Assembly: GCA_016195385.1 (NCBI GenBank)
Contig: JACPZS010000250.1
Coordinates: 1-64,000 of the forward strand
Length of the DNA stretch: 64,000 nucleotides
Reading direction: 5' to 3'
Source of the DNA: Verrucomicrobiota bacterium
Lineage (GTDB): Bacteria > Verrucomicrobiota > Verrucomicrobiia > Limisphaerales > JACPZS01
Every line of letters begins with the position of its first letter. Positions within the stretch are counted from its first letter, which is position 1. This document shows positions 1 to 64,000 of the stretch, one piece after another. The position numbers and the translations under genes were made by a program. Below the pieces are notes generated by a model. The model did no database searches, was not told the DNA's origin, and worked only from the letters and a program-made list of their open reading frames with translations.

Positions 1-390
1 AGCAAGCGGGGGGGATAGAGGCGGCATGGCGTCCAGCCGGGAGGGAAAGGCGGATGGACGAAGATTCTGTTTCTTCAAGGTAGAGGGGAGCCGCAATCAG
101 GGCCGTTGAAATGATGCGTAACAATGAGTTCCGTTGAAACGAGTCCGCGGCAGTGTTGAGCACGATACGCGGTTCGGGTGAGCTGGGCCGGAAAAAAGTG
201 GAGCAGCCAAAAAGAAAGAGGGGAGTGCCGAGGAAAGGAGAAGCGGATTCGCGCCGGGGAAAGCCGGAATCAAAAGCTCGCAGAACCGTCCGTTATTGGC
301 GTATTTATTCTGCCTGTCATTCTGAATTCCAGGTTGATGGGAAATTCAAAACCTCACGTTTGCCCTGATTTTGTTGATGATTGTTCAAAG
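1..390. other. Stretch without a recognisable gene
   Basis: I see no protein I recognise on either strand. Short open frames exist but they have basic, low-complexity translations and part of one runs into the antisense of the neighbouring tRNA. It may be intergenic or decayed DNA, or the tail of something outside the window. Confidence 0.5.
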
Positions 391-479
391 TGGCGGAGAG
401 AGAGGGATTCGAACCCTCGGTAGTGTTTAGCTACGCACGCTTTCCAGGCGTGTGCCTTAAACCACTCAGCCATCTCTCC
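391..479 (-). tRNA. tRNA-Ser (anticodon GGA)
   Basis: Read on the minus strand this folds as a serine tRNA with a long variable arm. The acceptor stem is GGAGAGA pairing with TCTCTCC, discriminator G, and an encoded CCA end (391-393). The anticodon loop is CTGGAAA, giving anticodon GGA for UCC/UCU codons. The T-arm carries GGTTCGAATCC. The length of about 89 nt is normal for a class II tRNA. Confidence 0.95.
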
Positions 480-817
480 ACGCACTGTCGGCCGACACCA
501 CGCGGACGCGCTGCGTCAAGTCGGGAGGGTTCTTCGCACGCCTGCCAGATGAGGGCAAGCTCATTCGAGAGTCACTCGCCCCGACGCTCTCCAAGGCCAT
601 ACTCCGCGTGATTCTGCTGAAAATTGTCGGCTGCCAATCGTGCCGCCTGTGCTGACGGCAAGTGCTTTCTCAAAGTGACGGGGTGAAATCCGCGGCGAAG
701 CCGCTCAATTATCGAGTGCCAACCCGAGGCGACGAATGAGTTGGATGAGCTTGATTGCATCGCGCACGGACTTGTTGGTTCTCACTTATTGAAATCGCTC
801 GGAGACGATCTTCCCAG
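480..817. other. Stretch without a recognisable gene
   Basis: Nothing convincing is coded here. On the minus strand a 26-codon frame starting with GTG near 755 (MRTNKSVRDAIKLIQLI...) looks faintly protein-like but is too short to call. The rest is probably intergenic DNA downstream of the frameshifted gene to its right. Confidence 0.4.
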
Positions 818-1254
818 CTACACAGACTTCACTGAATTTGCCTCGGCCAACTTCGCCTCGGCCAGTCTGGCCTCGGCCATGGCTTTTTTGCTTTCGACGA
901 AATAGTAGATGAGATAGGCCAGTCCGATGCCGAGCGGGATCACGCCATGGGAGGCGCGCGAATCTTCGTTGACGTAGAGCGCGATGAAAATGCCGGCTCC
1001 AATGAAGAACCAGACCAGCCCGTTCAGCAGGTAATTGGCGTGCTTTTTGGGACGACTCCCGCATCCCTCAAAATACTCCGCTGGCAGCGGCGGCAACTCC
1101 ATGCCTTTGTCGATGGCGGCAAGCCGCTCCTTGTGATGCAGTTCGACAATTTTGCGGCGCTTGAAGAAATCGAGGAAGAGCCGATGATGGGAATCGACAC
1201 GCCAAGGGCGATGGCGAGGATGGGGATCAACAATGCGAGGGTGGGTGTGTTCAT
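818..1254 (-). pseudogene. Small membrane protein (DUF6249-like), frameshifted
   Basis: An N-terminal hydrophobic helix (MNTPTLALLIPILAIALG) is read from ATG at 1254. The rest, including FFKRRKIVELHHKERLAAI, a MELPPLP segment, two further hydrophobic helices and an Ala/Glu repeat tail, is read in another frame. The two halves join near position 1178, where one base seems to be missing. Proteins of this build (short helix, basic KERLAAI segment, PPLP, two helices) are, from memory, often coded beside ECF sigma and anti-sigma genes. An anti-sigma-like gene lies close by, in the opposite direction. The gene is either a recent pseudogene or carries a one-base assembly error. Family name is tentative. 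Confidence 0.6.
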
Positions 1255-1450
1255 ATTTGTGCTTTCTATGTCGGTTAGTTTTCTTTTGTCGTTCTTTGGG
1301 ACTCTTGATTTTCGGTATTTGTTTCAATGATCTGATTCAGTGCCCGCTTTTTGCGAAGGGGCCAGATTCCAACCTTGCGACTCTGGTCCTCGAACAAATG
1401 TTTCAAAGGTTGAAGGTGGGAACTAGTCTGGAGCGGATCCGCGAATCGAC

Positions 1451-1489
1451 TCTCCATGAATCTCGTAGCAGCCGACGTGAGGAGGCTCA
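1451..1489. repeat. Possible dispersed intergenic repeat
   Basis: The segment holding GCAGCCGACGTGAGGAGGCT reads as SSRREEAH in one frame. I recall this short sequence as recurring between genes in Verrucomicrobiota genomes. It occurs once here, so the repeat status cannot be shown from this window. It sits just before the truncated anti-sigma-like gene. Confidence 0.3.
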
Positions 1490-1533
1490 TTCTCGATCAT
1501 GGAAGACAGTCAGAGTCTCCTTAGCGTCAGGCG

Positions 1534-2094
1534 TTGGCGACACACCTCGCCGCCTGCGCCGCCTGCCGCGGTTTCGCCCGCGAACTCCGCCAGCTTGACA
1601 CTGCCCTGGCTGCGAGCTGCCGTCGTCCCGGGCTGTCTGCAGACTTTAGAACGCGGATGCTGCAGCGCGTGGACGTCGAACTGGCCCAAAACACTGCCGG
1701 GCAATTGCAGCAGAAGCGGCAGGCCATCGAATCCGAATACCAGCGTTTGACCGCCGGGCTTGTCCTACAAGTTTCCCGCGCCAACTTCACGGTGATCCTT
1801 GATGCGCTTGGCGGTGTCAGACTCGCCTTGTTCCTCGCGTTCAGTTGGCGTGTGTTCGCGAAACTGATACCGACCTCGCTGATTACTTTGCCAGTACCGC
1901 TCGCGCAAAATTCTTCGCTGCTTACCGTGTGGATTACCAGCGCGGCCTGTGTCGTCGTCGGCTTGGGCTTTGACTTTCCAAGAACCGTGCGGATCTTTTC
2001 CGAAATTATTCTGAAGCGGGACCGAATCATCGCTTTCGAGGCGGCATGGTTCGCTGTCGCGTGGACAATCCGTTCACTCCGGCCAAATTTTTGA
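1534..2094 (+). CDS. Truncated anti-sigma-factor-like membrane protein
   Basis: The start of the frame (THLAACAACRGFARELRQLD) matches the second half of a zinc-finger anti-sigma domain, with the CxxC pair preceded by a His. A later part, roughly residues 85-160, holds two or three hydrophobic stretches. The normal beginning of the domain (first His and upstream residues) is missing because an in-frame TAG lies at 1522-1524, only four codons before the TTG start. The gene is therefore probably 5'-truncated or frameshifted. No sigma factor is visible nearby. It lies divergent from the frameshifted small membrane protein, with which such genes are often grouped. Confidence 0.45.
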   Translation: MATHLAACAACRGFARELRQLDTALAASCRRPGLSADFRTRMLQRVDVELAQNTAGQLQQKRQAIESEYQRLTAGLVLQVSRANFTVILDALGGVRLALFLAFSWRVFAKLIPTSLITLPVPLAQNSSLLTVWITSAACVVVGLGFDFPRTVRIFSEIILKRDRIIAFEAAWFAVAWTIRSLRPNF

Positions 2095-3228
2095 ATCTTG
2101 GCGGATGTGCCAGCGTTGATAGTTTCCGCCGGGCAATTTAATCTCCGCCGTGGCCCAAAATCCTTCCGGCGTCAGTTGTATGCGAGGCCTGGCAATCAAG
2201 CGTCGGCAATGAAGATCATTCAGTCCAAGCTCCTTCAGTGAAACCGAATAGCGCGCATGCTTTTCGTGAAAACTTCGTTCGACGTAATAAATCTCGTGCA
2301 GCAGATCACGCACGGGCATTGCCGGGTCGGGAGCGAACTTTGCCTTGCCCGGCGACCCGGTCGCGAACTGCACAAAACCCCAGCGCTCGGGCCGGTGCAT
2401 ATCGACGATGCCCGTGGGCGACCAAACCCAATTGTCTTCTTTCAAGCCCGGCAACTTGCGATACTTGCCATCCACGATTTCATGCCGCCATTCAACGCGC
2501 GAAAAATCCACCCGCCACTGGTCGCCATTTTTCGGCGGCGCGGCGCGATGGGCGTATTCGGCGAGTGCCTTCCACGGAAACGCGATTTCCACCGACCAGC
2601 CCGCATCACGGTCCGTCGGGTCGTTCAATGTCCCACGCACCTGCACAGCCGTTTTCAGCCCGGCGATATTCCATTCGTCGCGCGCTTTGCCGCCGTCCTT
2701 GTACGGAAGGTTCAGGAATAGATCCCAGCCGGTGTTCAGCGCGTTCATCTCGAATTCGTAATACTCGTGATTGTCGCCGTTCGGATCGATGAAGACCTCG
2801 AAATCGTTGTCCTGAAAAATCACCGCGTCGCGGTTCGTAATCGTGCCCCACACGTGCGGCTCCTCAAGTTCGGCGGCCACGTAAAAATAGTCGTCATCCC
2901 AAAGCATTTTCGCGCGTGTGTGCAACCGGGGATGCGGCTTACGATCACCTTCGATGTCTTGAAAAAACTTCGTCCACGGCGCGACGGCCCACGCGGCCTC
3001 GTCGAGCTTGCCATCGATTTGAACCGGGCTGCTCGCGCGGTAGCACACGTAATCCTTTGGCCGAAAATGTTTCATTTTCGACCAGTCTTCGGCAGAACTG
3101 GCGTGCAAGTCGGCGGTGAGGCAAAATCCAATCGTAACGCACAAAGTGACGCGGGCGAACGCGGCATCGACTCGCCAACGCCGAAACCGCTTGGTCGGGG
3201 AATCAAAAAGGGAACTCACGATTCTCAT
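2074..3228 (-). CDS. Secreted carbohydrate-binding family 9-like protein
   Basis: The protein has 384 residues with an N-terminal signal-like segment ending near residue 45 (CVTIGFCLTADLHA). The core from about 60 to 250 is a CBM9-like fold: VQIDGKLDEAAW, then KMLWDDDYFYVAAELEEP, then DNDFEVFIDPNGDNHEYYEFEMNA, then GWSVEIAFPWKAL, all typical landmarks. Such proteins bind or once bound sugars at the cell surface or periplasm. No catalytic domain is attached. The C-terminal 100 residues are not recognised. The stop lies inside the end of the convergent anti-sigma-like frame. It appears monocistronic. Confidence 0.85.
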   Translation of the reverse strand: MRIVSSLFDSPTKRFRRWRVDAAFARVTLCVTIGFCLTADLHASSAEDWSKMKHFRPKDYVCYRASSPVQIDGKLDEAAWAVAPWTKFFQDIEGDRKPHPRLHTRAKMLWDDDYFYVAAELEEPHVWGTITNRDAVIFQDNDFEVFIDPNGDNHEYYEFEMNALNTGWDLFLNLPYKDGGKARDEWNIAGLKTAVQVRGTLNDPTDRDAGWSVEIAFPWKALAEYAHRAAPPKNGDQWRVDFSRVEWRHEIVDGKYRKLPGLKEDNWVWSPTGIVDMHRPERWGFVQFATGSPGKAKFAPDPAMPVRDLLHEIYYVERSFHEKHARYSVSLKELGLNDLHCRRLIARPRIQLTPEGFWATAEIKLPGGNYQRWHIRQDSKIWPE

Positions 3229-3311
3229 TTCACCTCTCTTCGGGACTGATGTTCAAGTTGCTCATCCATCGCGTTCATGAATTCGTCCGACGGCCGTTCC
3301 TGAGCGCAAAC

Positions 3312-3896
3312 CTATTTGTCCGCATTCGCGGGGAACCTACCGCGGTAAACGAAATCGCGTTTCGCTCCCGCCTTCACGTGACATTCCGCGCACGAAGCCG
3401 ATTCTTGCGGCGGCGTGAGGTGGCTGCCATCGGCGCGGTATTCCACATATTCCCACTCGCCGGTGCGATTTTCGCCGTAGGCTTCACCGAAATTTTTCTC
3501 GCGTCGCATGACGTGCAATCCGAGGACTTTGTCCTTGCGCAGATTGCCCCGTTCATCGAGCAACGGCTTGCCTTGCGCGTCCGAGAGTGTGCTTGCGGTT
3601 TCCATTACGATGACGGAGCCGTTGGGATAGGGCAGTTGTGACGAATTGGTGATGGCGGCAACCAGGCCGTTGCCATAGACCGTCACGACTTTCTGCTCCT
3701 TCTCCTTGTTCACAGTCCGGAGCACTTGGAATTTTTCCTGATAATGCTTCGGGAAACCGACGCGGTCTTTCGTCGGGGCAGGAGGCGTCGATTTTTCCGG
3801 TTCGGCTCCGCGGAGAAGAAGCGGGCTGGCCAGCCAGAAGCAGCACGCAGTCAGCGCGATGATTCTAAGTCGGGCGGGAATAGGATTTGATTTCAT
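3312..3896 (-). CDS. Cytochrome P460 family protein
   Basis: This is a 194-residue exported protein with signal peptide residues 1-30. It shows the P460-type layout: a FPKHYQEKFQVLRTVNKEKE start, YGNGLVAAI and PNGSVIVMET in the middle, and a heme c site CAECH at 169-173 followed by AGAKRDFVYRG. Members of the family bind a cross-linked heme and act on hydroxylamine or nitrogen oxides, but many are of unknown function. ATG 3896 is chosen because it begins the signal peptide; the longer open frame upstream only overlaps the divergent prepilin-like gene. A nitrite reductase operon exists 52 kb away, so a role in nitrogen oxide handling is possible but not shown. Confidence 0.85.
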   Translation of the reverse strand: MKSNPIPARLRIIALTACCFWLASPLLLRGAEPEKSTPPAPTKDRVGFPKHYQEKFQVLRTVNKEKEQKVVTVYGNGLVAAITNSSQLPYPNGSVIVMETASTLSDAQGKPLLDERGNLRKDKVLGLHVMRREKNFGEAYGENRTGEWEYVEYRADGSHLTPPQESASCAECHVKAGAKRDFVYRGRFPANADK

Positions 3897-4067
3897 GCGT
3901 TGTTCAGTGTCGTGCGAATGTAGTGACGCACATGTTAGCGTCAAGCGGGTAGCACTAGCTAACACTGCGAACGTTTGCACCCCAGGCAATGGAAAATTCA
4001 CTTTGCGGATCGCGACAAACTCAATTATGAGCCGGAACACCTCGATTGTTACCGGCGCGAAGCGTAG

Positions 4068-4907
4068 TTGATTTTGCGGAACGCCGGGTCGATATATGTG
4101 CCCGTGCATCACGACCAGCCAGCGCGGCCTTCCGTTCGCCGCTCGTTTTCGAATCACGAAGCTGGCTTTACGCTCATCGAGCTGCTCGTGGTCATCGCCA
4201 TCATCGCCATCATCGCCAGCCTGCTGCTGCCCGCGCTCGCCCGCAGCAAGGCGACGGCGAAAACCGCCGCGTGCAAAAACAACCTGCGCCAATTGGGCCT
4301 CGCGTTGAATCTTTACGTTCACGATTTTGCCTTTTATCCCCCGCACATCGTCGGCCAGCAGAGCGCGGACACTTTCAAGGAGCGCGTGCAATTCGTCTGG
4401 GCGGATTTGTTGCTGCCGTTTGCCGCCAGCAACCGGAACGTGTATTTCTGCCCCGCCAACTCGCCGATCTTCAAGTGGACTAACTCGCCGGTTGACGTGC
4501 TCACGAATGGTTTCAGTTACGGTTACAACGAATCGGGTGGCGGTGTGCTGACCGGCTACACGCGCAGTCTGGGCCTGGGGTGGGGGCAAAACATCGACGA
4601 TCACTTCGTCGCGATGCGGGAATCGGCGGTGCTAAATCCCAGTGACATGATCGCGCTCGGCGACACGACTTCGGATTTTTACTGGGACATCGGTTTGACG
4701 CCACAATTTAGCTTTCCGCGAATCTGGCCCGGCGTCCGTCATCCTGGTGTCGCCGACACAACCAGCGGCGGCGCGAACATCACCTTTTGCGATGGCCACG
4801 TGGAGTATTTGAAGCAAAAGGCGCTCGTGGACGAAAATGAAACGATGCGCCGGCGTTGGAATAACGATCACGAGCCGCACAAAGAATCGTGGCGTTACCC
4901 GTTTTAG
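4068..4907 (+). CDS. Prepilin-type N-terminal domain protein (type II secretion/pseudopilin-like)
   Basis: The class III signal [15 protein letters not shown] starts at residue 33, with the cleavage Gly33 and the conserved Glu38. The following hydrophobic helix and [14 protein letters not shown] are typical of the stand-alone pseudopilin-like proteins that are abundant in Verrucomicrobiota and Planctomycetota. Near the C-terminus, [12 protein letters not shown] is the usual DGHVE signature. The N-terminus is uncertain: TTG at 4068 gives a 32-residue leader, GTG at 4098 or 4104 a shorter one. No secretion ATPase or peptidase gene is near. Function beyond surface or periplasmic anchoring is unknown. 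Confidence 0.88.
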
Positions 4908-5082
4908 CAGCGCGCTTCACTCGGAGGGCCGCAGTGACGCGCTTTGCGGACGGTGTGAGGGCGCCGCACAACTTGACGTTGTGTTCTAAAGTATTTCCCT
5001 TCACGGGCGATATTCGCTATAGCTACAACCCAACCGAAAGGGCTTGGGTTCGACGGAGCAACTCGGTCAACCGATTCGACAC

Positions 5083-6504
5083 ATGGCTAGAGAAATTTTG
5101 AGCACTCACCAAAAGGCGTTGGCGATCAATCTCGATCCCGCCAAGTACGGCACGTTCGCGGAAATCGGCGCCGGTCAGGAAGTCGCGCGCTGGTTTTTCC
5201 GCGTGGGCGGCGCGGCGGGCACGATCGCCAAGGCGATGTCCGCGTACGACATGACGTTCAGCGACGCGATTTATGGGCCGGCCGAGCGTTACGTCAGCCG
5301 GCAACGGCTGAACACGATGCTCGAACACGAGTTCCGCTTGCTCGTCGAACGCCTCGACGCCAAGCGCGGGGCGCAAACCAAATTTTTTGCCTTCGCCAAC
5401 ACCGTTGCCGCCAAGAGCTACTCACGGCGGGACGACGCGCATGGCTGGCTCGGCGTTCGTTTTCAAACGGAGCCACAGCAGGAACCGTCGCAAATCATCG
5501 TCCACGTTCGCTTGCTCGAAAAAGAAAACCTCCAGGAGCAGGAGGCGCTGGGAATTTTTGGAGTGAACCTCGTCCACGGCGCGCTCTACTTCCACGCGGA
5601 AGCGGAAACGCTCGTCGAATCGCTCGTGGACAATTTGACGACGGACCGCATCGAAGTGGACATGATCCATTTCTCCGGCCCGGCGTTTGCGAAAATCGAC
5701 AATCGCTTGATGAGCTTGAAACTCGTGCAGCACGGCCTGACGAACGCGGCCATGTTCACTGCGAAAGGCGAGAACGTCCAGCCCGCCGACGCGCTCTACA
5801 AGAAAGCGATTTTGATCGAGCGAGGCAGTTTCCGCCCCGTCACCAAAGTCACGCTCGACATGCTCAATTGCGCGGCCGGCATGTTCGTGCAGGAACCGAA
5901 GGTGCAAGGCGAGGACGTGTTGGTGCTCATGGAAATGACGATGAAGAATCTCACCACCGAGGCCGGCATCGATCACAAGGACTTCCTCGAACGCGTGGAC
6001 ATTCTCGGCGCGATGGGCAAGACGGTTTTGATTTCCAACTACGGCGAGTATCATCGCCTCGCGGCGTTCCTTTTCCGCCACACGAAGAAAATGATCGGCA
6101 TCGTGATGGGCGTGCCGACGTTGCGCGAAATTTTCGACGAGAAATACTACGCCGATCTCGATGGCGGCATTCTCGAATCCTTTGGACGCCTGTTCAAAAA
6201 CGACCTCAAGCTCTACGTCTATCCGCTCAAAGAGCAGAAGGCCGACGCGCTGATTACCGCCGGCAACCTGCGCGTGGCGCCGCACCTCCGGCACCTCTAC
6301 GCCTATCTGGTGGAAAATCGCTTAATCGAAAGTTTGCGGGACTTCGACGAACGCTGCCTGCACATTTTTTCACGCACGGTCCTCGCCAACATCAAAAGCG
6401 GCGACCCAAGCTGGGAAGAAATGGTGCCGCAGCAAGTAGCCGCGATGATCAAGGAGCGCAAGCTTTTTGGCTACCAGGGGCCGTCGATTCGTTTGGTCGC
6501 CTAA
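5083..6504 (+). CDS. Large conserved protein of unknown function
   Basis: A 473-residue soluble protein from ATG 5083; an earlier in-frame TTG at 5044 would add 13 unlikely residues. It lacks a signal peptide or membrane helices. Conserved-looking blocks include KYGTFAEIGAGQEVARWFFR near the N-terminus, then GAAGTIAKAMSAYDM, DAIYG and RYVSRQRL, and later GKTVLISNYGEYHRLAAFL. I recall similar proteins in diverse bacteria without an established role, so I give no function. The FAEIGAGQEV block resembles a nucleotide-binding loop only superficially. It stands alone, with 124 bases before the next gene. Confidence 0.85.
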   Translation: MAREILSTHQKALAINLDPAKYGTFAEIGAGQEVARWFFRVGGAAGTIAKAMSAYDMTFSDAIYGPAERYVSRQRLNTMLEHEFRLLVERLDAKRGAQTKFFAFANTVAAKSYSRRDDAHGWLGVRFQTEPQQEPSQIIVHVRLLEKENLQEQEALGIFGVNLVHGALYFHAEAETLVESLVDNLTTDRIEVDMIHFSGPAFAKIDNRLMSLKLVQHGLTNAAMFTAKGENVQPADALYKKAILIERGSFRPVTKVTLDMLNCAAGMFVQEPKVQGEDVLVLMEMTMKNLTTEAGIDHKDFLERVDILGAMGKTVLISNYGEYHRLAAFLFRHTKKMIGIVMGVPTLREIFDEKYYADLDGGILESFGRLFKNDLKLYVYPLKEQKADALITAGNLRVAPHLRHLYAYLVENRLIESLRDFDERCLHIFSRTVLANIKSGDPSWEEMVPQQVAAMIKERKLFGYQGPSIRLVA

Positions 6505-6628
6505 GCGCTGAAACCGTTCCCGATTGCCTCGCGTCAAGTGTGGCTTTTTTCCAGGCTGCTCGTTTTTGAAAACCGGTGGCGATTTTCTTTCTGGTGAAAA
6601 TCGCAAAACGAGTTCAAATCAGTGAATC

Positions 6629-7426
6629 ATGTTCACTTCGCTCTGCACCAAAACGCGCCAACGCCCTTCTGCCTTCAAATGGCTTGTCGTAACAGCCGCC
6701 TGCCTTGCGCTGGCAGGCTGCGTCAATCCGGAGTCAGACAAACACGCCACTCCTGCTCCATCAACCGCTGCCCCGGAGGCAGTTCACGCGCAAGCCACGC
6801 CAACGCCAAGCCCGAGCGCAGCGCCTGCAAGCGCGGTGTCGGAGCCGCAAGCTTGGCAATCGCTCTTCGACGGCAAAACGCTGGCCGGTTGGCGCGAAAC
6901 TCAATTCGCCGGTCACGGTGGCGCTCATGTGGAAAACGGCAACTTGGTCGTGGATGCCGGTGGCGGACTGAGCGGCGTCAACTACACCAACACGTTTCCC
7001 AAGATTAACTACGAGTTCGTGCTCGAAGCGAAACGCGTCGAAGGCTCCGATTTTTTCTGCGGCATCACGTTTCCCGTCGGCGACACCTTTGCTTCGTTCA
7101 TCGTGGGTGGCTGGGGCTGTTGCATCGTCGGCGTGTCGAGCGTCAATGGCGAGGATGCGTCGCAAAACGAAACGAGTTCGACGATGGCATTTGAAAAAGG
7201 TCGCTGGTACCGAATTCGTTTGCGCGTGATGGCGGCGAAAATCGAAGCGTGGATCGATGACAAGCAAGTCGTGGATCTGGAAACTACTGACAAACGAATC
7301 TCCCTTCGCTACGGTGAAATCGAACTTTCCAAACCCTTCGGACTCGCGACCTGGGTCACCACGGCCGCGTGGCGCGACATCCGCCTGCGCCAGCTCGAGC
7401 CGAAAGCCGGGACTGTCGGAAAATAG
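6629..7426 (+). CDS. DUF1080 (3-keto-disaccharide hydrolase domain) lipoprotein
   Basis: The 265-residue product has a lipoprotein signal with lipobox LALAGC (Cys31), then a Pro/Ala/Thr-rich linker to about residue 72. The domain begins WQSLFDGKTLAGW, the hallmark of DUF1080, and continues with NYEFVLEAKR, EKGRWYRIRLRV and KIEAWIDDKQVVDLETTD to an RDIRLRQL end. DUF1080 domains have a lectin-like fold; some cleave 3-keto-glycosides. Location is probably the outer membrane. The next gene starts four bases after its stop, which suggests cotranscription. Confidence 0.88.
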   Translation: MFTSLCTKTRQRPSAFKWLVVTAACLALAGCVNPESDKHATPAPSTAAPEAVHAQATPTPSPSAAPASAVSEPQAWQSLFDGKTLAGWRETQFAGHGGAHVENGNLVVDAGGGLSGVNYTNTFPKINYEFVLEAKRVEGSDFFCGITFPVGDTFASFIVGGWGCCIVGVSSVNGEDASQNETSSTMAFEKGRWYRIRLRVMAAKIEAWIDDKQVVDLETTDKRISLRYGEIELSKPFGLATWVTTAAWRDIRLRQLEPKAGTVGK

Positions 7427-7430
7427 CCGC

Positions 7431-7799
7431 ATGAAAACCGTCGCCATCATCGGCGCATCAAATGATCGCAGCAAGTTTGGCAATCAAGCCGTGCGCGCCT
7501 TTCGCCGCCAGGGCTACAAAGTGTTTCCGGTTAACCCACATGAAACTGAAATCGAAGGCCTGCCGGTCTGGCGGAGCATCCTCGATGTGCCCGAGCGACC
7601 GCACTTGATCAGCATTTATCTTCCGCCACCGGTGACGCTTCAAGTGCTGCCTGACATCGCGGCGCGCGGCTGCGACGAGTTGTGGTTGAATCCCGGCACG
7701 GAATCCGCCGAAGTGCTCGCGGAAGCGGAACGGCTTGGGCTTAACGTGATTCAAGCCTGTAGCATTGCGGGCGTGGGCGAAACACCGGGCGCGCTGTGA
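7431..7799 (+). CDS. CoA-binding domain protein
   Basis: A compact 122-residue Rossmann-type protein. MKTVAIIGASNDRSKFGN is the nucleotide loop, VFPVNPHETEIEGLPVW and LISIYLPPPVTL are the conserved middle, and the end reads LNVIQACSIAG. This is the stand-alone CoA-binding family related to the first domain of succinyl-CoA synthetase alpha. Substrate is unknown. ATG 7431 is only four bases after the upstream stop, so the two genes are likely one transcript. Confidence 0.9.
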   Translation: MKTVAIIGASNDRSKFGNQAVRAFRRQGYKVFPVNPHETEIEGLPVWRSILDVPERPHLISIYLPPPVTLQVLPDIAARGCDELWLNPGTESAEVLAEAERLGLNVIQACSIAGVGETPGAL

Positions 7800-7854
7800 A
7801 CGACTCAAATTCCGGGGTCTGCCACGCACGCGCGAGCAAATTAGTCATGTCACG

Positions 7855-8607
7855 GTGAAAACTTCTTCCGGGCATATTTCAATTGCGGATTGGGCGGTCG
7901 CGCCACAAGAGCTTACTCTAGCCAAGGGCGAAGTGCATGTCTGGCGGGCGTTCATAGATCAATTCGCGGCGTTCACCGACGAATTCGCGATGGCGCTGAA
8001 CGACGAGGAGCAAGACGCGGCCCGGCGGTTTCGGTTTGAGCGCGACCGGAATTCCTACACGATCACACGCGCGCTGTTGCGGAAAATTTTGAGCCGCTAT
8101 CTCGCATGCGATCCGGGCCGCCTTATTTTCGACTACAGCGAGCGCGGAAAACCATCGGTGAGCGGGATGCCATTGCATTTCAACGTGTCGCACTCCAGGG
8201 GCGTCGCACTGTTTGCGATCACCCGGGATTGCGAAGTAGGCGTCGATCTGGAGCAGGTTCGCGCGATGGATGATTTGCTGGACATTGCGCGGAATTTTTT
8301 TTCCACCCATGAACAATCGATGCTCGCGAGCCTGCCGAAAGAGCGCCAGACGGAGGCCTTTTTCAACTGCTGGACGCGCAAAGAGGCATACGTGAAAGCG
8401 ACCGGCGCGGGCATCACCGAGGCACTGGACCGGTTCGCGGTGACGCTCGCGCCGGGCGAGGCCGCGCGCTTTGTCAACGTCAGCGATGATCCCGAAATCA
8501 CCGCGCGCTGGCGTTTGAGTTCGTTTGTTCCGGCGGCGGGATTCATCGGCGCGCTGGCATGGCAGGGGCCACCACTGGCGCAGCGCTTTTGGGATTGTGG
8601 CGGGTGA
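7855..8607 (+). CDS. 4'-phosphopantetheinyl transferase (Sfp type)
   Basis: The protein transfers phosphopantetheine from CoA to carrier domains. Signatures are FNVSHSRGVALFAI, the Mg-binding VGVDLE at 128-133 and WTRKEAYVKATGAG at 173-186, numbered from GTG 7855. About 250 residues is normal for the Sfp group rather than the short AcpS group. The start is inferred: an earlier frame opening at 7765 would overlap the upstream gene by 35 bases and add unrelated residues. The two peptide synthetases 12 kb downstream carry three carrier domains that need this activity, so it is a plausible partner. Confidence 0.92.
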   Translation: MKTSSGHISIADWAVAPQELTLAKGEVHVWRAFIDQFAAFTDEFAMALNDEEQDAARRFRFERDRNSYTITRALLRKILSRYLACDPGRLIFDYSERGKPSVSGMPLHFNVSHSRGVALFAITRDCEVGVDLEQVRAMDDLLDIARNFFSTHEQSMLASLPKERQTEAFFNCWTRKEAYVKATGAGITEALDRFAVTLAPGEAARFVNVSDDPEITARWRLSSFVPAAGFIGALAWQGPPLAQRFWDCGG

Positions 8608-8610
8608 CGC

Positions 8611-8626
8611 CGCCTGGCCGCAGGCG
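8611..8626 (+). terminator. Short GC hairpin after the PPTase gene
   Basis: A perfect six-base stem CGCCTG/CAGGCG with a GCCG loop starts four bases after the stop codon. There is no T-run after it, so it could be a weak terminator or only a stabilising 3' hairpin. Confidence 0.3.
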
Positions 8627-8740
8627 AGCCAGCAGTTCTGGCATGGATCGAAAACACGCCCTCGACACTGTCGAGACGATTGTCCGGCGCAAATTTTCTG
8701 CGTGCATCATCGTGACGATTGTGTGACAAGTTTCCGCGTT

Positions 8741-9376
8741 ATGTTTTCCCTGCAACGTTTACTCGGTAAGGATGAAAAGTTTTTTGACCTGCTCGAAGCC
8801 AGCGCGGAAGAGGCGCGCAGCAGCGTGCAGGCGCTGAACAAAATCCTTTCCAACCCTAATGTGGTTCCAAAACTTTTCGAGTTTCACGAAGCCAAGGAAA
8901 CGGACAAACGGATTACCGATCAAATCAACGAGGCGCTCGTCACGACTTTCGTCTCACAATTGGAGCGCGAGGACATCGAGGTGTTGAGCGCGGCGCTCTA
9001 CAAGATTCCGAAGACTGTCGAGAAGATCGCCGAACGCTTCATCATCAGCGCGCCTGTGGTGCGCGGCCTCAATTTTGTTGAGCACATCCGTTTGCTGGAC
9101 GCCGCGACCCGCGAAGTTGTGGAGATGGTCAAGCTTTTGCGCAACCTTGGCGCGGGCCGGCTCGACCAAGCCAAAGCGATCAACGCCAAACTCCAGCGCA
9201 TCGAAGGGGACGCTGACAAACTCATCCTCGACATCCTCAAGGATCTTTACAGCGGCAAGCACGACGCCACGAAAGTGATGGCGATGAAGGATCTGTACGA
9301 GTTGCTGGAGAAAGTGGTGGACCGCTGCCGTGACGCCGGCAACATCGTCACGCATATTGTCCTCAAGAATTCCTGA
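8741..9376 (+). CDS. DUF47 / PhoU-like protein, copy 1
   Basis: A 211-residue helical protein beginning MFSLQRLLGKDEKFFDLLEASAEEA. It has the DUF47 landmarks EREDIEVLSAALYKIPKTVEKIAER and a DLYELLEKVVDRCRDAGNIV end. DUF47 proteins resemble PhoU and are normally coded next to PiT transporters, whose activity they are thought to modulate. A second, related gene follows after 22 bases and the transporter after that. ATG 8741 matches the family start; the open frame upstream is noise. Confidence 0.92.
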   Translation: MFSLQRLLGKDEKFFDLLEASAEEARSSVQALNKILSNPNVVPKLFEFHEAKETDKRITDQINEALVTTFVSQLEREDIEVLSAALYKIPKTVEKIAERFIISAPVVRGLNFVEHIRLLDAATREVVEMVKLLRNLGAGRLDQAKAINAKLQRIEGDADKLILDILKDLYSGKHDATKVMAMKDLYELLEKVVDRCRDAGNIVTHIVLKNS

Positions 9377-9398
9377 CCCGTTTGCCACGCCGCCTCCC

Positions 9399-10028
9399 AT
9401 GATTTCCTTTCAACAAATCCTTGGGCGCGAGGATGAATTTTTTGCGTTGCTCGAAGCCAGCGCGCAGGAAGCCTGCAACTCCGTCGCCGCCCTCAAGCAT
9501 CTTTTTACCACGGCCGGCGGCAGGCTCACTCTCGCAGAGTTTGTCGAGGCCCGCCGCAAGGATAAGCTCATCACCGAGCAGATAACCGAGATGCTGGTCA
9601 CTACGTTTGTCACGCCGATGGAACGAGAGGATCTCGAATCGCTGGCCGAGGCGCTCTACAAAATCCCCAAGACGGTGGAGAAATTTGCCGAACGCTACAT
9701 GATTGTCGCCGACCAGATCCACGACGTGGATTTCAGTCAGCAAGTTCAGCTCCTCGAGCAGGCGAGCCACTTGGTGCTGCAAATGATCCAGGCTCTGCGG
9801 GCCGGGCGCAATCTTGGCGGCATCAAATCGCTGCAAGCCAGTCTCCAGCGCGTCGAATCCGAGGCGGACGATCTCATCCTCGAAATGATTCAGCCGTTTT
9901 ACGTCCCGGGCTATCCCGCGCTCAAGGCTGTCATCCTCAACGATCTTTTTGAATTGATCGAAAAATCTGTGGACCGCTGCCGGGATGCCGGCAATGTCGT
10001 GTCCCACGTTTTGTTGAAAAACTGCTGA
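9399..10028 (+). CDS. DUF47 / PhoU-like protein, copy 2
   Basis: A 209-residue paralogue of the preceding gene. Matching blocks are LGREDEFFALLEASAQEA, EREDLESLAEALYKIPKTVEKFAERY and the NDLFELIEKSVDRCRDAGNVV end. The two proteins share the same length and layout but differ widely between the blocks, so the duplication is old. The gene ends five bases before the PiT transporter start, which points to one operon. Two DUF47 proteins could form a hetero-oligomer. Confidence 0.92.
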   Translation: MISFQQILGREDEFFALLEASAQEACNSVAALKHLFTTAGGRLTLAEFVEARRKDKLITEQITEMLVTTFVTPMEREDLESLAEALYKIPKTVEKFAERYMIVADQIHDVDFSQQVQLLEQASHLVLQMIQALRAGRNLGGIKSLQASLQRVESEADDLILEMIQPFYVPGYPALKAVILNDLFELIEKSVDRCRDAGNVVSHVLLKNC

Positions 10029-10033
10029 CTCGT

Positions 10034-11425
10034 ATGGATTTGTTCCTTGTCTTTGCCGTCCTGTTCGTCGCACTGGCCTTCACCTACACCAACGGCTTCC
10101 ACGATACCGCCAACGCCATCGCCACCGTCGTCGGCACGAAGGTGTTGACGCCGCGGCAAGCGATCTTGCTCGCGGCTGTAACGAATCTCTTCGGTGCTTT
10201 TTTCGGATTGGCGGTGGCCAAGACCATTTCCTCCGGTCTCGTCGATGCCCGGTTCGTCACGCAGGAAGTCCTCATCTGCGGTCTGCTCGCAGCTATTTTT
10301 TGGAACCTCCTGACGTGGTGGTTCGGCCTTCCATCCAGCAGCAGCCATGCCCTCGTCGGCAGCCTGGTCGGAGCCGCGCTTGCCGGCGCTGTGTGCATGA
10401 ACGCCGTGACACCGTTGATCGGCAAGGATGGCAAACCCGGCTCGGTCTGGTCCGCGATCAAATGGGAGGAAGTCAAAGACAAGAAGGAAAAGAAGCTTGT
10501 CCCTGCTTCCGCTGAAGTGGTGGCTGCGTTGGGTGAACGGGTCAAGACCAACGGCACGCATACCGTCAGCATCGGCACCAATAAATTCCAAGCAGTGGTT
10601 TTCGCCGGCCGGGTTGGAACCGTCGAAGTTGTCGAAAAAAAGAACGGCGACAAAGGTGGCCTCTACTACAAAGTCGTCATCCCGATGGTGACTTCGCCGC
10701 TCATGGGATTCTTCGGCGGCATGACGTTCATGGCGCTGCTTTACACTCTTTTACGGAACTGGCGGCCAGTCACCGTGAACCGCCTCTTCGGCAAACTTCA
10801 GCTAGCCAGTTCCGCGTACATGGGCTTCAGCCACGGGATGAACGACGCCACCAAGTGCATGGGCATCATCACGCTCGCGCTCGTCGCTGCCACCAGCAAA
10901 GGACTTTTCAGCAACGTGCCCGACTGGGCCAGTTTCCTCGTTACGAAAGAGGGTTCGAATCCCCTGGCCCTTTCGCTCGGGGATCATTTGGTGGCGATGT
11001 TGCCATCGTTTCTTCACTTCGGGTACATGCCCAACCCCGCCGACATCAAGAGTCAGGGAATTCCAAATTGGGTCGTGGTTCTTTGCGCGCTCACGATGGC
11101 GGCCGGCACTGCTGCCGGCGGCTGGCGCATCATCCGCACGCTGGGGCACCGGATGGTCAAGCTCCAGCCTGTGCATGGCTTCGCCGCTGAAACCACGGCC
11201 GCCACCGTGCTGGCCGTCGCCGCGTCGCTCGGCATGCCGATCTCCACGACCCACGCCATCACCACGAGCATCATGGGCGTGGGTTGCGCCAAGCGCTTCA
11301 GCGCACTCAAACTCAAAGTTGTCGAGCGCATCATCTGGGCTTGGATCATGACGCTTCCGGCGACGGCTGGGGTCGCCTTTGGTCTGGTCTGGTTGATGAG
11401 CAAAGTCGGATTCGTGAAATTCTGA
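10034..11425 (+). CDS. Inorganic phosphate transporter, PiT family
   Basis: The 463-residue membrane protein has the two inverted PiT repeats: FTYTNGFHDTANAIATVV near residue 20 and GFSHGMNDATKCMGIITLAL near 260. GLPSSSSHALVGSLVGAA and GMPISTTHAITTSIMGVG are the paired second motifs. A hydrophilic central loop spans about residues 130-215. It imports phosphate, probably as a metal phosphate, in symport with H+ or Na+. The two upstream DUF47 genes form its operon. Confidence 0.95.
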   Translation: MDLFLVFAVLFVALAFTYTNGFHDTANAIATVVGTKVLTPRQAILLAAVTNLFGAFFGLAVAKTISSGLVDARFVTQEVLICGLLAAIFWNLLTWWFGLPSSSSHALVGSLVGAALAGAVCMNAVTPLIGKDGKPGSVWSAIKWEEVKDKKEKKLVPASAEVVAALGERVKTNGTHTVSIGTNKFQAVVFAGRVGTVEVVEKKNGDKGGLYYKVVIPMVTSPLMGFFGGMTFMALLYTLLRNWRPVTVNRLFGKLQLASSAYMGFSHGMNDATKCMGIITLALVAATSKGLFSNVPDWASFLVTKEGSNPLALSLGDHLVAMLPSFLHFGYMPNPADIKSQGIPNWVVVLCALTMAAGTAAGGWRIIRTLGHRMVKLQPVHGFAAETTAATVLAVAASLGMPISTTHAITTSIMGVGCAKRFSALKLKVVERIIWAWIMTLPATAGVAFGLVWLMSKVGFVKF

Positions 11426-11485
11426 GCGGAGCATGGCTGTGCGTCTGACTCGGCGCTCGACAGAGTTTTTTCGTTCCCCAATTAT

Positions 11486-12085
11486 TTGCGCGTGTCTGAA
11501 GCTCAACCAAAAATTCTCGTCGTCATCGGCAGCCTCGGCAAAGAATCGGTGACGCGTTCGGTGATGCTCGAACTTGCCGACGAACTCCGCGCCGCTGGCT
11601 GCGTGGTCGATGTGCTCGATTTGCTCGCCGAACCGTTGCCGCTCTTCAACCCCGACCACGCATATTCCGCGCCGGGCTACGCTGCGCTCCAGGCGCGCGT
11701 CGCGGGAGCGGATGTGCTGCTGCTCGGCACGCCCGATTATCACGGCAGTGTCAGCAGCGCGCTGAAAAACTTCCTCGATCACTTCTGGCAGGAATTTGCC
11801 GGCAAACTTTTTGCCACGCTCGTCGCCTCGCATGAAAAAGGGCTGACCGTCACCGATCAACTCCGCACGGTTGCGCGCCAATGTTACGCGTGGTCGTTGC
11901 CGTACGGCGTTTCATTCGTCGAACGCGAAGACGTGAAGGATGGGCAAATCGTCAACGAGTCATTCCGTAAACGGCTGACGATGCTCGTGCGCGACGTTCG
12001 CGTTTACGGAGAATTGCTCGCGCGGCAGCGGCGTGTCGATCTCGCCGGAACAGATCCGGGTTTCCTCGCCCGTCTGCGCAAGTGA
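11486..12085 (+). CDS. NADPH-dependent FMN reductase family protein
   Basis: A flavodoxin-like fold of about 199 residues. KILVVIGSLGKESVTRSVML is the phosphate-binding loop, DVLLLGTPDYHGSVSSALKNFLDHF the flavin-binding core typical of the family. It likely reduces FMN, quinones or azo compounds with NADPH. TTG 11486 is the first start; GTG 11492 is equally possible. It converges on the HTH gene that follows, with 20 bases between the stops. Confidence 0.88.
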   Translation: MRVSEAQPKILVVIGSLGKESVTRSVMLELADELRAAGCVVDVLDLLAEPLPLFNPDHAYSAPGYAALQARVAGADVLLLGTPDYHGSVSSALKNFLDHFWQEFAGKLFATLVASHEKGLTVTDQLRTVARQCYAWSLPYGVSFVEREDVKDGQIVNESFRKRLTMLVRDVRVYGELLARQRRVDLAGTDPGFLARLRK

Positions 12086-12105
12086 CGCGAGGGAATGCCA
12101 CGCTC

Positions 12106-12612
12106 TTACTTCTTCGGCGCGTTCGTTGGCAGCGGCAGATATTCTCCACCTCCATTGGGCGGAGGTTGATACAAACCAGGCCCGAGTTTCGCCAAGGGGT
12201 CAACCGACACGCTCTGGCTCCAAATTCGGTAGGCAAGAATCCCAATGCCGACAAGCAGTGCCACGCCCAACACCGGCAGGACAACGCGCCAGTTCAACTT
12301 CGAGAGTTGATACATCACGAAATCCAGCGGGCCACGCCGTTCGCCGGTGAGGCTCGGCGGCTCGCGGAACTTCTCGATCTTGGATAACTCCGCATCGAGC
12401 GTGGCCATGACCTGCGCAGTGTCGAGCTTGAGAATTTTGGCGCAACTGCGGACGAATCCCCGAATGTAAACCGGCGCGGCAAACGCATGGTAGTTCCCCT
12501 CCTCCAGCGCGCGAATGTGCTCGGTCTTGATGTTCGTCAGTTCGGCGATTTGATGGACGGTGAGTTTGCGTTCTTCGCGCGCCCGGCGCAATTGTTCGGC
12601 CACAGTGGACAT
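12106..12612 (-). CDS. RodZ-like HTH membrane protein
   Basis: A 168-residue protein with an N-terminal helix-turn-helix of the RodZ type at 4-65 (LRRAREERKLTVHQIAELTNI, RALEEGNYHAFAAPVYIRGF), a short linker, and one membrane helix near 109-129 (VVLPVLGVALLVGIGILAY). The periplasmic tail is short and Pro-rich. RodZ links MreB to cell wall synthesis, but this protein lacks the long periplasmic domain of true RodZ, so the role is uncertain. ATG 12612 is preferred to TTG 12618. Confidence 0.82.
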   Translation of the reverse strand: MSTVAEQLRRAREERKLTVHQIAELTNIKTEHIRALEEGNYHAFAAPVYIRGFVRSCAKILKLDTAQVMATLDAELSKIEKFREPPSLTGERRGPLDFVMYQLSKLNWRVVLPVLGVALLVGIGILAYRIWSQSVSVDPLAKLGPGLYQPPPNGGGEYLPLPTNAPKK

Positions 12613-12677
12613 CGGCAAGACAACTAGCGGATTTCGCCGGTGATTGGCAACGACTTAAACCTGAAAACCGGCGATAG

Positions 12678-12705
12678 AGCCACGAAGACACGAAGGCACC
12701 AAGAA
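12678..12705 (+). repeat. Three 8-bp CACnAAGr units, left arm
   Basis: After AGC the sequence reads CACGAAGA-CACGAAGG-CACCAAGA, three tandem units of eight bases. A related set lies in the opposite orientation at 12799-12825, so the pair forms an imperfect inverted repeat around about 95 bases. Confidence 0.7.
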
Positions 12706-12798
12706 GCGGGAACGACCTTGGAATCGAAGCAACGCGGAACAGCCATTTCACCCGGTGGTCAAGGCCAAGACGAATCGTGGACTGGCTGCCACTCATGA

Positions 12799-12825
12799 AT
12801 CTTTGTGTCTCTGTGTCTTGGTGGC
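12799..12825 (-). repeat. Three 8-bp CACnAAGA units, right arm
   Basis: On the minus strand it reads CACCAAGA-CACAGAGA-CACAAAGA followed by TTC. About 20 of 26 positions agree with the left arm. Such (CACnAAGA)n intergenic repeats are, from memory, common in this kind of genome; their function is unknown. Confidence 0.7.
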
Positions 12826-12917
12826 CTCTGCTGCGCCGCCATTTTTGCGACGACTTCGGGTTGAAAATTCTTTCGTCACAAGCTGGCGAGGCGCCGCCCG
12901 CGTGCCTATCCTCGGCC

Positions 12918-13673
12918 ATGCTTTTGGATCGTCATGCGCCCGTGCTCGTCACCGGCTCGGCGGGTCGAATCGGGCGCGCGGCCGTCGCCGCGCTCTCGGC
13001 TGCTGGCTGGCGCGTGCGCGGTTTCGACTGCGTGCCGACACCCGGCATCGCTGATTTCATGGTCGGCAATTTGACCGATTTTTCCGCCGTGCGACAGGCG
13101 GCGCAAGGCGCGGGCGCGGTGATCCACCTCGGCGCGACACCGGACGATGATGATTTCATGACGCGCCTGTTGCCCAATAATTTGATCGGCCTGCATCACG
13201 TGCTCGAAGCTGCACGCGAGGCGGACGTGAAAAGAATTTTCCTCGCGAGCACCGGCCAGGTCAATTGGTGGCAGCAGTTCGATGGACCGTGGCCGAACCG
13301 ACCGGACGATCCCGTGACGCCCCGCCACTGGTACGCCGTCACGAAAGTGGCCGCCGAGGCCGCGGGCAAAGCTTACGCCAAGAGTTTCGGCATGACCGTC
13401 CTCGCGCTGCGCCTCGGCTGGTGCCCGCGCACGGCGGAGCAGGCCGCCGAACTCGACTCGCTGCCGCGCGGTCATGACACTTATCTCAGTCCCGGCGACG
13501 CTGGGCGATTTTTCGTCCGCGCGTTGACTGCCGATTTGCCGCCGGGGTTTTGGACGCTGTTCGTCGCGAGCCGGCCGGTGCATCAGGTGATTTTTGATCT
13601 GGAACCGACGAAGCAGTTGCTCGGCTGGGAGCCGCAGGATCAATGGCCGCACGGCTTGGAAACTTTTTCATGA
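12918..13673 (+). CDS. NAD-dependent epimerase/dehydratase family protein
   Basis: A 251-residue extended short-chain dehydrogenase. The dinucleotide loop is TGSAGRIGRAA at 12-22, and the active site pair is Tyr139 and Lys143 in HWYAVTKVAAE. DVKRIFLASTGQV gives the expected beta strand with the catalytic Ser/Thr. It resembles sugar or uronate dehydrogenase-like members, but the substrate is not evident. ATG 12918 follows the intergenic repeats; its stop overlaps the next start in ATGA, so translation is coupled to the RNA methyltransferase. Confidence 0.88.
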   Translation: MLLDRHAPVLVTGSAGRIGRAAVAALSAAGWRVRGFDCVPTPGIADFMVGNLTDFSAVRQAAQGAGAVIHLGATPDDDDFMTRLLPNNLIGLHHVLEAAREADVKRIFLASTGQVNWWQQFDGPWPNRPDDPVTPRHWYAVTKVAAEAAGKAYAKSFGMTVLALRLGWCPRTAEQAAELDSLPRGHDTYLSPGDAGRFFVRALTADLPPGFWTLFVASRPVHQVIFDLEPTKQLLGWEPQDQWPHGLETFS

Positions 13674-14875
13674 AACCAACTTTTTATTCGCCCCGCGCCA
13701 CTCAGTCCGTTGAAAACTGGGAGGCCGATCCGCTCAGTCCGCAACTCTTCCCGTTCGCTCGTGCGGTCATCTCCGAAGCGGACGCGCGGCATCCGGCGGA
13801 TCTTGTGTTGCGCGCGAAACTCAAAGGCGCGCGGGAGATTTCACGCTGGGACGCCCGCGCCGTCAGTCGCGCGGTTTTCACCTTCTATCGGTGGCGTGGC
13901 TGGCTGGACGCGTCGCAACCGCTGGCCGCGCAGTTGAAGTATGCCCTCGAACTCGCCGCGAATTTCGAAGCGCGACCGCAAACATTTTCCGACCAGCATT
14001 TGATCGAACGGACGGTGCCCGCGTGGATTCAGCAGGAAATGGAAGTGACGCCGCGTTGGGCGCGCTCGCTCCAGCGTGAACCCAAGCTCTGGATGCGCGC
14101 GCGACGCGGACAGGGCCGGGCGCTGGCCGAAGCGTTGGGCGAATGCTGGTTGCCCGACGATCCGGCGTTTGCCGACGCGGTCGCCTTCGAGGGCAAAGAG
14201 GATTTGTTTCGCTCACCGGAGTTTCAAGCCGGTGAATTTGAAGTGCAGGACGTCGCGTCCCAAGCGGTCGGACTGCTGTGCGATCCGCAGCCCGGCGAAA
14301 CCTGGTGGGACGCGTGCGCCGGCGAAGGCGGCAAGACTCTGCATCTTTCGGATTTGATGCAGAACAAGGGACTGATTTGGGCGAGCGACCGCGCGGCGTG
14401 GCGGTTGAAGCACTTGAAACTGCGCGCCGGACGCGCCAGGTGTTTCAATTATCGACCGGCGGCGTGGGAGGGCGGCGCGAAATTGCCGACGAAAACAAAA
14501 TTCGACGGCGTGCTCGTCGATGCGCCGTGCAGTGGTGTCGGCACCTGGCAGCGGAATCCCCACGCGCGCTGGACGACGACCACGAACGACGTGGCCGAAC
14601 TAGCGCAAGTGCAGACGACGTTGTTGAAAAACGCCGCGACCGCCGTGAAACCGGGCGGAAAATTATTTTACTCCGTATGCACGCTGACGCGCGCCGAGAC
14701 GGACGCGGTCGCGGATGCTTTTTCCCAAGCGTCGCCGGAATTTGAGCCGTTGTCCTTGGCGGCGGTCACGGACGTGGCGGGTAAAAAAATTCCTGGCGCG
14801 AATGGACGGCTCACGATCTGGCCGCACCAGTTGGATGGCAACGGCATGTTCATCGCCGTGTGGCAGCGACGTTGA
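13670..14875 (+). CDS. RsmB/NOP2-type RNA cytosine-5 methyltransferase
   Basis: The 401-residue protein has an N-terminal NusB-like helical part to about residue 140 and a C-terminal SAM-dependent domain. DACAGEGGKTLHLSDLM is the SAM loop, DAPCSGVGTWQRNP carries catalytic Cys287, and FYSVCTLTRAE carries the second Cys337 that releases product. This fits rRNA m5C methyltransferases such as RsmB (C967 of 16S), although the exact target is not certain. The start overlaps the stop of the epimerase by four bases. Confidence 0.9.
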   Translation: MKPTFYSPRATQSVENWEADPLSPQLFPFARAVISEADARHPADLVLRAKLKGAREISRWDARAVSRAVFTFYRWRGWLDASQPLAAQLKYALELAANFEARPQTFSDQHLIERTVPAWIQQEMEVTPRWARSLQREPKLWMRARRGQGRALAEALGECWLPDDPAFADAVAFEGKEDLFRSPEFQAGEFEVQDVASQAVGLLCDPQPGETWWDACAGEGGKTLHLSDLMQNKGLIWASDRAAWRLKHLKLRAGRARCFNYRPAAWEGGAKLPTKTKFDGVLVDAPCSGVGTWQRNPHARWTTTTNDVAELAQVQTTLLKNAATAVKPGGKLFYSVCTLTRAETDAVADAFSQASPEFEPLSLAAVTDVAGKKIPGANGRLTIWPHQLDGNGMFIAVWQRR

Positions 14876-14895
14876 AAGCAGCTAGATCCCAAAAC

Positions 14896-15360
14896 TCAGT
14901 AACGCTGCTCATCGGCCGGTGTCGCTGTTTGTTTCCACGCGTACCAACCACCTCCGACAGGTAAAAAACCGTTAATTGTGCTCGGGAACAAGTTCGTCTT
15001 GGGATTGTATGCGATTCCGTCCGACTCAGGCCCAAATCCGCGCAGAGGAATGTACAAAATTCCATCACATGTGATACCCAAATACTCTTTGTGCGTCAGC
15101 CCCCGCCAAGGAATTCCAGCAACCGGGCGCATCTTGGTTTGCAGGTGAAAAAACAACAAGCTGCCCGTTTCCATTTGCCAGCCATTGGTTTGTATGAACT
15201 TTTCGACTCCCTCCATAGCATTTGTGCCCGATAGCGGTCTTGAAATCTGATCCCAGTAGATGCCGCCGCTATAGAGGCTATTACGCCAGCAGCCAAGCAT
15301 GACGAACATGAGGAAGCCGACCGTCAGCAGAGCAGTGAGAAATTTGGAACGGTCACGCAC
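14896..15360 (-). CDS. Putative lipoprotein of unknown function
   Basis: A 154-residue protein with a lipoprotein-like signal: basic start, hydrophobic LLTVGFLMFVML, then GC at 23-24. The mature part has no domain I recognise (motifs such as HKEYLGITCDGILYIPLRGF). It may be lineage-specific. It lies 36 bases downstream of the DUF5069 gene on the same strand, so they could share a transcript. Confidence 0.6.
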   Translation of the reverse strand: MRDRSKFLTALLTVGFLMFVMLGCWRNSLYSGGIYWDQISRPLSGTNAMEGVEKFIQTNGWQMETGSLLFFHLQTKMRPVAGIPWRGLTHKEYLGITCDGILYIPLRGFGPESDGIAYNPKTNLFPSTINGFLPVGGGWYAWKQTATPADEQRY

Positions 15361-15395
15361 GACTAACGGCTAGCTGACGTCCGAGGGCGAAACCT

Positions 15396-15845
15396 TCACG
15401 CCTTGCCGCCGTAGCTAACGTAATCGTCCATGTCGAGCAGATCAAACCACGTAGCGATGTCTTCGCGATGCGGCGCGATCTGCTTGTGAATGCCGTTGAA
15501 GTAATCGCGCGAGTCGGGATCCGCGGGCGCGCGCTGTTCTTGATTGGCGGACCAGCTCGCGATCTCGTCCGCGTTCGGTTTGGAGGAAGAATTGGCCGTC
15601 ACCCAATCGAGCATTTCGCCGTCGGCTTTGCCAGCCGCCACTTGCGCTTTGAATTTTTCGGCATCGACGCCAACGAACTCAAAGAACCTCTGATCCATCG
15701 GACAATTGAAGTTGTACTCGCCGTTCTTGCCCGCGAGCAGTGCGCGGCACTTGTCGAGCACGCGCGGTAAAACCACAAAGCCGCCGAGCCGCACGCGCGG
15801 ACTGCGGGGAGAACGTTGAGTAAGATCCGTCGTTGGATTAGCCAT
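15396..15845 (-). CDS. DUF5069 domain protein
   Basis: A 149-residue cytosolic protein starting MANPTTDLTQRSPRSPRVRLGG at ATG 15845. LPRVLDKCRALLAGKNGEYN, CPMDQRFFEFVGVDAE and a FDLLDMDDYVSYGGKA end are the usual family blocks. The function of DUF5069 is unknown. An upstream in-frame start at 15878 is less likely because the family begins near the LTQRSPRSP block. Confidence 0.88.
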   Translation of the reverse strand: MANPTTDLTQRSPRSPRVRLGGFVVLPRVLDKCRALLAGKNGEYNFNCPMDQRFFEFVGVDAEKFKAQVAAGKADGEMLDWVTANSSSKPNADEIASWSANQEQRAPADPDSRDYFNGIHKQIAPHREDIATWFDLLDMDDYVSYGGKA

Positions 15846-15874
15846 AAGAGTTAATTGTGTTTTTACAAATTCGC

Positions 15875-17515
15875 TCAAGTCGCGGGTTGCGCTTCGGAGT
15901 GAATCGCGGCTTCAGGTGAAGCCGCCGGGACGACTTCCGGCATGCCGGAATTTGTTTCGGCAGCAGAGTCAATGGCAACCGGAGCGTCCGCTGTGAGAGC
16001 CGCTGCTGGCGCTTCGGTTTCCGCAAGCGGCGGAGTCACGAGCGCCGTCGGCGCGGCGGCTTTCGGCGGAGCAGCCGGCTTGACCGGTTTGGGCGCGGGT
16101 GGTTTCGCCGTTTCAAGGACGCCCTTGGCGAACTCGATCACATGCCCTTCATGCACGAGCCAATGAAGGTCGCTAATCACGGCGCGCATCTCGGGACTCG
16201 GCTCGGCGGGTTCGGTCGGGGCCGCGCCTTCTTTGGACGGCTCGGCCGCAGCGGGAGCCAAAGCCGAATTGGGCACGAGTGCTTCGAACAATTGCCGGCG
16301 CGAGCAGTTGGGCGTCGCGTTGATGAATTCCACGATCCGCCGCATGCCTTCGGACACGGGCGTGGCATTCATGTCCAGATAACGCGGGCGTGCCACCGAG
16401 ACATGCGTCACGGTTTTGTTGACCTTGAAGAATTGCAACCCGCGCCCGGCGAACTGCTGGCTCAACGTGGTGGCGACTCTGATCGCAAACCGGCGTTGTT
16501 CCTCCCAAGCCACGCGGCACAACTGTTGCAACGGCGGCGGCAGCGCGGCCCGTCCGGCGGGATTGGTGAGCGTGTAGGAGTCCACGGGCTTGATGATGTT
16601 CGCCAGATGAGTCGCGCGGAAATGCTTTTCCACTTCTTCGCGACTGTTCAGCTTGAGCGCTTCGGGCACATTCAAGCACGCGTACTCAGTGCGAAAACTT
16701 TGCTCTTCGACCCATTGCTTTACGATGGCTTCGTCGCGCACGATTTTGACGCGCGCCTTGAAAGCGTCAAACGGGACGCGCGCAAAACGCTCGGCGTGCA
16801 GCTTGCGCAACTTGTTCTGGTAATCGTGATAATTGGGCGGGCCAAGCACCATGCCGCTCATGCCGCATTGGGCCACGAACGTGTACGTGCCCTTGGGCGG
16901 GTCGGTCGGGATTTTTTCCGCCTGATAAAACGTCGCGAAATGCCGCGTCAGCACGTGCCGCACCGCGTCCGCTTCGGCGAGCCACAACGTCTCGTCGAGG
17001 TTGCACATCCACAATCCCTGAACCGGCTGGCCGTCGGGCTTTTTGAGGACGCTGAATTCAATGACGTAACGCTCCGGTTTCGCGAGAATCAACTGCGCGA
17101 TTTCAAACAACGGATACGCGCGTCCCGACAAACGAATCTGCCGCGCCAGCGAATCCACGCCCTTTTCTTCCGGAATAAAATTTATGGCCAGCTCGGGCAA
17201 CTGCGGCAACGGTGGACGTGCTTCACGCCGATCGTCCCGACGAAAACCTCCCCGGCCTCCCGGTGCCGGCCCATCGCGGCGCCCGGCGTCCTGTGGCCGG
17301 CCTCGCGGCGGAGCGTCGTCGCGGCGCGGCGGGCGGCTGGGCCGCGGACCGCGTTCAAAGTTGCCGCGCGAATCGCCGCGGCGCGGGGAGCGCTCGTCGT
17401 CGCCGCCGCCTTCGTATTTGGCGTAGCGGTTGATGTCAGGTGCCTGGCGCGCCCAAGCGGGCAAAAAATGTAAGTCGAGATTCAACTCGGACTCTGGCGA
17501 ATTACTCATTTTCAA
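15875..17515 (-). CDS. Large conserved protein with Arg/Gly-rich N-terminus, function unknown
   Basis: The 546-residue product has three zones. Residues 38-100 are Arg/Gly/Pro/Asp-rich and surely disordered, like RGG tails of RNA-binding proteins. Residues 105-430 look folded and conserved (FIPEEKGVDSLARQIRLSGR, LDETLWLAEADAVRHVL, TFVAQCGMSGMVLGPPNYH). The last 100 residues are Ala/Pro/Glu-rich. I recall nothing that fixes the function; the RGG-like part suggests nucleic acid contact, an inference only. The gene ends 29 bases before the DUF5069 start on the same strand. Confidence 0.85.
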   Translation of the reverse strand: MKMSNSPESELNLDLHFLPAWARQAPDINRYAKYEGGGDDERSPRRGDSRGNFERGPRPSRPPRRDDAPPRGRPQDAGRRDGPAPGGRGGFRRDDRREARPPLPQLPELAINFIPEEKGVDSLARQIRLSGRAYPLFEIAQLILAKPERYVIEFSVLKKPDGQPVQGLWMCNLDETLWLAEADAVRHVLTRHFATFYQAEKIPTDPPKGTYTFVAQCGMSGMVLGPPNYHDYQNKLRKLHAERFARVPFDAFKARVKIVRDEAIVKQWVEEQSFRTEYACLNVPEALKLNSREEVEKHFRATHLANIIKPVDSYTLTNPAGRAALPPPLQQLCRVAWEEQRRFAIRVATTLSQQFAGRGLQFFKVNKTVTHVSVARPRYLDMNATPVSEGMRRIVEFINATPNCSRRQLFEALVPNSALAPAAAEPSKEGAAPTEPAEPSPEMRAVISDLHWLVHEGHVIEFAKGVLETAKPPAPKPVKPAAPPKAAAPTALVTPPLAETEAPAAALTADAPVAIDSAAETNSGMPEVVPAASPEAAIHSEAQPAT

Positions 17516-17687
17516 AGGATGACCCAGCGTTGTGCGGGTCGGTCAAAATTTAAGCGGTGGCGAGAATGGAGCGGCCCTTTCTGGAATGCAAGCGTCCGCT
17601 TACAACCTCACGGGACGCGGACCTGTCCTGACATTTCTGGTGTTCATTGTCGCAGTGAGCGGGTAGGCTCGCCGCCGATTTGATATT

Positions 17688-17975
17688 ATGACACCCGATT
17701 TAGTGCTTTGGATTTACATAGTGTTTCTGTTCGCTGGCGGGCTGGTCGGCTTTCTAAAAGCGGGCAGCAAAATGTCGCTCATCATGGCGTCGGTCTTCGC
17801 GGCGTTGCTGGCGTTGTGCGCCCTGCACATTGTTGCCATCCCGTGGCTCGCGGATGGGTTGCTCGCTTTTCTGCTCGTGTTTTTCGGAATGCGTTTTGCC
17901 AAGGGAAAAAAGTTCATGCCCAACGGCCTGATGACCGCGTTGACAATCGCGGCGCTCCTGTTGCGCCACGTGTGA
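17688..17975 (+). CDS. TMEM14-family small membrane protein
   Basis: A 95-residue hydrophobic protein with three to four helices. The start DLVLWIYIVFLFAGGLVGFLKAGSKMSLIM and the FLLVFFGMRFAKGKKFMPNGLM segment match the TMEM14 (UPF0136) family of small membrane proteins found in bacteria, plants and mitochondria. Its bacterial role is unknown. It is 64 bases upstream of hrpB on the same strand. Confidence 0.85.
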   Translation: MTPDLVLWIYIVFLFAGGLVGFLKAGSKMSLIMASVFAALLALCALHIVAIPWLADGLLAFLLVFFGMRFAKGKKFMPNGLMTALTIAALLLRHV

Positions 17976-18039
17976 TTTTTCAAACCACCGGTGGCGCGAA
18001 ATTTTCAACGCCGCCGCCATCGCCGACCAGCTCCTTGCC

Positions 18040-20622
18040 GTGACTCAAACGCTTCCCATCTGGCAGATCCATTCCGCGATCATGGACACCTTGCACGAGA
18101 GCAACCGTCTCGTGCTCGTCGCACCGACGGGTTCTGGCAAAACCACGCAGGTGCCGCAGATGTTGCTCGAAGCGGGACTCGCGGGAGAAAAAAAAATCGT
18201 CGTCCTGCAACCGCGCCGGGTCGCGGCGCGCACAGTGGCGTCCCGTGTCGCCTGGGAGCGAAATTGCCAGCTCGGCGGCGAGGTCGGTTATCAAATCCGC
18301 TTCGACGACCAGACGAGCCTCGGCACGCGGATTTGCTTCGTGACTGAAGGGATTTTGCTGCGCTGGCTGCAGGATGATCGCGCGCTGGGCGACGTGGGCG
18401 CGGTGTTGTTCGATGAATTTCACGAACGCAACCTGCTGAGTGACGTGGCCCTGCCGCTGGTGAAGCAGCTTCAGCAAACGCGCCGGCCGGATCTGAAAAT
18501 GGTCGTGATGTCCGCCACACTCGAAGCCGAGCCGGTGGCGAAATATCTGGGCGACGCGCCGATTTTGATTTCCGAGGGCCAGAGTTTTCCTGTGCAAGTG
18601 AATTATCTGGATCACCACGACGAGCGTCCGATCACCGAACAAGCGGCGGATGTCGTCGAGCGCATCGTGAACACCGGCGCGCCGGGCGACATTCTGATTT
18701 TCATGCCGGGCATGGGCGAAATCAACGCCACCATCAACGCCTGCCGCGCCGCGCATCCAGCCGAACACCTTGCCTTCATTCCATTGCACGGCGAGTTGCA
18801 GCCGGAAGAGCAGGATCTCGCGTTCACGCCGAACCCGCTGCGCAAAATCGTCGTCGCCACGAACGTCGCCGAGACTTCAGTGACGATTGACGGCATTCGC
18901 CACGTGGTGGACGGCGGACAGGCGCGGGTCGCGCGCTACGACGCGGAGCGCGGCATCGGCACCTTGTTCATTGAGGACATCAGCCGCGCCTCGGCGGATC
19001 AGCGCAAAGGCCGCGCGGGCCGCACCGCGCCGGGCACGTGCCACCGGCTCTGGACGGAGAGCGGTCATTTGAACCGCCCCGAACGCAACACGCCGGAGAT
19101 TCAACGCAGCGATTTGGCGGAGGTCGTTTTGCTCCTGCATTCGCTGGGCATCAAAAAAGCAGTCAGCTTCGACTGGCTCGACAAGCCAGATGTGCAGGCC
19201 GTCGAGCGCGCGGAAAATCTGCTGCACAAACTCGGCGCGATCAATTTACGCACGGAAGAAATCACACCGGTCGGCCGGCAGATGCTGCGGCTGCCGATGC
19301 ACCCGCGTTATTCGCGCATGCTCATCGAGGCCAGCCGGCGCGGGTGCGTGCCGGCGGCGGTGTTGTGCGCGGCGCTCGTGAGCGGACGCGATCTGTTGCA
19401 ACGGCTCCGGCGCGAGGACAAGCATATCGCCGAGGCGCGCGAACTTTTTGAAGCGAGCCAGGACTCGGATTTCTTCACGCTGATGCGCGCCTATCAGTTT
19501 GCGAAAAACAATAACTTCAATGGTGACCGCTGCCGTCGCTACGGCATCAATGCGCAGTCAGCACGACAGGTAGAACAAACGTTCGAGCAAATTGTCGAGA
19601 TCGCCCGACGCCAGAAGTTAATTGAGCGTGCAGCGCAAGACGAGGAAGTCGGCTCTCGACCGGCAACTGATGATGCGCTGTTGCGCTGCTTGACGGCGGG
19701 GTTTGTCGATCAACTTTGCATCCGGCGCGACACGGGCACGCTGGAGTGCGATTTGACCGAGGGCCGGCACGGCACGTTGGTGCGCGAGAGCGTGGTGCAA
19801 AATGCGATACTGTTCGTCTCGGCGACGATTCGCGAAGTGCCGTCGCGCGGCTCGGAGAATTTGACGCTGCTCGCGCTGGCGAGCGCAGTGAAACGCGAGT
19901 GGCTGGAGGAAATGTTTCCGGAACAAATCACCGCGCAGGTCGAGCACTTGTTTGATCGGACGCACAAGCGGGTGGCAGCCGTGAAGCTCGTGCGGTTTGG
20001 GGATTTAGTGATTCACCATGAACATCAACGCGACGTTGAACCGGGCGCATCCGGCCGCTGTCTCGCCGAATCACAGCGAAAAGGCTGGTTCGAGTTGCCG
20101 CTGTTTAACCACGACGTGAAACAGTTCATCGCGCGGGTGAATTTGGTCTGCGCTGTTTCGCCAGAACTGGAATTTCCGCCGCTCGATGACGCGGCGATTA
20201 CCGCCTGCCTGGCGCGCGCGTTCGCCGGCATGACGCTCGTGAAGGAAGCGCAGGGCACGCATCTGCTGGATGAGTTCAACCACCATCTCGCCCCGGAACA
20301 ATTAACCTGGCTGGACGAACTGGCACCGTTGAGCATCGCGGGGACCGAGGGGCGGAAGTTGAAGCTGGTCTATGCGGAGTCGGCGCTCGACGAAGACGGC
20401 GAGCCGGCTTCGCCCGAGGTGCAGGTGAAGCTGCACGAGTGTTTTCAACTCAAGGAACATCCCCATGTGTGCGAAGGGAAATTGCCGGTGAAGCTGTGGC
20501 TGTGCGCGCCGGGTGGCAAACGGCTCGAAGCGACGTTCAATTGGCCAGCCTTCAAGACGAACACTTACCCGAAGCTGAAGGCCGGTTTGCAAAAGACGTA
20601 TCCTGGATTTACCTGGCTGTGA
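18040..20622 (+). CDS. hrpB: ATP-dependent helicase HrpB
   Basis: An 860-residue DEAH-type helicase. Walker A GSGKTT at 31-36, Walker B DEFH at 125-128, MSATLE near 157 and QRKGRAGRTAPG near 320 are all present. Following these come the helicase-associated domain and the HrpB C-terminal domain ending KTYPGFTWL, and the total length is typical for HrpB. GTG at 18040 is the start. HrpB is a putative RNA helicase of unclear physiological role. No sign of truncation. Confidence 0.95.
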   Translation: MTQTLPIWQIHSAIMDTLHESNRLVLVAPTGSGKTTQVPQMLLEAGLAGEKKIVVLQPRRVAARTVASRVAWERNCQLGGEVGYQIRFDDQTSLGTRICFVTEGILLRWLQDDRALGDVGAVLFDEFHERNLLSDVALPLVKQLQQTRRPDLKMVVMSATLEAEPVAKYLGDAPILISEGQSFPVQVNYLDHHDERPITEQAADVVERIVNTGAPGDILIFMPGMGEINATINACRAAHPAEHLAFIPLHGELQPEEQDLAFTPNPLRKIVVATNVAETSVTIDGIRHVVDGGQARVARYDAERGIGTLFIEDISRASADQRKGRAGRTAPGTCHRLWTESGHLNRPERNTPEIQRSDLAEVVLLLHSLGIKKAVSFDWLDKPDVQAVERAENLLHKLGAINLRTEEITPVGRQMLRLPMHPRYSRMLIEASRRGCVPAAVLCAALVSGRDLLQRLRREDKHIAEARELFEASQDSDFFTLMRAYQFAKNNNFNGDRCRRYGINAQSARQVEQTFEQIVEIARRQKLIERAAQDEEVGSRPATDDALLRCLTAGFVDQLCIRRDTGTLECDLTEGRHGTLVRESVVQNAILFVSATIREVPSRGSENLTLLALASAVKREWLEEMFPEQITAQVEHLFDRTHKRVAAVKLVRFGDLVIHHEHQRDVEPGASGRCLAESQRKGWFELPLFNHDVKQFIARVNLVCAVSPELEFPPLDDAAITACLARAFAGMTLVKEAQGTHLLDEFNHHLAPEQLTWLDELAPLSIAGTEGRKLKLVYAESALDEDGEPASPEVQVKLHECFQLKEHPHVCEGKLPVKLWLCAPGGKRLEATFNWPAFKTNTYPKLKAGLQKTYPGFTWL

Positions 20623-20786
20623 ACTTTGCGAACGCGGCGCTCCCCAAGTCTTGACCAGCCCAGCGATTGTACGCACGATGAGGCAGCGTCCGCACGATAG
20701 TTGGGCGAGCACGGATGCCGGGCGGAGACGGTTTGCGCACCAGCTTACAGAACAGGCCGGAAACGCCGATACTGAATCACAATTTG

Positions 20787-23700
20787 ATGATGAATAATCT
20801 TCCGACTCAGGCGACGGACGGAGACGTTCCCGAACGATTGACGGGACTTTCCCCCGCCAAGCAGGCGCTGCTGCAAATGCGCCTGAAGCAGGCCAAAAAG
20901 TCGGCTGCTTCCACAGCCTGGACGATTCCGCACCAGCCCGGCCGGGTCGGAGCACCGCTTTCTTTTTCCCAGCAGCAGGTCTGGCTGGACTGCCAGCTTC
21001 GGGACGAGAAAAACGTTTACAACGTGCCACGATCGCTTCGCCTGGCGGGGAAACTGGACCGCTCCGCCTTGCAACGGGCGTTGGCCGCGTTGATCGAGCG
21101 GCACGAAATTTTGCGCACCACCTACGCGGCCGCCGGCGGCGTGCCACTCCAAAGCGTCACGACGAACCAATTTGCAAATTTGCCGTTGCATGACTTGCGA
21201 GCATTGCCTGAACTCAAACGCGCGGCGGAGGCGGAAAGCATTCTGAAACATGAACTCGCAAAGCCGTTCGATCTCACGCGCGAACTCATGCTGCGGGCGT
21301 CGTTGATACAACTGGCCGATGAGGAGCATGTGCTTTCGCTGGTGACGCATCACCTGGCGTCCGACGGTTGGTCGCGCGGAGTCCTCTTTCGCGAGCTGTC
21401 CGCGCTTTACAACGATTTCCACACCGGACGCGCGCCTTCGCTGCCGCCCTTGCCTATCCAATTCGCGGATTACGCCGCCTGGCAGCGGAAATTCTTTCAA
21501 GACGAAAACCTGGAGCAGGCGTTGGGCTACTGGCGAAAACAACTCGCCGGCGCGCCGCAGTTGTTGGAATTGCCGACGGATCGCCCGCGCCCGGCACAGC
21601 AAAGTTTTTCGAGCGAACTGGTCACACTTCCCGCGTCGCCGGAGTTGCTGGAGCGATTGCGCGCATTCAGCAAGCAAGAGGGCGCGACGCTTTTTATGAC
21701 TTGTCTCGCCGGCTTGCAGGCCGTTCTGTCGCAGTATGCGCGTTCCGAGGACGTGATTGTGGGCACGCCGGTTTCCGGCCGTGGTCGCGTCGAACTCGAG
21801 CCGTTAATCGGAGACTTCTTCAACATGCTCGCGTTGAGGACCGATCTGTCGGGCGATCCCACTTTTCGCGAGTTCCTCGGCCGCGTGCGCCGCGTCGCCC
21901 TGGACGCTTTTGAGCACGACAATCTCCCGTTTGAAAAGCTCGTTGCGGAGTTGAACGTGCCGCGTTCGGCGAGCTACCCGCCGCTGATGCAGGTGGCGTT
22001 TTTCATGGAAGGCTGGCAAAGCGAGCCGCCGCAATTCGACGGACTGACGGCGCGACCGACCGAGTCGGAAACGGAAGCCATCGTGCTGGATTTGTATCTC
22101 GGCCTGTTGGAAGACCAAGCCGGTCCGCGTTGGGGTGCCAAATTTACCACGGCGTTGTTCGATCCGGGAACCGCCCGGCGGCTGCTGGAAAGCTGGCAAT
22201 TGTTTTTGGAATCGGCCGTCGCCCAGCCCGATTTGCCGATTTCAAATTTTTCTTTGTTGAAAGATTCCGAGCGCCACCAACTGCTGGTCGAATGGAATCA
22301 AACCGCTCAAGATTATCCGCGCACGTTGTGTCTCCATCAGCTTTTTGAAGCGCAAGCCAGACGCCGTCCCGAAGCGTTGGCGGTGACTTTTGAAAACGAG
22401 TCGTTGACCTACGCCCAACTCAACGCGCGCGCGAACCAGTTGGCGCGACGCCTGCGTGCCGCCGGCGTCCGGCCGGAAACACTGGTGGCACTGTACGTCG
22501 AACGCTCGCTCGACATGATGGTCGGCGTGTTTGGCATTTTGAAATCAGGCGGCGCGTATGTGCCACTGGATCCCGCCTACCCGGCCGAGCGATTGCGCTA
22601 CATGCTCGAAGATTCCCAAGCGCCCGTAGTCGTCACCCAGGCGCGGCTGGCCGGCGACTTGACTGGCTTGAACGCAACGATCCTTTGTCTGGACGATACG
22701 GCTGCCGAAATCGTCGGTGGCACGACGGAGGATTTGGAAAACGTCACGACGCCGGAAAATCTAGCGTATGTGATTTACACGTCCGGTTCGACGGGCAAAC
22801 CCAAAGGCGTGCAGACGCCGCATCGGGCCGTCGTCAACTTCCTGCATTCGATGCGAGAGGCGCCGGGTTTCACGGAAAACGACATATTGCCAGCGCTGGC
22901 GTCGTTGTCCTTCGACATGTCCGTCATCGAAATTTTTCTGCCACCGACCACCGGCGGAAGAATGATCATCAGCAGTCGCGAAACCGCGGCGGACGGAGCG
23001 AAGTTGATCCAGTTAATCGAACAAAACGGTGTGACCGTGTTCCAGGCCACGCCTGCCACATGGCGGCTGCTGCTCCAAGCCGGCTGGAAAGGAGACAAGC
23101 GTCTGAAATTTATGTGCGGTGCCGAAACCTGGCAGCGTCCGCTCGCGGATGAACTACTCAAGCGCTGCGACAATTTGTGGAACATGTACGGCCCGACGGA
23201 AACCACAGTTTGGTCCACCGTTCAGCAGATTAAGGACGACGGCCGGCCAATTCTGGTGGGCCGGCCGATTGCCAACACGGAAATTTTCATCGTGAACAAA
23301 AACTTGCAGCCGGTGCCGGTGGGCGTGCCGGGCGAGCTATTGATCGGCGGCGCTGGGCTGGCGCGCGGTTATCGGGATCGGCCCGAATTGACGGCGGAAA
23401 AATTTGTCAAACATCCTTTCAGCGCAGATCCGCAGGCACGTCTTTACCGCACCGGCGATCTCGCGCGCTATCTTCCGGATGGCACAATCGAATGTCTGGG
23501 TCGCGTGGATTTTCAGGTTAAAATTCGCGGCTACCGCGTCGAGCTGGGTGAGATCGAGACTGCCATCGGCACGCATCCCGCAGTCGGCGAAGTGGTCGTT
23601 ACTGCGTTCGATGACAGTTCCGGGGAAAAAAGCCTCGTCGCATATCTTGCCGCCAAAGAAGGACAAGAAGTTTCCGCCACGGAACTGAGGCGATTCCTCA

Positions 23701-24122
23701 AAGAAATACTGCCGGACAACATGGTGCCGTCGGTATTTGTGAAACTGGAGAGCCTGCCGCGGTCGCCCAATGGCAAGATCGACCGGCGTGCTTTGCCTGC
23801 GCCGTTGGAAAAAGATCGCCGTGACGGTCTGGAGTATGTGCCGCCCGCAACGCCGGTGGAAAAACAACTGGCCGAGATTTGGTCGCAGACCATTGGCATC
23901 CAGCGAGTGAGTGCGCTTGATAATTTCTTTGAACTCGGCGGCCATTCACTGCTGGCGGTGCAAATCATCGCGCGCATCCGGGACGACCTGCACGTGGATC
24001 TGCCAATGCGGGTTTTATTTGATGCCGCGAACCTTTCCGAGATGGCCGCCGCCATTGAACAAGCGCTTATCTTGAGTCAAAATCCCGACGATATAGAGAA
24101 CATTTTGGCAGAGCTGGGTTAG
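20787..24122 (+). CDS. Nonribosomal peptide synthetase 1, C-A-T
   Basis: About 1111 residues in one module. A condensation domain spans about 50-470 with HHLASDG at 188-194. An adenylation domain spans about 510-990 with YTSGSTGKPKG, MYGPTETT, YRTGDLARYLPDG and NGKIDRRALP. The carrier domain has LGGHSLLAV with Ser1054 for the phosphopantetheine arm. The hand-read specificity code is about D-M-I-Q-M-G-M-V-W-K, closest to the classic glycine code (D-I-L-Q-L-G-L-I-W-K), so a small amino acid is likely. Having a C domain first means an acyl starter or an upstream partner. Start is uncertain: ATG 20787, 20790 or 20715. The next synthetase begins 74 bases after the stop. Confidence 0.95.
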   Translation: MMNNLPTQATDGDVPERLTGLSPAKQALLQMRLKQAKKSAASTAWTIPHQPGRVGAPLSFSQQQVWLDCQLRDEKNVYNVPRSLRLAGKLDRSALQRALAALIERHEILRTTYAAAGGVPLQSVTTNQFANLPLHDLRALPELKRAAEAESILKHELAKPFDLTRELMLRASLIQLADEEHVLSLVTHHLASDGWSRGVLFRELSALYNDFHTGRAPSLPPLPIQFADYAAWQRKFFQDENLEQALGYWRKQLAGAPQLLELPTDRPRPAQQSFSSELVTLPASPELLERLRAFSKQEGATLFMTCLAGLQAVLSQYARSEDVIVGTPVSGRGRVELEPLIGDFFNMLALRTDLSGDPTFREFLGRVRRVALDAFEHDNLPFEKLVAELNVPRSASYPPLMQVAFFMEGWQSEPPQFDGLTARPTESETEAIVLDLYLGLLEDQAGPRWGAKFTTALFDPGTARRLLESWQLFLESAVAQPDLPISNFSLLKDSERHQLLVEWNQTAQDYPRTLCLHQLFEAQARRRPEALAVTFENESLTYAQLNARANQLARRLRAAGVRPETLVALYVERSLDMMVGVFGILKSGGAYVPLDPAYPAERLRYMLEDSQAPVVVTQARLAGDLTGLNATILCLDDTAAEIVGGTTEDLENVTTPENLAYVIYTSGSTGKPKGVQTPHRAVVNFLHSMREAPGFTENDILPALASLSFDMSVIEIFLPPTTGGRMIISSRETAADGAKLIQLIEQNGVTVFQATPATWRLLLQAGWKGDKRLKFMCGAETWQRPLADELLKRCDNLWNMYGPTETTVWSTVQQIKDDGRPILVGRPIANTEIFIVNKNLQPVPVGVPGELLIGGAGLARGYRDRPELTAEKFVKHPFSADPQARLYRTGDLARYLPDGTIECLGRVDFQVKIRGYRVELGEIETAIGTHPAVGEVVVTAFDDSSGEKSLVAYLAAKEGQEVSATELRRFLKEILPDNMVPSVFVKLESLPRSPNGKIDRRALPAPLEKDRRDGLEYVPPATPVEKQLAEIWSQTIGIQRVSALDNFFELGGHSLLAVQIIARIRDDLHVDLPMRVLFDAANLSEMAAAIEQALILSQNPDDIENILAELG

Positions 24123-24147
24123 TTTGGAGCCGGCAGTTGTTTTTCGC

Positions 24148-24170
24148 GGCGCGTTTTTTTTTGACGCGCC
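24148..24170 (+). other. Hairpin between the two synthetase genes
   Basis: GGCGCGT pairs with ACGCGCC around a loop made almost only of T. It sits 26 bases after the stop of synthetase 1 and 27 before the start of synthetase 2. It could tune translation or partial termination, but it lacks a downstream T-run. Confidence 0.3.
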
Positions 24171-24196
24171 TGTCTTGATTGAGTTGAGCCTTTTAT

Positions 24197-27100
24197 ATGA
24201 GTGATCTTGCCAAGCGGCTGAGAACGTTATCGCCCGAGAAGCGCGCTCTCCTGCAGCAGCGGCTGCTTGAAAAACGCGTGGAGTCGCCGATGAAGGCGAT
24301 TCCGCGCCGCGAAACGGCCGGTCCGTGTCCAGTCTCCTTCGGACAGGAGCTGATGTGGTTGCTCGATAAACTGACACCGGGCATCAGCGCGTATAATGTG
24401 CCGCGAGTGCTGCGCATCAAGGGGGACTTGAATATCGAGGCGCTCCGAAAATCACTCGACACGATGCTCGCGCGTCATGCGGTCTTGCGGACGAACTACG
24501 TCAGCGCCGATGGCATTCCGATGCAGGTTGTGAACGAAGGCGCCACCGTCAACTTTCGCATCGTCGATCTCAGCGCAATGCCGCCGGAGCCACGGGAGGC
24601 GGAGGCCCAGCGAATTAGCATCGAAGAGTCGGACAAATCCTTCGATCTGGAGCGCGAATTGATGATGCGCACCACGCTGCTTCGACTGGCGGCCGACGAG
24701 CATATCTTGATTCTGGTCACCCACCACATTGCTTCTGATGGGGAGTCCCGCGGAATTTTCTTCCGGGAATTAGCCATCCTCTACGGCGCTTTCAGCGAGG
24801 GAAAAGTTCCCACGCTGCCGGATCCGCCCATTCAATATGCCGACTTTGCGGTCTGGCAGCGGGAGTCGTTCAAAGGTGAGGCTCTCCAGCGACAGTTGCA
24901 GTACTGGCTCAAGCAACTTTCCGGCGCGCCGCCGGTGCTGGAGCTTCCCAGCGACCGGCCCCGACCGGCGGTGCAAACGTATTCAGGCGCCCGCATGGGC
25001 GCGATGTATCCCAAGAGTGTGGCGCTGGCGTTGCGCGGCTTGAGCCAGCAGGAAGGTGCCACGCAGTTCATGCTGCTGCTGACGGCGTTCAACGTGTTGC
25101 TGCACCGCTACACCGGCCAGGACGACATCGTGGTAGGCACACCGGTTGCCGGCCGGAGTTGGACCGAAGTGGAAAACTTGATCGGCTACTTTTCCAATTC
25201 GCTCGTGCTGCGAACAAAGTTCGCGGGTAATCCAACTTTTCGCCAATTGCTCAAGCAAGTCCGCGAAATGACGCTCGGGGCATTTTCAAATCAAGAATTG
25301 CCGTTTGAAAAGCTCGTCGAAGAGTTGCAACCGGAGCGTGATTTGAGCCGCAGCCCGATCTACCAGATCATGTTCAGTGTCGGACAGGCCCGGGGCGAGG
25401 AAACGTCGCTGCGCGGTTTGCAACTGACTCCGCTGAATCCCGATCGCGGCACCGCCAAATTTGATCTGTCCTTTGGCTTTCGGGAGTTGCCGGAAGGTTT
25501 GTCCGCCGGTTGTGAGTACGCCACCGATTTGTTTGACGCGGCGACGTTCAAGCGCTTTTTCGCCCACTTGGGTGTACTCTTGGAGGCGATTGCCGCCAAT
25601 CCCGATCTTCCGGTGGATGAACTGCCACTCTTGACGGAAACCGAACGGCACCAGTTGCTCGCCGAATGGAATGACACCCACGCGGCTTACCCACGCCAAA
25701 TATGCGTGCATGAACTTGTCGAAAAACAAGCGGCGCGCGTGCCGGAAAACGTCGCTTTGGTGTTTGAAGGCCGATCCCTGACGTACCGGGAATTGAATGG
25801 GCGCGCCAACCAACTCGCCCGCTTGCTCCAGGCACGCGGAGTCAGGCCCGACGTGCAGGTCGCCATCTTGGTCGAGCGTTCCTTGGAGATGATCATCGCA
25901 GTTTTAGGAATTCTGAAAGCTGGTGCGGCGTTTGCTCCACTCGATCCGGCCATGCCCAAAGACCGGTTGTCTCTCATTCTTGCCGAAGCGAAAGCGCCGG
26001 TGGTGTTGACGCTTCAAGCGTTGACTGACCGCCTGCCGGAAACTTCCGCGGAAGTGTTTTGTCTGGATCACGACGGCGGCGTCCTCGCGGCGCAAAGCGA
26101 CCAAAATCCAGGGCTTTCTCAAGTGCCGGATTCGCTCGCGTACGTCATCTACACGTCGGGTTCCACCGGCGTGCCCAAGGGCGTCATGGTCAGTCACGCC
26201 AACCTGGTGAACGCCTACTTCGCGTGGGAGCAGGCGTATCAACTCCCGGAGGTCGCCACCGCGCATCTCCAGATGGCGAATTACGCATTTGACGTTTTCA
26301 GCGGAGATTTCGTGCGCACGCTGTGCTCGGGGGCGAAACTCGTGCTGTGTCCGTTGGAGACCTTGCTCAATGCGCAGGCGCTGTACGAGTTGATGCGCCG
26401 CGAAAAAGTGGACTGCGCCGAGTTCGTGCCGGCCGTGCTGCGGAACCTGATTCAATACCTCACCGAAACGAAGCAGTCGCTGGATTTCATGCGGCTGCTC
26501 ATCGCCGGTTCGGATGTCTGGTATGTGGACGAGTATAAAAACATCCAACGCTTCGGCGGGCCGAAAACGCGGTTGATCAATTCCTACGGCCTGGCGGAGG
26601 CGACGATCGACAGCACTTACTTTGAGGGTGACGTGGCACAGCTTCCCGGCGCAGGCTTGGTGCCCATCGGACGGCCCTTCCCCAACAGCCAGATTTACAT
26701 TCTCGACGAACGCCGACAATTGGTGCCCGTCGGAGTTACCGGCGAATTATGCATCAGCGGCCCGGGGTTGGCGCGCGGTTATTTGAATCGCCCTGATCTG
26801 ACCGCTGAGAAATTTATCCCGCACCCGTTTAGCGTTGACCCGGGCGCGCGGCTGTATCGCACCGGCGATGTCGCCCGGTATCGTCCCGATGGCACGATCG
26901 AATTCCTCGGCCGCAGCGACCATCAAGTTAAAATCCGCGGCTTCCGCATCGAGTTGGGCGAAATCGAGGCCGTGCTAAACCAGCATCCTCAAGTGCGGCA
27001 AGTCGTGGTGATCGTTCGGGAGGACACGCCGGGCGACAAACGGCTGACGGCCTATCTGGTTACGGGCCAACCGGCGCCGGCGCTCGCCGACCTGCGCGCG

Positions 27101-30100
27101 CACGCGAAGCAGCATCTTCCTGACTACATGGTGCCGGCGGCGTTTGTGTTCCTGGACAAGCTGCCGCTCACCAACAACGGCAAGCTCGATCGCAAGGCCC
27201 TCCCCGCGCCGGATGCTTCGCACAGCGGCGGCGATTTTCTGGCGCCGCGCAGCGCGTTGGAGCTGGAGTTAAAAAACATCTGGGAAGAAATCCTGGGCGT
27301 GAAGCCAATCGGGATCGCTGACAATTTTTTTGAAATCGGCGGCCATTCGCTGCTGGCGGTGAAGCTCTTCATCAAGGTGGAGCAAGTGACGGGGAAAAAA
27401 ATGCCGCTGGCCACGTTGTTCCAGGCGCCGACCATCGAACAATTCGCGGAAATCCTGCACCGCGAAAACTGGACACCCACGTGGAATGCCCTGGTCGCCA
27501 TCCAGCCCTCCGGCAGCAAGACGCCGCTGTTCCTGGTTCATGGTGTGGGCGGAAACATTTTGAATTACCAGGCGCTGGCGAAACGCCTGGCGCCGGATCA
27601 GCCGGTTTACGCCTTGCAGTCCGTGGGCATGGACGGCAAGCAGTCCCCGCTCAAGAGCGTGGAAGAGATGGCGACGGAGTACATCAAGGAAATACGCGGG
27701 CTCCAACCACAGGGCCCGTACTACCTGGGCGGCATGTCTTTTGGCGGGATGGTGATTTGGGAGATGGCGCAACAGCTCGCCGCGCAAGGGGAGCAGATTG
27801 GATTGCTGGCGATGCTGGATGTTGCGCCATGGGGGATCAGGGAGCGCCTCAGCCATGCGGAATTGTTTCGACTCAGAGCGGTCTTTTTCTTCGATCGAGT
27901 GCGCTACAATCTGATCGCTTTTCTTTCAGTGCCCTGGAGGGAAAAAATCATCTTCCTCCAGAAGAAAAAGAAAACCATGAAGCGCCGCCTCAAGAGCCGG
28001 CAGTGGCAGAGGGAATATGTCCAAATGCTTCGCGACGGACACAATTTGCCGCCGGGAATTCAAAATGTGAAAGAGGCGAATTTTCTGGCGGCCGAAAATT
28101 ACGAACCCCAGCCTTTCGACGTGAAGGTCACGGTTTTCCGCGGCATCGACAAAATGATCAAGCTGGGCATCGATCCCCGGATTGCCTGGCGGCATCTGGC
28201 CCGGGGCGGGGTGGAGTTGCATGAAGTTCCGGGTGATCATTTGACGCTCCTGGAGGAGCCGAATGTCCAGGTTCTCGTCAAAAAACTTCGCACCTGCCTG
28301 GCGGCGCCGGTGATCGGGCCAACGTGCGTTCACCAATTTTTCGAGGAACAAGCCAGGCGTACGCCCGATGCCACTGCAGTCATCAATGGCGAAACGACGC
28401 TGAGTTATCACGAGTTGAATGAGCGCGCCGACCAACTGGCCGCGCATCTGCGCGCACTCGGCATCGGTCCCGACACCCGCGTCGGGCTTTGTGCCGAGCG
28501 CTCAATCGAGATGATCGTCGCCGTGCTCGGCATCTTGAAAGCTGGCGGCGCTTACGTGCCGATGGATTTCGCGTATCCCAAAGATCGGCTTCGTTTCATG
28601 CTTGAAGACAGCCGCGCGCCGGTGCTGCTGACGCAGCGGAAACTGGTGCTCGAACTGCCGGCCACTTCGGCAAAAGTGGTATTTCTGGACGAGCCGCTGC
28701 CCACGCTTCCGCCGGCTGCCCCGGCCACGAACGCGCAGCCCACTTCCGCCAGTTTGGCCTACGTGATTTACACTTCCGGCTCGACCGGGCAGCCCAAAGG
28801 CGTGGCGATGCCGCATCGATCCCTCGTCAACTTGATCGAGTGGCAGCGCAAGGAATCACAACTTCCGCCCTGCGCGAAGACGCTCCAATTTGCCTCGCTC
28901 AGTTTCGACGTCTCCTTCCAGGAAATGTTTTCCACGTGGGCCGCCGCCGGCACGCTGGTTTTGATCACCGAAGAAATGCGCCACCATCCCGGCGTGCTGC
29001 TCGGCTTCATGCAAAAGGAGGAAGTGGCCCGGCTGTTCCTGCCTTTCGTGGCGTTGCAGCACATCGCGCAGGCGGTGGAGGACACCGGCATCGTGCCGGC
29101 TACCTTGCGCGAAGTCGTCACCGCTGGCGAGCAATTGCAAATCTCGCCCGCCATCCAGAATCTTTTCCAAAGAATCCCCGAAGCGACGCTCTACAACCAC
29201 TACGGGCCGTCGGAAACACACGTGGTCACTTCGTATCGATTGGAAGGCCCGCCGCATCAATGGATGAGCTTGCCGCCCATCGGCCGCCCGATTCCACGGG
29301 TCAAAATCATCATCCTCGATCCCGATCTCAAGCCGGTCAAAGATGGCGAGCCAGGTGAGTTGCATGTGGGAGGCGTGGCGTTGGCACAGGGTTATCTCGA
29401 TCGCCCGGAGTTGACTCGTGAGGCTTTCATTCAGGACCCGCACAGTTCCGATCCGTCCGCGCGCTGGTACAAAACGGGGGATCTCGCGCGCTGGCTGCCC
29501 GATGGCAATCTTGAATTTCTTGGCCGCAAGGACAACCAAGTGAAGCTCCGTGGCTTCCGCATCGAACTGGGAGAAATCGAGACTGTGCTGGGGCAGCATC
29601 CCAAGGTGCGCGCCGCCGCCGTATCGATTCATGAGCCGGTACCGGGCGACAAACGCCTGGTGGCCTACGTCGTGGGACAGCCAAGCGACAAACCGGGAGT
29701 GAACGAGTTGCGCGCCTTTCTTGGCGAGCGGCTGGCGGACTACATGATCCCGACAGCGTTTGTGCCACTCGAAGCCCTTCCGCTCACGCCTAGCGGCAAG
29801 GTCGATCGTCGATCTTTACCGGCACCGGATCAAACCCGGCCAGCCTTGGAGAAGGAATTTGTCGCGCCGCGCGACAAGCTCGAGCAGGACTTGAAAGCCA
29901 TTTGGGAACAAGTGCTGGGCGTCAAACCGGTGGGTATTCGCGACAACTTTTTTGAACTCGGCGGTCATTCCCTGCTGGCGGCGCGCCTGTTCACGCTCAT
30001 GGAAAAAGCGACGAACCGGAAATTGCCGCTGGCGATTCTCTTCCAGGCGCCGACGATCGAAACGTGCGCCGAATTGCTGCGCCGCGAAAACTGGTTACCG

Positions 30101-30940
30101 CGATCGAGCGCGCTCGTGCCGTTGCAGGCGCATGGATCCAGGCCGCCCCTTTTTCTCGTGCATGGCGTGGGCGGCAACGTGTTGAATTTTCGCCAGCTCG
30201 CGAAATACCTGGGCGAGGGCCAGCCATTCTATGGCTTGCAATCACTGGGTTTGGACGGACAGCAGGCGCCGCTCACGGAAATTGAGGAAATGGCTCAGGC
30301 GTATCTGCGCGAATTGCGCGTGGTGCAGCCCCACGGACCGTATCGGCTGGGCGGGATGTCCTTCGGCGGCATGGTCGCCTGGGAGATGGCGCGCAAGTTC
30401 GTGAGCGAAGGGGAAAAAGTCGAGTTGCTCGCGCTGCTGGATGTAGATCCGTGGGGGGCGGAAGAACGGCTGGGCAAGTTTGAGTTGATCCGACTGAGTG
30501 TTCTCGCACAGATCAGCAGTGTGACGAATAATCTGCGCCATTTCGCTGGACTGCCGTTCGGGCAAAAGCTGGATTATTTGCGCGCCAAGAAGAAGACCTT
30601 CGTCCGGCGGGTGCGCAGCCGTTCCTGGCAGCGCCATTACATGAAGGAATTGCGCAGCGGCCGCGCGCTGCCGCCTTCCTTGAACAACGTGAAGGAAGCC
30701 AACTTCTTCGCCGAAAAAAATTACCGGCCGCAGCCCTACAGCGGACACATCACGGTGTTTGTCGCCACTGACCGATTTGTTGGCACGACGTTGGACACGC
30801 GCGTCGGGTGGCAGGGCCTCGCCCTGGGCGGCGTGACGATGCGTGAAGTGCCGGGCGATCACTTGAGCATCGTGGAAGAACCCCACGTTCAAGTGCTGGC
30901 GGCCAAACTCAAGCAGTGCCTCGATTACCCGCCGGGCTGA
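24197..30940 (+). CDS. Nonribosomal peptide synthetase 2, C-A-T-TE-A-T-TE
   Basis: A 2247-residue protein. Order: C about 45-470 (HHIASDG 176-182); A1 500-985 (YTSGSTGVPKG, NSYGLAEATID, NNGKLDRKALP); T1 with Ser1051 in GGHS; TE1 about 1100-1365 with GMSFGG (Ser1181), Asp1208 and His1348; A2 about 1375-1860 (YTSGSTGQPKG, YGPSETHV); T2 with Ser1925; TE2 with GMSFGG (Ser2055), Asp2082 and His2222. Only about 25 residues separate TE1 from A2, so no C domain feeds the last module. Hand-read codes are D-V-G-E-L-A-S-I-D-K (ornithine-like) and D-V-Q-F-V-A-H-V-V-K (proline-like). Both TEs have alike lids rich in Lys/Arg. All catalytic residues look intact. Confidence 0.96.
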   Translation: MSDLAKRLRTLSPEKRALLQQRLLEKRVESPMKAIPRRETAGPCPVSFGQELMWLLDKLTPGISAYNVPRVLRIKGDLNIEALRKSLDTMLARHAVLRTNYVSADGIPMQVVNEGATVNFRIVDLSAMPPEPREAEAQRISIEESDKSFDLERELMMRTTLLRLAADEHILILVTHHIASDGESRGIFFRELAILYGAFSEGKVPTLPDPPIQYADFAVWQRESFKGEALQRQLQYWLKQLSGAPPVLELPSDRPRPAVQTYSGARMGAMYPKSVALALRGLSQQEGATQFMLLLTAFNVLLHRYTGQDDIVVGTPVAGRSWTEVENLIGYFSNSLVLRTKFAGNPTFRQLLKQVREMTLGAFSNQELPFEKLVEELQPERDLSRSPIYQIMFSVGQARGEETSLRGLQLTPLNPDRGTAKFDLSFGFRELPEGLSAGCEYATDLFDAATFKRFFAHLGVLLEAIAANPDLPVDELPLLTETERHQLLAEWNDTHAAYPRQICVHELVEKQAARVPENVALVFEGRSLTYRELNGRANQLARLLQARGVRPDVQVAILVERSLEMIIAVLGILKAGAAFAPLDPAMPKDRLSLILAEAKAPVVLTLQALTDRLPETSAEVFCLDHDGGVLAAQSDQNPGLSQVPDSLAYVIYTSGSTGVPKGVMVSHANLVNAYFAWEQAYQLPEVATAHLQMANYAFDVFSGDFVRTLCSGAKLVLCPLETLLNAQALYELMRREKVDCAEFVPAVLRNLIQYLTETKQSLDFMRLLIAGSDVWYVDEYKNIQRFGGPKTRLINSYGLAEATIDSTYFEGDVAQLPGAGLVPIGRPFPNSQIYILDERRQLVPVGVTGELCISGPGLARGYLNRPDLTAEKFIPHPFSVDPGARLYRTGDVARYRPDGTIEFLGRSDHQVKIRGFRIELGEIEAVLNQHPQVRQVVVIVREDTPGDKRLTAYLVTGQPAPALADLRAHAKQHLPDYMVPAAFVFLDKLPLTNNGKLDRKALPAPDASHSGGDFLAPRSALELELKNIWEEILGVKPIGIADNFFEIGGHSLLAVKLFIKVEQVTGKKMPLATLFQAPTIEQFAEILHRENWTPTWNALVAIQPSGSKTPLFLVHGVGGNILNYQALAKRLAPDQPVYALQSVGMDGKQSPLKSVEEMATEYIKEIRGLQPQGPYYLGGMSFGGMVIWEMAQQLAAQGEQIGLLAMLDVAPWGIRERLSHAELFRLRAVFFFDRVRYNLIAFLSVPWREKIIFLQKKKKTMKRRLKSRQWQREYVQMLRDGHNLPPGIQNVKEANFLAAENYEPQPFDVKVTVFRGIDKMIKLGIDPRIAWRHLARGGVELHEVPGDHLTLLEEPNVQVLVKKLRTCLAAPVIGPTCVHQFFEEQARRTPDATAVINGETTLSYHELNERADQLAAHLRALGIGPDTRVGLCAERSIEMIVAVLGILKAGGAYVPMDFAYPKDRLRFMLEDSRAPVLLTQRKLVLELPATSAKVVFLDEPLPTLPPAAPATNAQPTSASLAYVIYTSGSTGQPKGVAMPHRSLVNLIEWQRKESQLPPCAKTLQFASLSFDVSFQEMFSTWAAAGTLVLITEEMRHHPGVLLGFMQKEEVARLFLPFVALQHIAQAVEDTGIVPATLREVVTAGEQLQISPAIQNLFQRIPEATLYNHYGPSETHVVTSYRLEGPPHQWMSLPPIGRPIPRVKIIILDPDLKPVKDGEPGELHVGGVALAQGYLDRPELTREAFIQDPHSSDPSARWYKTGDLARWLPDGNLEFLGRKDNQVKLRGFRIELGEIETVLGQHPKVRAAAVSIHEPVPGDKRLVAYVVGQPSDKPGVNELRAFLGERLADYMIPTAFVPLEALPLTPSGKVDRRSLPAPDQTRPALEKEFVAPRDKLEQDLKAIWEQVLGVKPVGIRDNFFELGGHSLLAARLFTLMEKATNRKLPLAILFQAPTIETCAELLRRENWLPRSSALVPLQAHGSRPPLFLVHGVGGNVLNFRQLAKYLGEGQPFYGLQSLGLDGQQAPLTEIEEMAQAYLRELRVVQPHGPYRLGGMSFGGMVAWEMARKFVSEGEKVELLALLDVDPWGAEERLGKFELIRLSVLAQISSVTNNLRHFAGLPFGQKLDYLRAKKKTFVRRVRSRSWQRHYMKELRSGRALPPSLNNVKEANFFAEKNYRPQPYSGHITVFVATDRFVGTTLDTRVGWQGLALGGVTMREVPGDHLSIVEEPHVQVLAAKLKQCLDYPPG

Positions 30941-31019
30941 TTCTCGCCGCCGGTTTTTTTCCGCCGGCCCACTCGTGAACCGCAAAAATGTTTCGCATTC
31001 ATTTTGCCGGGCGTCATAA

Positions 31020-32189
31020 ATGCCGGCCATGAATTCGACGTTGACCAGTTTTTCATTCCCCACACCCACTCTTTTTGGCGTCCGCGCGTTGCAGGAATTG
31101 CAAGGTCGCCTCGTGAAACTCGGCGTGCGCCGCCCGCTCGTCGTGACCGATGGCGGCCTGGCCCGCACGGAGGCGTTCAGCGCGCTCACGATGACGCTCG
31201 GCGAAGGCGGACGAGATCGCGATTGGTTCCTCTACGCGGGCGTGCATCCCAATCCCATCGAGAGCGACGTCGTCGAACCGGCGGCGTTGTTCCGCGAGAA
31301 AAACTGCGACGGCGTGATCGCGATCGGCGGCGGCAGTCCGCTCGACGCGGGCAAAGCGGCGCGTCTGCTGGTGAAACGCCCCGGCTTCAACCTCACTAAA
31401 TTCTATGACGAAAGCGACTGGTCCGGCCTCGCGCCATTTGTGGCCATCCCCACGACGGCCGGCACGGGCAGCGAAGTCGGCCGCAGTTCCGTCATCACCC
31501 TCGATGCCACGAAACGCAAGGCCGTACTCTTCCATCCCGAGTTGCTCGCGAAACTGGTGATTCTCGATCCCGAACTCACGCGTGGCCTCCCGCCCAAGCT
31601 TACCGCCGCGACGGGCGCGGACGCGCTCACGCATTGCATCGAGAGCTTCACGTGCCCGCAATTTCATCCCATGTGCGACGGCATCGCGCTTGAAGGTGTC
31701 CGGCTGATCATGGAAGCGCTCCCGCGTGCCGTTCGCGACGGCAACGACCTCGACGCGCGCGGCAAAATGCTCGTGGCCGCCGCGATGGGCGCGGTCGCGT
31801 TTCAAAAGGATCTTGGCGTCGTGCATTCGCTGGCGCATCCGCTCTCCACGATTTGCGGGATGCACCACGGCCTGGCCAACGCGCTTTGTCTCGTGGCGGG
31901 TATGAAGTTTTGCGCCACGCGCAAACCGGGACTCTATCGCCGCGTCGGCATCGCGTGCGGCCTCGAAGTAATGAAATGCTCCGATGCTGAAGCCGATGCG
32001 CGCACGATAGCGTGCGTCGCGGAATTTCTGGCCGCTCTCGGTCTGAACGCGCGGCTGCGCGAGCACGGCGTCAAAGCTGAACAACTCGCGGCTCTCGTCG
32101 TGCAAGCGGTGGACGATCCTTGTCACAAGACCAATGCCGTGCTGGTGACGGCAGCGGATTTTCGCCGGCTCTACGAAGAAGTTCTCTGA
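31020..32189 (+). CDS. Iron-containing alcohol dehydrogenase
   Basis: The 389-residue protein has the group III dehydrogenase layout: FSFPTPTLFGVRAL start, IAIGGGSPLDAGKAARL for NAD(P), IPTTAGTGSEVGRSSVI, then metal ligands in GADALTHCIESF, VHSLAHPLSTI and HHGLANAL. It oxidises or reduces an unknown alcohol/aldehyde pair. It begins 79 bases after synthetase 2 and runs the same way, so it might be cotranscribed, but nothing ties it to the peptide. ATG 31020 or 31029 are both possible. Confidence 0.92.
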   Translation: MPAMNSTLTSFSFPTPTLFGVRALQELQGRLVKLGVRRPLVVTDGGLARTEAFSALTMTLGEGGRDRDWFLYAGVHPNPIESDVVEPAALFREKNCDGVIAIGGGSPLDAGKAARLLVKRPGFNLTKFYDESDWSGLAPFVAIPTTAGTGSEVGRSSVITLDATKRKAVLFHPELLAKLVILDPELTRGLPPKLTAATGADALTHCIESFTCPQFHPMCDGIALEGVRLIMEALPRAVRDGNDLDARGKMLVAAAMGAVAFQKDLGVVHSLAHPLSTICGMHHGLANALCLVAGMKFCATRKPGLYRRVGIACGLEVMKCSDAEADARTIACVAEFLAALGLNARLREHGVKAEQLAALVVQAVDDPCHKTNAVLVTAADFRRLYEEVL

Positions 32190-32713
32190 CTCGGCTCCGA
32201 GGCCGCGGCACGAATCCGCCTTCGTTGAAGCTGCCACCAAACTAGCGCGAGCAAAATGAAAACGGACAGGCCGAACCAACGCATCCCGCCTTTCGCGAAG
32301 ACCACCGCGGCGTTGAACCACATGAAGGCGAAGAACGCATGGATTGTTCGTCCGACCACAGCCGGACGGCGGCGGTAATTTTCACACGCCAGCCAAGACC
32401 AGGCAACTTCACCCAGCCACGCGGCTGAAAAAAAGTAGTTGAAGTAAATGCCGCCGCCCCAGTTCAGCCCGGAACTCTCGGTGGTTTGTCGCGCCGTCGC
32501 TACGTAGGCCGCAAAGTGACTCCAATGGTGATAAAACTGAAACGCGCTTGCGACGTGCAACAGGTAAACCGACAGACCGAAACTCCAGAGCCAGCGCGCG
32601 CGCCGCTCCAGCGCGGTTTCTCCGCGCGCCATCAATTGAGTAATCGACGCGCTCGCGTAGAGCACGAAAGCGATCCAAGCAGTGGCACGAGTCAGTGATT
32701 CACCATCAATCAT
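32171..32713 (-). CDS. Multi-pass membrane protein of unknown function
   Basis: A 180-residue protein with about five hydrophobic segments (ATAWIAFVLYASASITQL, WSFGLSVYLLHVASAFQF, AFFAFMWFNAAVVFA, FGLSVFILLALVWWQL). His and Trp residues cluster near the helix ends, but no known family is evident. Its stop overlaps the end of the convergent alcohol dehydrogenase gene by 19 bases, so the two must terminate inside each other. Confidence 0.7.
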   Translation of the reverse strand: MIDGESLTRATAWIAFVLYASASITQLMARGETALERRARWLWSFGLSVYLLHVASAFQFYHHWSHFAAYVATARQTTESSGLNWGGGIYFNYFFSAAWLGEVAWSWLACENYRRRPAVVGRTIHAFFAFMWFNAAVVFAKGGMRWFGLSVFILLALVWWQLQRRRIRAAASEPSQRTSS

Positions 32714-32863
32714 GTGGTGCGTTCAGCGTGCGAGTGGAGCCATGCTGCGCGCAAGCGTCTTTCACAAAAGCGGATCGCGAGTTTGTCATTCTTGTTCGAC
32801 TCAAAACTTGGTGAGCCAGCATTTCGGCTTGCACATCGTCGAAGCCGCCGGTTCGCTGGGGTG

Positions 32864-33193
32864 ATGAAAGCCGGGCAAAAATTTTCACTCGTCCTGGTCA
32901 CTGCTCCGAATCTGGCCAGTGCGCGCAAGCTGGCCGGAATTGTTTTGCGCGCGCGCGCCGCGGCCTGTGTCAACCTGGTGCCCAGGCTCGAATCCCATTT
33001 CTGGTGGCAGGGGAAATTGACTAAGAGCAAGGAGGTGCTGCTGCTCTGTAAAACCACCCGCGCCCGCCTCGCCGAACTGGAAAAACTCGTCGTGGCAAAT
33101 CATCCCTACGACACGCCGGAATTCGTGGCGCTGAATCTGGCGCAAAGCAACGCGCGCTACTTGCAGTGGCTCACGGAAAGCGTCCGCGGATGA
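32864..33193 (+). CDS. cutA: Divalent cation tolerance protein CutA
   Basis: A 109-residue protein of the usual CutA1 length. FSLVLVTAPNLASARKLA, RAAACVNLVPRLESHFWWQGK, EVLLLCKTTRARLAEL and HPYDTPEFVAL are the conserved blocks of this trimeric, PII-like fold. Its role in metal tolerance is historical and its real function is unsettled. ATG 32864 is chosen, with GTG 32861 just before it. Confidence 0.92.
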   Translation: MKAGQKFSLVLVTAPNLASARKLAGIVLRARAAACVNLVPRLESHFWWQGKLTKSKEVLLLCKTTRARLAELEKLVVANHPYDTPEFVALNLAQSNARYLQWLTESVRG

Positions 33194-33309
33194 GAACGCC
33201 CATTTCTACCCACAACTTGCCGGAAAGTTTGCCGGATTAAAGGTGCGGGCGAGTCAACCAACTACTTCCCGCATCGACAGGCACGAAACCAACCACTAAA
33301 ATCCTCCGC

Positions 33310-34215
33310 ATGAAAACATTCCTTTGCGCTCCGACTCTTGTTGCCACACTGTTGCTCACCGCCGTTTCCACCTTCGCCGCCGACTCGTCCATCATCGCGC
33401 CCGGTGCGAAGCTGGAGAAACTCGGCGGCGGCTACGAATTCACCGAAGGCCCGGCGGTGGACCGTGAGGGCAACGTGTTCTTCACCGACCAGCCGAACGA
33501 CCGCATAGTGAAGTGGAGCGCGGCGGATGGGAAATTCTCCGACTGGCTCAAGCCGGCGGGCCGCGCGAACGGCACTTATTTCGACAAGGCCGGCAATCTC
33601 CTCGCCTGCGCCGACGAGAAGAACGAGCTGTGGTCCATCGCGCCGGACAAAAAGGTGACGGTGCTGGTGACAAACTTCGACGGCAAGCTGCTCAATGGCC
33701 CGAACGATTTGTGGATTCGTCCCGACGGCGGCCTCTACTTCACCGACCCGCTCTACAAACGGAATTACTGGAAGCGCGATCCCGCGCGGCAACAAGACGG
33801 CGAACACGTCTATTACCTGACGCCCGACCGCAAGACCGTCACCCGCGTCGCGACCGACCTGAAGCAGCCCAACGGCATCATCGGCACTCCGGACGGCAAG
33901 ACGCTTTACGTCGCCGACATCGGCGCGGGCAAGACTTACGCCTACGACATCAAGCCCGGCGGCGCGCTCGCGAACAAACGGCTCTTCTGCAATCTCGGCT
34001 CCGACGGCATGACCATCGACGCCGAGGGCAACGTCTATCTCACCGGCCGCGGTGTGACCGTGTTCGACCAGACCGGGAAGCAGATCGAAAACACCACCGT
34101 GGCGGAGCCGTGGACTGCGAACATCGCCTTCGGCGGCAAAGACCGCGACCTGCTCTTCATCACCGCGAGCAAGAATGTTTACGGACTGAAGATGCGGGTG
34201 AAGGGGGCGAGGTAG
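33310..34215 (+). CDS. Secreted SMP-30/gluconolactonase family protein
   Basis: A 301-residue exported beta-propeller with signal peptide 1-24 (LLLTAVSTFAA). FTEGPAVDREGNVFFTDQPN, GPNDLWIRPDGGLYFTDP, QPNGIIGTPDGKTLYVAD and GSDGMTIDAEGNVYLTG carry the metal-binding and repeat positions of the family. It likely hydrolyses a sugar lactone in the periplasm. Stand-alone gene. Confidence 0.92.
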   Translation: MKTFLCAPTLVATLLLTAVSTFAADSSIIAPGAKLEKLGGGYEFTEGPAVDREGNVFFTDQPNDRIVKWSAADGKFSDWLKPAGRANGTYFDKAGNLLACADEKNELWSIAPDKKVTVLVTNFDGKLLNGPNDLWIRPDGGLYFTDPLYKRNYWKRDPARQQDGEHVYYLTPDRKTVTRVATDLKQPNGIIGTPDGKTLYVADIGAGKTYAYDIKPGGALANKRLFCNLGSDGMTIDAEGNVYLTGRGVTVFDQTGKQIENTTVAEPWTANIAFGGKDRDLLFITASKNVYGLKMRVKGAR

Positions 34216-34250
34216 CCAAAGTGCAGCGGTTTCATCCCGCGGGATCCGCA

Positions 34251-35288
34251 CTATTTGGCTGACTCGGCCGCTTTGTTGTTCAGGATATCGTGAACCAGTT
34301 CGATCGCCACTTCGGGGAAGGACTGTTCAACAAAATGCTGTGCTCGATTAATCGTTGGCCAGCAAGTGTCACCTTTGTCTCCTTGAATTAACGCCATCCA
34401 ATGCGTCGGATAGTATCTGACGAGCATGCCGAGAATGTACGAAACCATGTAGGTGATGCTCAGTTGCGAGTAACATGAGTCGGATGGAAACGGCTGCGCC
34501 ATGTGCAGGGTCGGAATGGAGCCAAAGGTTTTGTGAACGTACGAATGCACGAACAACGGCGTGCGTTTCTGAAAAGTCTTCGAGTCCGCCGAGAGTTCCA
34601 CGCATCCGGCGGTTGGCGTAACCGTGAAACCTTGTTGTTCATAGAACGGCTTCAATGGCGTGAACTGCTCACTTCTGACCTTTGCGTTGAAACCCGCATC
34701 CTCGGAATAAGTCATCTCATTAACGGCAGCGTATAAGGGAACGCGGGTCGGAGAACTGTAGTCTGCATGAAGGTCTGGAATTCTTGCCAACAGGTCTCCC
34801 AACGAAACCTCATCGCCTTTTTCGGGCACATCGTAACATATCCGCCAATCCACCTTTGACGACCTGACGTGTATGCTCGTTCTGTTCTCGGTCTGAGTCA
34901 CGAAATCGTGGAAGAGTCCCGCCGTCGTCCGAACCCGCAACTCCAACAAACAGCGTAATGAATTTGCCGTCTCTCCCGACATGACCTGACCCCAATTCGC
35001 GGTTTCTAAGCCGTGGCTGCCGGTGAGAGTTTCCTCCCCTCCGCTTCGCCGCAGAAGGAGCAATACGGCTCGGCTGAGACAAGCCACGCCGTAGAATGTA
35101 AGGAGCGGTCGTACTGAGTACTGCGACTGAAAGGCACCTCTGAAATACTCCCGAGCTTGCTTGGCTGCTGAGTTGATCTCTTTTGCGCGACGCGCATTCA
35201 ACTCGTTCGCGTGGATGCGTTCAAACCATTGCGCTGTTACGTCGCGGCTCTCCAATGAGAGCAACTGTTGCCAAACTTCGTCGTTCAT
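34251..35288 (-). CDS. YaaC-like protein
   Basis: A 345-residue soluble protein. ANELNARRAKEINSAAKQAREYFRGA, LTFYGVACLSRAVLLLLRR and GSHGLETANW near the N-terminus are typical of the YaaC family known from Bacillus and others, of unknown function. Its base composition seems lower in GC than the neighbouring genes, and it sits beside a toxin-antitoxin pair and an aspS fragment, so it may belong to an acquired segment. Confidence 0.78.
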   Translation of the reverse strand: MNDEVWQQLLSLESRDVTAQWFERIHANELNARRAKEINSAAKQAREYFRGAFQSQYSVRPLLTFYGVACLSRAVLLLLRRSGGEETLTGSHGLETANWGQVMSGETANSLRCLLELRVRTTAGLFHDFVTQTENRTSIHVRSSKVDWRICYDVPEKGDEVSLGDLLARIPDLHADYSSPTRVPLYAAVNEMTYSEDAGFNAKVRSEQFTPLKPFYEQQGFTVTPTAGCVELSADSKTFQKRTPLFVHSYVHKTFGSIPTLHMAQPFPSDSCYSQLSITYMVSYILGMLVRYYPTHWMALIQGDKGDTCWPTINRAQHFVEQSFPEVAIELVHDILNNKAAESAK

Positions 35289-35328
35289 CTGTACTCACCT
35301 TCTGGCTCACGGGACCGAGTGAACTAGA

Positions 35329-35451
35329 TCACTCCTGCTTCTTCACCTTCACCTCGATGTAAAGGCCGCGAAGCTGGCGGGCGCTGACCTGGCTGGGGCT
35401 GTCGGTCGTCAAGCAGACCCCTTCGCTGTCTTCGGAAAGGCAATCACGTCA
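35329..35451 (-). pseudogene. Remnant of an aspS 3' end
   Basis: On the minus strand the last 40 or so codons of aspS can be read again: VIAFPKTAKG, then after a one-base slip VCLTTDSPSQVSARQLRGL and YIEVKVKKQE before TGA (35331-35329). The intact aspS at 35933-37732 ends FPKTAKGTCMMTDSPSQV... YIEVKVKKPE. The copy is frameshifted and clearly diverged, so it is either an old duplicate or was brought from a related genome. It lies on the far side of the toxin-antitoxin pair. Confidence 0.88.
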
Positions 35452-35456
35452 CTCTG

Positions 35457-35657
35457 CTATTTGATGCCCAGCCGCTTCTTGGCTTCCTCCCAAGGAATGG
35501 AAGGTGTGTTTTTCTCTGCGGCAATGGCCTCGTCCAATTGGCGAAGGTCTTCCAGTTCTTCCAACTCCTCCCGGATAGCCTCAAATTCCTCGTACGGCAG
35601 GACGACGAACTCGCGCTTGCCGTTCTTGCTTAAAATCTCAGGGTGAATTTCTAACAT
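35457..35657 (-). CDS. Phd/YefM-like antitoxin
   Basis: A 66-residue acidic protein, MLEIHPEILSKNGKREFVVL, followed by PYEEFEAIREELEELEDL and an IPWEEAKKRLGI tail. This is the usual form of small antitoxins paired with RelE/ParE toxins. ATG 35657 lies eight bases after the toxin stop; TTG 35663 is possible. The order toxin-first is less common but frequent in this subgroup. The acidic C-terminus would cover the toxin. Confidence 0.82.
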   Translation of the reverse strand: MLEIHPEILSKNGKREFVVLPYEEFEAIREELEELEDLRQLDEAIAAEKNTPSIPWEEAKKRLGIK

Positions 35658-35665
35658 AAACAAAC

Positions 35666-35914
35666 TTATCGATAAACTTCTCGCCGATGCCGGACACGAT
35701 AGATGACGACACGACTTCCTTCCACCTCAAACAAAACCCGGTAATCACCGGAGCGGAGACGAAACCTTGGGATGAAGTTCCGCAGCCGCTTGACGTCGCC
35801 GTGCAAATCATTGCGGAGTTCATCGATTCGCGCGCTGACCCGCTGTCTCTCGTCTGATGAAAGTCCTTCGAGGTCTTTCATCGCCCGGTTCTTGATTTCA
35901 AGTTCGTAAATCAT
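35666..35914 (-). CDS. RelE/ParE-family toxin
   Basis: An 82-residue basic protein: MIYELEIKNRAMKDLEGLSS, VKRLRNFIPRFRLRSGDYRV and VIYRVRHRREVYR. The RSGDYRVLFEV strand and the basic RHRREVYR end are the standard RelE/ParE mRNA-interferase landmarks. It is coded immediately before the antitoxin and only 18 bases after the aspS stop, on the same strand. Probably functional, because all key basic residues are kept. Confidence 0.88.
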   Translation of the reverse strand: MIYELEIKNRAMKDLEGLSSDERQRVSARIDELRNDLHGDVKRLRNFIPRFRLRSGDYRVLFEVEGSRVVIYRVRHRREVYR

Positions 35915-35932
35915 TTTGGCCGGGCCAGAGGT

Positions 35933-37732
35933 TCACTCCGGCTTCTTCACCTTCACCTCGATGTAAAGGTCGCGGAGTTGCCGCGCAGTGACCTGACTCG
36001 GCGAGTCCGTCATCATGCAGGTGCCCTTCGCCGTCTTCGGGAAGGCAATCACGTCGCGGATGCTGGTGGTGCCGCAGAGGATGGCGCAGAGGCGATCGAA
36101 GCCGAGGGCGATACCGCCGTGCGGAGGCGCGCCATAGCGGAAGGCTTCGAGCATGTAGCCGAAGCGCAGCTTGGTTTCGTCCGGTGGAATCTGGAGCAGT
36201 TCCTCGAAGATGGTCTTCTGCACGTCGGGCTGGTGGATACGAATCGAGCCGCCGCCGAGTTCCACACCGTTGACCACGATGTCGTAGTGCTGGCCGCGGA
36301 CCTTCTTCGGATCGGTCTTGAGCAGCGGGATGTCTTCGGCCACGGGCGCGGTGAACGGATGGTGGCTTGAATACCAGCGGTTCTGTTCGCGATCGAAACC
36401 GAGCAACGGGAATTCGATCACCCACAGGAAATTGAACTGCTTCGGGTCAATTGTGAGCTTGCCCTGCGTCTTGAGCACGTCGGCGCAGTAGAGGCGAATC
36501 TTGCCGAGGATTTCGCAGGCATTCAGCCATTGGTCGGCGGCGAAGAGAATCAGGTCGCCCTCCTCGATGGCGAGCTTGGTCTTGAGCGCTGTCTTCTCGG
36601 CCTCGCTGAAGAATTTCACGATGGGCGATTTCCATTCCCCATTCTCGACCTTGATGTAGGCGAGCCCTTTCGCGCCGAAGCTCTTGGCGTATTCGGTCAT
36701 CGTCTCGATCTGGCCCTGCGTCGCGCCGGCCATGCCTTTGGCGTTCATCGCCTTCACCACGCCGCCGCTGGCGATGGCGCCGGAGAACACCTTGAAGGTG
36801 CTCGCGCGAAAATCTTCCGTGAAGTCCACCAGTTCCATGCCGAAGCGCGTGTCGGGCTTGTCGATGCCCCAGCGGTTCAGCGCCTCCTGGAAGCTCACGC
36901 GCTTGAACGGCGTCGGGATGTCGATGTTCAGCGCGGTTTTCCAGACGCGCTTCAACAAGCCTTCGATGAGCGCGTAAATGTCTTCGCGGTCGATGAAGCT
37001 CATCTCAACGTCGATCTGCGTGAACTCGAGCTGGCGATCGGCGCGCTGATCTTCATCGCGGAAGCAGCGGGCGAGCTGGTAGTAACGCTCCACGCCGCTG
37101 ACCATAAGAATCTGTTTGAACTGTTGCGGCGATTGCGGCAGCGCGTAGAACGTGCCGGGGTCGCGATGGTTCGGAACGAGGAACTCGCGCGCGCCTTCCG
37201 GCGTGGACTTGAAGAGAATCGGCGTCTCGACTTCGAGGAAGCCCTGCTCATCCATGAAGCTGCGCGTGGCAATGGCGACCTTCGAGCGGAGGCGCAGGTT
37301 GTGCGTCATCTCCGGCCGGCGCAAATCCAGGAAGCGATATTTCAACCGCGTCTCTTCGTTCACCTTCGCAGCCGCCTCGGGATCGTCGATCTGGAACGGC
37401 AGTGGATCGGCGTGGTTCAACACCAGGAGTTCCTTCACCAACACTTCGACCTGGCCAGTGGCGATCTTGTCGTTGTTCGTGCCCGCCGGACGCTGGCGCA
37501 CTTTGCCCGTGACTTCGATGACCGACTCGGCATGTAGCTTGGTGGCGGTGTCGAAGACTTCTTTCGAGAGATCCGCAGGGTCGAACACCGTCTGCATGCG
37601 CCCCTCGCGGTCGCGCAGGTCGATGAAGAGAACGCCGCCCAAATCGCGACGAGAATGGACCCAGCCGGTCAAAGTGACAGTCTGCCCGGCGTGTTCAGGC
37701 CGGAGCGCGTTGCAATGGTGCGTGCGTTTCAT
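35933..37732 (-). CDS. aspS: Aspartate--tRNA ligase
   Basis: A 599-residue class II synthetase that charges tRNA-Asp. The OB anticodon domain starts GWVHSRRDLGGVLFIDLRDR; class motifs are near 141-175 (RSFMDEQGFLEVETPIL), 220-240 (LARCFRDEDQRADRQLEF) and the C-terminal GGIALGFDRL. The bacterial GAD insertion is present between motifs 2 and 3. ATG 37732 is chosen over TTG 37741. A partial second copy of its 3' end lies downstream beyond the toxin-antitoxin pair. Confidence 0.97.
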   Translation of the reverse strand: MKRTHHCNALRPEHAGQTVTLTGWVHSRRDLGGVLFIDLRDREGRMQTVFDPADLSKEVFDTATKLHAESVIEVTGKVRQRPAGTNNDKIATGQVEVLVKELLVLNHADPLPFQIDDPEAAAKVNEETRLKYRFLDLRRPEMTHNLRLRSKVAIATRSFMDEQGFLEVETPILFKSTPEGAREFLVPNHRDPGTFYALPQSPQQFKQILMVSGVERYYQLARCFRDEDQRADRQLEFTQIDVEMSFIDREDIYALIEGLLKRVWKTALNIDIPTPFKRVSFQEALNRWGIDKPDTRFGMELVDFTEDFRASTFKVFSGAIASGGVVKAMNAKGMAGATQGQIETMTEYAKSFGAKGLAYIKVENGEWKSPIVKFFSEAEKTALKTKLAIEEGDLILFAADQWLNACEILGKIRLYCADVLKTQGKLTIDPKQFNFLWVIEFPLLGFDREQNRWYSSHHPFTAPVAEDIPLLKTDPKKVRGQHYDIVVNGVELGGGSIRIHQPDVQKTIFEELLQIPPDETKLRFGYMLEAFRYGAPPHGGIALGFDRLCAILCGTTSIRDVIAFPKTAKGTCMMTDSPSQVTARQLRDLYIEVKVKKPE

Positions 37733-37746
37733 TTGTTCCAACTAAC

Positions 37747-37770
37747 GATACTATCCAAATGAGTAGTATC
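37747..37770 (-). promoter_or_regulatory. Hairpin in the aspS leader
   Basis: A perfect seven-base inverted repeat, GATACTA and TAGTATC, spaced by ten bases, lies 15 bases upstream of the aspS ATG. It may shape the mRNA leader or be a protein-binding palindrome; nothing else supports either reading. Confidence 0.3.
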
Positions 37771-37918
37771 AGGAGCGCGGATGTTGGCGAGGTTTGATCT
37801 CAATTCAAAGCGAAAATTCTAGCAACGAAGACCGCGATTTGCTGGCGGCGATAATTGCGTGGTCAGTCTTGCGTGAAAGGTGGTCACTCGTTAATTGTCT
37901 CGCCGAGCGAAATAAATT

Positions 37919-40039
37919 ATGTGCGCCGCGAAACGAAAATCCAAGTCCGAGCAACCAGAATTACCGCTGGCTGCTCCGGCCACTTTGCCGACCGACGCCG
38001 CTAAACCCACGCCCGCCGGCAACGGCAACGGTGTCAGCCACGTCGTTGCTGAGAGCGTCGGGACGGAGATCGCGCACCGGCCGTTCGCGCCGGGCAAGAT
38101 CGAGCTGGCGTTGCATGGGCGTGTGAACACCGGCTTCATGCAGTACGCGTCGTACGTCATTCGCGACCGTGCGATTCCGGCGTTGACCGATGGACTCAAG
38201 CCCGTCCAGCGCCGCATCCTGTGGTCGCTGAATGAAAAGGACGACGGGCGTTTCATCAAAGTGGCGACGATCTCCGGCCATTGCGCGCAGTATCATCCGC
38301 ACGGCGAAGCGGCTATTGGCGACGCGCTGGTCGTGCTAACCAACAAGCGTTACCTCATCGAAGGGCAGGGGAACTTCGGCAACGTGTTCACCGGCGACCC
38401 GGCGGCGGCGGCGCGGTACATCGAGTGCCGGCTCACCGAACTGGCGCGCGCCGAGATTTTCAACGACGACCTGACCGAGTTTGTTCCCAGCTACGACGGC
38501 CGCAACCAGGAGCCGGTGGCGCTGCCGGCGAAGCTGCCGTTGCTGCTCATGCTCGGCACGGAGGGTATCGCCGTCGGCATGGCGTGCAAAATTCTGCCGC
38601 ACAATTTCCCCGAACTGCTCGCGGCGCAAATTGCGATTCTGAAAAAGGAATCGTTCAAATGCCTGCCGGATTTTCCGACAGGTGGTTTGATGGACGCCCG
38701 CGATTACGCCGACGGCAAGGGCAGCGTGAAAGTGCGCGCGAAGATCAAGGTCAAGGACGAATCGACGGTCGTGATCAAACAAATCCCGCCGACCACGACG
38801 ACGGATTCATTGATCGCGTCCATCGAGGACGCCACGCACAAAGGCAAGTTGAAGGTGAAGAGCGTGAACGATTTCACTTCGGAGGAAGTTGAGATCGAAG
38901 TGCGCGCGCCTGCCGGCGTCAGCGCCGAGAAGCTCGTCGATGCGCTCTACGCGTTCACTGAATGCGAGACGACGATTTCCAGCCGCATCATCGTCATCAA
39001 AAGCAACCGGCCGGTCGAGCTGACCGTCTCCGAAGTGCTGCGCGAGAACACGCAGCAGTTGGTGGAAATTCTCCAGCGCGAGTTGGAGTTGAAGGCCGTC
39101 AAGCTGGAGAACGAGCTGCATTACCGCACGCTGGAACGCATCTTCATCGAGGAGCGTATCTACAAAAAGATCGAGCAGTGCAAGTCGAACGACGCCGTGC
39201 TGACAGCGGTTCACGAGGGCTTCAAGCCGTTTCAGAAAGAACTCATCCGCGCGTTGTCCGCCGAGGATGTCGAGCGGCTGCTGCAAGTTCGCATCCGGCG
39301 CATTTCGCTCTTCGACATCCACCAGCACCGCGAGGAGATGGAGAAGACGAAGGCCGAACTCGCCGAGACGCGCAAACATCTCAAGAGCCTGACCAAATAC
39401 GTCATCGCGCATCTCGAAGCATTGCTTGAAAAATATGGCCCGCAATATCCGCGCCTGACCAAGTCAAGCCGCTACGACGAGGTCGATGCGAAGGAAGTGG
39501 CGTTCAAGGCCTTTAAGGTGGCTTACGATCGTGAGAGCGGTTACCTCGGCTACAAAGTTTCCAGCGATGAGTTCAAGGTCGATTGCACGAAGTTCGACAA
39601 ATTGCTGCTCGTCTTCAAGGACGGCCATTACAAGGTCGTCGAGCTGCCCGAAAAACTTTTCGTCGGTCCCGACTTGGTTTTCTGCGGCCTGCCGGAACGC
39701 GAGCGCGTGTTCACCTGCGCTTACACCGACCGCGACGCCAGCTACGTGAAACGCTTCACGTTTGGCGGCACGATCCTTAACAAGGAATACCGTTGCATCC
39801 CGGAGAAATCGAAAGTGTTGTTCTTCGAGCCGGACACACCGGCGGAACTCTTCATCCGCTACAAACCCGCGCCGCATCAAAAAGTTCACCAGCAGACGTG
39901 CAACCCGTCCGAGGTCGATGTGAAAAGCCCGAAGACGCGCGGACGGCAGATCTCGATCAAAGACATCGCGTCCATCACCAGCAAACCCACGCGCGGCTGG
40001 GATGAAAGTCTCCCGGCCAACCAGGTCGTGTTCGGGTGA
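37919..40039 (+). CDS. parC: DNA topoisomerase IV / gyrase subunit A-type protein (ParC-like)
   Basis: A 706-residue type IIA topoisomerase A subunit. MQYASYVIRDRAIPALTDGL and KPVQRRILWSL open the domain; the catalytic Tyr is Tyr167 in AARYIECRL; YHPHGEAAIGDALV is the helix that contacts quinolones. A coiled-coil zone follows at about 400-510, and the C-terminal part is short, unlike the six-bladed wrapping domain of true GyrA, so ParC is the better name. The first 45 residues are low-complexity. No parE is adjacent. Confidence 0.88.
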   Translation: MCAAKRKSKSEQPELPLAAPATLPTDAAKPTPAGNGNGVSHVVAESVGTEIAHRPFAPGKIELALHGRVNTGFMQYASYVIRDRAIPALTDGLKPVQRRILWSLNEKDDGRFIKVATISGHCAQYHPHGEAAIGDALVVLTNKRYLIEGQGNFGNVFTGDPAAAARYIECRLTELARAEIFNDDLTEFVPSYDGRNQEPVALPAKLPLLLMLGTEGIAVGMACKILPHNFPELLAAQIAILKKESFKCLPDFPTGGLMDARDYADGKGSVKVRAKIKVKDESTVVIKQIPPTTTTDSLIASIEDATHKGKLKVKSVNDFTSEEVEIEVRAPAGVSAEKLVDALYAFTECETTISSRIIVIKSNRPVELTVSEVLRENTQQLVEILQRELELKAVKLENELHYRTLERIFIEERIYKKIEQCKSNDAVLTAVHEGFKPFQKELIRALSAEDVERLLQVRIRRISLFDIHQHREEMEKTKAELAETRKHLKSLTKYVIAHLEALLEKYGPQYPRLTKSSRYDEVDAKEVAFKAFKVAYDRESGYLGYKVSSDEFKVDCTKFDKLLLVFKDGHYKVVELPEKLFVGPDLVFCGLPERERVFTCAYTDRDASYVKRFTFGGTILNKEYRCIPEKSKVLFFEPDTPAELFIRYKPAPHQKVHQQTCNPSEVDVKSPKTRGRQISIKDIASITSKPTRGWDESLPANQVVFG

Positions 40040-40274
40040 CCGCGCGTTGGCGCACGCAAATCGGCTTTTGTGCGGGCGCAAATGTGAGGCGTTCAAAAAA
40101 ACTGATTCGCGCGCGTTGGCGAGGCAAAACAAACTCGACAACCTGTCGGGAAATTAGTTCGCTCTGGGACAACGACAATAAAGCCGCAAATTTTGCGGTG
40201 CTAATCCTGGAAAATGAAACTAAAACCGCAAACCTTGCGGCTCACTTACTGTCAGGCGACTTCCACTCGTTCCC

Positions 40275-40650
40275 ATGAGTGACATCACTACGCCCTACCG
40301 GCATCACGAGTTCTTCACGCCGAAAGTCGCCCCGTTCGATACCGCAGGGCCTCTTCTTTGGTCCACTCTTGTAGGCATATTCTTGCACCCCATCATCGAG
40401 ACCGTCGATATGGTTTATTGGTTCTGCAATCACGGGGCAGACTTCCAGTTTTGCTTCGCGCATCGGGATTACAAAAAGATTGAGGAAGTGATCGAAGCGC
40501 AGAAGAAGGCCTTCCAAACGACCACTAAGGTTGCGCCGACAGACGGCGCAACAATCGGAACAGCCTTCCGAGGCCCTCGCTGGATAGCCCAAAAAAAGAT
40601 CGACGATGAATCAATTGCGGCGAAGAGATCCGAGTTGGTGTTGGCGTTAC
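40275..40650 (+). CDS. Unknown reading frame, uncertain
   Basis: From ATG 40275 a frame reads MSDITTPYRHHEFFTPKVAP with a hydrophobic patch (LLWSTLVGIFLHPIIETVDM) and KKIEEVIEAQKKAF. The open frame continues to 40745, but its end overlaps the transposase remnant in another frame, so the true gene, if any, was probably interrupted. I recognise no family. Confidence 0.35.
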
Positions 40651-40893
40651 GTTTCGACGAGTCACATCGAACGCCAGAATCTTACTATGCGGATGCAGAT
40701 GCGCCGGTTTACCCGACTGACCAACGCCTTCTCAAAGAAGCTTGAAAACCACGAAGCCGCGATTGCGCTGCACTACATGGTTTACAACTTCGCCCGCATT
40801 CACAAATCCTTGCGTGTCACGCCAGCGATGGAAGCCGGGATTACGGATCACGTCTGGACTTTGGAGGAAATAATTGATTTGGTTGGATTATGA
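40651..40893 (+). pseudogene. IS1-like transposase remnant (C-terminal part)
   Basis: The frame reads VSTSHIERQNLTMRMQMRRF, then TRLTNAFSKKLENHEAAIAL and YNFARIHKSLRVTPAMEAGI. This is the conserved C-terminal third of IS1-family DDE transposases. The first two thirds, with the other catalytic acids, are absent; the upstream sequence in all frames is unrelated. The remnant ends in a normal stop, which overlaps the next start in ATGA. Confidence 0.85.
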
Positions 40894-41258
40894 ACCCAAA
40901 AGAGCAGGAGTTTGAAATAGCAAAGGAACAAATTAAGGCGTTTCATGCGATTGAAACTTGGGGACTATCATTGTTCATCGCAGGGATCGGCTTAATCACA
41001 AGGCAATTATTTCAGTGGAATCTCGAAGGCCACTTGAGTTGTCAATGTTCAGGCATGGTGCCAACTTTGCTAGGAATCTACGGCTCCTTTGTTGTCTTCA
41101 ATGCAAACAAGCAAAACAGAGAAGTTCGCGCAAAATTTACAGATTCAGTTGACGATAAGATTGAGCTTCGCGCTCGGCCCGGCCCGCTCGCCAAGCTGCT
41201 TATTGCAATGCCGGTGGTTTTTGGAATTGCTTGCAGTTTTTTCCTGCTCCACGGTTAA
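40890..41258 (+). CDS. Small membrane protein of unknown function
   Basis: A 122-residue protein: charged start (NPKEQEFEIAKEQIKAFHAI), then hydrophobic helices near 25-40, 53-70 and 101-120. A Cys pair (SCQCSG) lies between the first two. It starts on the stop of the transposase remnant. Codon use looks more AT-rich than in the housekeeping genes around, so it may be acquired. No family recognised. Confidence 0.5.
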   Translation: MNPKEQEFEIAKEQIKAFHAIETWGLSLFIAGIGLITRQLFQWNLEGHLSCQCSGMVPTLLGIYGSFVVFNANKQNREVRAKFTDSVDDKIELRARPGPLAKLLIAMPVVFGIACSFFLLHG

Positions 41259-41498
41259 ACTGTACGACTACCGATTTTCGGTGCCGTTCGCTGCAATTTA
41301 TGACACCATATAGAACGCCGGCTAACGGCGGTGAGTGATTGAGTCTCGCTTGCCAAACCTTTCGCCGGAGTAAAAAGAGACTCTCCAAAAAGGCGTAGAG
41401 ATTAAGAAGAGAGACGCAGAGAGTCTGAAATCTGGTGCAAACCGTCTTCGACAAGCGGTGCACGGGTAGCAGTCATATTCTTTTATTACACCTTAAAT

Positions 41499-41888
41499 AT
41501 GGGATACGAAAATTGGCTTTGGCGGCTACGTGAGAATGGCAGAGAGACTGGTCCGTTTACTTATGGGGAGCTGCAACGTCGTTACGCAGTTCGGGAGATC
41601 GACGGAGATACAGAAGCTTGCCCCAAAAAACTGTTCGCCGGCTGGGCACGATTAAACTTCTTCTTTCCCGACTTTAAGGGAAAATCTCCATCGACTCTTG
41701 GTGCCAGCGAGTTTTCAGAACCAAGCGATCAGTCCACCACGACAGAGCGTTTATTACAGACTGTAATTGCAAACCAGCAGGAGCAAATTCGACTTCTCAG
41801 TGCAATCCGTTGGGGTATTGTAGGTTTTGCCATTTGGTTTATCATTCAGTTTTGGATTTTACCGATGGTATTGGCGTCTTTCCGGTAA
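41499..41888 (+). CDS. GYF_2-like domain membrane-anchored protein
   Basis: A 129-residue protein. Residues 5-55 (WLWRLRENGRETGPFTYGEL... FAGWARL) resemble the GYF_2 domain, a small module that binds proline-rich peptides or membrane partners. A Ser/Thr-rich linker and a single C-terminal helix (WGIVGFAIWFIIQFWILPMV) follow, so it would be tail-anchored. No clear neighbours; it sits in the accessory patch. Confidence 0.6.
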   Translation: MGYENWLWRLRENGRETGPFTYGELQRRYAVREIDGDTEACPKKLFAGWARLNFFFPDFKGKSPSTLGASEFSEPSDQSTTTERLLQTVIANQQEQIRLLSAIRWGIVGFAIWFIIQFWILPMVLASFR

Positions 41889-42186
41889 GTCACACGACAA
41901 AAATAAAAAATCATAGGAAGCTAATGATTCCGACCACGCTAACCATGCGCGAGGCTGTGTGAAAACGGTTCTGTGTTTTGAAGATGCAGTGGTGATCTGC
42001 GTTCCGCGCTGAGTTTTTGTTTCGTGTCCCGGAGTTCCCGGATTGTCTTTCGATGTTGGCGCGCCATTTTGCCGGTTGACACTCGCGACGGCTGAACTCT
42101 ACTCTCGCCGCCTTGACGGATGGCCGGTGACGGCAATGAATGCCGCGTTCCAGGCCCCCTCGTCGGCGAAAGGAAGTGAAAGCGTT

Positions 42187-42384
42187 TTGACCGAAATCAA
42201 ACTGAAAAAAGGCGAGCCTGTGGAAAAAGCTCTGCGGCGATTGAAGAAAAAAATCGACCGCGAAGGCACGCTGCGGATTGTGCGCGACCATCGGCATTAT
42301 GAAAAGCCGAGTGTCAAGAAACGGCGCAAGATGAAAGTGGCCCGTTTCTCGGCCATGCTCGCGGCCCGTTACGCCGACATGTAA
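42187..42384 (+). CDS. rpsU: Ribosomal protein bS21
   Basis: The 65-residue product (M)TEIKLKKGEPVEKALRRLKK, then HYEKPSVKKRRKMKVARF, is a clear S21, part of the small ribosomal subunit near the mRNA exit and anti-Shine-Dalgarno region. The start is TTG at 42187, supported by AGGAAG ten bases upstream and by the normal protein length; an ATG at 42136 would add 17 unlike residues. A strong terminator follows. Confidence 0.93.
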   Translation: MTEIKLKKGEPVEKALRRLKKKIDREGTLRIVRDHRHYEKPSVKKRRKMKVARFSAMLAARYADM

Positions 42385-42400
42385 GGGTTTGAGTTTTCCC

Positions 42401-42448
42401 GGGCCGGGTGCGGTCACTTATCGAAACGCACTCGGCCCTTTTCGTTTT
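42401..42448 (+). terminator. Intrinsic terminator after rpsU
   Basis: GGGCCGGGTGCG (42401-42412) pairs with CGCACTCGGCCC (42427-42438) over twelve positions with one G-U pair, and TTTTCGTTTT follows. It ends at the base before the ATG of the next gene (42449), so that gene must either be transcribed through it or start from a promoter inside the leader. Confidence 0.85.
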
Positions 42449-43363
42449 ATGTATTCACTTTCGACTTGTTGGAATTCCAGCCGCCATACCGATGGCCGCG
42501 CGATGCTCCGCGAGATTCGCGACTTGGGCTTTGAATACGCCGAGTTGAGCCACGGCATCCGCATCAGCCTGCTCCCCGGAATCTTTGACGCCGTGGACGC
42601 CGGCGAGATCAAAATCTCGACGCTGCATAATTTCTGCCCGCTGCCGATGGGCATCACGCACGCCGCGCCGAACATTTTCAAATTCACTTCCTTCGACCAG
42701 CGCGAGCGCGCCAACGCGTTGCGCTACTCGCTCAAGACCATCGAAACCGCCGCGCGCCTCAAAGCCCGTCTGGTCGTGCTCCACATGGGGGCCATCGACA
42801 TGAAGGACTACACGGATCGCCTGATCGAAATGGTCGAAAGCGGGCAAAAAGGCACGCCGAAGTACGAGAAGCTGTGCGAGGAAGCCAACGCCAAACGCGA
42901 AGCGAAAAAAGAACGCCACGTCGAACTGGCCAACGACATGTTGCGGCAGTTGATCGAAGCGGCCGAGCCGGCGGGCATCCAACTCGGCATCGAGAATCGC
43001 GAGGCGCTGGAAGAAATTCCGCTCGAAAGCGATTTCCATTTCTTCTTCAAAGATTTTCCCGGGCCAACCGTCGCCTACTGGCACGACACTGGTCACGGAC
43101 AGATCAAAGAGAACCTCGGCTTCATTCATCACGCGATGCACGTGGAGTCGTTGGCGGATCGCCTGTTCGGCTTTCACATTCACGATGTGCAATTTCCAGG
43201 ACGCGATCATTGCCCGCCGGGTTCGGGCACGATTGATTTCGCGGCGCTCAAGCCGTTCGTGAAACCGGACCACATCAAAGTCATCGAGTTAAGTCCGGGT
43301 GTGGAAGTGGACGATCTCAAACGCGGCGTCGCGCACATCAAATCGATCTGGGGCGAGGTGTGA
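42449..43363 (+). CDS. Sugar phosphate isomerase/epimerase family protein
   Basis: A 304-residue TIM-barrel of the xylose-isomerase-like group. Blocks are REIRDLGFEYAELSHGIR, ARLVVLHMGAIDM, IQLGIENREAL, VAYWHDTGHGQIK and LFGFHIHDVQF, with Glu, Asp, His and His positions that bind a divalent metal. The exact sugar is not evident. ATG 42449 begins right after the rpsU terminator. The stop overlaps the next gene in GTGA, so the two are coupled. Confidence 0.88.
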   Translation: MYSLSTCWNSSRHTDGRAMLREIRDLGFEYAELSHGIRISLLPGIFDAVDAGEIKISTLHNFCPLPMGITHAAPNIFKFTSFDQRERANALRYSLKTIETAARLKARLVVLHMGAIDMKDYTDRLIEMVESGQKGTPKYEKLCEEANAKREAKKERHVELANDMLRQLIEAAEPAGIQLGIENREALEEIPLESDFHFFFKDFPGPTVAYWHDTGHGQIKENLGFIHHAMHVESLADRLFGFHIHDVQFPGRDHCPPGSGTIDFAALKPFVKPDHIKVIELSPGVEVDDLKRGVAHIKSIWGEV

Positions 43364-44472
43364 AAGGCGGGCAAAAACTCTGGAGCAGCACCTGGCGGCT
43401 GGCGGTATGCGGGGCGCTGATGCTTTGGATTCTTCACGCGATTTTCGTCAAGGAAGGCCGGCTCGCCCTCGCGCGCGATGGCCAGGCGTGGGACGCGCTT
43501 GCGCGTGCAGAGCAATGGCAGGCCGCTTGGCATCACGGCCCGCGTGAATTGTGGCGCGTGCTTTGCCTCATCGATCCCTGGGCTGGATTGCTCTCCGTTA
43601 TTTTCATGGGGTTGACGATTCTGCTCGGCGTCCTGCGTTGGCGGATGGTGCTGCGCGTCCAAGGCCTGGAACTTCCCTTCACTCGCGCCGCCGAAATTTC
43701 CCTCGTCGCGCATTTCTTCAATTCCTTTCTGCTCGGTTCGACCGGCGGTGATTTGCTCAAGGCCTACTACGCCGCGAGAGAGACGCATCACAAAAAAACC
43801 GAGGCGGTCGTCACCGTGTTCGTGGATCGCTTGCTGGGACTTTTTGCGATGCTGTTGTTCGCGTGTCTGATGATGCCGCTGAATTTCGCGCTCCTCTCGG
43901 ACCACGGCAAACTGCGACTGCTGTCGTTGCTAATCGTCGCGATGATGATCGGGTGCGGCGTGGTGCTGGGAATTTCGCTCTGGGGCGGTGTCTCGCGTCA
44001 ATGGCCGGCGGCGCGCGAATGGCTGCGGCGTTTTCCCAAAGCCGAAGTCCTGGAGCGCTCGCTCGAATCTTGTCGGCGCTTTGGCCGGGAATGGAATTTT
44101 CTCTTCTCGTCGCTGGCGCTCTCAATGGCGCTGAACGTCGTGTGCGTGCTCCAATTCATCGCGCTGGCGTGGGGACTCGGACTGCAAATCTCGCCGACCG
44201 TGCTGTTCGTGATCGTGCCGATTGTGATCTGCATCTCGGCGTTGCCGATCACGCCGAGCGGACTGGGCGTGCGCGAAAACCTTTACGTGATCATGCTCGC
44301 CGCACCGGCGATCAACATCGCGGCGACGCAAGCGCTGTCGCTTTCGCTGCTCGCGTACGCGGGCAGCTTGTTTTGGAGTCTGGTCGGCGGCGTGCTTTAC
44401 GTGTGTTTGAAGGAAACACAACATCTGGCCGAAGTGACGGAAGCAAACGAACGGACGGAAGTTGGAAGCTGA
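43360..44472 (+). CDS. Lysylphosphatidylglycerol synthase-type transmembrane protein
   Basis: A 370-residue integral membrane protein with about eight helices, of the LPG_synthase_TM (UPF0104) family. FNSFLLGSTGGDLLKAYYA and VVTVFVDRLLGLFAM are its conserved motifs, and LPITPSGLGVRENLYVIML the third. Related proteins flip lipids or belong to lysyl-lipid synthases; this one lacks the cytosolic transferase domain. The GTG start overlaps the preceding stop by four bases. Confidence 0.88.
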   Translation: MKGGQKLWSSTWRLAVCGALMLWILHAIFVKEGRLALARDGQAWDALARAEQWQAAWHHGPRELWRVLCLIDPWAGLLSVIFMGLTILLGVLRWRMVLRVQGLELPFTRAAEISLVAHFFNSFLLGSTGGDLLKAYYAARETHHKKTEAVVTVFVDRLLGLFAMLLFACLMMPLNFALLSDHGKLRLLSLLIVAMMIGCGVVLGISLWGGVSRQWPAAREWLRRFPKAEVLERSLESCRRFGREWNFLFSSLALSMALNVVCVLQFIALAWGLGLQISPTVLFVIVPIVICISALPITPSGLGVRENLYVIMLAAPAINIAATQALSLSLLAYAGSLFWSLVGGVLYVCLKETQHLAEVTEANERTEVGS

Positions 44473-44505
44473 AACGTCGCTGCGGGGCGCAATGAAGTGA
44501 CTCGA

Positions 44506-44528
44506 ACCTCCGATGCGTTATCGGAGGT
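44506..44528. terminator. Hairpin between convergent genes
   Basis: ACCTCCGAT pairs perfectly with ATCGGAGGT around a five-base loop. It lies between the end of the membrane protein gene (plus) and the end of the small Lys-rich gene (minus), where a two-way terminator would be expected, but neither side has a T-run. Confidence 0.4.
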
Positions 44529-44541
44529 CCGGAGTCGTCGT

Positions 44542-44658
44542 TTACTTCTTTTTGGAAGCTGCCGATTTTGCGACTGCCGCCGGCTTCTTTTTTTGCGCGG
44601 CTTTGGCGCTGCTCTGGGTTGCTTTCTTCTTCACTGACTTCGGGGACTTGTCGCCCAT
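44542..44658 (-). CDS. Tiny Lys/Ala-rich protein (38 residues)
   Basis: On the minus strand ATG 44658 opens MGDKSPKSVKKKATQSSAKA, then KKKPAAVAKSAASKKK, then TAA. The composition is Lys, Ala and Ser with a DKSPKS start. I recall small proteins with the same MGDKSPKS start in other bacteria; their role is unknown, though a nucleic-acid or ribosome contact is plausible from the charge. It is too short for usual gene finders. Confidence 0.65.
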   Translation of the reverse strand: MGDKSPKSVKKKATQSSAKAAQKKKPAAVAKSAASKKK

Positions 44659-44804
44659 AATGTTTTGACCTTTATTTGTTTCGTTGACTCGTCCGCAGCA
44701 TGATTCGTTTCGCTGTGGACTTTGAGACTATAGAGGCAAGTCGCCAGCGAAGTAAACAAAAGACGCTTGCGATCCGCTCCGTCGCAAACTGGCTTCCTCG
44801 AGAA

Positions 44805-44879
44805 TGGTGGGCGATGAGGGATTCGAACCCCCGACCGTCTCCGTGTAAAGGAGCTGCGCTACCACTGCGCCAACCGCCC
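44805..44879 (-). tRNA. tRNA-Val (anticodon TAC)
   Basis: Read on the minus strand it begins GGGCGGTTGGCGCAGTGG, has anticodon loop TTTACAC (anticodon TAC), T-arm GGGGTTCGAATCCC and ends ATCGCCC-A-CCA with the CCA encoded. All arms fold apart from a G-A pair at the top of the anticodon stem. It decodes GUA and probably GUG valine codons. Confidence 0.93.
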
Positions 44880-45006
44880 GAAATCAAATTGTCACTGTGG
44901 AAGTGACTTGCGGATTCTGCTGAAATCCAACGAGGCGACAAGTTCATTTCCGATGCCGTTGGCGGACTCAAAATCGGCTGCCGAATTCCAGCCGTCGTTC
45001 GCAATC

Positions 45007-45807
45007 TCAAAACTTGATCCGCTCCGGTCGTGAATAAACATTCATCCGCTCGCCGCGCAGGAAACCGACCAGCGTCTGCCCGCTCGCCCGCGCGAACTCG
45101 ACTGCGAGACTCGACGGGGCCGACACCGCCGCGACTATCGGCACGCGCGCAGCCAGCGCCTTCTGCTGGATCTCGAACGACGCCCGCCCGCTAACCAGCA
45201 GGATGTGCCGGTTTAGCGGCAACGAATCATCCAACAAGGCGCGGCCCAGCACTTTGTCCACGGCGTTGTGCCGGCCCACGTCTTCGCGTAACACGACCAG
45301 TCTGCCGCGCGCGTCGAAAATCGCCGCCGCGTGCAGGCCGCCGGTTTGCGTGAACATCGGCTGCTCGCGCCGCAACAATTCCGGCAGCGAGGCCAGCAGC
45401 GCCCCTGTCACGCGCATTTTCGTTTTGATTGGCTTGAAGTGCTGATGAACGGCGTCGATCGTCGCTTTGCCGCACAGCCCGCAACTCGATGAGGCAAAAA
45501 CGTGCCGCGTCAGGCGCGCAAAATCCACGGCCACATCCGGCGAGAGAAAAACATTTACGACATTGCCTTGCTCGTTACGCGGATAGCGCTGAATTTTAGC
45601 GATGTCTGCGCGGCGGCGAACGAGGCCTTCGGTGAGCAGAAAACCCGCCGCCAGTTCGTCGTCATGGCCGGGCGTGCGCATCGTCACGCTGATCGGCCGT
45701 GAATCAACGCGGATTTCCAGCGGCTCCTCGACCGCCAGATCGTCGGGATGTTCGGCTGGCCGTGAACCGGCCTGCCAGCGGGTGACTTTGACTTGTCCGA
45801 TTTTCAC
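45007..45807 (-). CDS. fdhD: Formate dehydrogenase accessory sulfurtransferase FdhD
   Basis: A 266-residue protein that moves sulfur from a cysteine desulfurase to the molybdenum cofactor of formate dehydrogenase. The key Cys pair is Cys109 and Cys112 in SSCGLCGK; other marks are EEPLEIRV, TPGHDDELAAGFLLTEGLV, GGLHAAAIFD and EDVGRHNAVDKVLG. No formate dehydrogenase gene is in the window, so its partner lies elsewhere. Confidence 0.95.
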   Translation of the reverse strand: MKIGQVKVTRWQAGSRPAEHPDDLAVEEPLEIRVDSRPISVTMRTPGHDDELAAGFLLTEGLVRRRADIAKIQRYPRNEQGNVVNVFLSPDVAVDFARLTRHVFASSSCGLCGKATIDAVHQHFKPIKTKMRVTGALLASLPELLRREQPMFTQTGGLHAAAIFDARGRLVVLREDVGRHNAVDKVLGRALLDDSLPLNRHILLVSGRASFEIQQKALAARVPIVAAVSAPSSLAVEFARASGQTLVGFLRGERMNVYSRPERIKF

Positions 45808-45822
45808 ATTTCTCGTGCGTCA

Positions 45823-45953
45823 GCGTGACTGAAATGTTCCCACCGGTCACAAAAAATCATTTCGCACTCGTGGGTGGCAGCGACCGCGTGATTGCGCGCA
45901 AAGCGTTTTCGATTTTCTCCGTCCTCAGCGCGCCGCCGGACTGCATCAGGTGG
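45823..45953 (-). pseudogene. Remnant of an SGNH-gene 3' end
   Basis: The minus strand codes [20 protein letters not shown] and ends RSLPPTSAK before TGA at 45859-45857. This matches the end of the complete gene at 46937-47905 ([20 protein letters not shown] ... LPATAK). The similarity goes on past the stop: both copies are followed by AGCGTGACnGAAATGTTC read on the plus strand. The copy is therefore a true DNA duplicate of the 3' end and trailer, now diverged. Confidence 0.8.
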
Positions 45954-45965
45954 ATCTCTTGAAGC

Positions 45966-46790
45966 TCAGTCCTCCATGTACCAAAACGAATGGACGACGC
46001 TTTTTTTGGCATCCACTTCCCAAAGTTTTCTGAACGGCACTCGTTCAACGTGGCCATCCAGGAGCGTCGTGTTCGCACCGCTGCTGTGAACGGTTGGCCG
46101 GGCAAAATTATACGGCATGTCCGGATACTGCGACATCGAGTCCACTTTTCCATCATGGTCAAGATCCAGCGCGAATTTATAACTTTGGTCCACCGGCGAA
46201 TAGACGTAATGGGTCACGGTATCCATGAACATCAAGGCGTCGGACGGACGGCCGATGCGGGAGACTTTCAACGCTGGCGTGGTGTCGCCGTAGTAAAACG
46301 GTCCGCTTAACGGCACGCCAAACGCGCCGAAGTTAGCGCCGATCCAGCAGTTCCAATTCGTCGAGCGCCCGGTGGTTTTCGCGAAAGGAATCGGGCCGGT
46401 GCTGCCGCCCGGACATTTGCGAAGTTCGTCATAAAAGATCTCCGTCTTGTCGAAAAGTTTGCCCGGATCCGTTTTCTTGGCCACGTACGGCGCGAGCTTG
46501 GCGTGCCAGAAGGCCTTCGTGTAGTCGCTCGAAGAATCGCCGAACAGCGGGAGCCGGTCGTTAAAATCATCGAGGTACATGATCGTCGCCAGCCCCCAAC
46601 TGCGCATGTTCGACGCGCATTTGACCGCCTGGGCCTTCGCCTTCGACTTGCTTAAAGCCGGCAATAACATGCTTGCGAGGATGGCAATGATGGCGATGAC
46701 GACGAGCAATTCGATGAGTGTAAAACCGGCGCGACGAACCGCTGACGCCGAAGGCGGGCCGATGAATTTGGCTGGAGACATTCGGTGCAT
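45966..46790 (-). CDS. Prepilin-type N-terminal domain protein
   Basis: A 274-residue protein with class III signal [15 protein letters not shown] from residue 22, Gly22 being the cleavage position. [20 protein letters not shown] is the usual segment after the helix, and [16 protein letters not shown] fits the H-X9-DG ending of these proteins. The start is uncertain: ATG 46790 or 46781, neither with a clear ribosome site. It is placed exactly between a partial and a complete copy of an SGNH-gene 3' end. Confidence 0.88.
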
Positions 46791-46936
46791 AGGGAGAGGA
46801 ATTAAGTTTACGCGCGCGTGTCGCCGGAAAAGGCCCGCTTCAAGCCCGAAAGTCCTTGCTCGCGGTATAACTTTTCCGGCTTTCAAATTCTTGCGCTTGG
46901 GAGCGTGACGGAAATGTTCACGGTGGTCACGGAAAA

Positions 46937-47905
46937 TTATTTCGCGGTGGCGGGCAGCGGCAGAATTGTGCGTAGAGAACTGGCCAGTTTCTCCGTTCGC
47001 AGCGCGCCGCCGGCCTGCGTCAGATGATAGCCCGTGTCGAAAAACAGCGACGGCTCGTAAGTTTGATCGGCGGGGGAATCGAGCAAAACCAGATTGGAAA
47101 TCGCTTGGAGCGCGGACTGAATCTCCGCGACGGCCGGCGCTTCGTCTTGCAACGCCTTCGGCGCATGCGGCGGGAATGAAAACGTGAAAATCACGCCGCG
47201 TCGCCGGCATTCGCCGGCGAAGTCAGCCAGCAAGTTTATTACATCCGTAGTGGGCAGCTTGCGGCGCTCCGGAAACAATTTGCCCGAGTTGGCGGCTGCG
47301 GGCGTGATGCGCGCGGGCTGGCCGTGATGCACTGTCAAATCACCGTGCATGTTGAAGCCGCGCCGCGCAAAGCTTTCCTCCACGGACGTTGCTTTCGGTC
47401 GCGCGAAAAATCCTTCGACAGCGCGACGAGTGAGGCCGCCCGCGATCTTTAACCCGCGATCGAGCAGAACTTTTTTCAAGTGCTTCGGCTTGAGGTAAAC
47501 CGCATTGGCAGGACGATAAATCAGGATCTGTTCGAGAAGATTCGCGTCGAAGCCGCCGTTGAACCGATCGTACTCCAGGCTCAACACGACGACATCGCCC
47601 TGCCGCAATTCGCCTGTGATCTCGCTCAACATGAAATCGATGCCTTCGCCGGCGGCCAGTCCCATATTGATCACGGGCCGGCCCAGCGCGACGGCAAGTC
47701 GATCTGACTGAATGCCAAACGCGACGTTCGATCCGCCCGTGACAATGACGCGCGGCCCGGCGGTGCGGGCAAGGCGCACATGTTTGTCCACGGTGGCGGC
47801 GAGATAATTTGTTTCCTCGGACACGTCGTAGTTCCAAAGCAGCGCAACGAAAAGGATCGCCTGAAGTGCCATGAACAAACTGACTTTGAGGCAAAAGCGT
47901 TTCAT
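46937..47905 (-). CDS. SGNH-like protein, probable partner of the MBOAT acyltransferase
   Basis: A 322-residue protein with one N-terminal membrane anchor ([17 protein letters not shown]). [15 protein letters not shown] carries the likely nucleophile Ser59, and [14 protein letters not shown] near the end provides Asp290 and His294, giving the Ser-Asp-His set of SGNH, DltD and AlgJ/X proteins. Such proteins act outside the membrane with an MBOAT to acylate a polymer. It starts four bases after the MBOAT stop, on the same strand. ATG 47905 gives the best signal-anchor. Confidence 0.82.
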
Positions 47906-47909
47906 CGCA

Positions 47910-49367
47910 TCAAAATTGGAAATAAATGAAATCCGCCGAGCGTTGCGTGCCAAAGTAAAGCACACCCCAGCCCAGTGCCGTGTAAACGAGCCAGCGGACG
48001 GCGCGTGGAAGTTTTTCCCACGCGAGCGGATTCCAGCGTCGGCGACCGCACCATTCCGCGATCACGAGTGCCGCCAGCGTGACGAGAACGGCGCGATTTT
48101 CTCCGGCGAGTTTCCACAAGTTGACGTAAAACGACGCGCCAAAAACTTCATTGCCGACGCGCCAGTAGATTTGAAACGCCTCGTTCAAGTTATCGACTCG
48201 GAACAAAACCCACGCCGCGCAGACGATCAAAAATGTCCGCGCCATTCGCCAGCACGCGTCCAAACCCGGGAGCAATGATTCGCCGCCGGGCGTGGCGGCA
48301 AACGGTATTTGCGCGTGATCGCGGCCGAAAAGTTTTTCACCGAGCAAGCACGCTCCGTGCATGGCGCCCCACGCGACGTAATGCCACGCCGCGCCGTGCC
48401 ACAGGCCGCTCAAGAGCATCGTCGCCAGAATGTTGGCGGAGTTGCGTCTGGCCGAACAGCGGCTGCCGCCGAGAGGAATGAACACGTAATCGCGAAACCA
48501 GGTGGACAGCGAAATATGCCAGCGCCGCCAAAACTCCGTGAGGTTTTGCGAAAAGTATGGAAAGGCGAAGTTCCGCACCAACTGGATGCCGAACAAGCTC
48601 GCGGTGCCTGCCGCGATGTCCGAGTAGCCGGAGAAGTCGCAGTAGATTTGGAAGGCGAAACAGAACGTCGCGAGCGCCAGTTCGGCGCCGCTGGCGGAGT
48701 CGGCGCGGATGAAAATACCTTCGACGATTCCGCCGAGATTGTCAGCGAGCATCATCTTTTTCGCGAGACCCCAGAGCATCAGGCGGCAGCCAGTGATGGC
48801 TGCCTCTGCTGAAAAAATGCGGGCGGCGGAAAACTGCGGCAGTAGATGCATCGCGCGCTCGATTGGCCCCGCCACCAACTGCGGAAAGAACGAAACGAAG
48901 GTCAGATATTCGAGTAAATCTTTTCGCGGCGCGAATTCGCCACGATAGATGTCAAGCGTGTAACTGAGAGTTTGGAAGGTATAAAAACTGATCCCAATGG
49001 GCAGCACGAGATTGAGCGTCGTCGTGTTCACTTCAAAACCGGCTGCGGCGAGCAGCAACGCAAAACTGTCGGCGAAGAAGTTGAAGTATTTGAAGAGGCC
49101 GAGCAGACCGAGATTGCTGACGAGTGTCACCGTGAGCAAGAGTCGCCGCTGCCGCGGCGTACGGGCGTCCGCAATTTTTCGCCCGATGACGTAATCCATC
49201 AGCGACGAAAAGAGCATCAGCGAGCAGTAGCGGTAATCCCACCAGCCGTAGAAAAAATAGCTTGCCGCGAGCAGGACGCTATTTTGCCATTGTCGGCGCG
49301 GCCAGACCCAGTGCAGCGCGAAAACAACCGGTAAAAAAATGAAAAAGACAAGCGACGCAAAGGACAT
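47910..49367 (-). CDS. MBOAT family O-acyltransferase (AlgI-like)
   Basis: A 485-residue membrane protein with about eleven helices. VLAASYFFYGWW-type start, LPIGISFYTFQTLSYTLDIY, FPQLVAGPIERA, YCDFSGYSDIAAG and FWRRWHISLSTWFRDYVFIP are classic MBOAT/AlgI marks; the catalytic His is in GLWHGAAWHYVAWG. It passes acyl groups across the membrane to acylate an extracellular polysaccharide. It forms a two-gene operon with the SGNH-like gene. The polymer is unknown. Confidence 0.94.
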   Translation of the reverse strand: MSFASLVFFIFLPVVFALHWVWPRRQWQNSVLLAASYFFYGWWDYRYCSLMLFSSLMDYVIGRKIADARTPRQRRLLLTVTLVSNLGLLGLFKYFNFFADSFALLLAAAGFEVNTTTLNLVLPIGISFYTFQTLSYTLDIYRGEFAPRKDLLEYLTFVSFFPQLVAGPIERAMHLLPQFSAARIFSAEAAITGCRLMLWGLAKKMMLADNLGGIVEGIFIRADSASGAELALATFCFAFQIYCDFSGYSDIAAGTASLFGIQLVRNFAFPYFSQNLTEFWRRWHISLSTWFRDYVFIPLGGSRCSARRNSANILATMLLSGLWHGAAWHYVAWGAMHGACLLGEKLFGRDHAQIPFAATPGGESLLPGLDACWRMARTFLIVCAAWVLFRVDNLNEAFQIYWRVGNEVFGASFYVNLWKLAGENRAVLVTLAALVIAEWCGRRRWNPLAWEKLPRAVRWLVYTALGWGVLYFGTQRSADFIYFQF

Positions 49368-49530
49368 TTCGCCGCGAGGCTAACAATCGGCCGCGCGCGA
49401 GGGAATCCACTTTCGCGCCGTTGGACTGGATGCAGTTGCCTGATCTGAAAGTTTTTTGGCAGTCACTTTAGTCGCGATCCCAAGCTTCCGCCGCTTGCTT
49501 TTTTTGCCAGATGCGATTGAGTCAATCCAC

Positions 49531-50946
49531 TTGAAACACTGTTGGCTCTTCATGGCGCTGGTGCTGCTGGCGGGTTGCGCCCGCTTTCAACCGCGCCCCA
49601 TTTCGCCGGCGGAAACTGCGGCGAGTTTGGAAGACCGCTCGCTGGCCGATCCCGGTCTGAGGGAATTTCTGGAAAAGAATTTGTCACAGCGCGCCGCCTC
49701 GTGGCCGCTGGCGCGCTGGGACTTTGAAACGCTTTATCTCGCCGCGCTCTATTACCATCCGAGCCTCGACGTGGCGCGCAGCCAGTGGCAAGTCGCGTTG
49801 GGTGGAAACAAAACCGCCGCCGCGCGACCGAACCCAACCGTCAGCGTCGTGCCCGGATACAACATCAGCGCGACGGGCGGGCTGACGCCGTGGTTCCCGG
49901 CGGTGAACTTTGATCTGCCGATTCAAACTGCGGGTAAACGTGGCTACCGCAAAACGCACGCCCAACAACTTTCCGAAGCCGCGCGGCTGAACATCGCCGC
50001 GACTGCCTGGCACGTGCGCGGCAATCTGCGCGCGAGCTTGCTCGATCTCACGTCGGCGCAGCAACGCGAACGGCTGCTGCAAAGCCAGGCCGCGATTGAG
50101 GAAAAAGTTGTTCGCTCCCTCGAACAACAATTTCAAGCCGGCGCAGTTTCGAGTTCCGAACTTACGCTCGTGCGAATCGCATTGGACAAGCTCCAGCTCG
50201 ACTTGGCGGACGCCCGCCAGGTCAGCGCCGATGCGCGCGTTCGCGTCGCGGATGCGCTGGGAATTTCCGTGAAGGCGTTGGACGGCGTCGCGCTCGAATA
50301 CGATTTGGCCGCGCCTTCGCACAACGCGTCGGAATTGATGCTGACGGAAGTCCGCAATCAGGCACTGCAGAATCGCACCGATATTTTGGGCGCGCTGGCC
50401 GAATACGCCGCCAGCCAGTCCGCGCTCCAACTGGAAATCGCCAAGCAGTATCCCGACATTCATCTCGGCCCCGGCTACCAATACGATCAGGGCGATCACA
50501 AATTCTCGCTCTCGCTAGGCGCGGAGTTGCCGCTGCTGAACCAAAACCAAGGCCCGATCGCCGAAGCCGAGGCGCGGCGGACGGAAGCGGCCGCGCGCTT
50601 CAATGCGCTCCAGGCAAAAGTCATCACCGAGATAGATCGCGCGTCGGCGAGCTACCGCGTTTCGCAGGAAAATCTGGTCACGCTGGGATCGCTGGCGGCG
50701 TCGCAAAAAAGACAAAGCGAAATTGTGGAAGCACAATTCAAAGCCGGGGCAGCGGATCAACTCGACATGCTCAACTCTCAAATCGAACTCGGCTCAAACG
50801 AACTGCTGCAACTGAATGGCCGCGTAAAATTGTTGCAGGCATTTGCCGCGCTCGAAGACGCCGTGCAGCGTCCGCTCGCATCGCTGCGTCCGGAGTCGAT
50901 CGAACAATCGCCGCGCGCGGCGGCCAATAAGGAGCAACAACCGTGA
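49531..50946 (+). CDS. TolC-family outer membrane efflux lipoprotein
   Basis: A 471-residue protein in the OEP family. Lipobox LLAGC lies about 14 residues from TTG 49531; another start at 49456 would add 25 residues before the signal. ARWDFETLYLAALYYHPSLDVARSQW and repeated heptad-rich helices (LNIAATAWHVRGNLRASLLD, QFKAGAADQLDMLNSQIELG) are typical. It forms the outer membrane duct for the RND pump coded next; its stop overlaps the adaptor start by four bases. Confidence 0.92.
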   Translation: MKHCWLFMALVLLAGCARFQPRPISPAETAASLEDRSLADPGLREFLEKNLSQRAASWPLARWDFETLYLAALYYHPSLDVARSQWQVALGGNKTAAARPNPTVSVVPGYNISATGGLTPWFPAVNFDLPIQTAGKRGYRKTHAQQLSEAARLNIAATAWHVRGNLRASLLDLTSAQQRERLLQSQAAIEEKVVRSLEQQFQAGAVSSSELTLVRIALDKLQLDLADARQVSADARVRVADALGISVKALDGVALEYDLAAPSHNASELMLTEVRNQALQNRTDILGALAEYAASQSALQLEIAKQYPDIHLGPGYQYDQGDHKFSLSLGAELPLLNQNQGPIAEAEARRTEAAARFNALQAKVITEIDRASASYRVSQENLVTLGSLAASQKRQSEIVEAQFKAGAADQLDMLNSQIELGSNELLQLNGRVKLLQAFAALEDAVQRPLASLRPESIEQSPRAAANKEQQP

Positions 50947-51959
50947 AGCGAATCATTCCAATTATTCTCCTGATCGTCGTCGTGCTCGGCGGCGGAATTT
51001 ATTTCTTCAAGCATCGCGCGGAAAGTGCGAAGCCCGTCGGCGAAAAAGCGGCGGCGGAAAAACCCACTGCCGAGGAGGGCGAGAAAACGCACGTGACGCG
51101 CGACGAAACCGGCCGCGTCGTCGTTCACATGGACGACGAGACGCAGGGCAACATCGGCATCCTCGTGGCCAAGCCGACGGCGGCGCAACTCAGCCCGGAG
51201 GTGAAAGGCTACGGTCGCGTGCTCGATCCGACCCCGTTGGCGGCGTTGATGACAGAGATGGCCACGGCCCGCGCGGCTTACGCGGCGTCGAGCAATGAAC
51301 TCGCGCGTTTGAAAATTTTGGCGGCGCAAGGCAACGCGCCGGAACGTGCGCTGCAAACGGGTGAAGCGCTGGCGTTGCGCGATCAACTCGCGATTCAATC
51401 CGCCCGAGATCGTCTGTCGCTCTCGTGGGGCAAAGCCATTGCCGGGCAAAGCGACTTGCCCGCCTTTGTGCAGGCGCTGACTTCGCAAAGTGCTCTGCTC
51501 GCCCGCATCGATCTGCCGCTGGGCGAAACGCTCGCTTCGCCGCCGACCGGCGCGCGGCTGGTGACGCTGGCCGGTGTTTCGCTCGAAGCTGATTTGCTCG
51601 GCGCGGCAGCGAATGTTGATCCGCTGACGCAAGGCCGCGGATTTATTTTCCAAGCCAAGCCAAAGGAATTGCAGCTTTTGCCCGGCGAAGCGTTGACTGG
51701 CTTTCTCAAAATTCCCGGCGAACCGCTCGCCGGCGTACTCGTCCCGCGCGCGGCGGTCGTTCGCACAGAAGGCGCGGGCTGGGTGTATCGACTGGATGGC
51801 GGTTCCGAGTCCTTCACGCGCATTCAAGTCCCTCTCGATCATCCGAACGAAGCCGGCTGGTTTGTGGCCACGGGAATTTCGACCAATGAATATCTCGTCG
51901 TGACCGGCACGCAAATTTTGCTTTCGGAAGAATTGAAAGCTTCGATCAAAGCCGACTGA
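50943..51959 (+). CDS. RND efflux periplasmic adaptor
   Basis: A 338-residue protein with an N-terminal membrane anchor (IIPIILLIVVVLGGGIYFF), charged linker, and adaptor core: NIGILVAKPTAAQLSPEVKG, a short helical hairpin (ATARAAYAASSNELARLKIL), then a beta-barrel and GVLVPRAAVVRTEGAGWVY near the end. It bridges TolC and the pump. No Met-rich metal site or lipoyl halves of unusual form are seen. GTG 50943 overlaps the TolC stop; the pump starts 10 bases after its stop. Confidence 0.9.
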   Translation: MKRIIPIILLIVVVLGGGIYFFKHRAESAKPVGEKAAAEKPTAEEGEKTHVTRDETGRVVVHMDDETQGNIGILVAKPTAAQLSPEVKGYGRVLDPTPLAALMTEMATARAAYAASSNELARLKILAAQGNAPERALQTGEALALRDQLAIQSARDRLSLSWGKAIAGQSDLPAFVQALTSQSALLARIDLPLGETLASPPTGARLVTLAGVSLEADLLGAAANVDPLTQGRGFIFQAKPKELQLLPGEALTGFLKIPGEPLAGVLVPRAAVVRTEGAGWVYRLDGGSESFTRIQVPLDHPNEAGWFVATGISTNEYLVVTGTQILLSEELKASIKAD

Positions 51960-51968
51960 ACCGCGCTC

Positions 51969-54900
51969 ATGCTCGACCGCATTGTCCATTTTTCTTTGCG
52001 CTATCGCGGCGTGGTCGTCGTGCTGGCCTGCCTCGGGATTGGCTACGGACTTTTTGTCGCGGCCAACGCCAAGCTTGACGTGTTCCCGAATTTTGTTCCG
52101 CCGCAAGTGGTCGTGCAAACCGAAGCGCCCGGCCTTTCGCCCGAGCAAGTCGAAGTGCTGGTGACGCGTCCGCTTGAAAACATCATCAATGGCCTCGGCA
52201 ACATGGCGTCGCTGCGTTCCGAATCGATCCCCGGCCTGTCGGTCATCACCGCGGTATTCAAAGAGGGCACGGACATTTTTGTCGCGCGCCAGATGCTCGC
52301 CGAGAAATTGAGCGAGACCGCCGGCACGTTGCCGCTCGGCGTGAAGACGCCCCGCATGTCGCCGCTCACTTCTTCGACAATGGATCTGCTCAAAATCGGC
52401 CTCGTTTCCGAAAAACTTTCGCCGATGGAATTGCGAACGCTCGCGGACTGGACGATCAAACCGCGACTGCTTTCGGTGTCCGGCGTGGCGCGCTGCATCG
52501 TGTTCGGCGGCGAGGTTCGCCAACTTCAAATCCAAGTCCGGCCCGACCGTTTGATGGCGTACGGCCTTTCACTTTCGGAAATCGTGGCGGTGGCGCGAGC
52601 TTCGACGGGCGTGCTGGGCGCGGGTTTTGTGGAGAATGCGAACCAGCGCATTTTCATTCAAACCGAAGGCCAGTCGTTGACGCCGGAGTTGCTCGGCGAA
52701 GTCGTGGTCGCGCATCACGACGGACAAAGCGTGCGGCTCAAGAATGTCGCGCTCGTGCGCGAAGCGGCGGAACTGAAATTTGGTGACGCGCTCGTGCAAG
52801 GCCAGCCGGGTGTGTTGATGGCGATGTCGAGTCAGCACGGCGCGAACACGCTCGAAGTCACGCTCGCCGTCGAAGCCGCGTTGAAAGAAATGCAGCCGCT
52901 CTTCGACAAGGAAGGCGTGAAACTTTTTCCGCGACTGCACCGGCCGGCGACGTTCATCGAAGCGTCGCTCAAGAACATGCGCCATTCGCTCTATCTCGGC
53001 GGTGTGCTCGTCGCGGTCGTGCTGTTTTTGTGTCTCGGCCATTTTCGCACCGCATTCATTTCTCTGACGGCGATTCCGCTGTCGCTGCTGGCCGCCATCA
53101 TCGTGCTCGACAAGTTCGACGTGACGCTCAACACGATCACGCTGGGCGGCCTCGCGATTGCCATCGGCGAAGTCGTCGATGACGCGATCATCGACGTGGA
53201 AAATATTTTCCGGCGTTTGCGTGAAAACCAAACGCTCGCGCAACCGCGTTCCACGTTTCGCGTCGTGCTGGAGGCTTCGCTCGAAGTGCGCAGCGCCGTC
53301 GTATACGCTACGTTCATCGTCGCGCTGGTGTTCCTGCCCGTGCTCGCGCTGACGGGGCTGCAAGGCAGTTTCTTCGCGCCACTGGCGTTGAGTTACATCC
53401 TGGCGATCATGGCGTCGCTCGCCGTCGCGCTCACGCTCACGCCCGCGCTGTCGCTCGTGTTCTTCGCGAAGGGAGTTCGCCACGCCGCCGAGCCGCGTTT
53501 GCAAACCTGGATCAAGTCGCTTTATCAAAGTGTGCTCCGATTGTTCGCGCGCGGGCCGCGCGTGGTCATGACGGTCGTCGTGTTGCTGTGCTGTGCGGCG
53601 GCGTTGAAACTGCCAAACTTTGGCAGCGGTTTGCTGCCGGAATTTCGCGAAGGCCATTTCGTGCTCCAGGTCCAGGCGATTCCGGGAACGTCGATTCCCG
53701 AAATGCTCCGAATCGGTCGCGAGATCACGAACGAGCTTTTGAAAAACAAATACATCGCGACTGTCGAGCAACAGGTCGGTCGCGCGGAAATGGGCGAGGA
53801 CACTTTCGGCACGCATCGCTGCGAATTCCATGTCGAGTTGAAGGACGACGTGCCGGGCGAAGAACAGGAAAAAGTCATGAAGGAAATTCGCGAAGTGCTG
53901 GAAGGCACTCCCGGCGTGCAATCCGAGGTCGTGACGTTTCTGGGCGACCGCATCAGCGAAACGATCACAGGTGAAACCGCGCCGGTCGTCATCAATGTGT
54001 TCGGCGATGACCTCGACATCATCGACGCGAAGGCCAGGGAAATTTCTCAGATCGTGAGCGGTGTCGCCGGGGCGAAAGATGTGCAGGTGAAATCACCGCC
54101 CGGTTCGCCGCGCATGGCCGTGCGGCTGCGACCGGAGCGGCTCACGCAATTTGGTTTTCGTCCCGTCGAAGTCATGGAAGCGATCCAGTCGGCGTATCAA
54201 GGCGCGGTCGTGGCGCAGATCCATCGCGGCAATCAAGTGGCCGATGTGATGGTAATTTTGGATGAAGAAAGCCGCCGCGAACCGGAAGGCATCAGCTCGC
54301 TCATGTTGAAGACGGCGCAAGGTTTGAAAGTGCCGCTGAAGGAACTGGCGGAAGTTTATCTCACGACGGGCCGCTATTCGATCATGCACGACGGCGCGAG
54401 CCGACGCCAAGTCGTGACCTGCGCGCCGCAAGGCCGCGACGTGACGTCGTTCGTCGCGGACGTCAAAAAGCAAGTCGAGGCGAAAGTGAAATTTCCCAAC
54501 GGCGTCTATGCGGTTTTCAGCGGCGCGGCCGAAGCCACGGCGAAGGCGCAGCAACAACTGCTGATGAACTCGACCATCGCGGCCGTCGGCATCGTGCTGC
54601 TGCTCGTCGTCGTCACCGGCAACTGGCGCAACCTGATGCTCATTCTCGCGAACGTGCCCTTCGCCCTCGTCGGCGGCGTGCTCGCCGTCGTGCTGACGAC
54701 GCATCTGGATCCAGAAACGGGTGCCGTGGCCGGGATCACAATTGGTTCACTCGTCGGCTTCGTCACTTTGTTTGGCATCACGACGCGCAACTCGATCATG
54801 ATGATTTCGCACTTCGAGCATCTCGTGCGCGTCGAAGGCCAGCCGTGGAATTTGGAAACCGCGTTGCGCGGCGCGGCGGAACGCCTGCTCCCGATTTTAA

Positions 54901-55097
54901 TGACCGCGCTCGTCACCGCGCTCGGCTTGCTGCCGCTCGCGCTGGGCACCGGCGAAGCAGGCCGCGAGATTGAAGGCCCGATGGCGGCGGTAATTCTCGG
55001 CGGCCTCGTGACTTCGACCGCACTTAACTTGCTCGTGCTGCCATCGCTCGCACTGCGTTACGGACGCTTCGCCGTCACCTCGAGTTCAGAACTCTGA
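51969..55097 (+). CDS. CusA/CzcA-family RND efflux permease
   Basis: A 1042-residue inner membrane pump with twelve helices and two large periplasmic loops. KLDVFPNFVPPQVVVQTEAP and the helix-4 motif LAIAIGEVVDDAIIDVEN place it in the heavy metal efflux group, closer to CusA than CzcA, because the first Asp of the CzcA triad is replaced (AIAIG). GEAGREIEGPMAAVILGG is the end motif. Substrate may be Cu, Ag or another ion but is not proven. It completes a TolC-adaptor-pump operon. Confidence 0.93.
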   Translation: MLDRIVHFSLRYRGVVVVLACLGIGYGLFVAANAKLDVFPNFVPPQVVVQTEAPGLSPEQVEVLVTRPLENIINGLGNMASLRSESIPGLSVITAVFKEGTDIFVARQMLAEKLSETAGTLPLGVKTPRMSPLTSSTMDLLKIGLVSEKLSPMELRTLADWTIKPRLLSVSGVARCIVFGGEVRQLQIQVRPDRLMAYGLSLSEIVAVARASTGVLGAGFVENANQRIFIQTEGQSLTPELLGEVVVAHHDGQSVRLKNVALVREAAELKFGDALVQGQPGVLMAMSSQHGANTLEVTLAVEAALKEMQPLFDKEGVKLFPRLHRPATFIEASLKNMRHSLYLGGVLVAVVLFLCLGHFRTAFISLTAIPLSLLAAIIVLDKFDVTLNTITLGGLAIAIGEVVDDAIIDVENIFRRLRENQTLAQPRSTFRVVLEASLEVRSAVVYATFIVALVFLPVLALTGLQGSFFAPLALSYILAIMASLAVALTLTPALSLVFFAKGVRHAAEPRLQTWIKSLYQSVLRLFARGPRVVMTVVVLLCCAAALKLPNFGSGLLPEFREGHFVLQVQAIPGTSIPEMLRIGREITNELLKNKYIATVEQQVGRAEMGEDTFGTHRCEFHVELKDDVPGEEQEKVMKEIREVLEGTPGVQSEVVTFLGDRISETITGETAPVVINVFGDDLDIIDAKAREISQIVSGVAGAKDVQVKSPPGSPRMAVRLRPERLTQFGFRPVEVMEAIQSAYQGAVVAQIHRGNQVADVMVILDEESRREPEGISSLMLKTAQGLKVPLKELAEVYLTTGRYSIMHDGASRRQVVTCAPQGRDVTSFVADVKKQVEAKVKFPNGVYAVFSGAAEATAKAQQQLLMNSTIAAVGIVLLLVVVTGNWRNLMLILANVPFALVGGVLAVVLTTHLDPETGAVAGITIGSLVGFVTLFGITTRNSIMMISHFEHLVRVEGQPWNLETALRGAAERLLPILMTALVTALGLLPLALGTGEAGREIEGPMAAVILGGLVTSTALNLLVLPSLALRYGRFAVTSSSEL

Positions 55098-55103
55098 GCG
55101 TCG

Positions 55104-55820
55104 TCACTCCTGGATAAAATAGCTGAGATTCTCCAGTTCGATGGCGAGGTTGACATTGTTCACCGTCACCTCCTCTGGAACGCTGAGAACAATCGGCGCG
55201 AAATTCAAAATCCCCGTGATGCCGGCGGCGACGAGCGTGTTCGTCACTTCCTGCGCGGCGGTCGCGGGCACCGCGAGGATCGCCATCTTGCAGCGGCGCT
55301 CGCGCACAAAATCCGCGAGCGTATCCATGCCGAGCAGGGGTTGAACAATTTTCTTGTCGCGGCGGCTGGCATCGAGATCGAACGCGGCAACGATTTCAAA
55401 GCCTTCGCGCTCGAAGCCGCGATACGCGAGCAACGCCATGCCAAGATTCCCGACGCCAACGAGGATCACGGGCTGCAGGCTGTTCGTGCCGAGCAGATCG
55501 GAAATCATCTTCATGAGCTGCTCGACATCGTAGCCCAGACCGCGCTTGCCGAACTGGCCGAAGTAAGTGAGGTCCTTGCGGAGCTGAGTCGATTTCACGC
55601 CCGCCGCTGTGGCGAGCGCTTCGCTGGAACATACCTGGATGCCGTTGTTCTTCAGCCGCAGCAGGCAGCGCAGGTAGAGCGACAGCCGGTAAACAGCCTT
55701 GCGCGGAATGTCGTTGCGAACGGATTTCTTCAAGCCGGGCGAAGGTAACGGCCGAAGGCACGCCGCGCAAGGGGGGTAGCCTTGCCCCGAATTGGTGGAC
55801 AGGTGCTGGGGTTGGCTCAA
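55104..55820 (-). CDS. rex: Redox-sensing transcriptional repressor Rex
   Basis: Rex binds DNA when NAD+ is high and lets go when NADH rises. The winged helix has VKSTQLRKDLTYFGQFGKRG at 75-94, and the NADH domain has GVGNLG at 122-127 and EIVAAFDLD. The first 35 residues exceed the family; a TTG at 55733 (MKKSVRNDIPRKAVYRL) would remove most of them, while TTG 55820 overlaps the SCO stop as TTGA. It is the last gene of the nirK operon, unusual company for rex. Confidence 0.93.
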   Translation of the reverse strand: MSQPQHLSTNSGQGYPPCAACLRPLPSPGLKKSVRNDIPRKAVYRLSLYLRCLLRLKNNGIQVCSSEALATAAGVKSTQLRKDLTYFGQFGKRGLGYDVEQLMKMISDLLGTNSLQPVILVGVGNLGMALLAYRGFEREGFEIVAAFDLDASRRDKKIVQPLLGMDTLADFVRERRCKMAILAVPATAAQEVTNTLVAAGITGILNFAPIVLSVPEEVTVNNVNLAIELENLSYFIQE

Positions 55821-56485
55821 CGAATTTTGCTGCTCTGCTTGAGTGATGCCAGACGCGCGGCTTCGGCGTTCTCGATGGCCGTAAGGGTGGCGCTGATGTC
55901 CTGGTTCAGGCCGATCTGTTGGTGAACGATCTCGCCTTGCGCATTCAGGACGGTGATGAGATTTGAGTGCGCGAACTGCCCGCTGGCTTCCTGTTTGTAT
56001 TTTATGCCGAGCAGCGCCGCGAGTTCGAGCGTGTCATCGGCGAAGCCGCGCAAGAGCGTCCAGCGACTTGCGGCAAGTTGGAGGCGCTGGCGATAGTCGT
56101 GCAACACGGCGGGCGTGTCGCGCGCGATGTCAAACGTTACCAGCGTAAAGCCCACTTGCTTGCGCACTGCGGCAGGCAATTCGGCTTCGAGGCGCTGCAG
56201 GTCATGCACGATGAGCGGACATGCAAACTGGCAGCTCGTGAAGATCATCGCGACGATTTGCACGCGCCCGCTCAACGAACGGAGTTTGATCGGCTGATTG
56301 GAGTCATTGGTCCAAGTGGAGTCGAGTTGGTAGAGTGAATGATCGGTGATGGACGCTCTGGCGACGGGCTGATTGGTGACGCAGCAGGCGGCTTTGCCCG
56401 CGATGAGCGACGACTTCGACGCACAGCCGGAAGCGACGGCGAAACCAACGAAGGCCGACAAACACGTCAACAAGATTTGCTTCAT
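55817..56485 (-). CDS. SCO1/SenC family copper chaperone lipoprotein
   Basis: A 222-residue thioredoxin-like protein with lipobox ending at Cys21 (VASGC). The copper site is Cys85 and Cys89 in FTSCQFACP plus His173 in GQFAHSNLI. SCO proteins deliver copper to oxidases, and in some denitrifiers to copper nitrite or nitrous oxide reductase. The ATG overlaps the nirV stop (ATGA), and its stop overlaps the rex start. This context suggests it loads NirK. Confidence 0.93.
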   Translation of the reverse strand: MKQILLTCLSAFVGFAVASGCASKSSLIAGKAACCVTNQPVARASITDHSLYQLDSTWTNDSNQPIKLRSLSGRVQIVAMIFTSCQFACPLIVHDLQRLEAELPAAVRKQVGFTLVTFDIARDTPAVLHDYRQRLQLAASRWTLLRGFADDTLELAALLGIKYKQEASGQFAHSNLITVLNAQGEIVHQQIGLNQDISATLTAIENAEAARLASLKQSSKIR

Positions 56486-57339
56486 AAATCTTTCGCGCAG
56501 CGGAAGCCGAGGTTGTGGATGGCGTAGTTCGCCTTGAGGCTGCTGCGAAAACCGTAGCGCATGAACGCTACGTAGTTGCTCGTGTCCTTCGCGCCGAGCG
56601 ATCCGCTGCCGCAAAAAAGCTGGCGCTCCAATCCCGCGTCGCCGCGCGCATCGCCGGTGACGAGCGCGGTGTTGAAGTCGGCGACCCATTCCCACACGAG
56701 GCCGTGCAGGTCGTGGACACCAAAGAAATTTGCGCGGCCCAAGCCGGCAGCGGGGATAATTTCCGGCGACGGCGTGGAACACCAATTCAGAAGGAAACGG
56801 CGAAACTCCGCGTCGTTCTCGCCATCAGGCCGCGTCGGACTGGCGGCGGCGGCGTATTCCCATTCGGCGACGGTCGGGAGGCGTTTGCCCATCCACACGG
56901 CGAAGGCCTTGGCGGCGAACCACGACACAAACGTGACGGGCGCGCTGGCCATCACGTTCGTGCCTGGCTCCAAATCACCGGCCCAGCGCTTGAGATAATT
57001 TTCGTCGGCGAACAGACGTTTGACTTGCGTGCGCCGCCATTTCGGATTGGCGCGCACGAAGTCGAGGAATTCGGCGTTCGTGACCGGCAGCACGTCGAGA
57101 GCGAAGGCCGCGATGGGAATTTCCTTGGGATCGTTGTCGGCGCGGAACAACGGACGGAATACGCCGGCAGGAATCTGCGCCATGCCGGCAAGCGTGTCTG
57201 ATGCATTGAGCGCGGAGGGGCGAAGCGCCAAAGCCAAACACCAAATTCCAAAAACCAAAAACCAGTCGCGGCGTGAAAATCTGCCGGCGGATTTCACATC
57301 GCGATTCAATTGAACACTGGCGCTCTTAGGCAGCGGCAT
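56482..57339 (-). CDS. nirV: NirV-like formylglycine-generating-enzyme family protein
   Basis: A 285-residue SUMF1-domain protein with a twin-arginine-like signal (FSRRDWFLVFG, Arg23-Arg24). Core blocks are MAQIPAGVFRPL, DVLPVTNAEFLDFV, PVTFVSWFAAKAFAVWMGKR, LPTVAEWEYAAA and LHGLVWEWVADF, with NLGFRCA at the end. The usual RGGSW is CGSGSLG. NirV genes accompany nirK in many denitrifiers and their role is unknown. It overlaps the upstream small membrane gene by 14 bases and SCO by four. Confidence 0.9.
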   Translation of the reverse strand: MPLPKSASVQLNRDVKSAGRFSRRDWFLVFGIWCLALALRPSALNASDTLAGMAQIPAGVFRPLFRADNDPKEIPIAAFALDVLPVTNAEFLDFVRANPKWRRTQVKRLFADENYLKRWAGDLEPGTNVMASAPVTFVSWFAAKAFAVWMGKRLPTVAEWEYAAAASPTRPDGENDAEFRRFLLNWCSTPSPEIIPAAGLGRANFFGVHDLHGLVWEWVADFNTALVTGDARGDAGLERQLFCGSGSLGAKDTSNYVAFMRYGFRSSLKANYAIHNLGFRCAKDL

Positions 57340-57697
57340 GGCGGTGACGAACGGTTCTGATCAGCCTGAGCAAGAGGCTGACAATTCCCATAATCCAGCC
57401 TACGGGATAAGGCACAATCAGGAGTCCCCACCACATGGAATGCCCACCACGTCCGCCAATGCCTCCGAACGCGCTCAACACAAACATCGCCCCCACTCCG
57501 GCGGCTATCAGGATGAAAATCCATATCCAGTAAATGAGCAACCCACGTCCACTGTTGCTTAGGAATGTGCCGAGCGTCACGACGCCGCTGCCGGGAAGAA
57601 TAATTAGTGATCCCTCAAGCGGATCAAGTGCGCCAACGAGCATGGCGATACTGCCGGCAGTGATGAGAACACGTGACCAAAGTTTACGAACGTTCAT
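57326..57697 (-). CDS. Small membrane protein in the nirK operon
   Basis: A 123-residue protein with three or four helices (VLITAGSIAMLVGALDPL, GLLIYWIWIFILIAAGVGAM, SMWWGLLIVPYPVGWIMGIV) and a Gly-rich loop. Families of such proteins occur beside cytochrome oxidases and nitrite reductases, but I cannot name this one. It lies 23 bases after nirK and overlaps nirV, so it is surely part of the operon. Confidence 0.78.
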   Translation of the reverse strand: MNVRKLWSRVLITAGSIAMLVGALDPLEGSLIILPGSGVVTLGTFLSNSGRGLLIYWIWIFILIAAGVGAMFVLSAFGGIGGRGGHSMWWGLLIVPYPVGWIMGIVSLLLRLIRTVRHRHAAA

Positions 57698-57720
57698 AAA
57701 TGCCGCCTAACACGGAGATG

Positions 57721-59271
57721 TCATTCAAATTTTTCTGACGCCGGGGCCGGCGCCGGCGCTTCGCTGCGGATGCGCCGCACTTCATCGATCGTGACGGCGT
57801 CGCCGGAGTTGCCCCAACTGTTGCGCACGTACGTCAGCACGTTCGCGATCTCCAGATCCGACAAGGTGTTGAATGGAATCATCACCGCGTTGAATTTTTT
57901 ACCGTTCACCGTCATCTCGCCGCTCTGGCCGAAGAGCACGCCGCGAATCGCGCGATGTTTGTCCGCCATCAGGAAGTCGGATTTTGCGAGCGGCGGAATT
58001 TGTCCGGGAATGCCCTCGCCGCTTGGCTGATGACACACAAAGCACGTTTGCATGAAGACCTGCTTGCCGCGTTCGATTTGAATGTCCCTTGTCAAGCCCG
58101 CGATTTTCGGATCAGCTTCGATGGCCACTTTCATCTGCGCCTGCAACGCGACAATGCGTTTCTCCGCTTCGGAACCGGCCTCCGCTTGTTTGCCCAGGTA
58201 CACCGCGTCAACTTCCTTGCCCGAATAGACGAGCAAGTTTTCCGGCCCGCTCACTTTGAGCATGCCCAGCGCGCCTTTGTTGAACGCGCGGAAAAGCGAG
58301 TGATCCACGAGAATGTACGTGCCCGGCACCTCGAGTTTGAAATCGACGATGGCCGAGCCGCCAGCGGGCACCATCGTCGTTTGCACTTGCTGTTGCGTCG
58401 GGATCACGCCGCCTTCCTGATACACGTGCTCGAAAATTTCACCGATGACGTGGAAGGACGACACGAGATTCGGCCCGCCGTTGCCGATAAAAAGCCGGAC
58501 GGTTTCGCCGACTTTCGCGGTCAACGCCCTGTCGCCCACCAGCGAGCCGACGCCGCCATTGAACACGACGTACGTCGGTTGCTCGGCGACGGCTTTTTCC
58601 TGATCAAACGACTGCAGACCTTCCGCGCCGTATTTTCCGCTCGTGTAAAAGTCGCCTTGCATCACGTAATACTCGCGGTCCACCGGCGGCAATCCGCTGC
58701 GTGGCTCGACAAGAATCAACCCATACATCCCGTTGGCCACGTGCATTCCAACGGGTGCCGTCGCGCAATGATAAACGTACAGGCCAGGATTGAGCGCCTT
58801 GAAAGAAAATTGCGACGAATGTCCCGGCGCGGTAAACGAGGACGCCGCGCCGCCGCCCGGCCCGGTGACGGCGTGGAGATCGATGTTATGCGGCATCTTG
58901 CTGGTAGGGTGATTGGCCAGCGTGAACTCTACCAAATCGCCCTCGCGCACCCGGATGAAACTGCCCGGCACATCGCCGCCAAACGTCCAAAACAAATAGT
59001 CCACGCCCTCGGCCATGCGTTTGATGACTTCGCGCACTTCGAGCTTCACGGTGATCTTCGTCGAATGCGTGCGCTTGATGGGCGGCGGCACGTTTGGCGC
59101 CTGCGTCAGCACGGCGGCTTCTTCGCCGACGATGGTGGCGTCATTGCCCTTGGCTGTCGGACCGATGGGCTTGGAAACGTCGGCCGCGTTCGTCACGGCG
59201 ACCGGCAAGGTTAGCAAGCTCGCCAGAGCGAGCGTCCGTTTTAACACGATTGGCAATGGAATGATTTTCAT
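57721..59271 (-). CDS. nirK: Copper nitrite reductase with C-terminal cytochrome c
   Basis: A 516-residue periplasmic enzyme that reduces nitrite to NO. Signal peptide about 1-29. Type 1 copper ligands: His128, Cys169, His177, Met182; type 2 ligands: His133, His168, His324; catalytic Asp131 and His274 are kept. A heme c domain follows, with CFVCH (410-414) and probable axial Met464, so electrons can enter through the enzyme itself. It heads the operon with nirV, SCO and rex. The upstream region contains a Rex-like palindrome. Confidence 0.96.
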
Positions 59272-59381
59272 AGCGGCGACAGCATTGCGAAACCTCCGCG
59301 AGCCGACTAACCCGCTTTTGGCGCAACCTCCGCAGATTTTGAGGCACTGTGCTCAAATGGATTTGTGGCCGTCGTTGTCCT

Positions 59382-59399
59382 TTGTCAAGGTTCCGACAA
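59382..59399. promoter_or_regulatory. Candidate Rex operator upstream of nirK
   Basis: TTGTCAAGGTTCCGACAA is an 18-base inverted repeat with five paired ends on each side (TTGTC/GACAA). Rex sites of other bacteria are 18 bases, TTGTGAA-N4-TTCACAA. The outer TTGT/ACAA match, the fifth base differs symmetrically, and the inner right half deviates. It lies 111 bases upstream of the nirK ATG, and rex is coded in that operon. Confidence 0.4.
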
Positions 59400-59528
59400 A
59401 AGAGTTGTGTTCGAGCGGACTCGCTTCAAACAATACCGTTCCATGGTCGTGATCGATTAAACGTCGCGATGTCGCGCCGTTTGGTGAGCAACGCCAAACG
59501 GCCACGCGAAGGCTTAAAGCGCAACGAA

Positions 59529-60140
59529 ATGAACCTGCGGCAACTCATCGTCTTCCTGAAAGCGCCGCGTGTGGGAGTGGTGAAAACCCGGCTGGCCGAG
59601 TCCATCGGCGCGGAAGCGGCGTGCGCGGCATACCGGCGACTGGTCGAGATTCTCGTCGTGAACTTGAGCGCCCTCGATCAAGTGGAGCTTCGCTTTACTC
59701 CGAACGACGCCGTGGCAGAAATGCAGCCGTGGTTGCGCAACGGCTGGCGTTGTACGCCGCAAGGCGCGGGCGATCTCGGCGCGCGTTTGCAACGCGCTTT
59801 CACCGAGGCATTCGCTGCGGGCGCGGCCCGCGTTGTCATCATCGGTTCCGATTGTCCAGCGGTGACAGAGGACGACATCGCAGATGCCTGGCGAATGCTC
59901 GAAACCCACGAAGTCGTGCTCGGTCCGGCGCGCGACGGTGGCTACTGGCTCGTTGGCCTGCGTGAACCACAGCCGGCTTTGTTTGGCGACATGATCTGGA
60001 GCACTTCGACAGTGCTGAGTGAAACGCTGCGGCGCGCGGAACGTTCAGACCTTCGCGCGCATTTGCTGCGTGAACTTGCCGATGTCGATACCTTGGAAGA
60101 CTGGCAGGAGTTTCTGAGAGGCCACGCAACGAATGGCTGA
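59529..60140 (+). CDS. DUF2064 / TIGR04282 glycosyltransferase-like protein
   Basis: A 203-residue nucleotide-sugar-transferase-like protein. FLKAPRVGVVKTRLAESIG opens it, ARVVIIGSDCPAVTEDDI and VVLGPARDGGYWLVGL are the conserved centre. The family is known as the rSAM-associated transferase 1 group; substrates are unknown. ATG 59529 fits the family start; the frame upstream is open but not alike. It converges on maf with 19 bases between. Confidence 0.88.
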   Translation: MNLRQLIVFLKAPRVGVVKTRLAESIGAEAACAAYRRLVEILVVNLSALDQVELRFTPNDAVAEMQPWLRNGWRCTPQGAGDLGARLQRAFTEAFAAGAARVVIIGSDCPAVTEDDIADAWRMLETHEVVLGPARDGGYWLVGLREPQPALFGDMIWSTSTVLSETLRRAERSDLRAHLLRELADVDTLEDWQEFLRGHATNG

Positions 60141-60159
60141 ACATTTTGTCGATGTTGTT

Positions 60160-60726
60160 TCACCACGCGGCGAGTTCCGCGCGCAGTTCCTCCAGCGGCA
60201 AACCCATCACGTTCGTAAATGAACCCGAATAACTTTCCACGATTAGGCTGCCCTGCTCTTGAATGGCGTACGCGCCAGCCTTGTCGAGGGGATTGATCGC
60301 GCTCAAGTAAAGCCGGATGGTCGCCGCATCCAGCGGGCGAAAAGTCACGCTCGTGCTGACCGAAAAAGTCTTTTGCCGATGTTCGCGCAAGTGAATCAGA
60401 CACACGCCCGTCACCACTTCGTGCGTTCGGCCCTGCAACCGCCGCAGCATCGCGGCCGCCTCGGCGAAGTCGGCTGGTTTGCCGAAGACCTCGTGCGCCA
60501 ACGCGACTTCCGTGTCCGCGCCGATCACGAGCGAATCGGGAAAACGCTTCGAGACTTCGCGCGCTTTGCGGTACGCGTTCACGCGGCAAATCTCGTGCGG
60601 GCTGAGATGCTCACCTTCGAGTTCAGGCACGCGGCTGGCCTCGACGCGAAATTCCTCGCCCAGTTCGCGCAGCAACTCACTTCTGCGCGGGGAAGCTGAT
60701 GCGAGAATCAGGGGCGGAAGTTTCAT
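60160..60726 (-). CDS. maf: Maf-family nucleoside triphosphate pyrophosphatase
   Basis: A 188-residue protein. LILASASPRRSELLRELG is the signature, followed by EICRVNAYRKA, LVIGADTEVAL, GKPADFAEAAAMLRRLQGRTHEVVTG (read in blocks) and DKAGAYAIQEQG. It hydrolyses non-canonical or modified nucleotides such as dTTP/UTP analogues and can delay division. Normal length and intact residues. Confidence 0.95.
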   Translation of the reverse strand: MKLPPLILASASPRRSELLRELGEEFRVEASRVPELEGEHLSPHEICRVNAYRKAREVSKRFPDSLVIGADTEVALAHEVFGKPADFAEAAAMLRRLQGRTHEVVTGVCLIHLREHRQKTFSVSTSVTFRPLDAATIRLYLSAINPLDKAGAYAIQEQGSLIVESYSGSFTNVMGLPLEELRAELAAW

Positions 60727-60786
60727 GGCGCAAAACTTCTGCGAGCAGGCTTGGGATTTTGTCTCGCTGTTCGCACAAATACTTCC

Positions 60787-61368
60787 TCAATTTCGGGCAC
60801 CCGCCGCTTCAAGCTGGAGTGCGTTGCGGAAGTGTTCGAGCTTTTGCGCGAAAGTCGCGTCGTCCAGCACCGGCTGCGCGCCTTCCACCGAAATGTCAGA
60901 CTCCAGTTCAATCCACGATTTGCAGCCGGCGTAGGCGGCCAACATGGGCAGCTCCACCACATGCGGCAGCCGGAAGATTCGCACCGCCAGCGCGTGAATG
61001 TTCTTTTGGCGACTCCAATCGAACCGCCCGGCAATGACTTCATCGCGCCAGATGTGCTGGCCGCGCAATTGTTCCGCTGCCGCCAGCGTATCGAGTCGCC
61101 GCCCCTCAATGACTTTGGCGAAAAGTTCAATTCGCAAACGATCCGTCACAGGAAACTGCGCTGAAATTTCGTCGAAGCGTGCCTGTGCGCGTGGCAGCAC
61201 CGACTCGCGTTGCTGATGGAATAGCGTTGGGAAGATTAAAAACTCCGGATGCTCGATCGCAAAGCCACCGTGGTCCTCATGGATGCCTCCTTTGCGCAGA
61301 ATGAGAATCTGTTCGCCGGTGCCGAGCGCGTCGGCCATAATTGCCCACTCCTTAAACGCAATTCGCAT
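60787..61368 (-). CDS. DUF1802 family protein
   Basis: A 193-residue protein whose start FKEWAIMADALGTGEQILIL and the block EDHGGFAIEHPEFLIFPT are characteristic of DUF1802. The rest is compatible in length and composition. Function is unknown; some relatives sit near restriction or repair genes, which is not the case here. It lies 60 bases upstream of maf on the same strand. Confidence 0.88.
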   Translation of the reverse strand: MRIAFKEWAIMADALGTGEQILILRKGGIHEDHGGFAIEHPEFLIFPTLFHQQRESVLPRAQARFDEISAQFPVTDRLRIELFAKVIEGRRLDTLAAAEQLRGQHIWRDEVIAGRFDWSRQKNIHALAVRIFRLPHVVELPMLAAYAGCKSWIELESDISVEGAQPVLDDATFAQKLEHFRNALQLEAAGARN

Positions 61369-61429
61369 GTTTGAACAATGAAGTCACGAGCGCGGAACTC
61401 AAGCGCGATTTGGTTTCCTTCGCCGAGGA

Positions 61430-64000
61430 TTACCGGCTCGCTTGCGTCGCCTGGGCTGTTTTCGCGGCAGCAGGCGCGGGAAAAGTCTTGAGGACTTCGC
61501 CGTTGGTCCCGTTCCAAACGCGCAGAATGCTGTCTTCGCCACCGGCAATGACGAGGCGGCCATCGGGCGTCGCGGCGGCGGAGAACATGAAATCGGTTGG
61601 CCCCGAAAACGAGCGCACCTCGTCGCCGCTCATTTTTACGACGCGAACTTTCGCGTCGCCTGAAGTTGCCAACGCCTGATCGGTGATGCCGATGAAGCCG
61701 ATGGACGTGACTTCCTTCCCGAAACCTTCGATGTTCTTTTTTCGTTCGCCCGTTACGAAATCCCAGACCTTCACCATATTGTCCGCCCCGGCGCTGACGA
61801 GCGTGCGGCCATCGGCTTTCCACGCGACGCTCAGCACGTGATGTGTGTGACCCTCGAAAGTTCGCACGACCTTGCCGCTGGCGAGGTCGATGACTTTGGC
61901 GAATTTGTCCGCCGCGCCGGAGGCCAACAATTTTCCATCCGGAGAGAAATCGAGCGCGAACACGGCATCGCTGTGCACGTTCGTAAACGACTGCGCAAGT
62001 TTTCCGGTCGCGACTTCCCAAAGTTTGATCTCGCCGCTGCGCGATGGCTCGCCCCCGCCCGTCGCCAGAAATTTTCCATCCGGGCTGAAGCGCACCGTGT
62101 TCACGCGATCAATGAGCGGTGAATCAATGCCGCCCGTCCCGATGACACGCGTCAGCGTCCAGGCCGGGCGCAAGTCCTGGAGCCGAATCGTTCGATCCGC
62201 GGCGCCACAAGCCAGCGCGTCGTTGCCAAGGAATGCGAGCGACAGAATCGCGCCTCGCTCCGCCGGGAAGGTCTCAAACGCGGCGCCGTTTTCCGCGCTC
62301 CAAGTATGAAGCAATTGATCGTCGCCCGCCGTGGCCAGCGTGAGATTGTCGGGAGAAAAGGCGACGGCACGAATCGGCTGTTCCGATGCCACCGACCTTT
62401 CCTTCGCTTGTTGCCTCGCCTCCTCCGCGTCGCGTAATGATCGCTCGGCGGTCGGAATCACCGCTTCGGCTTCCGCGAGCGTGTTGGTCGCCTGTTCTGA
62501 AGCCCTCGCCGCCAGGTTGAGTTCATTTTCCGCATTGGCCTTGGGCTGTTGAGTTTTCTTGAACTCGGCTTCCGCGCTCGCTTGCGCTTTGCGAGCCGCG
62601 TCGAGTTTTTCCGTCAACTGCTTGAATTTTTCGCGCGTCTCGGGCGGCAATTTCTCCAATACCGCCCTGGCTTGCGCAAGTGCATTGGTTTTCGCCGTCA
62701 CTTGTTCAGCGAGCTTTGTTTCGTTTGCGGAATCAGCCGGAGTTTTTTCCTTGGCCTTCTTTAATTCCGCCTCCGCTGTTGCCGACGCCTTTTCTGCTTC
62801 GGCGAATGCTTCTATCACTTTCTTGCTCACGGCTTCAAAATCGGCCACCGCCTTTTCCGCCACAGCCTTGCCATCCGTCGCTTCCTTCAATTTGGCTTCC
62901 TTTTCCGCAGACGCTTTCAGTGCGGCGGCGCTCGCCTCCGTGGCTTTCTTCACGCGCTCAAGGCTGGCGGCCAGATTCGTCTGCGCCGAGTGCAGCACAC
63001 CCTGGCGATAGGCCAGCTCGTTTGTCGCCAGCGTGAGAACGCGCTCGCGTTGCTCCAGGAGTTCTCGCGCGTAACGGTCTCCTTTCAACGTCGCAATCAA
63101 ATCTCCCTTTTCACCGTCCCACAATTTGGCCTGCCGGTCGAAGCCGGCGGAAGCGATGCGCTTTCCGTCCGGGCGCACCGCAACCGCGGTCACCAGCCCA
63201 CCGTGCTTCATCTGCCGAACCGGCGCGCTCTCTTCGAGATTCCAGATTCGCACTAAGCCGTCGCCGCTGCCGGAAACAAATTGCGCCGGATTGAGCGGCA
63301 TCGCAGCCAGCGACGTGACCGGCCCTTCGTGCCCTTTGAATTCGCGAGTCAAAATCATCTCGCGCTTGACCGAATCGAGCTGCCACGCGCGGATGAGAAA
63401 GTCCGCGTGACCGGAGACGATTTGCCCGCGCTTTCCCAACCAGGCCACCGCGTTGACATCCGAAGGCGTCGTCGCTTGAAAAATAGTTTTCCCTTGTGCC
63501 AGGTCCCAAACACGGATCGTCCTGTCTGCGGAAGCAGATGCCAGCCTGGAACCGTCCGGTGAAAACCGGACACAGCGAATCGCGGCTCGATGACCGGAGA
63601 ACGTTTTGGCGCGTTTGCCGGTGGCTGCGTTCCACAATTTCACTTCGCGATCCGCTCCGCCCGTCGCGAGCCATTTTCCGTCGGGGCTGACCGTTATCGC
63701 TTCGACGAGTTGGCGGTCTGCGGCGGCGATGCGAAACTTTTCCGCGCCCCGGGCACGCTGCCAGAGTTTGACTTCCCGGTATCCGCCCGAGGCGAGCAAG
63801 TCGCCGTCGGGATCGAAAGCAAGCGCGTGAACGAAATCGCGATGCGCCACGCCCGGCCTGCCCGCCGGTTCCGATTTCAAAAGCTGCGGGTCGGTCAGCC
63901 GCGTGATGAACTGGCCGGATGGCAAATGGTAAATAAAAATCTGGTTCGCCCGGCTGCACGCGGCGAATTGGCCATCGGCGGCAAGCGCGACGGCGTGAAT
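61430..64000 (-). CDS. WD40-repeat protein with central coiled coil (partial, 5' end outside)
   Basis: At least 856 residues are visible; the frame stays open to the window edge, so the beginning is missing. Four to six WD40 repeats (SPDGKWLATGGADREVKLWN, SPDGSRLASASADRTIRVWD) come first, then about 200 residues of Lys/Glu/Ala-rich coiled coil (KEKTPADSANETKLAEQVTA and similar), then a second set of WD40 repeats to an Ala-rich end. This build, propeller-coil-propeller, is common in Planctomycetota and Verrucomicrobiota, often with an N-terminal cytochrome c part, which would lie outside. Probably periplasmic. Confidence 0.88.
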   Translation of the reverse strand: MHAVALAADGQFAACSRANQIFIYHLPSGQFITRLTDPQLLKSEPAGRPGVAHRDFVHALAFDPDGDLLASGGYREVKLWQRARGAEKFRIAAADRQLVEAITVSPDGKWLATGGADREVKLWNAATGKRAKTFSGHRAAIRCVRFSPDGSRLASASADRTIRVWDLAQGKTIFQATTPSDVNAVAWLGKRGQIVSGHADFLIRAWQLDSVKREMILTREFKGHEGPVTSLAAMPLNPAQFVSGSGDGLVRIWNLEESAPVRQMKHGGLVTAVAVRPDGKRIASAGFDRQAKLWDGEKGDLIATLKGDRYARELLEQRERVLTLATNELAYRQGVLHSAQTNLAASLERVKKATEASAAALKASAEKEAKLKEATDGKAVAEKAVADFEAVSKKVIEAFAEAEKASATAEAELKKAKEKTPADSANETKLAEQVTAKTNALAQARAVLEKLPPETREKFKQLTEKLDAARKAQASAEAEFKKTQQPKANAENELNLAARASEQATNTLAEAEAVIPTAERSLRDAEEARQQAKERSVASEQPIRAVAFSPDNLTLATAGDDQLLHTWSAENGAAFETFPAERGAILSLAFLGNDALACGAADRTIRLQDLRPAWTLTRVIGTGGIDSPLIDRVNTVRFSPDGKFLATGGGEPSRSGEIKLWEVATGKLAQSFTNVHSDAVFALDFSPDGKLLASGAADKFAKVIDLASGKVVRTFEGHTHHVLSVAWKADGRTLVSAGADNMVKVWDFVTGERKKNIEGFGKEVTSIGFIGITDQALATSGDAKVRVVKMSGDEVRSFSGPTDFMFSAAATPDGRLVIAGGEDSILRVWNGTNGEVLKTFPAPAAAKTAQATQASR

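Follow-up and report, generated by a model that had tools for sequence, protein, structure and literature searches.

The window (the whole stretch of 64,000 nucleotides that was analysed) encodes an NRPS of 2247 amino acids in which a C-A-T-TE line continues, in one reading frame, into an A-T-TE module lacking a condensation (C) domain. In what we tentatively consider the best reading, the internal thioesterase (TE1) would hand the peptidyl chain to prolyl-S-T2 and the terminal thioesterase (TE2) would release it. The domain order, the intact active sites, the mosaic origin of the second half and the recurrence of the layout in related genomes are read directly from the DNA.

Domain organisation of the NRPS

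The NRPS locus consists of two genes set among housekeeping genes within the window. HrpB helicase is encoded upstream, and AspRS and gyrase/topoisomerase IV subunit A downstream. The features of the locus are:

20715-24122, forward strand: upstream NRPS gene, C-A-T, 1135 aa; A code DMIQMGMVWK, grouping with A domains of code DILQLGxxWK
24197-30940, forward strand: NRPS, C-A-T-TE-A-T-TE, 2247 aa, ATG start, without internal stop (ORF and Pfam)
24329-25657, forward strand: C domain of elongation type, HHIASDG motif
25706-27211, forward strand: A1, code DVGEIGSIDK (predicted ornithine), grouping with Bacillales A domains of the same code
27245-27451, forward strand: T1, GGHSLL (Pfam)
27491-28303, forward strand: TE1, internal, with Ser1181, Asp1208 and His1348; sister of TE2
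28304-28327, forward strand: TE1-A2 linker, 8 residues between domain envelopes, without a C domain
28328-29827, forward strand: A2, code DVQFVAHVVK (predicted proline); 73% identical to the A domain of a free-standing A-T-TE on another contig of the same genome (G000:C200)
29867-30073, forward strand: T2, GGHSLL; sequence affinity shifts here from the C200 type to T1
30113-30922, forward strand: TE2, terminal, with Ser2055 and equivalent Asp and His
31020-32189, forward strand: iron-containing alcohol dehydrogenase, 79 bases downstream of the NRPS gene

Pfam detected one Condensation, two AMP-binding (+C), two PP-binding and two Thioesterase domains on the 2247-aa ORF, all far above their cut-offs. 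The core motifs were all intact: HHIASDG in the C domain, the A-domain motifs, GGHSLL in both T domains and Ser-Asp-His in both TEs. The C-A-T-TE-A-T-TE layout and the coordinates proposed in an earlier sequence-only reading were thus borne out. With C, A and T domains intact in one frame the protein is a modular type I NRPS; it departs from the rule for such enzymes that each extension module has its own C domain and that a TE is only terminal, in that its last module is A-T-TE and TE1 is internal.

The alcohol dehydrogenase gene possibly lies in the same operon as the NRPS gene. Its best match was to 4-hydroxybutyrate dehydrogenase models, below threshold.

The join between TE1 and A2

The HMM envelopes of TE1 and A2 meet at residues 1372 and 1381 (ORF numbering), leaving a gap of 8 residues with the sequence LRTCLAAPVIGPTCVHQFFEEQ, and the full C-terminus of TE1 runs directly into the start of A2. 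An A domain is usually preceded by LLxxWNxT, a piece of the C-A linker; this piece was absent before A2. A cryptic C domain at the join was ruled out because the 8 residues between the envelopes leave no room for a domain of about 450 residues, and the Pfam domain search found none there, in agreement with what had been claimed.

NRPS genes are repetitive and the host genome is a draft in 263 contigs, both of which speak for an assembly chimera, or a missed frameshift, at about 28,300. We nevertheless regard this explanation as highly improbable. Shared exact matches were never longer than 13 bases between TE1 and TE2, 14 bases between the two A-T-TE halves of the NRPS and 17 bases between the join region and the NRPS contigs compared. 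The join DNA had no match above 74% in the rest of the genome at any length above 60 bases. GC3 was uniform across all seven domains (0.72-0.76), the frame was open and the window held no ambiguous bases. Joins of this kind are present in other genomes too and thus did not arise by accident in a single assembly. An artefact at the join was rejected on the repeat, GC3 and join-copy comparisons. The sequence-only reading had named a frameshift or assembly join near 28,300, a cryptic C domain or an inactive TE1 as evidence that would speak against it; we saw no sign of the first, found no such C domain, and found the TE1 triad intact.

Predicted substrates and proposed chain transfer

Ten-residue codes were read off by aligning each A domain to that of GrsA; the GrsA control code came out as DAWTIAAICK, as expected. 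We take DVGEIGSIDK of A1 to be the textbook ornithine code and DVQFVAHVVK of A2 to be a proline code, and DMIQMGMVWK of the upstream gene is presumably close to glycine codes. By these codes, A1 is predicted to use ornithine and A2 proline, and the upstream C-A-T gene probably uses a glycine-like substrate. Aryl-pyruvate A-T-TE synthetases (atromentin type) have A domains that lack the amino-acid-binding Asp235; A2 differs from these, with a code that begins with D and reads proline.

We infer every catalytic step of the transfer mechanism. The upstream C-A-T and the C-A-T of the present protein would assemble X-Gly-Orn on T1, X being a putative starter. TE1 would accept this chain as an ester on Ser1181 (acyl-O-Ser). 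The secondary amine of prolyl-S-T2, adjacent in the same chain, would then attack the ester and leave X-Gly-Orn-Pro on T2, which TE2 would hydrolyse or cyclise. TE1 would thus stand in place of a C domain by the reverse-transfer chemistry of iterative TEs. It speaks for this mechanism that it gives each domain a role in colinear order and that the carrier and TE active sites are all intact.

Alternatively, A2-T2 may be a displaced loading module: prolyl-S-T2 would be the donor to the first C domain of the upstream gene, giving Pro-Gly-Orn, and TE1 would release the product. The cluster indeed has no loading module, and the C domain that opens its first gene looks like those of elongation modules (Txo1, Txo2, TycC); lipo-starter C domains such as CDA and 7c1h scored far lower. 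In ObiF, a C-terminal A domain charges the starter carrier (PMC6668435). We consider this arrangement unlikely here, however, as TE2, lying right behind T2, would compete for the starter, and other genes could supply starter units in trans. Moreover, the A-T that follows the TE in related proteins either has its own C domain next (A-T-C) or, in G267, belongs to a line already opened by a C domain from a distinct N-terminal clade.

Origin of the second half

The same genome encodes a free-standing prolyl A-T-TE of 935 aa (G000:C200) with the code DVQFIAHVVK. In the A tree its A domain was the sister of A2 (support 1.0), at the 73% identity given above. T2 and TE2 shared 67% and 54% identity with T1 and TE1, as compared with 49% and 38% with their C200 counterparts, and TE1 and TE2 were sisters in the TE tree (0.97). 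Because similarity switches from C200 to T1-TE1 at the start of T2, the second half is a mosaic, with a prolyl A domain placed before a copy of the protein's own T1-TE1. As the nearest relative of A2 belongs to the free-standing prolyl enzyme of C200, the sequence comparisons give good support to an origin of the gene by fusion, in which a normal release module, C-A(Orn)-T-TE, was joined to a prolyl A-T-TE unit. In the C200 locus, two long frames of 471 and 616 aa without Pfam match precede the A-T-TE gene (L046, 7285-10089).

Free-standing A-T-TE genes were also found in G005, G055, G037 and G130, that of G005 being a very similar prolyl enzyme. Such single-module enzymes, including the one on C200 with the same predicted substrate as A2, have the A-T-TE order without a C domain, and the second half of the window protein likewise has complete motifs and no C domain. 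It differs from them in being fused, in one ORF rather than as a separate polypeptide, behind a complete C-A-T-TE, and in having a T-TE of another lineage.

These enzymes bear on the main rival to chain transfer, namely that the chain holds two separately acting enzymes. TE1 would then release a Gly-Orn peptide, A2-T2-TE2 would make its own product or prolylate a second acceptor, for example the product of TE1, a reaction of which stand-alone A-T-TE enzymes are capable, and the fusion would merely keep the units together. We regard this reading as plausible but rather doubtful. The very similar prolyl A-T-TE enzymes of C200 and G005 indicate that the second half could be autonomous, and free-standing A-T-TE genes are present in the further genomes named above. 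In relatives, the parts flanking the join are each a complete line with its own TE, and a TE-ended line fused to a loading-type A-T would look alike without any transfer. Against two units, T2-TE2 was copied from T1-TE1, has a similar lid and did not come from the autonomous enzyme; this in turn argues for transfer. In G267 the final A(Pro)-T lacks its own exit, and the single exporter gene in each relative cluster fits one product, though weakly.

TE1-mediated joining, two separate products and a fusion of two enzymes had all been listed in the sequence-only reading. The list was right; the fusion is well supported as the origin of the gene, and the protein may act either by chain transfer or as two separate units.

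Active sites and lids of the thioesterases

Both TEs kept Ser, Asp and His, as had been stated, with the triad acid at position I. PDB sequence matches included the TEs of EntF and Vlm2. Like iterative TEs, TE1 and TE2 are Ser-Asp-His, type I-fold domains lying behind a T domain. An inactive TE1 was unsupported, the triad being intact. This triad is also the canonical releasing one, and TE1 groups with terminal TEs, which speaks against a transfer role. An AlphaFold model of TE1 (two sequences) had a mean pLDDT of 58.8.

The substrate-binding lids of TE1 and TE2 were 48% identical at a core identity of 57%. Among 264 pairs of similar core identity, which are related and non-independent, their lid likeness ranked 11 (mean 31%). 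That T2-TE2 copies T1-TE1 and that the lids are unusually alike suggests that the two TEs act on chains of one type, which is consistent with chain transfer.

A decayed or neutral fusion, in which the second half or one of the TEs has fallen out of use, is quite improbable. TE1 would normally end synthesis, and the protein comes from a single draft genome without a close relative by which conservation could be judged. However, no active-site motif is damaged, neither the base composition nor the frame is unusual over 6.7 kb, and the two TEs keep their triads and much of the lid although they differ by 46%.

The internal TEs of related megasynthases have a Cys nucleophile, Asn at the first acid position and a conserved His, and none had Asp at the second acid position. 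Cys-His-Asn replaces Ser-His-Asp in this way at loci L110-L115, L051, L052, L109 and L121. The terminal TEs of the same proteins were Cys-Asp-His. Cys-His-Asn was rejected as a mark of internal TEs, for it occurs in ordinary last-domain TEs of stand-alone C-A-T-TEs in several genomes, several of them with an exporter behind. Membership of window TE1 in the recurrent Cys-TE clade was likewise rejected, by the tree and by its Ser-Asp-His triad. Because TE1 and TE2 fall outside that clade, the window TE has an origin separate from that of the Cys-TEs, and TEs in the internal position have at least two origins.

Comparison with known systems

The sequence-only reading had supposed that C-independent elongation by a TE would be new. 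The reaction itself is already known: the iterative TEs of GrsB and EntF form a bond by reverse transfer, the peptide bond in gramicidin S synthesis arising when a PCP-tethered monomer attacks peptide-O-TE (GrsB), and cyclo-oligomerisation in enterobactin synthesis being carried out by the EntF TE (PMC11735501). This chemistry, in which the TEs of GrsB, EntF and Vlm (valinomycin) join an acyl-O-Ser ester to a carrier-bound monomer without a C domain (PMC11735501), is what is proposed for TE1, and the GrsB and EntF precedent (PMC11735501) speaks for the transfer mechanism. Those TEs are terminal, join copies of the same unit and also cyclise, whereas TE1 is internal, has a different aminoacyl carrier behind it and would act once in cis. 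A TE ligation used once, in cis, as a fixed elongation step would be what is new.

ObiF (obafluorin), a C-A-PCP-TE-MLP-A protein, likewise carries, within a single chain, an A domain after an internal TE (PMC6668435). It differs in its Cys TE with Asp at the second position, in the MbtH-like domain (MLP) between TE and A, and in a last A domain without T or TE; TE1 and TE2 use Ser, no MLP is present and A2 is followed by T2-TE2. LgnA TEII (legonindolizidine) moves an aminoacyl chain between T domains (PMC8748450), but is a stand-alone type II TE that acts in trans and forms no peptide bond. Tandem TE-TE ends are found in the synthetases of lysobactin, teixobactin and Pseudomonas lipopeptides (PMC8949500). 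These share with the window protein two TEs per synthetase; theirs are adjacent at the end, whereas the TEs in the window are split by A2-T2 and do not both follow the last T domain. A literature search, which covered few subscription journals, returned no paper on an internal TE in NRPSs or on this domain order.

Recurrence in related genomes

The architecture is not a one-off. A TE+A profile run on 320 genomes of the same order spanned the join in ten (G130-G134, G043, G008, G260, G267, where it did so twice, and G078). These belong to families f23, f9, f44 and f59; the window belongs to f1 and was itself scored in two pieces with this profile, its linker being short. At the relatives' joins, A-T always lay directly behind the TE. 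The predicted amino acid after the TE was proline in 7 of the 12 joins. G122 (f26) had the same order, with two ambiguous bases that break the frame inside the end of the TE. It was rejected as a version divided between a TE gene and an A-T gene; the tail of the TE and the linker continue into A in a second frame.

In a draw of 388 genomes from the phylum, just one further match spanned the join, in G663, and this was rejected as a fused TE-A, being two neighbouring PKS-NRPS genes. No TE-A join was found by profile search in two other phyla (200 and 299 genomes), samples that are broad and small and say little. The junction search of genome contigs gave mostly A-domain matches and no TE-A join, and in tblastn on plasmids a joined match was also satisfied by the A-T-TE order.

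The common forms in relatives were C-A-T-TE-A(Pro)-T-C-FkbH-T-TE and C-A-T-TE-A-T-C-A(Ala)-T-C-FkbH-T-TE, with FkbH confirmed by NCBIfam in one member. These megasynthases (G130-G134, G043, G008, G260 and G078; C-A-T-TE-A-T-C-(A-T-C-)FkbH-T-TE) share with the window protein an internal TE followed directly by a C-less A-T, often prolyl, and thus the T-TE-A-T junction. They differ in their Cys-His-Asn internal TE, of a clade that does not include TE1, in a linker of 33-85 residues and in the further C-FkbH-T-TE end. The gene plan of the window is found again in G130, with C-A(Gly)-T followed by C-A-T-TE-A(Pro)-T-.... The window C domain lies near the relatives' C domains and A2 falls in the same prolyl clade; it is therefore possible, on these groupings, that the plan is shared by ancestry and that the TE and A1 were swapped later.

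In G267 the order is KS-AT-T-C-A-T-TE-A-T-TE-A(Pro)-T, with two joins in a row. The chain ends with this A(Pro)-T, which carries neither a C domain nor a TE, and no NRPS gene comes after it; in cis, therefore, only an upstream TE could act on it. This exit-less A(Pro)-T speaks for chain transfer by TE1, as does the recurrence of a TE followed by a C-less A-T in ten of the 320 genomes, with the gene plan of G130 among them. For the order as a whole, we hold it possible, with some reserve, that internal TEs replace C domains as elongation catalysts, in a position reached at least twice (as Cys-His-Asn and as Ser-Asp-His).

Should TE1 hand the chain on, a domain for release would also serve, a single time, for elongation, and the rule that an embedded TE ends the line would be broken. 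Engineers would then have an alternative of about 270 residues to a C domain of about 450 residues, and genome-mining tools would mispredict the products of such lines as two peptides. If, instead, the halves work independently, these fusions with their repeated occurrence still form a testable family that makes, or joins, two products per chain.

Other features of the related clusters

The C-FkbH-T-TE ends at L110, L111, L114, L051, L052 and L121 place a C domain before the glyceryl-loading FkbH, which suggests ester bonds to glycerate. At L181 (G019:C436), an internal TE precedes a C domain: about 40 residues after C-A-T-TE, where the contig ends, a C domain begins. No ABC transporter of the type seen with the Cys-TE clusters was found adjoining the window NRPS locus. 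That transporter, conserved and about 560-630 aa long, follows the Cys-TE clusters at L054, L130, L131, L114 and L112, and at L115 (6461-18427, G267:C81) the gene next to the NRPS also encodes an ABC transporter.
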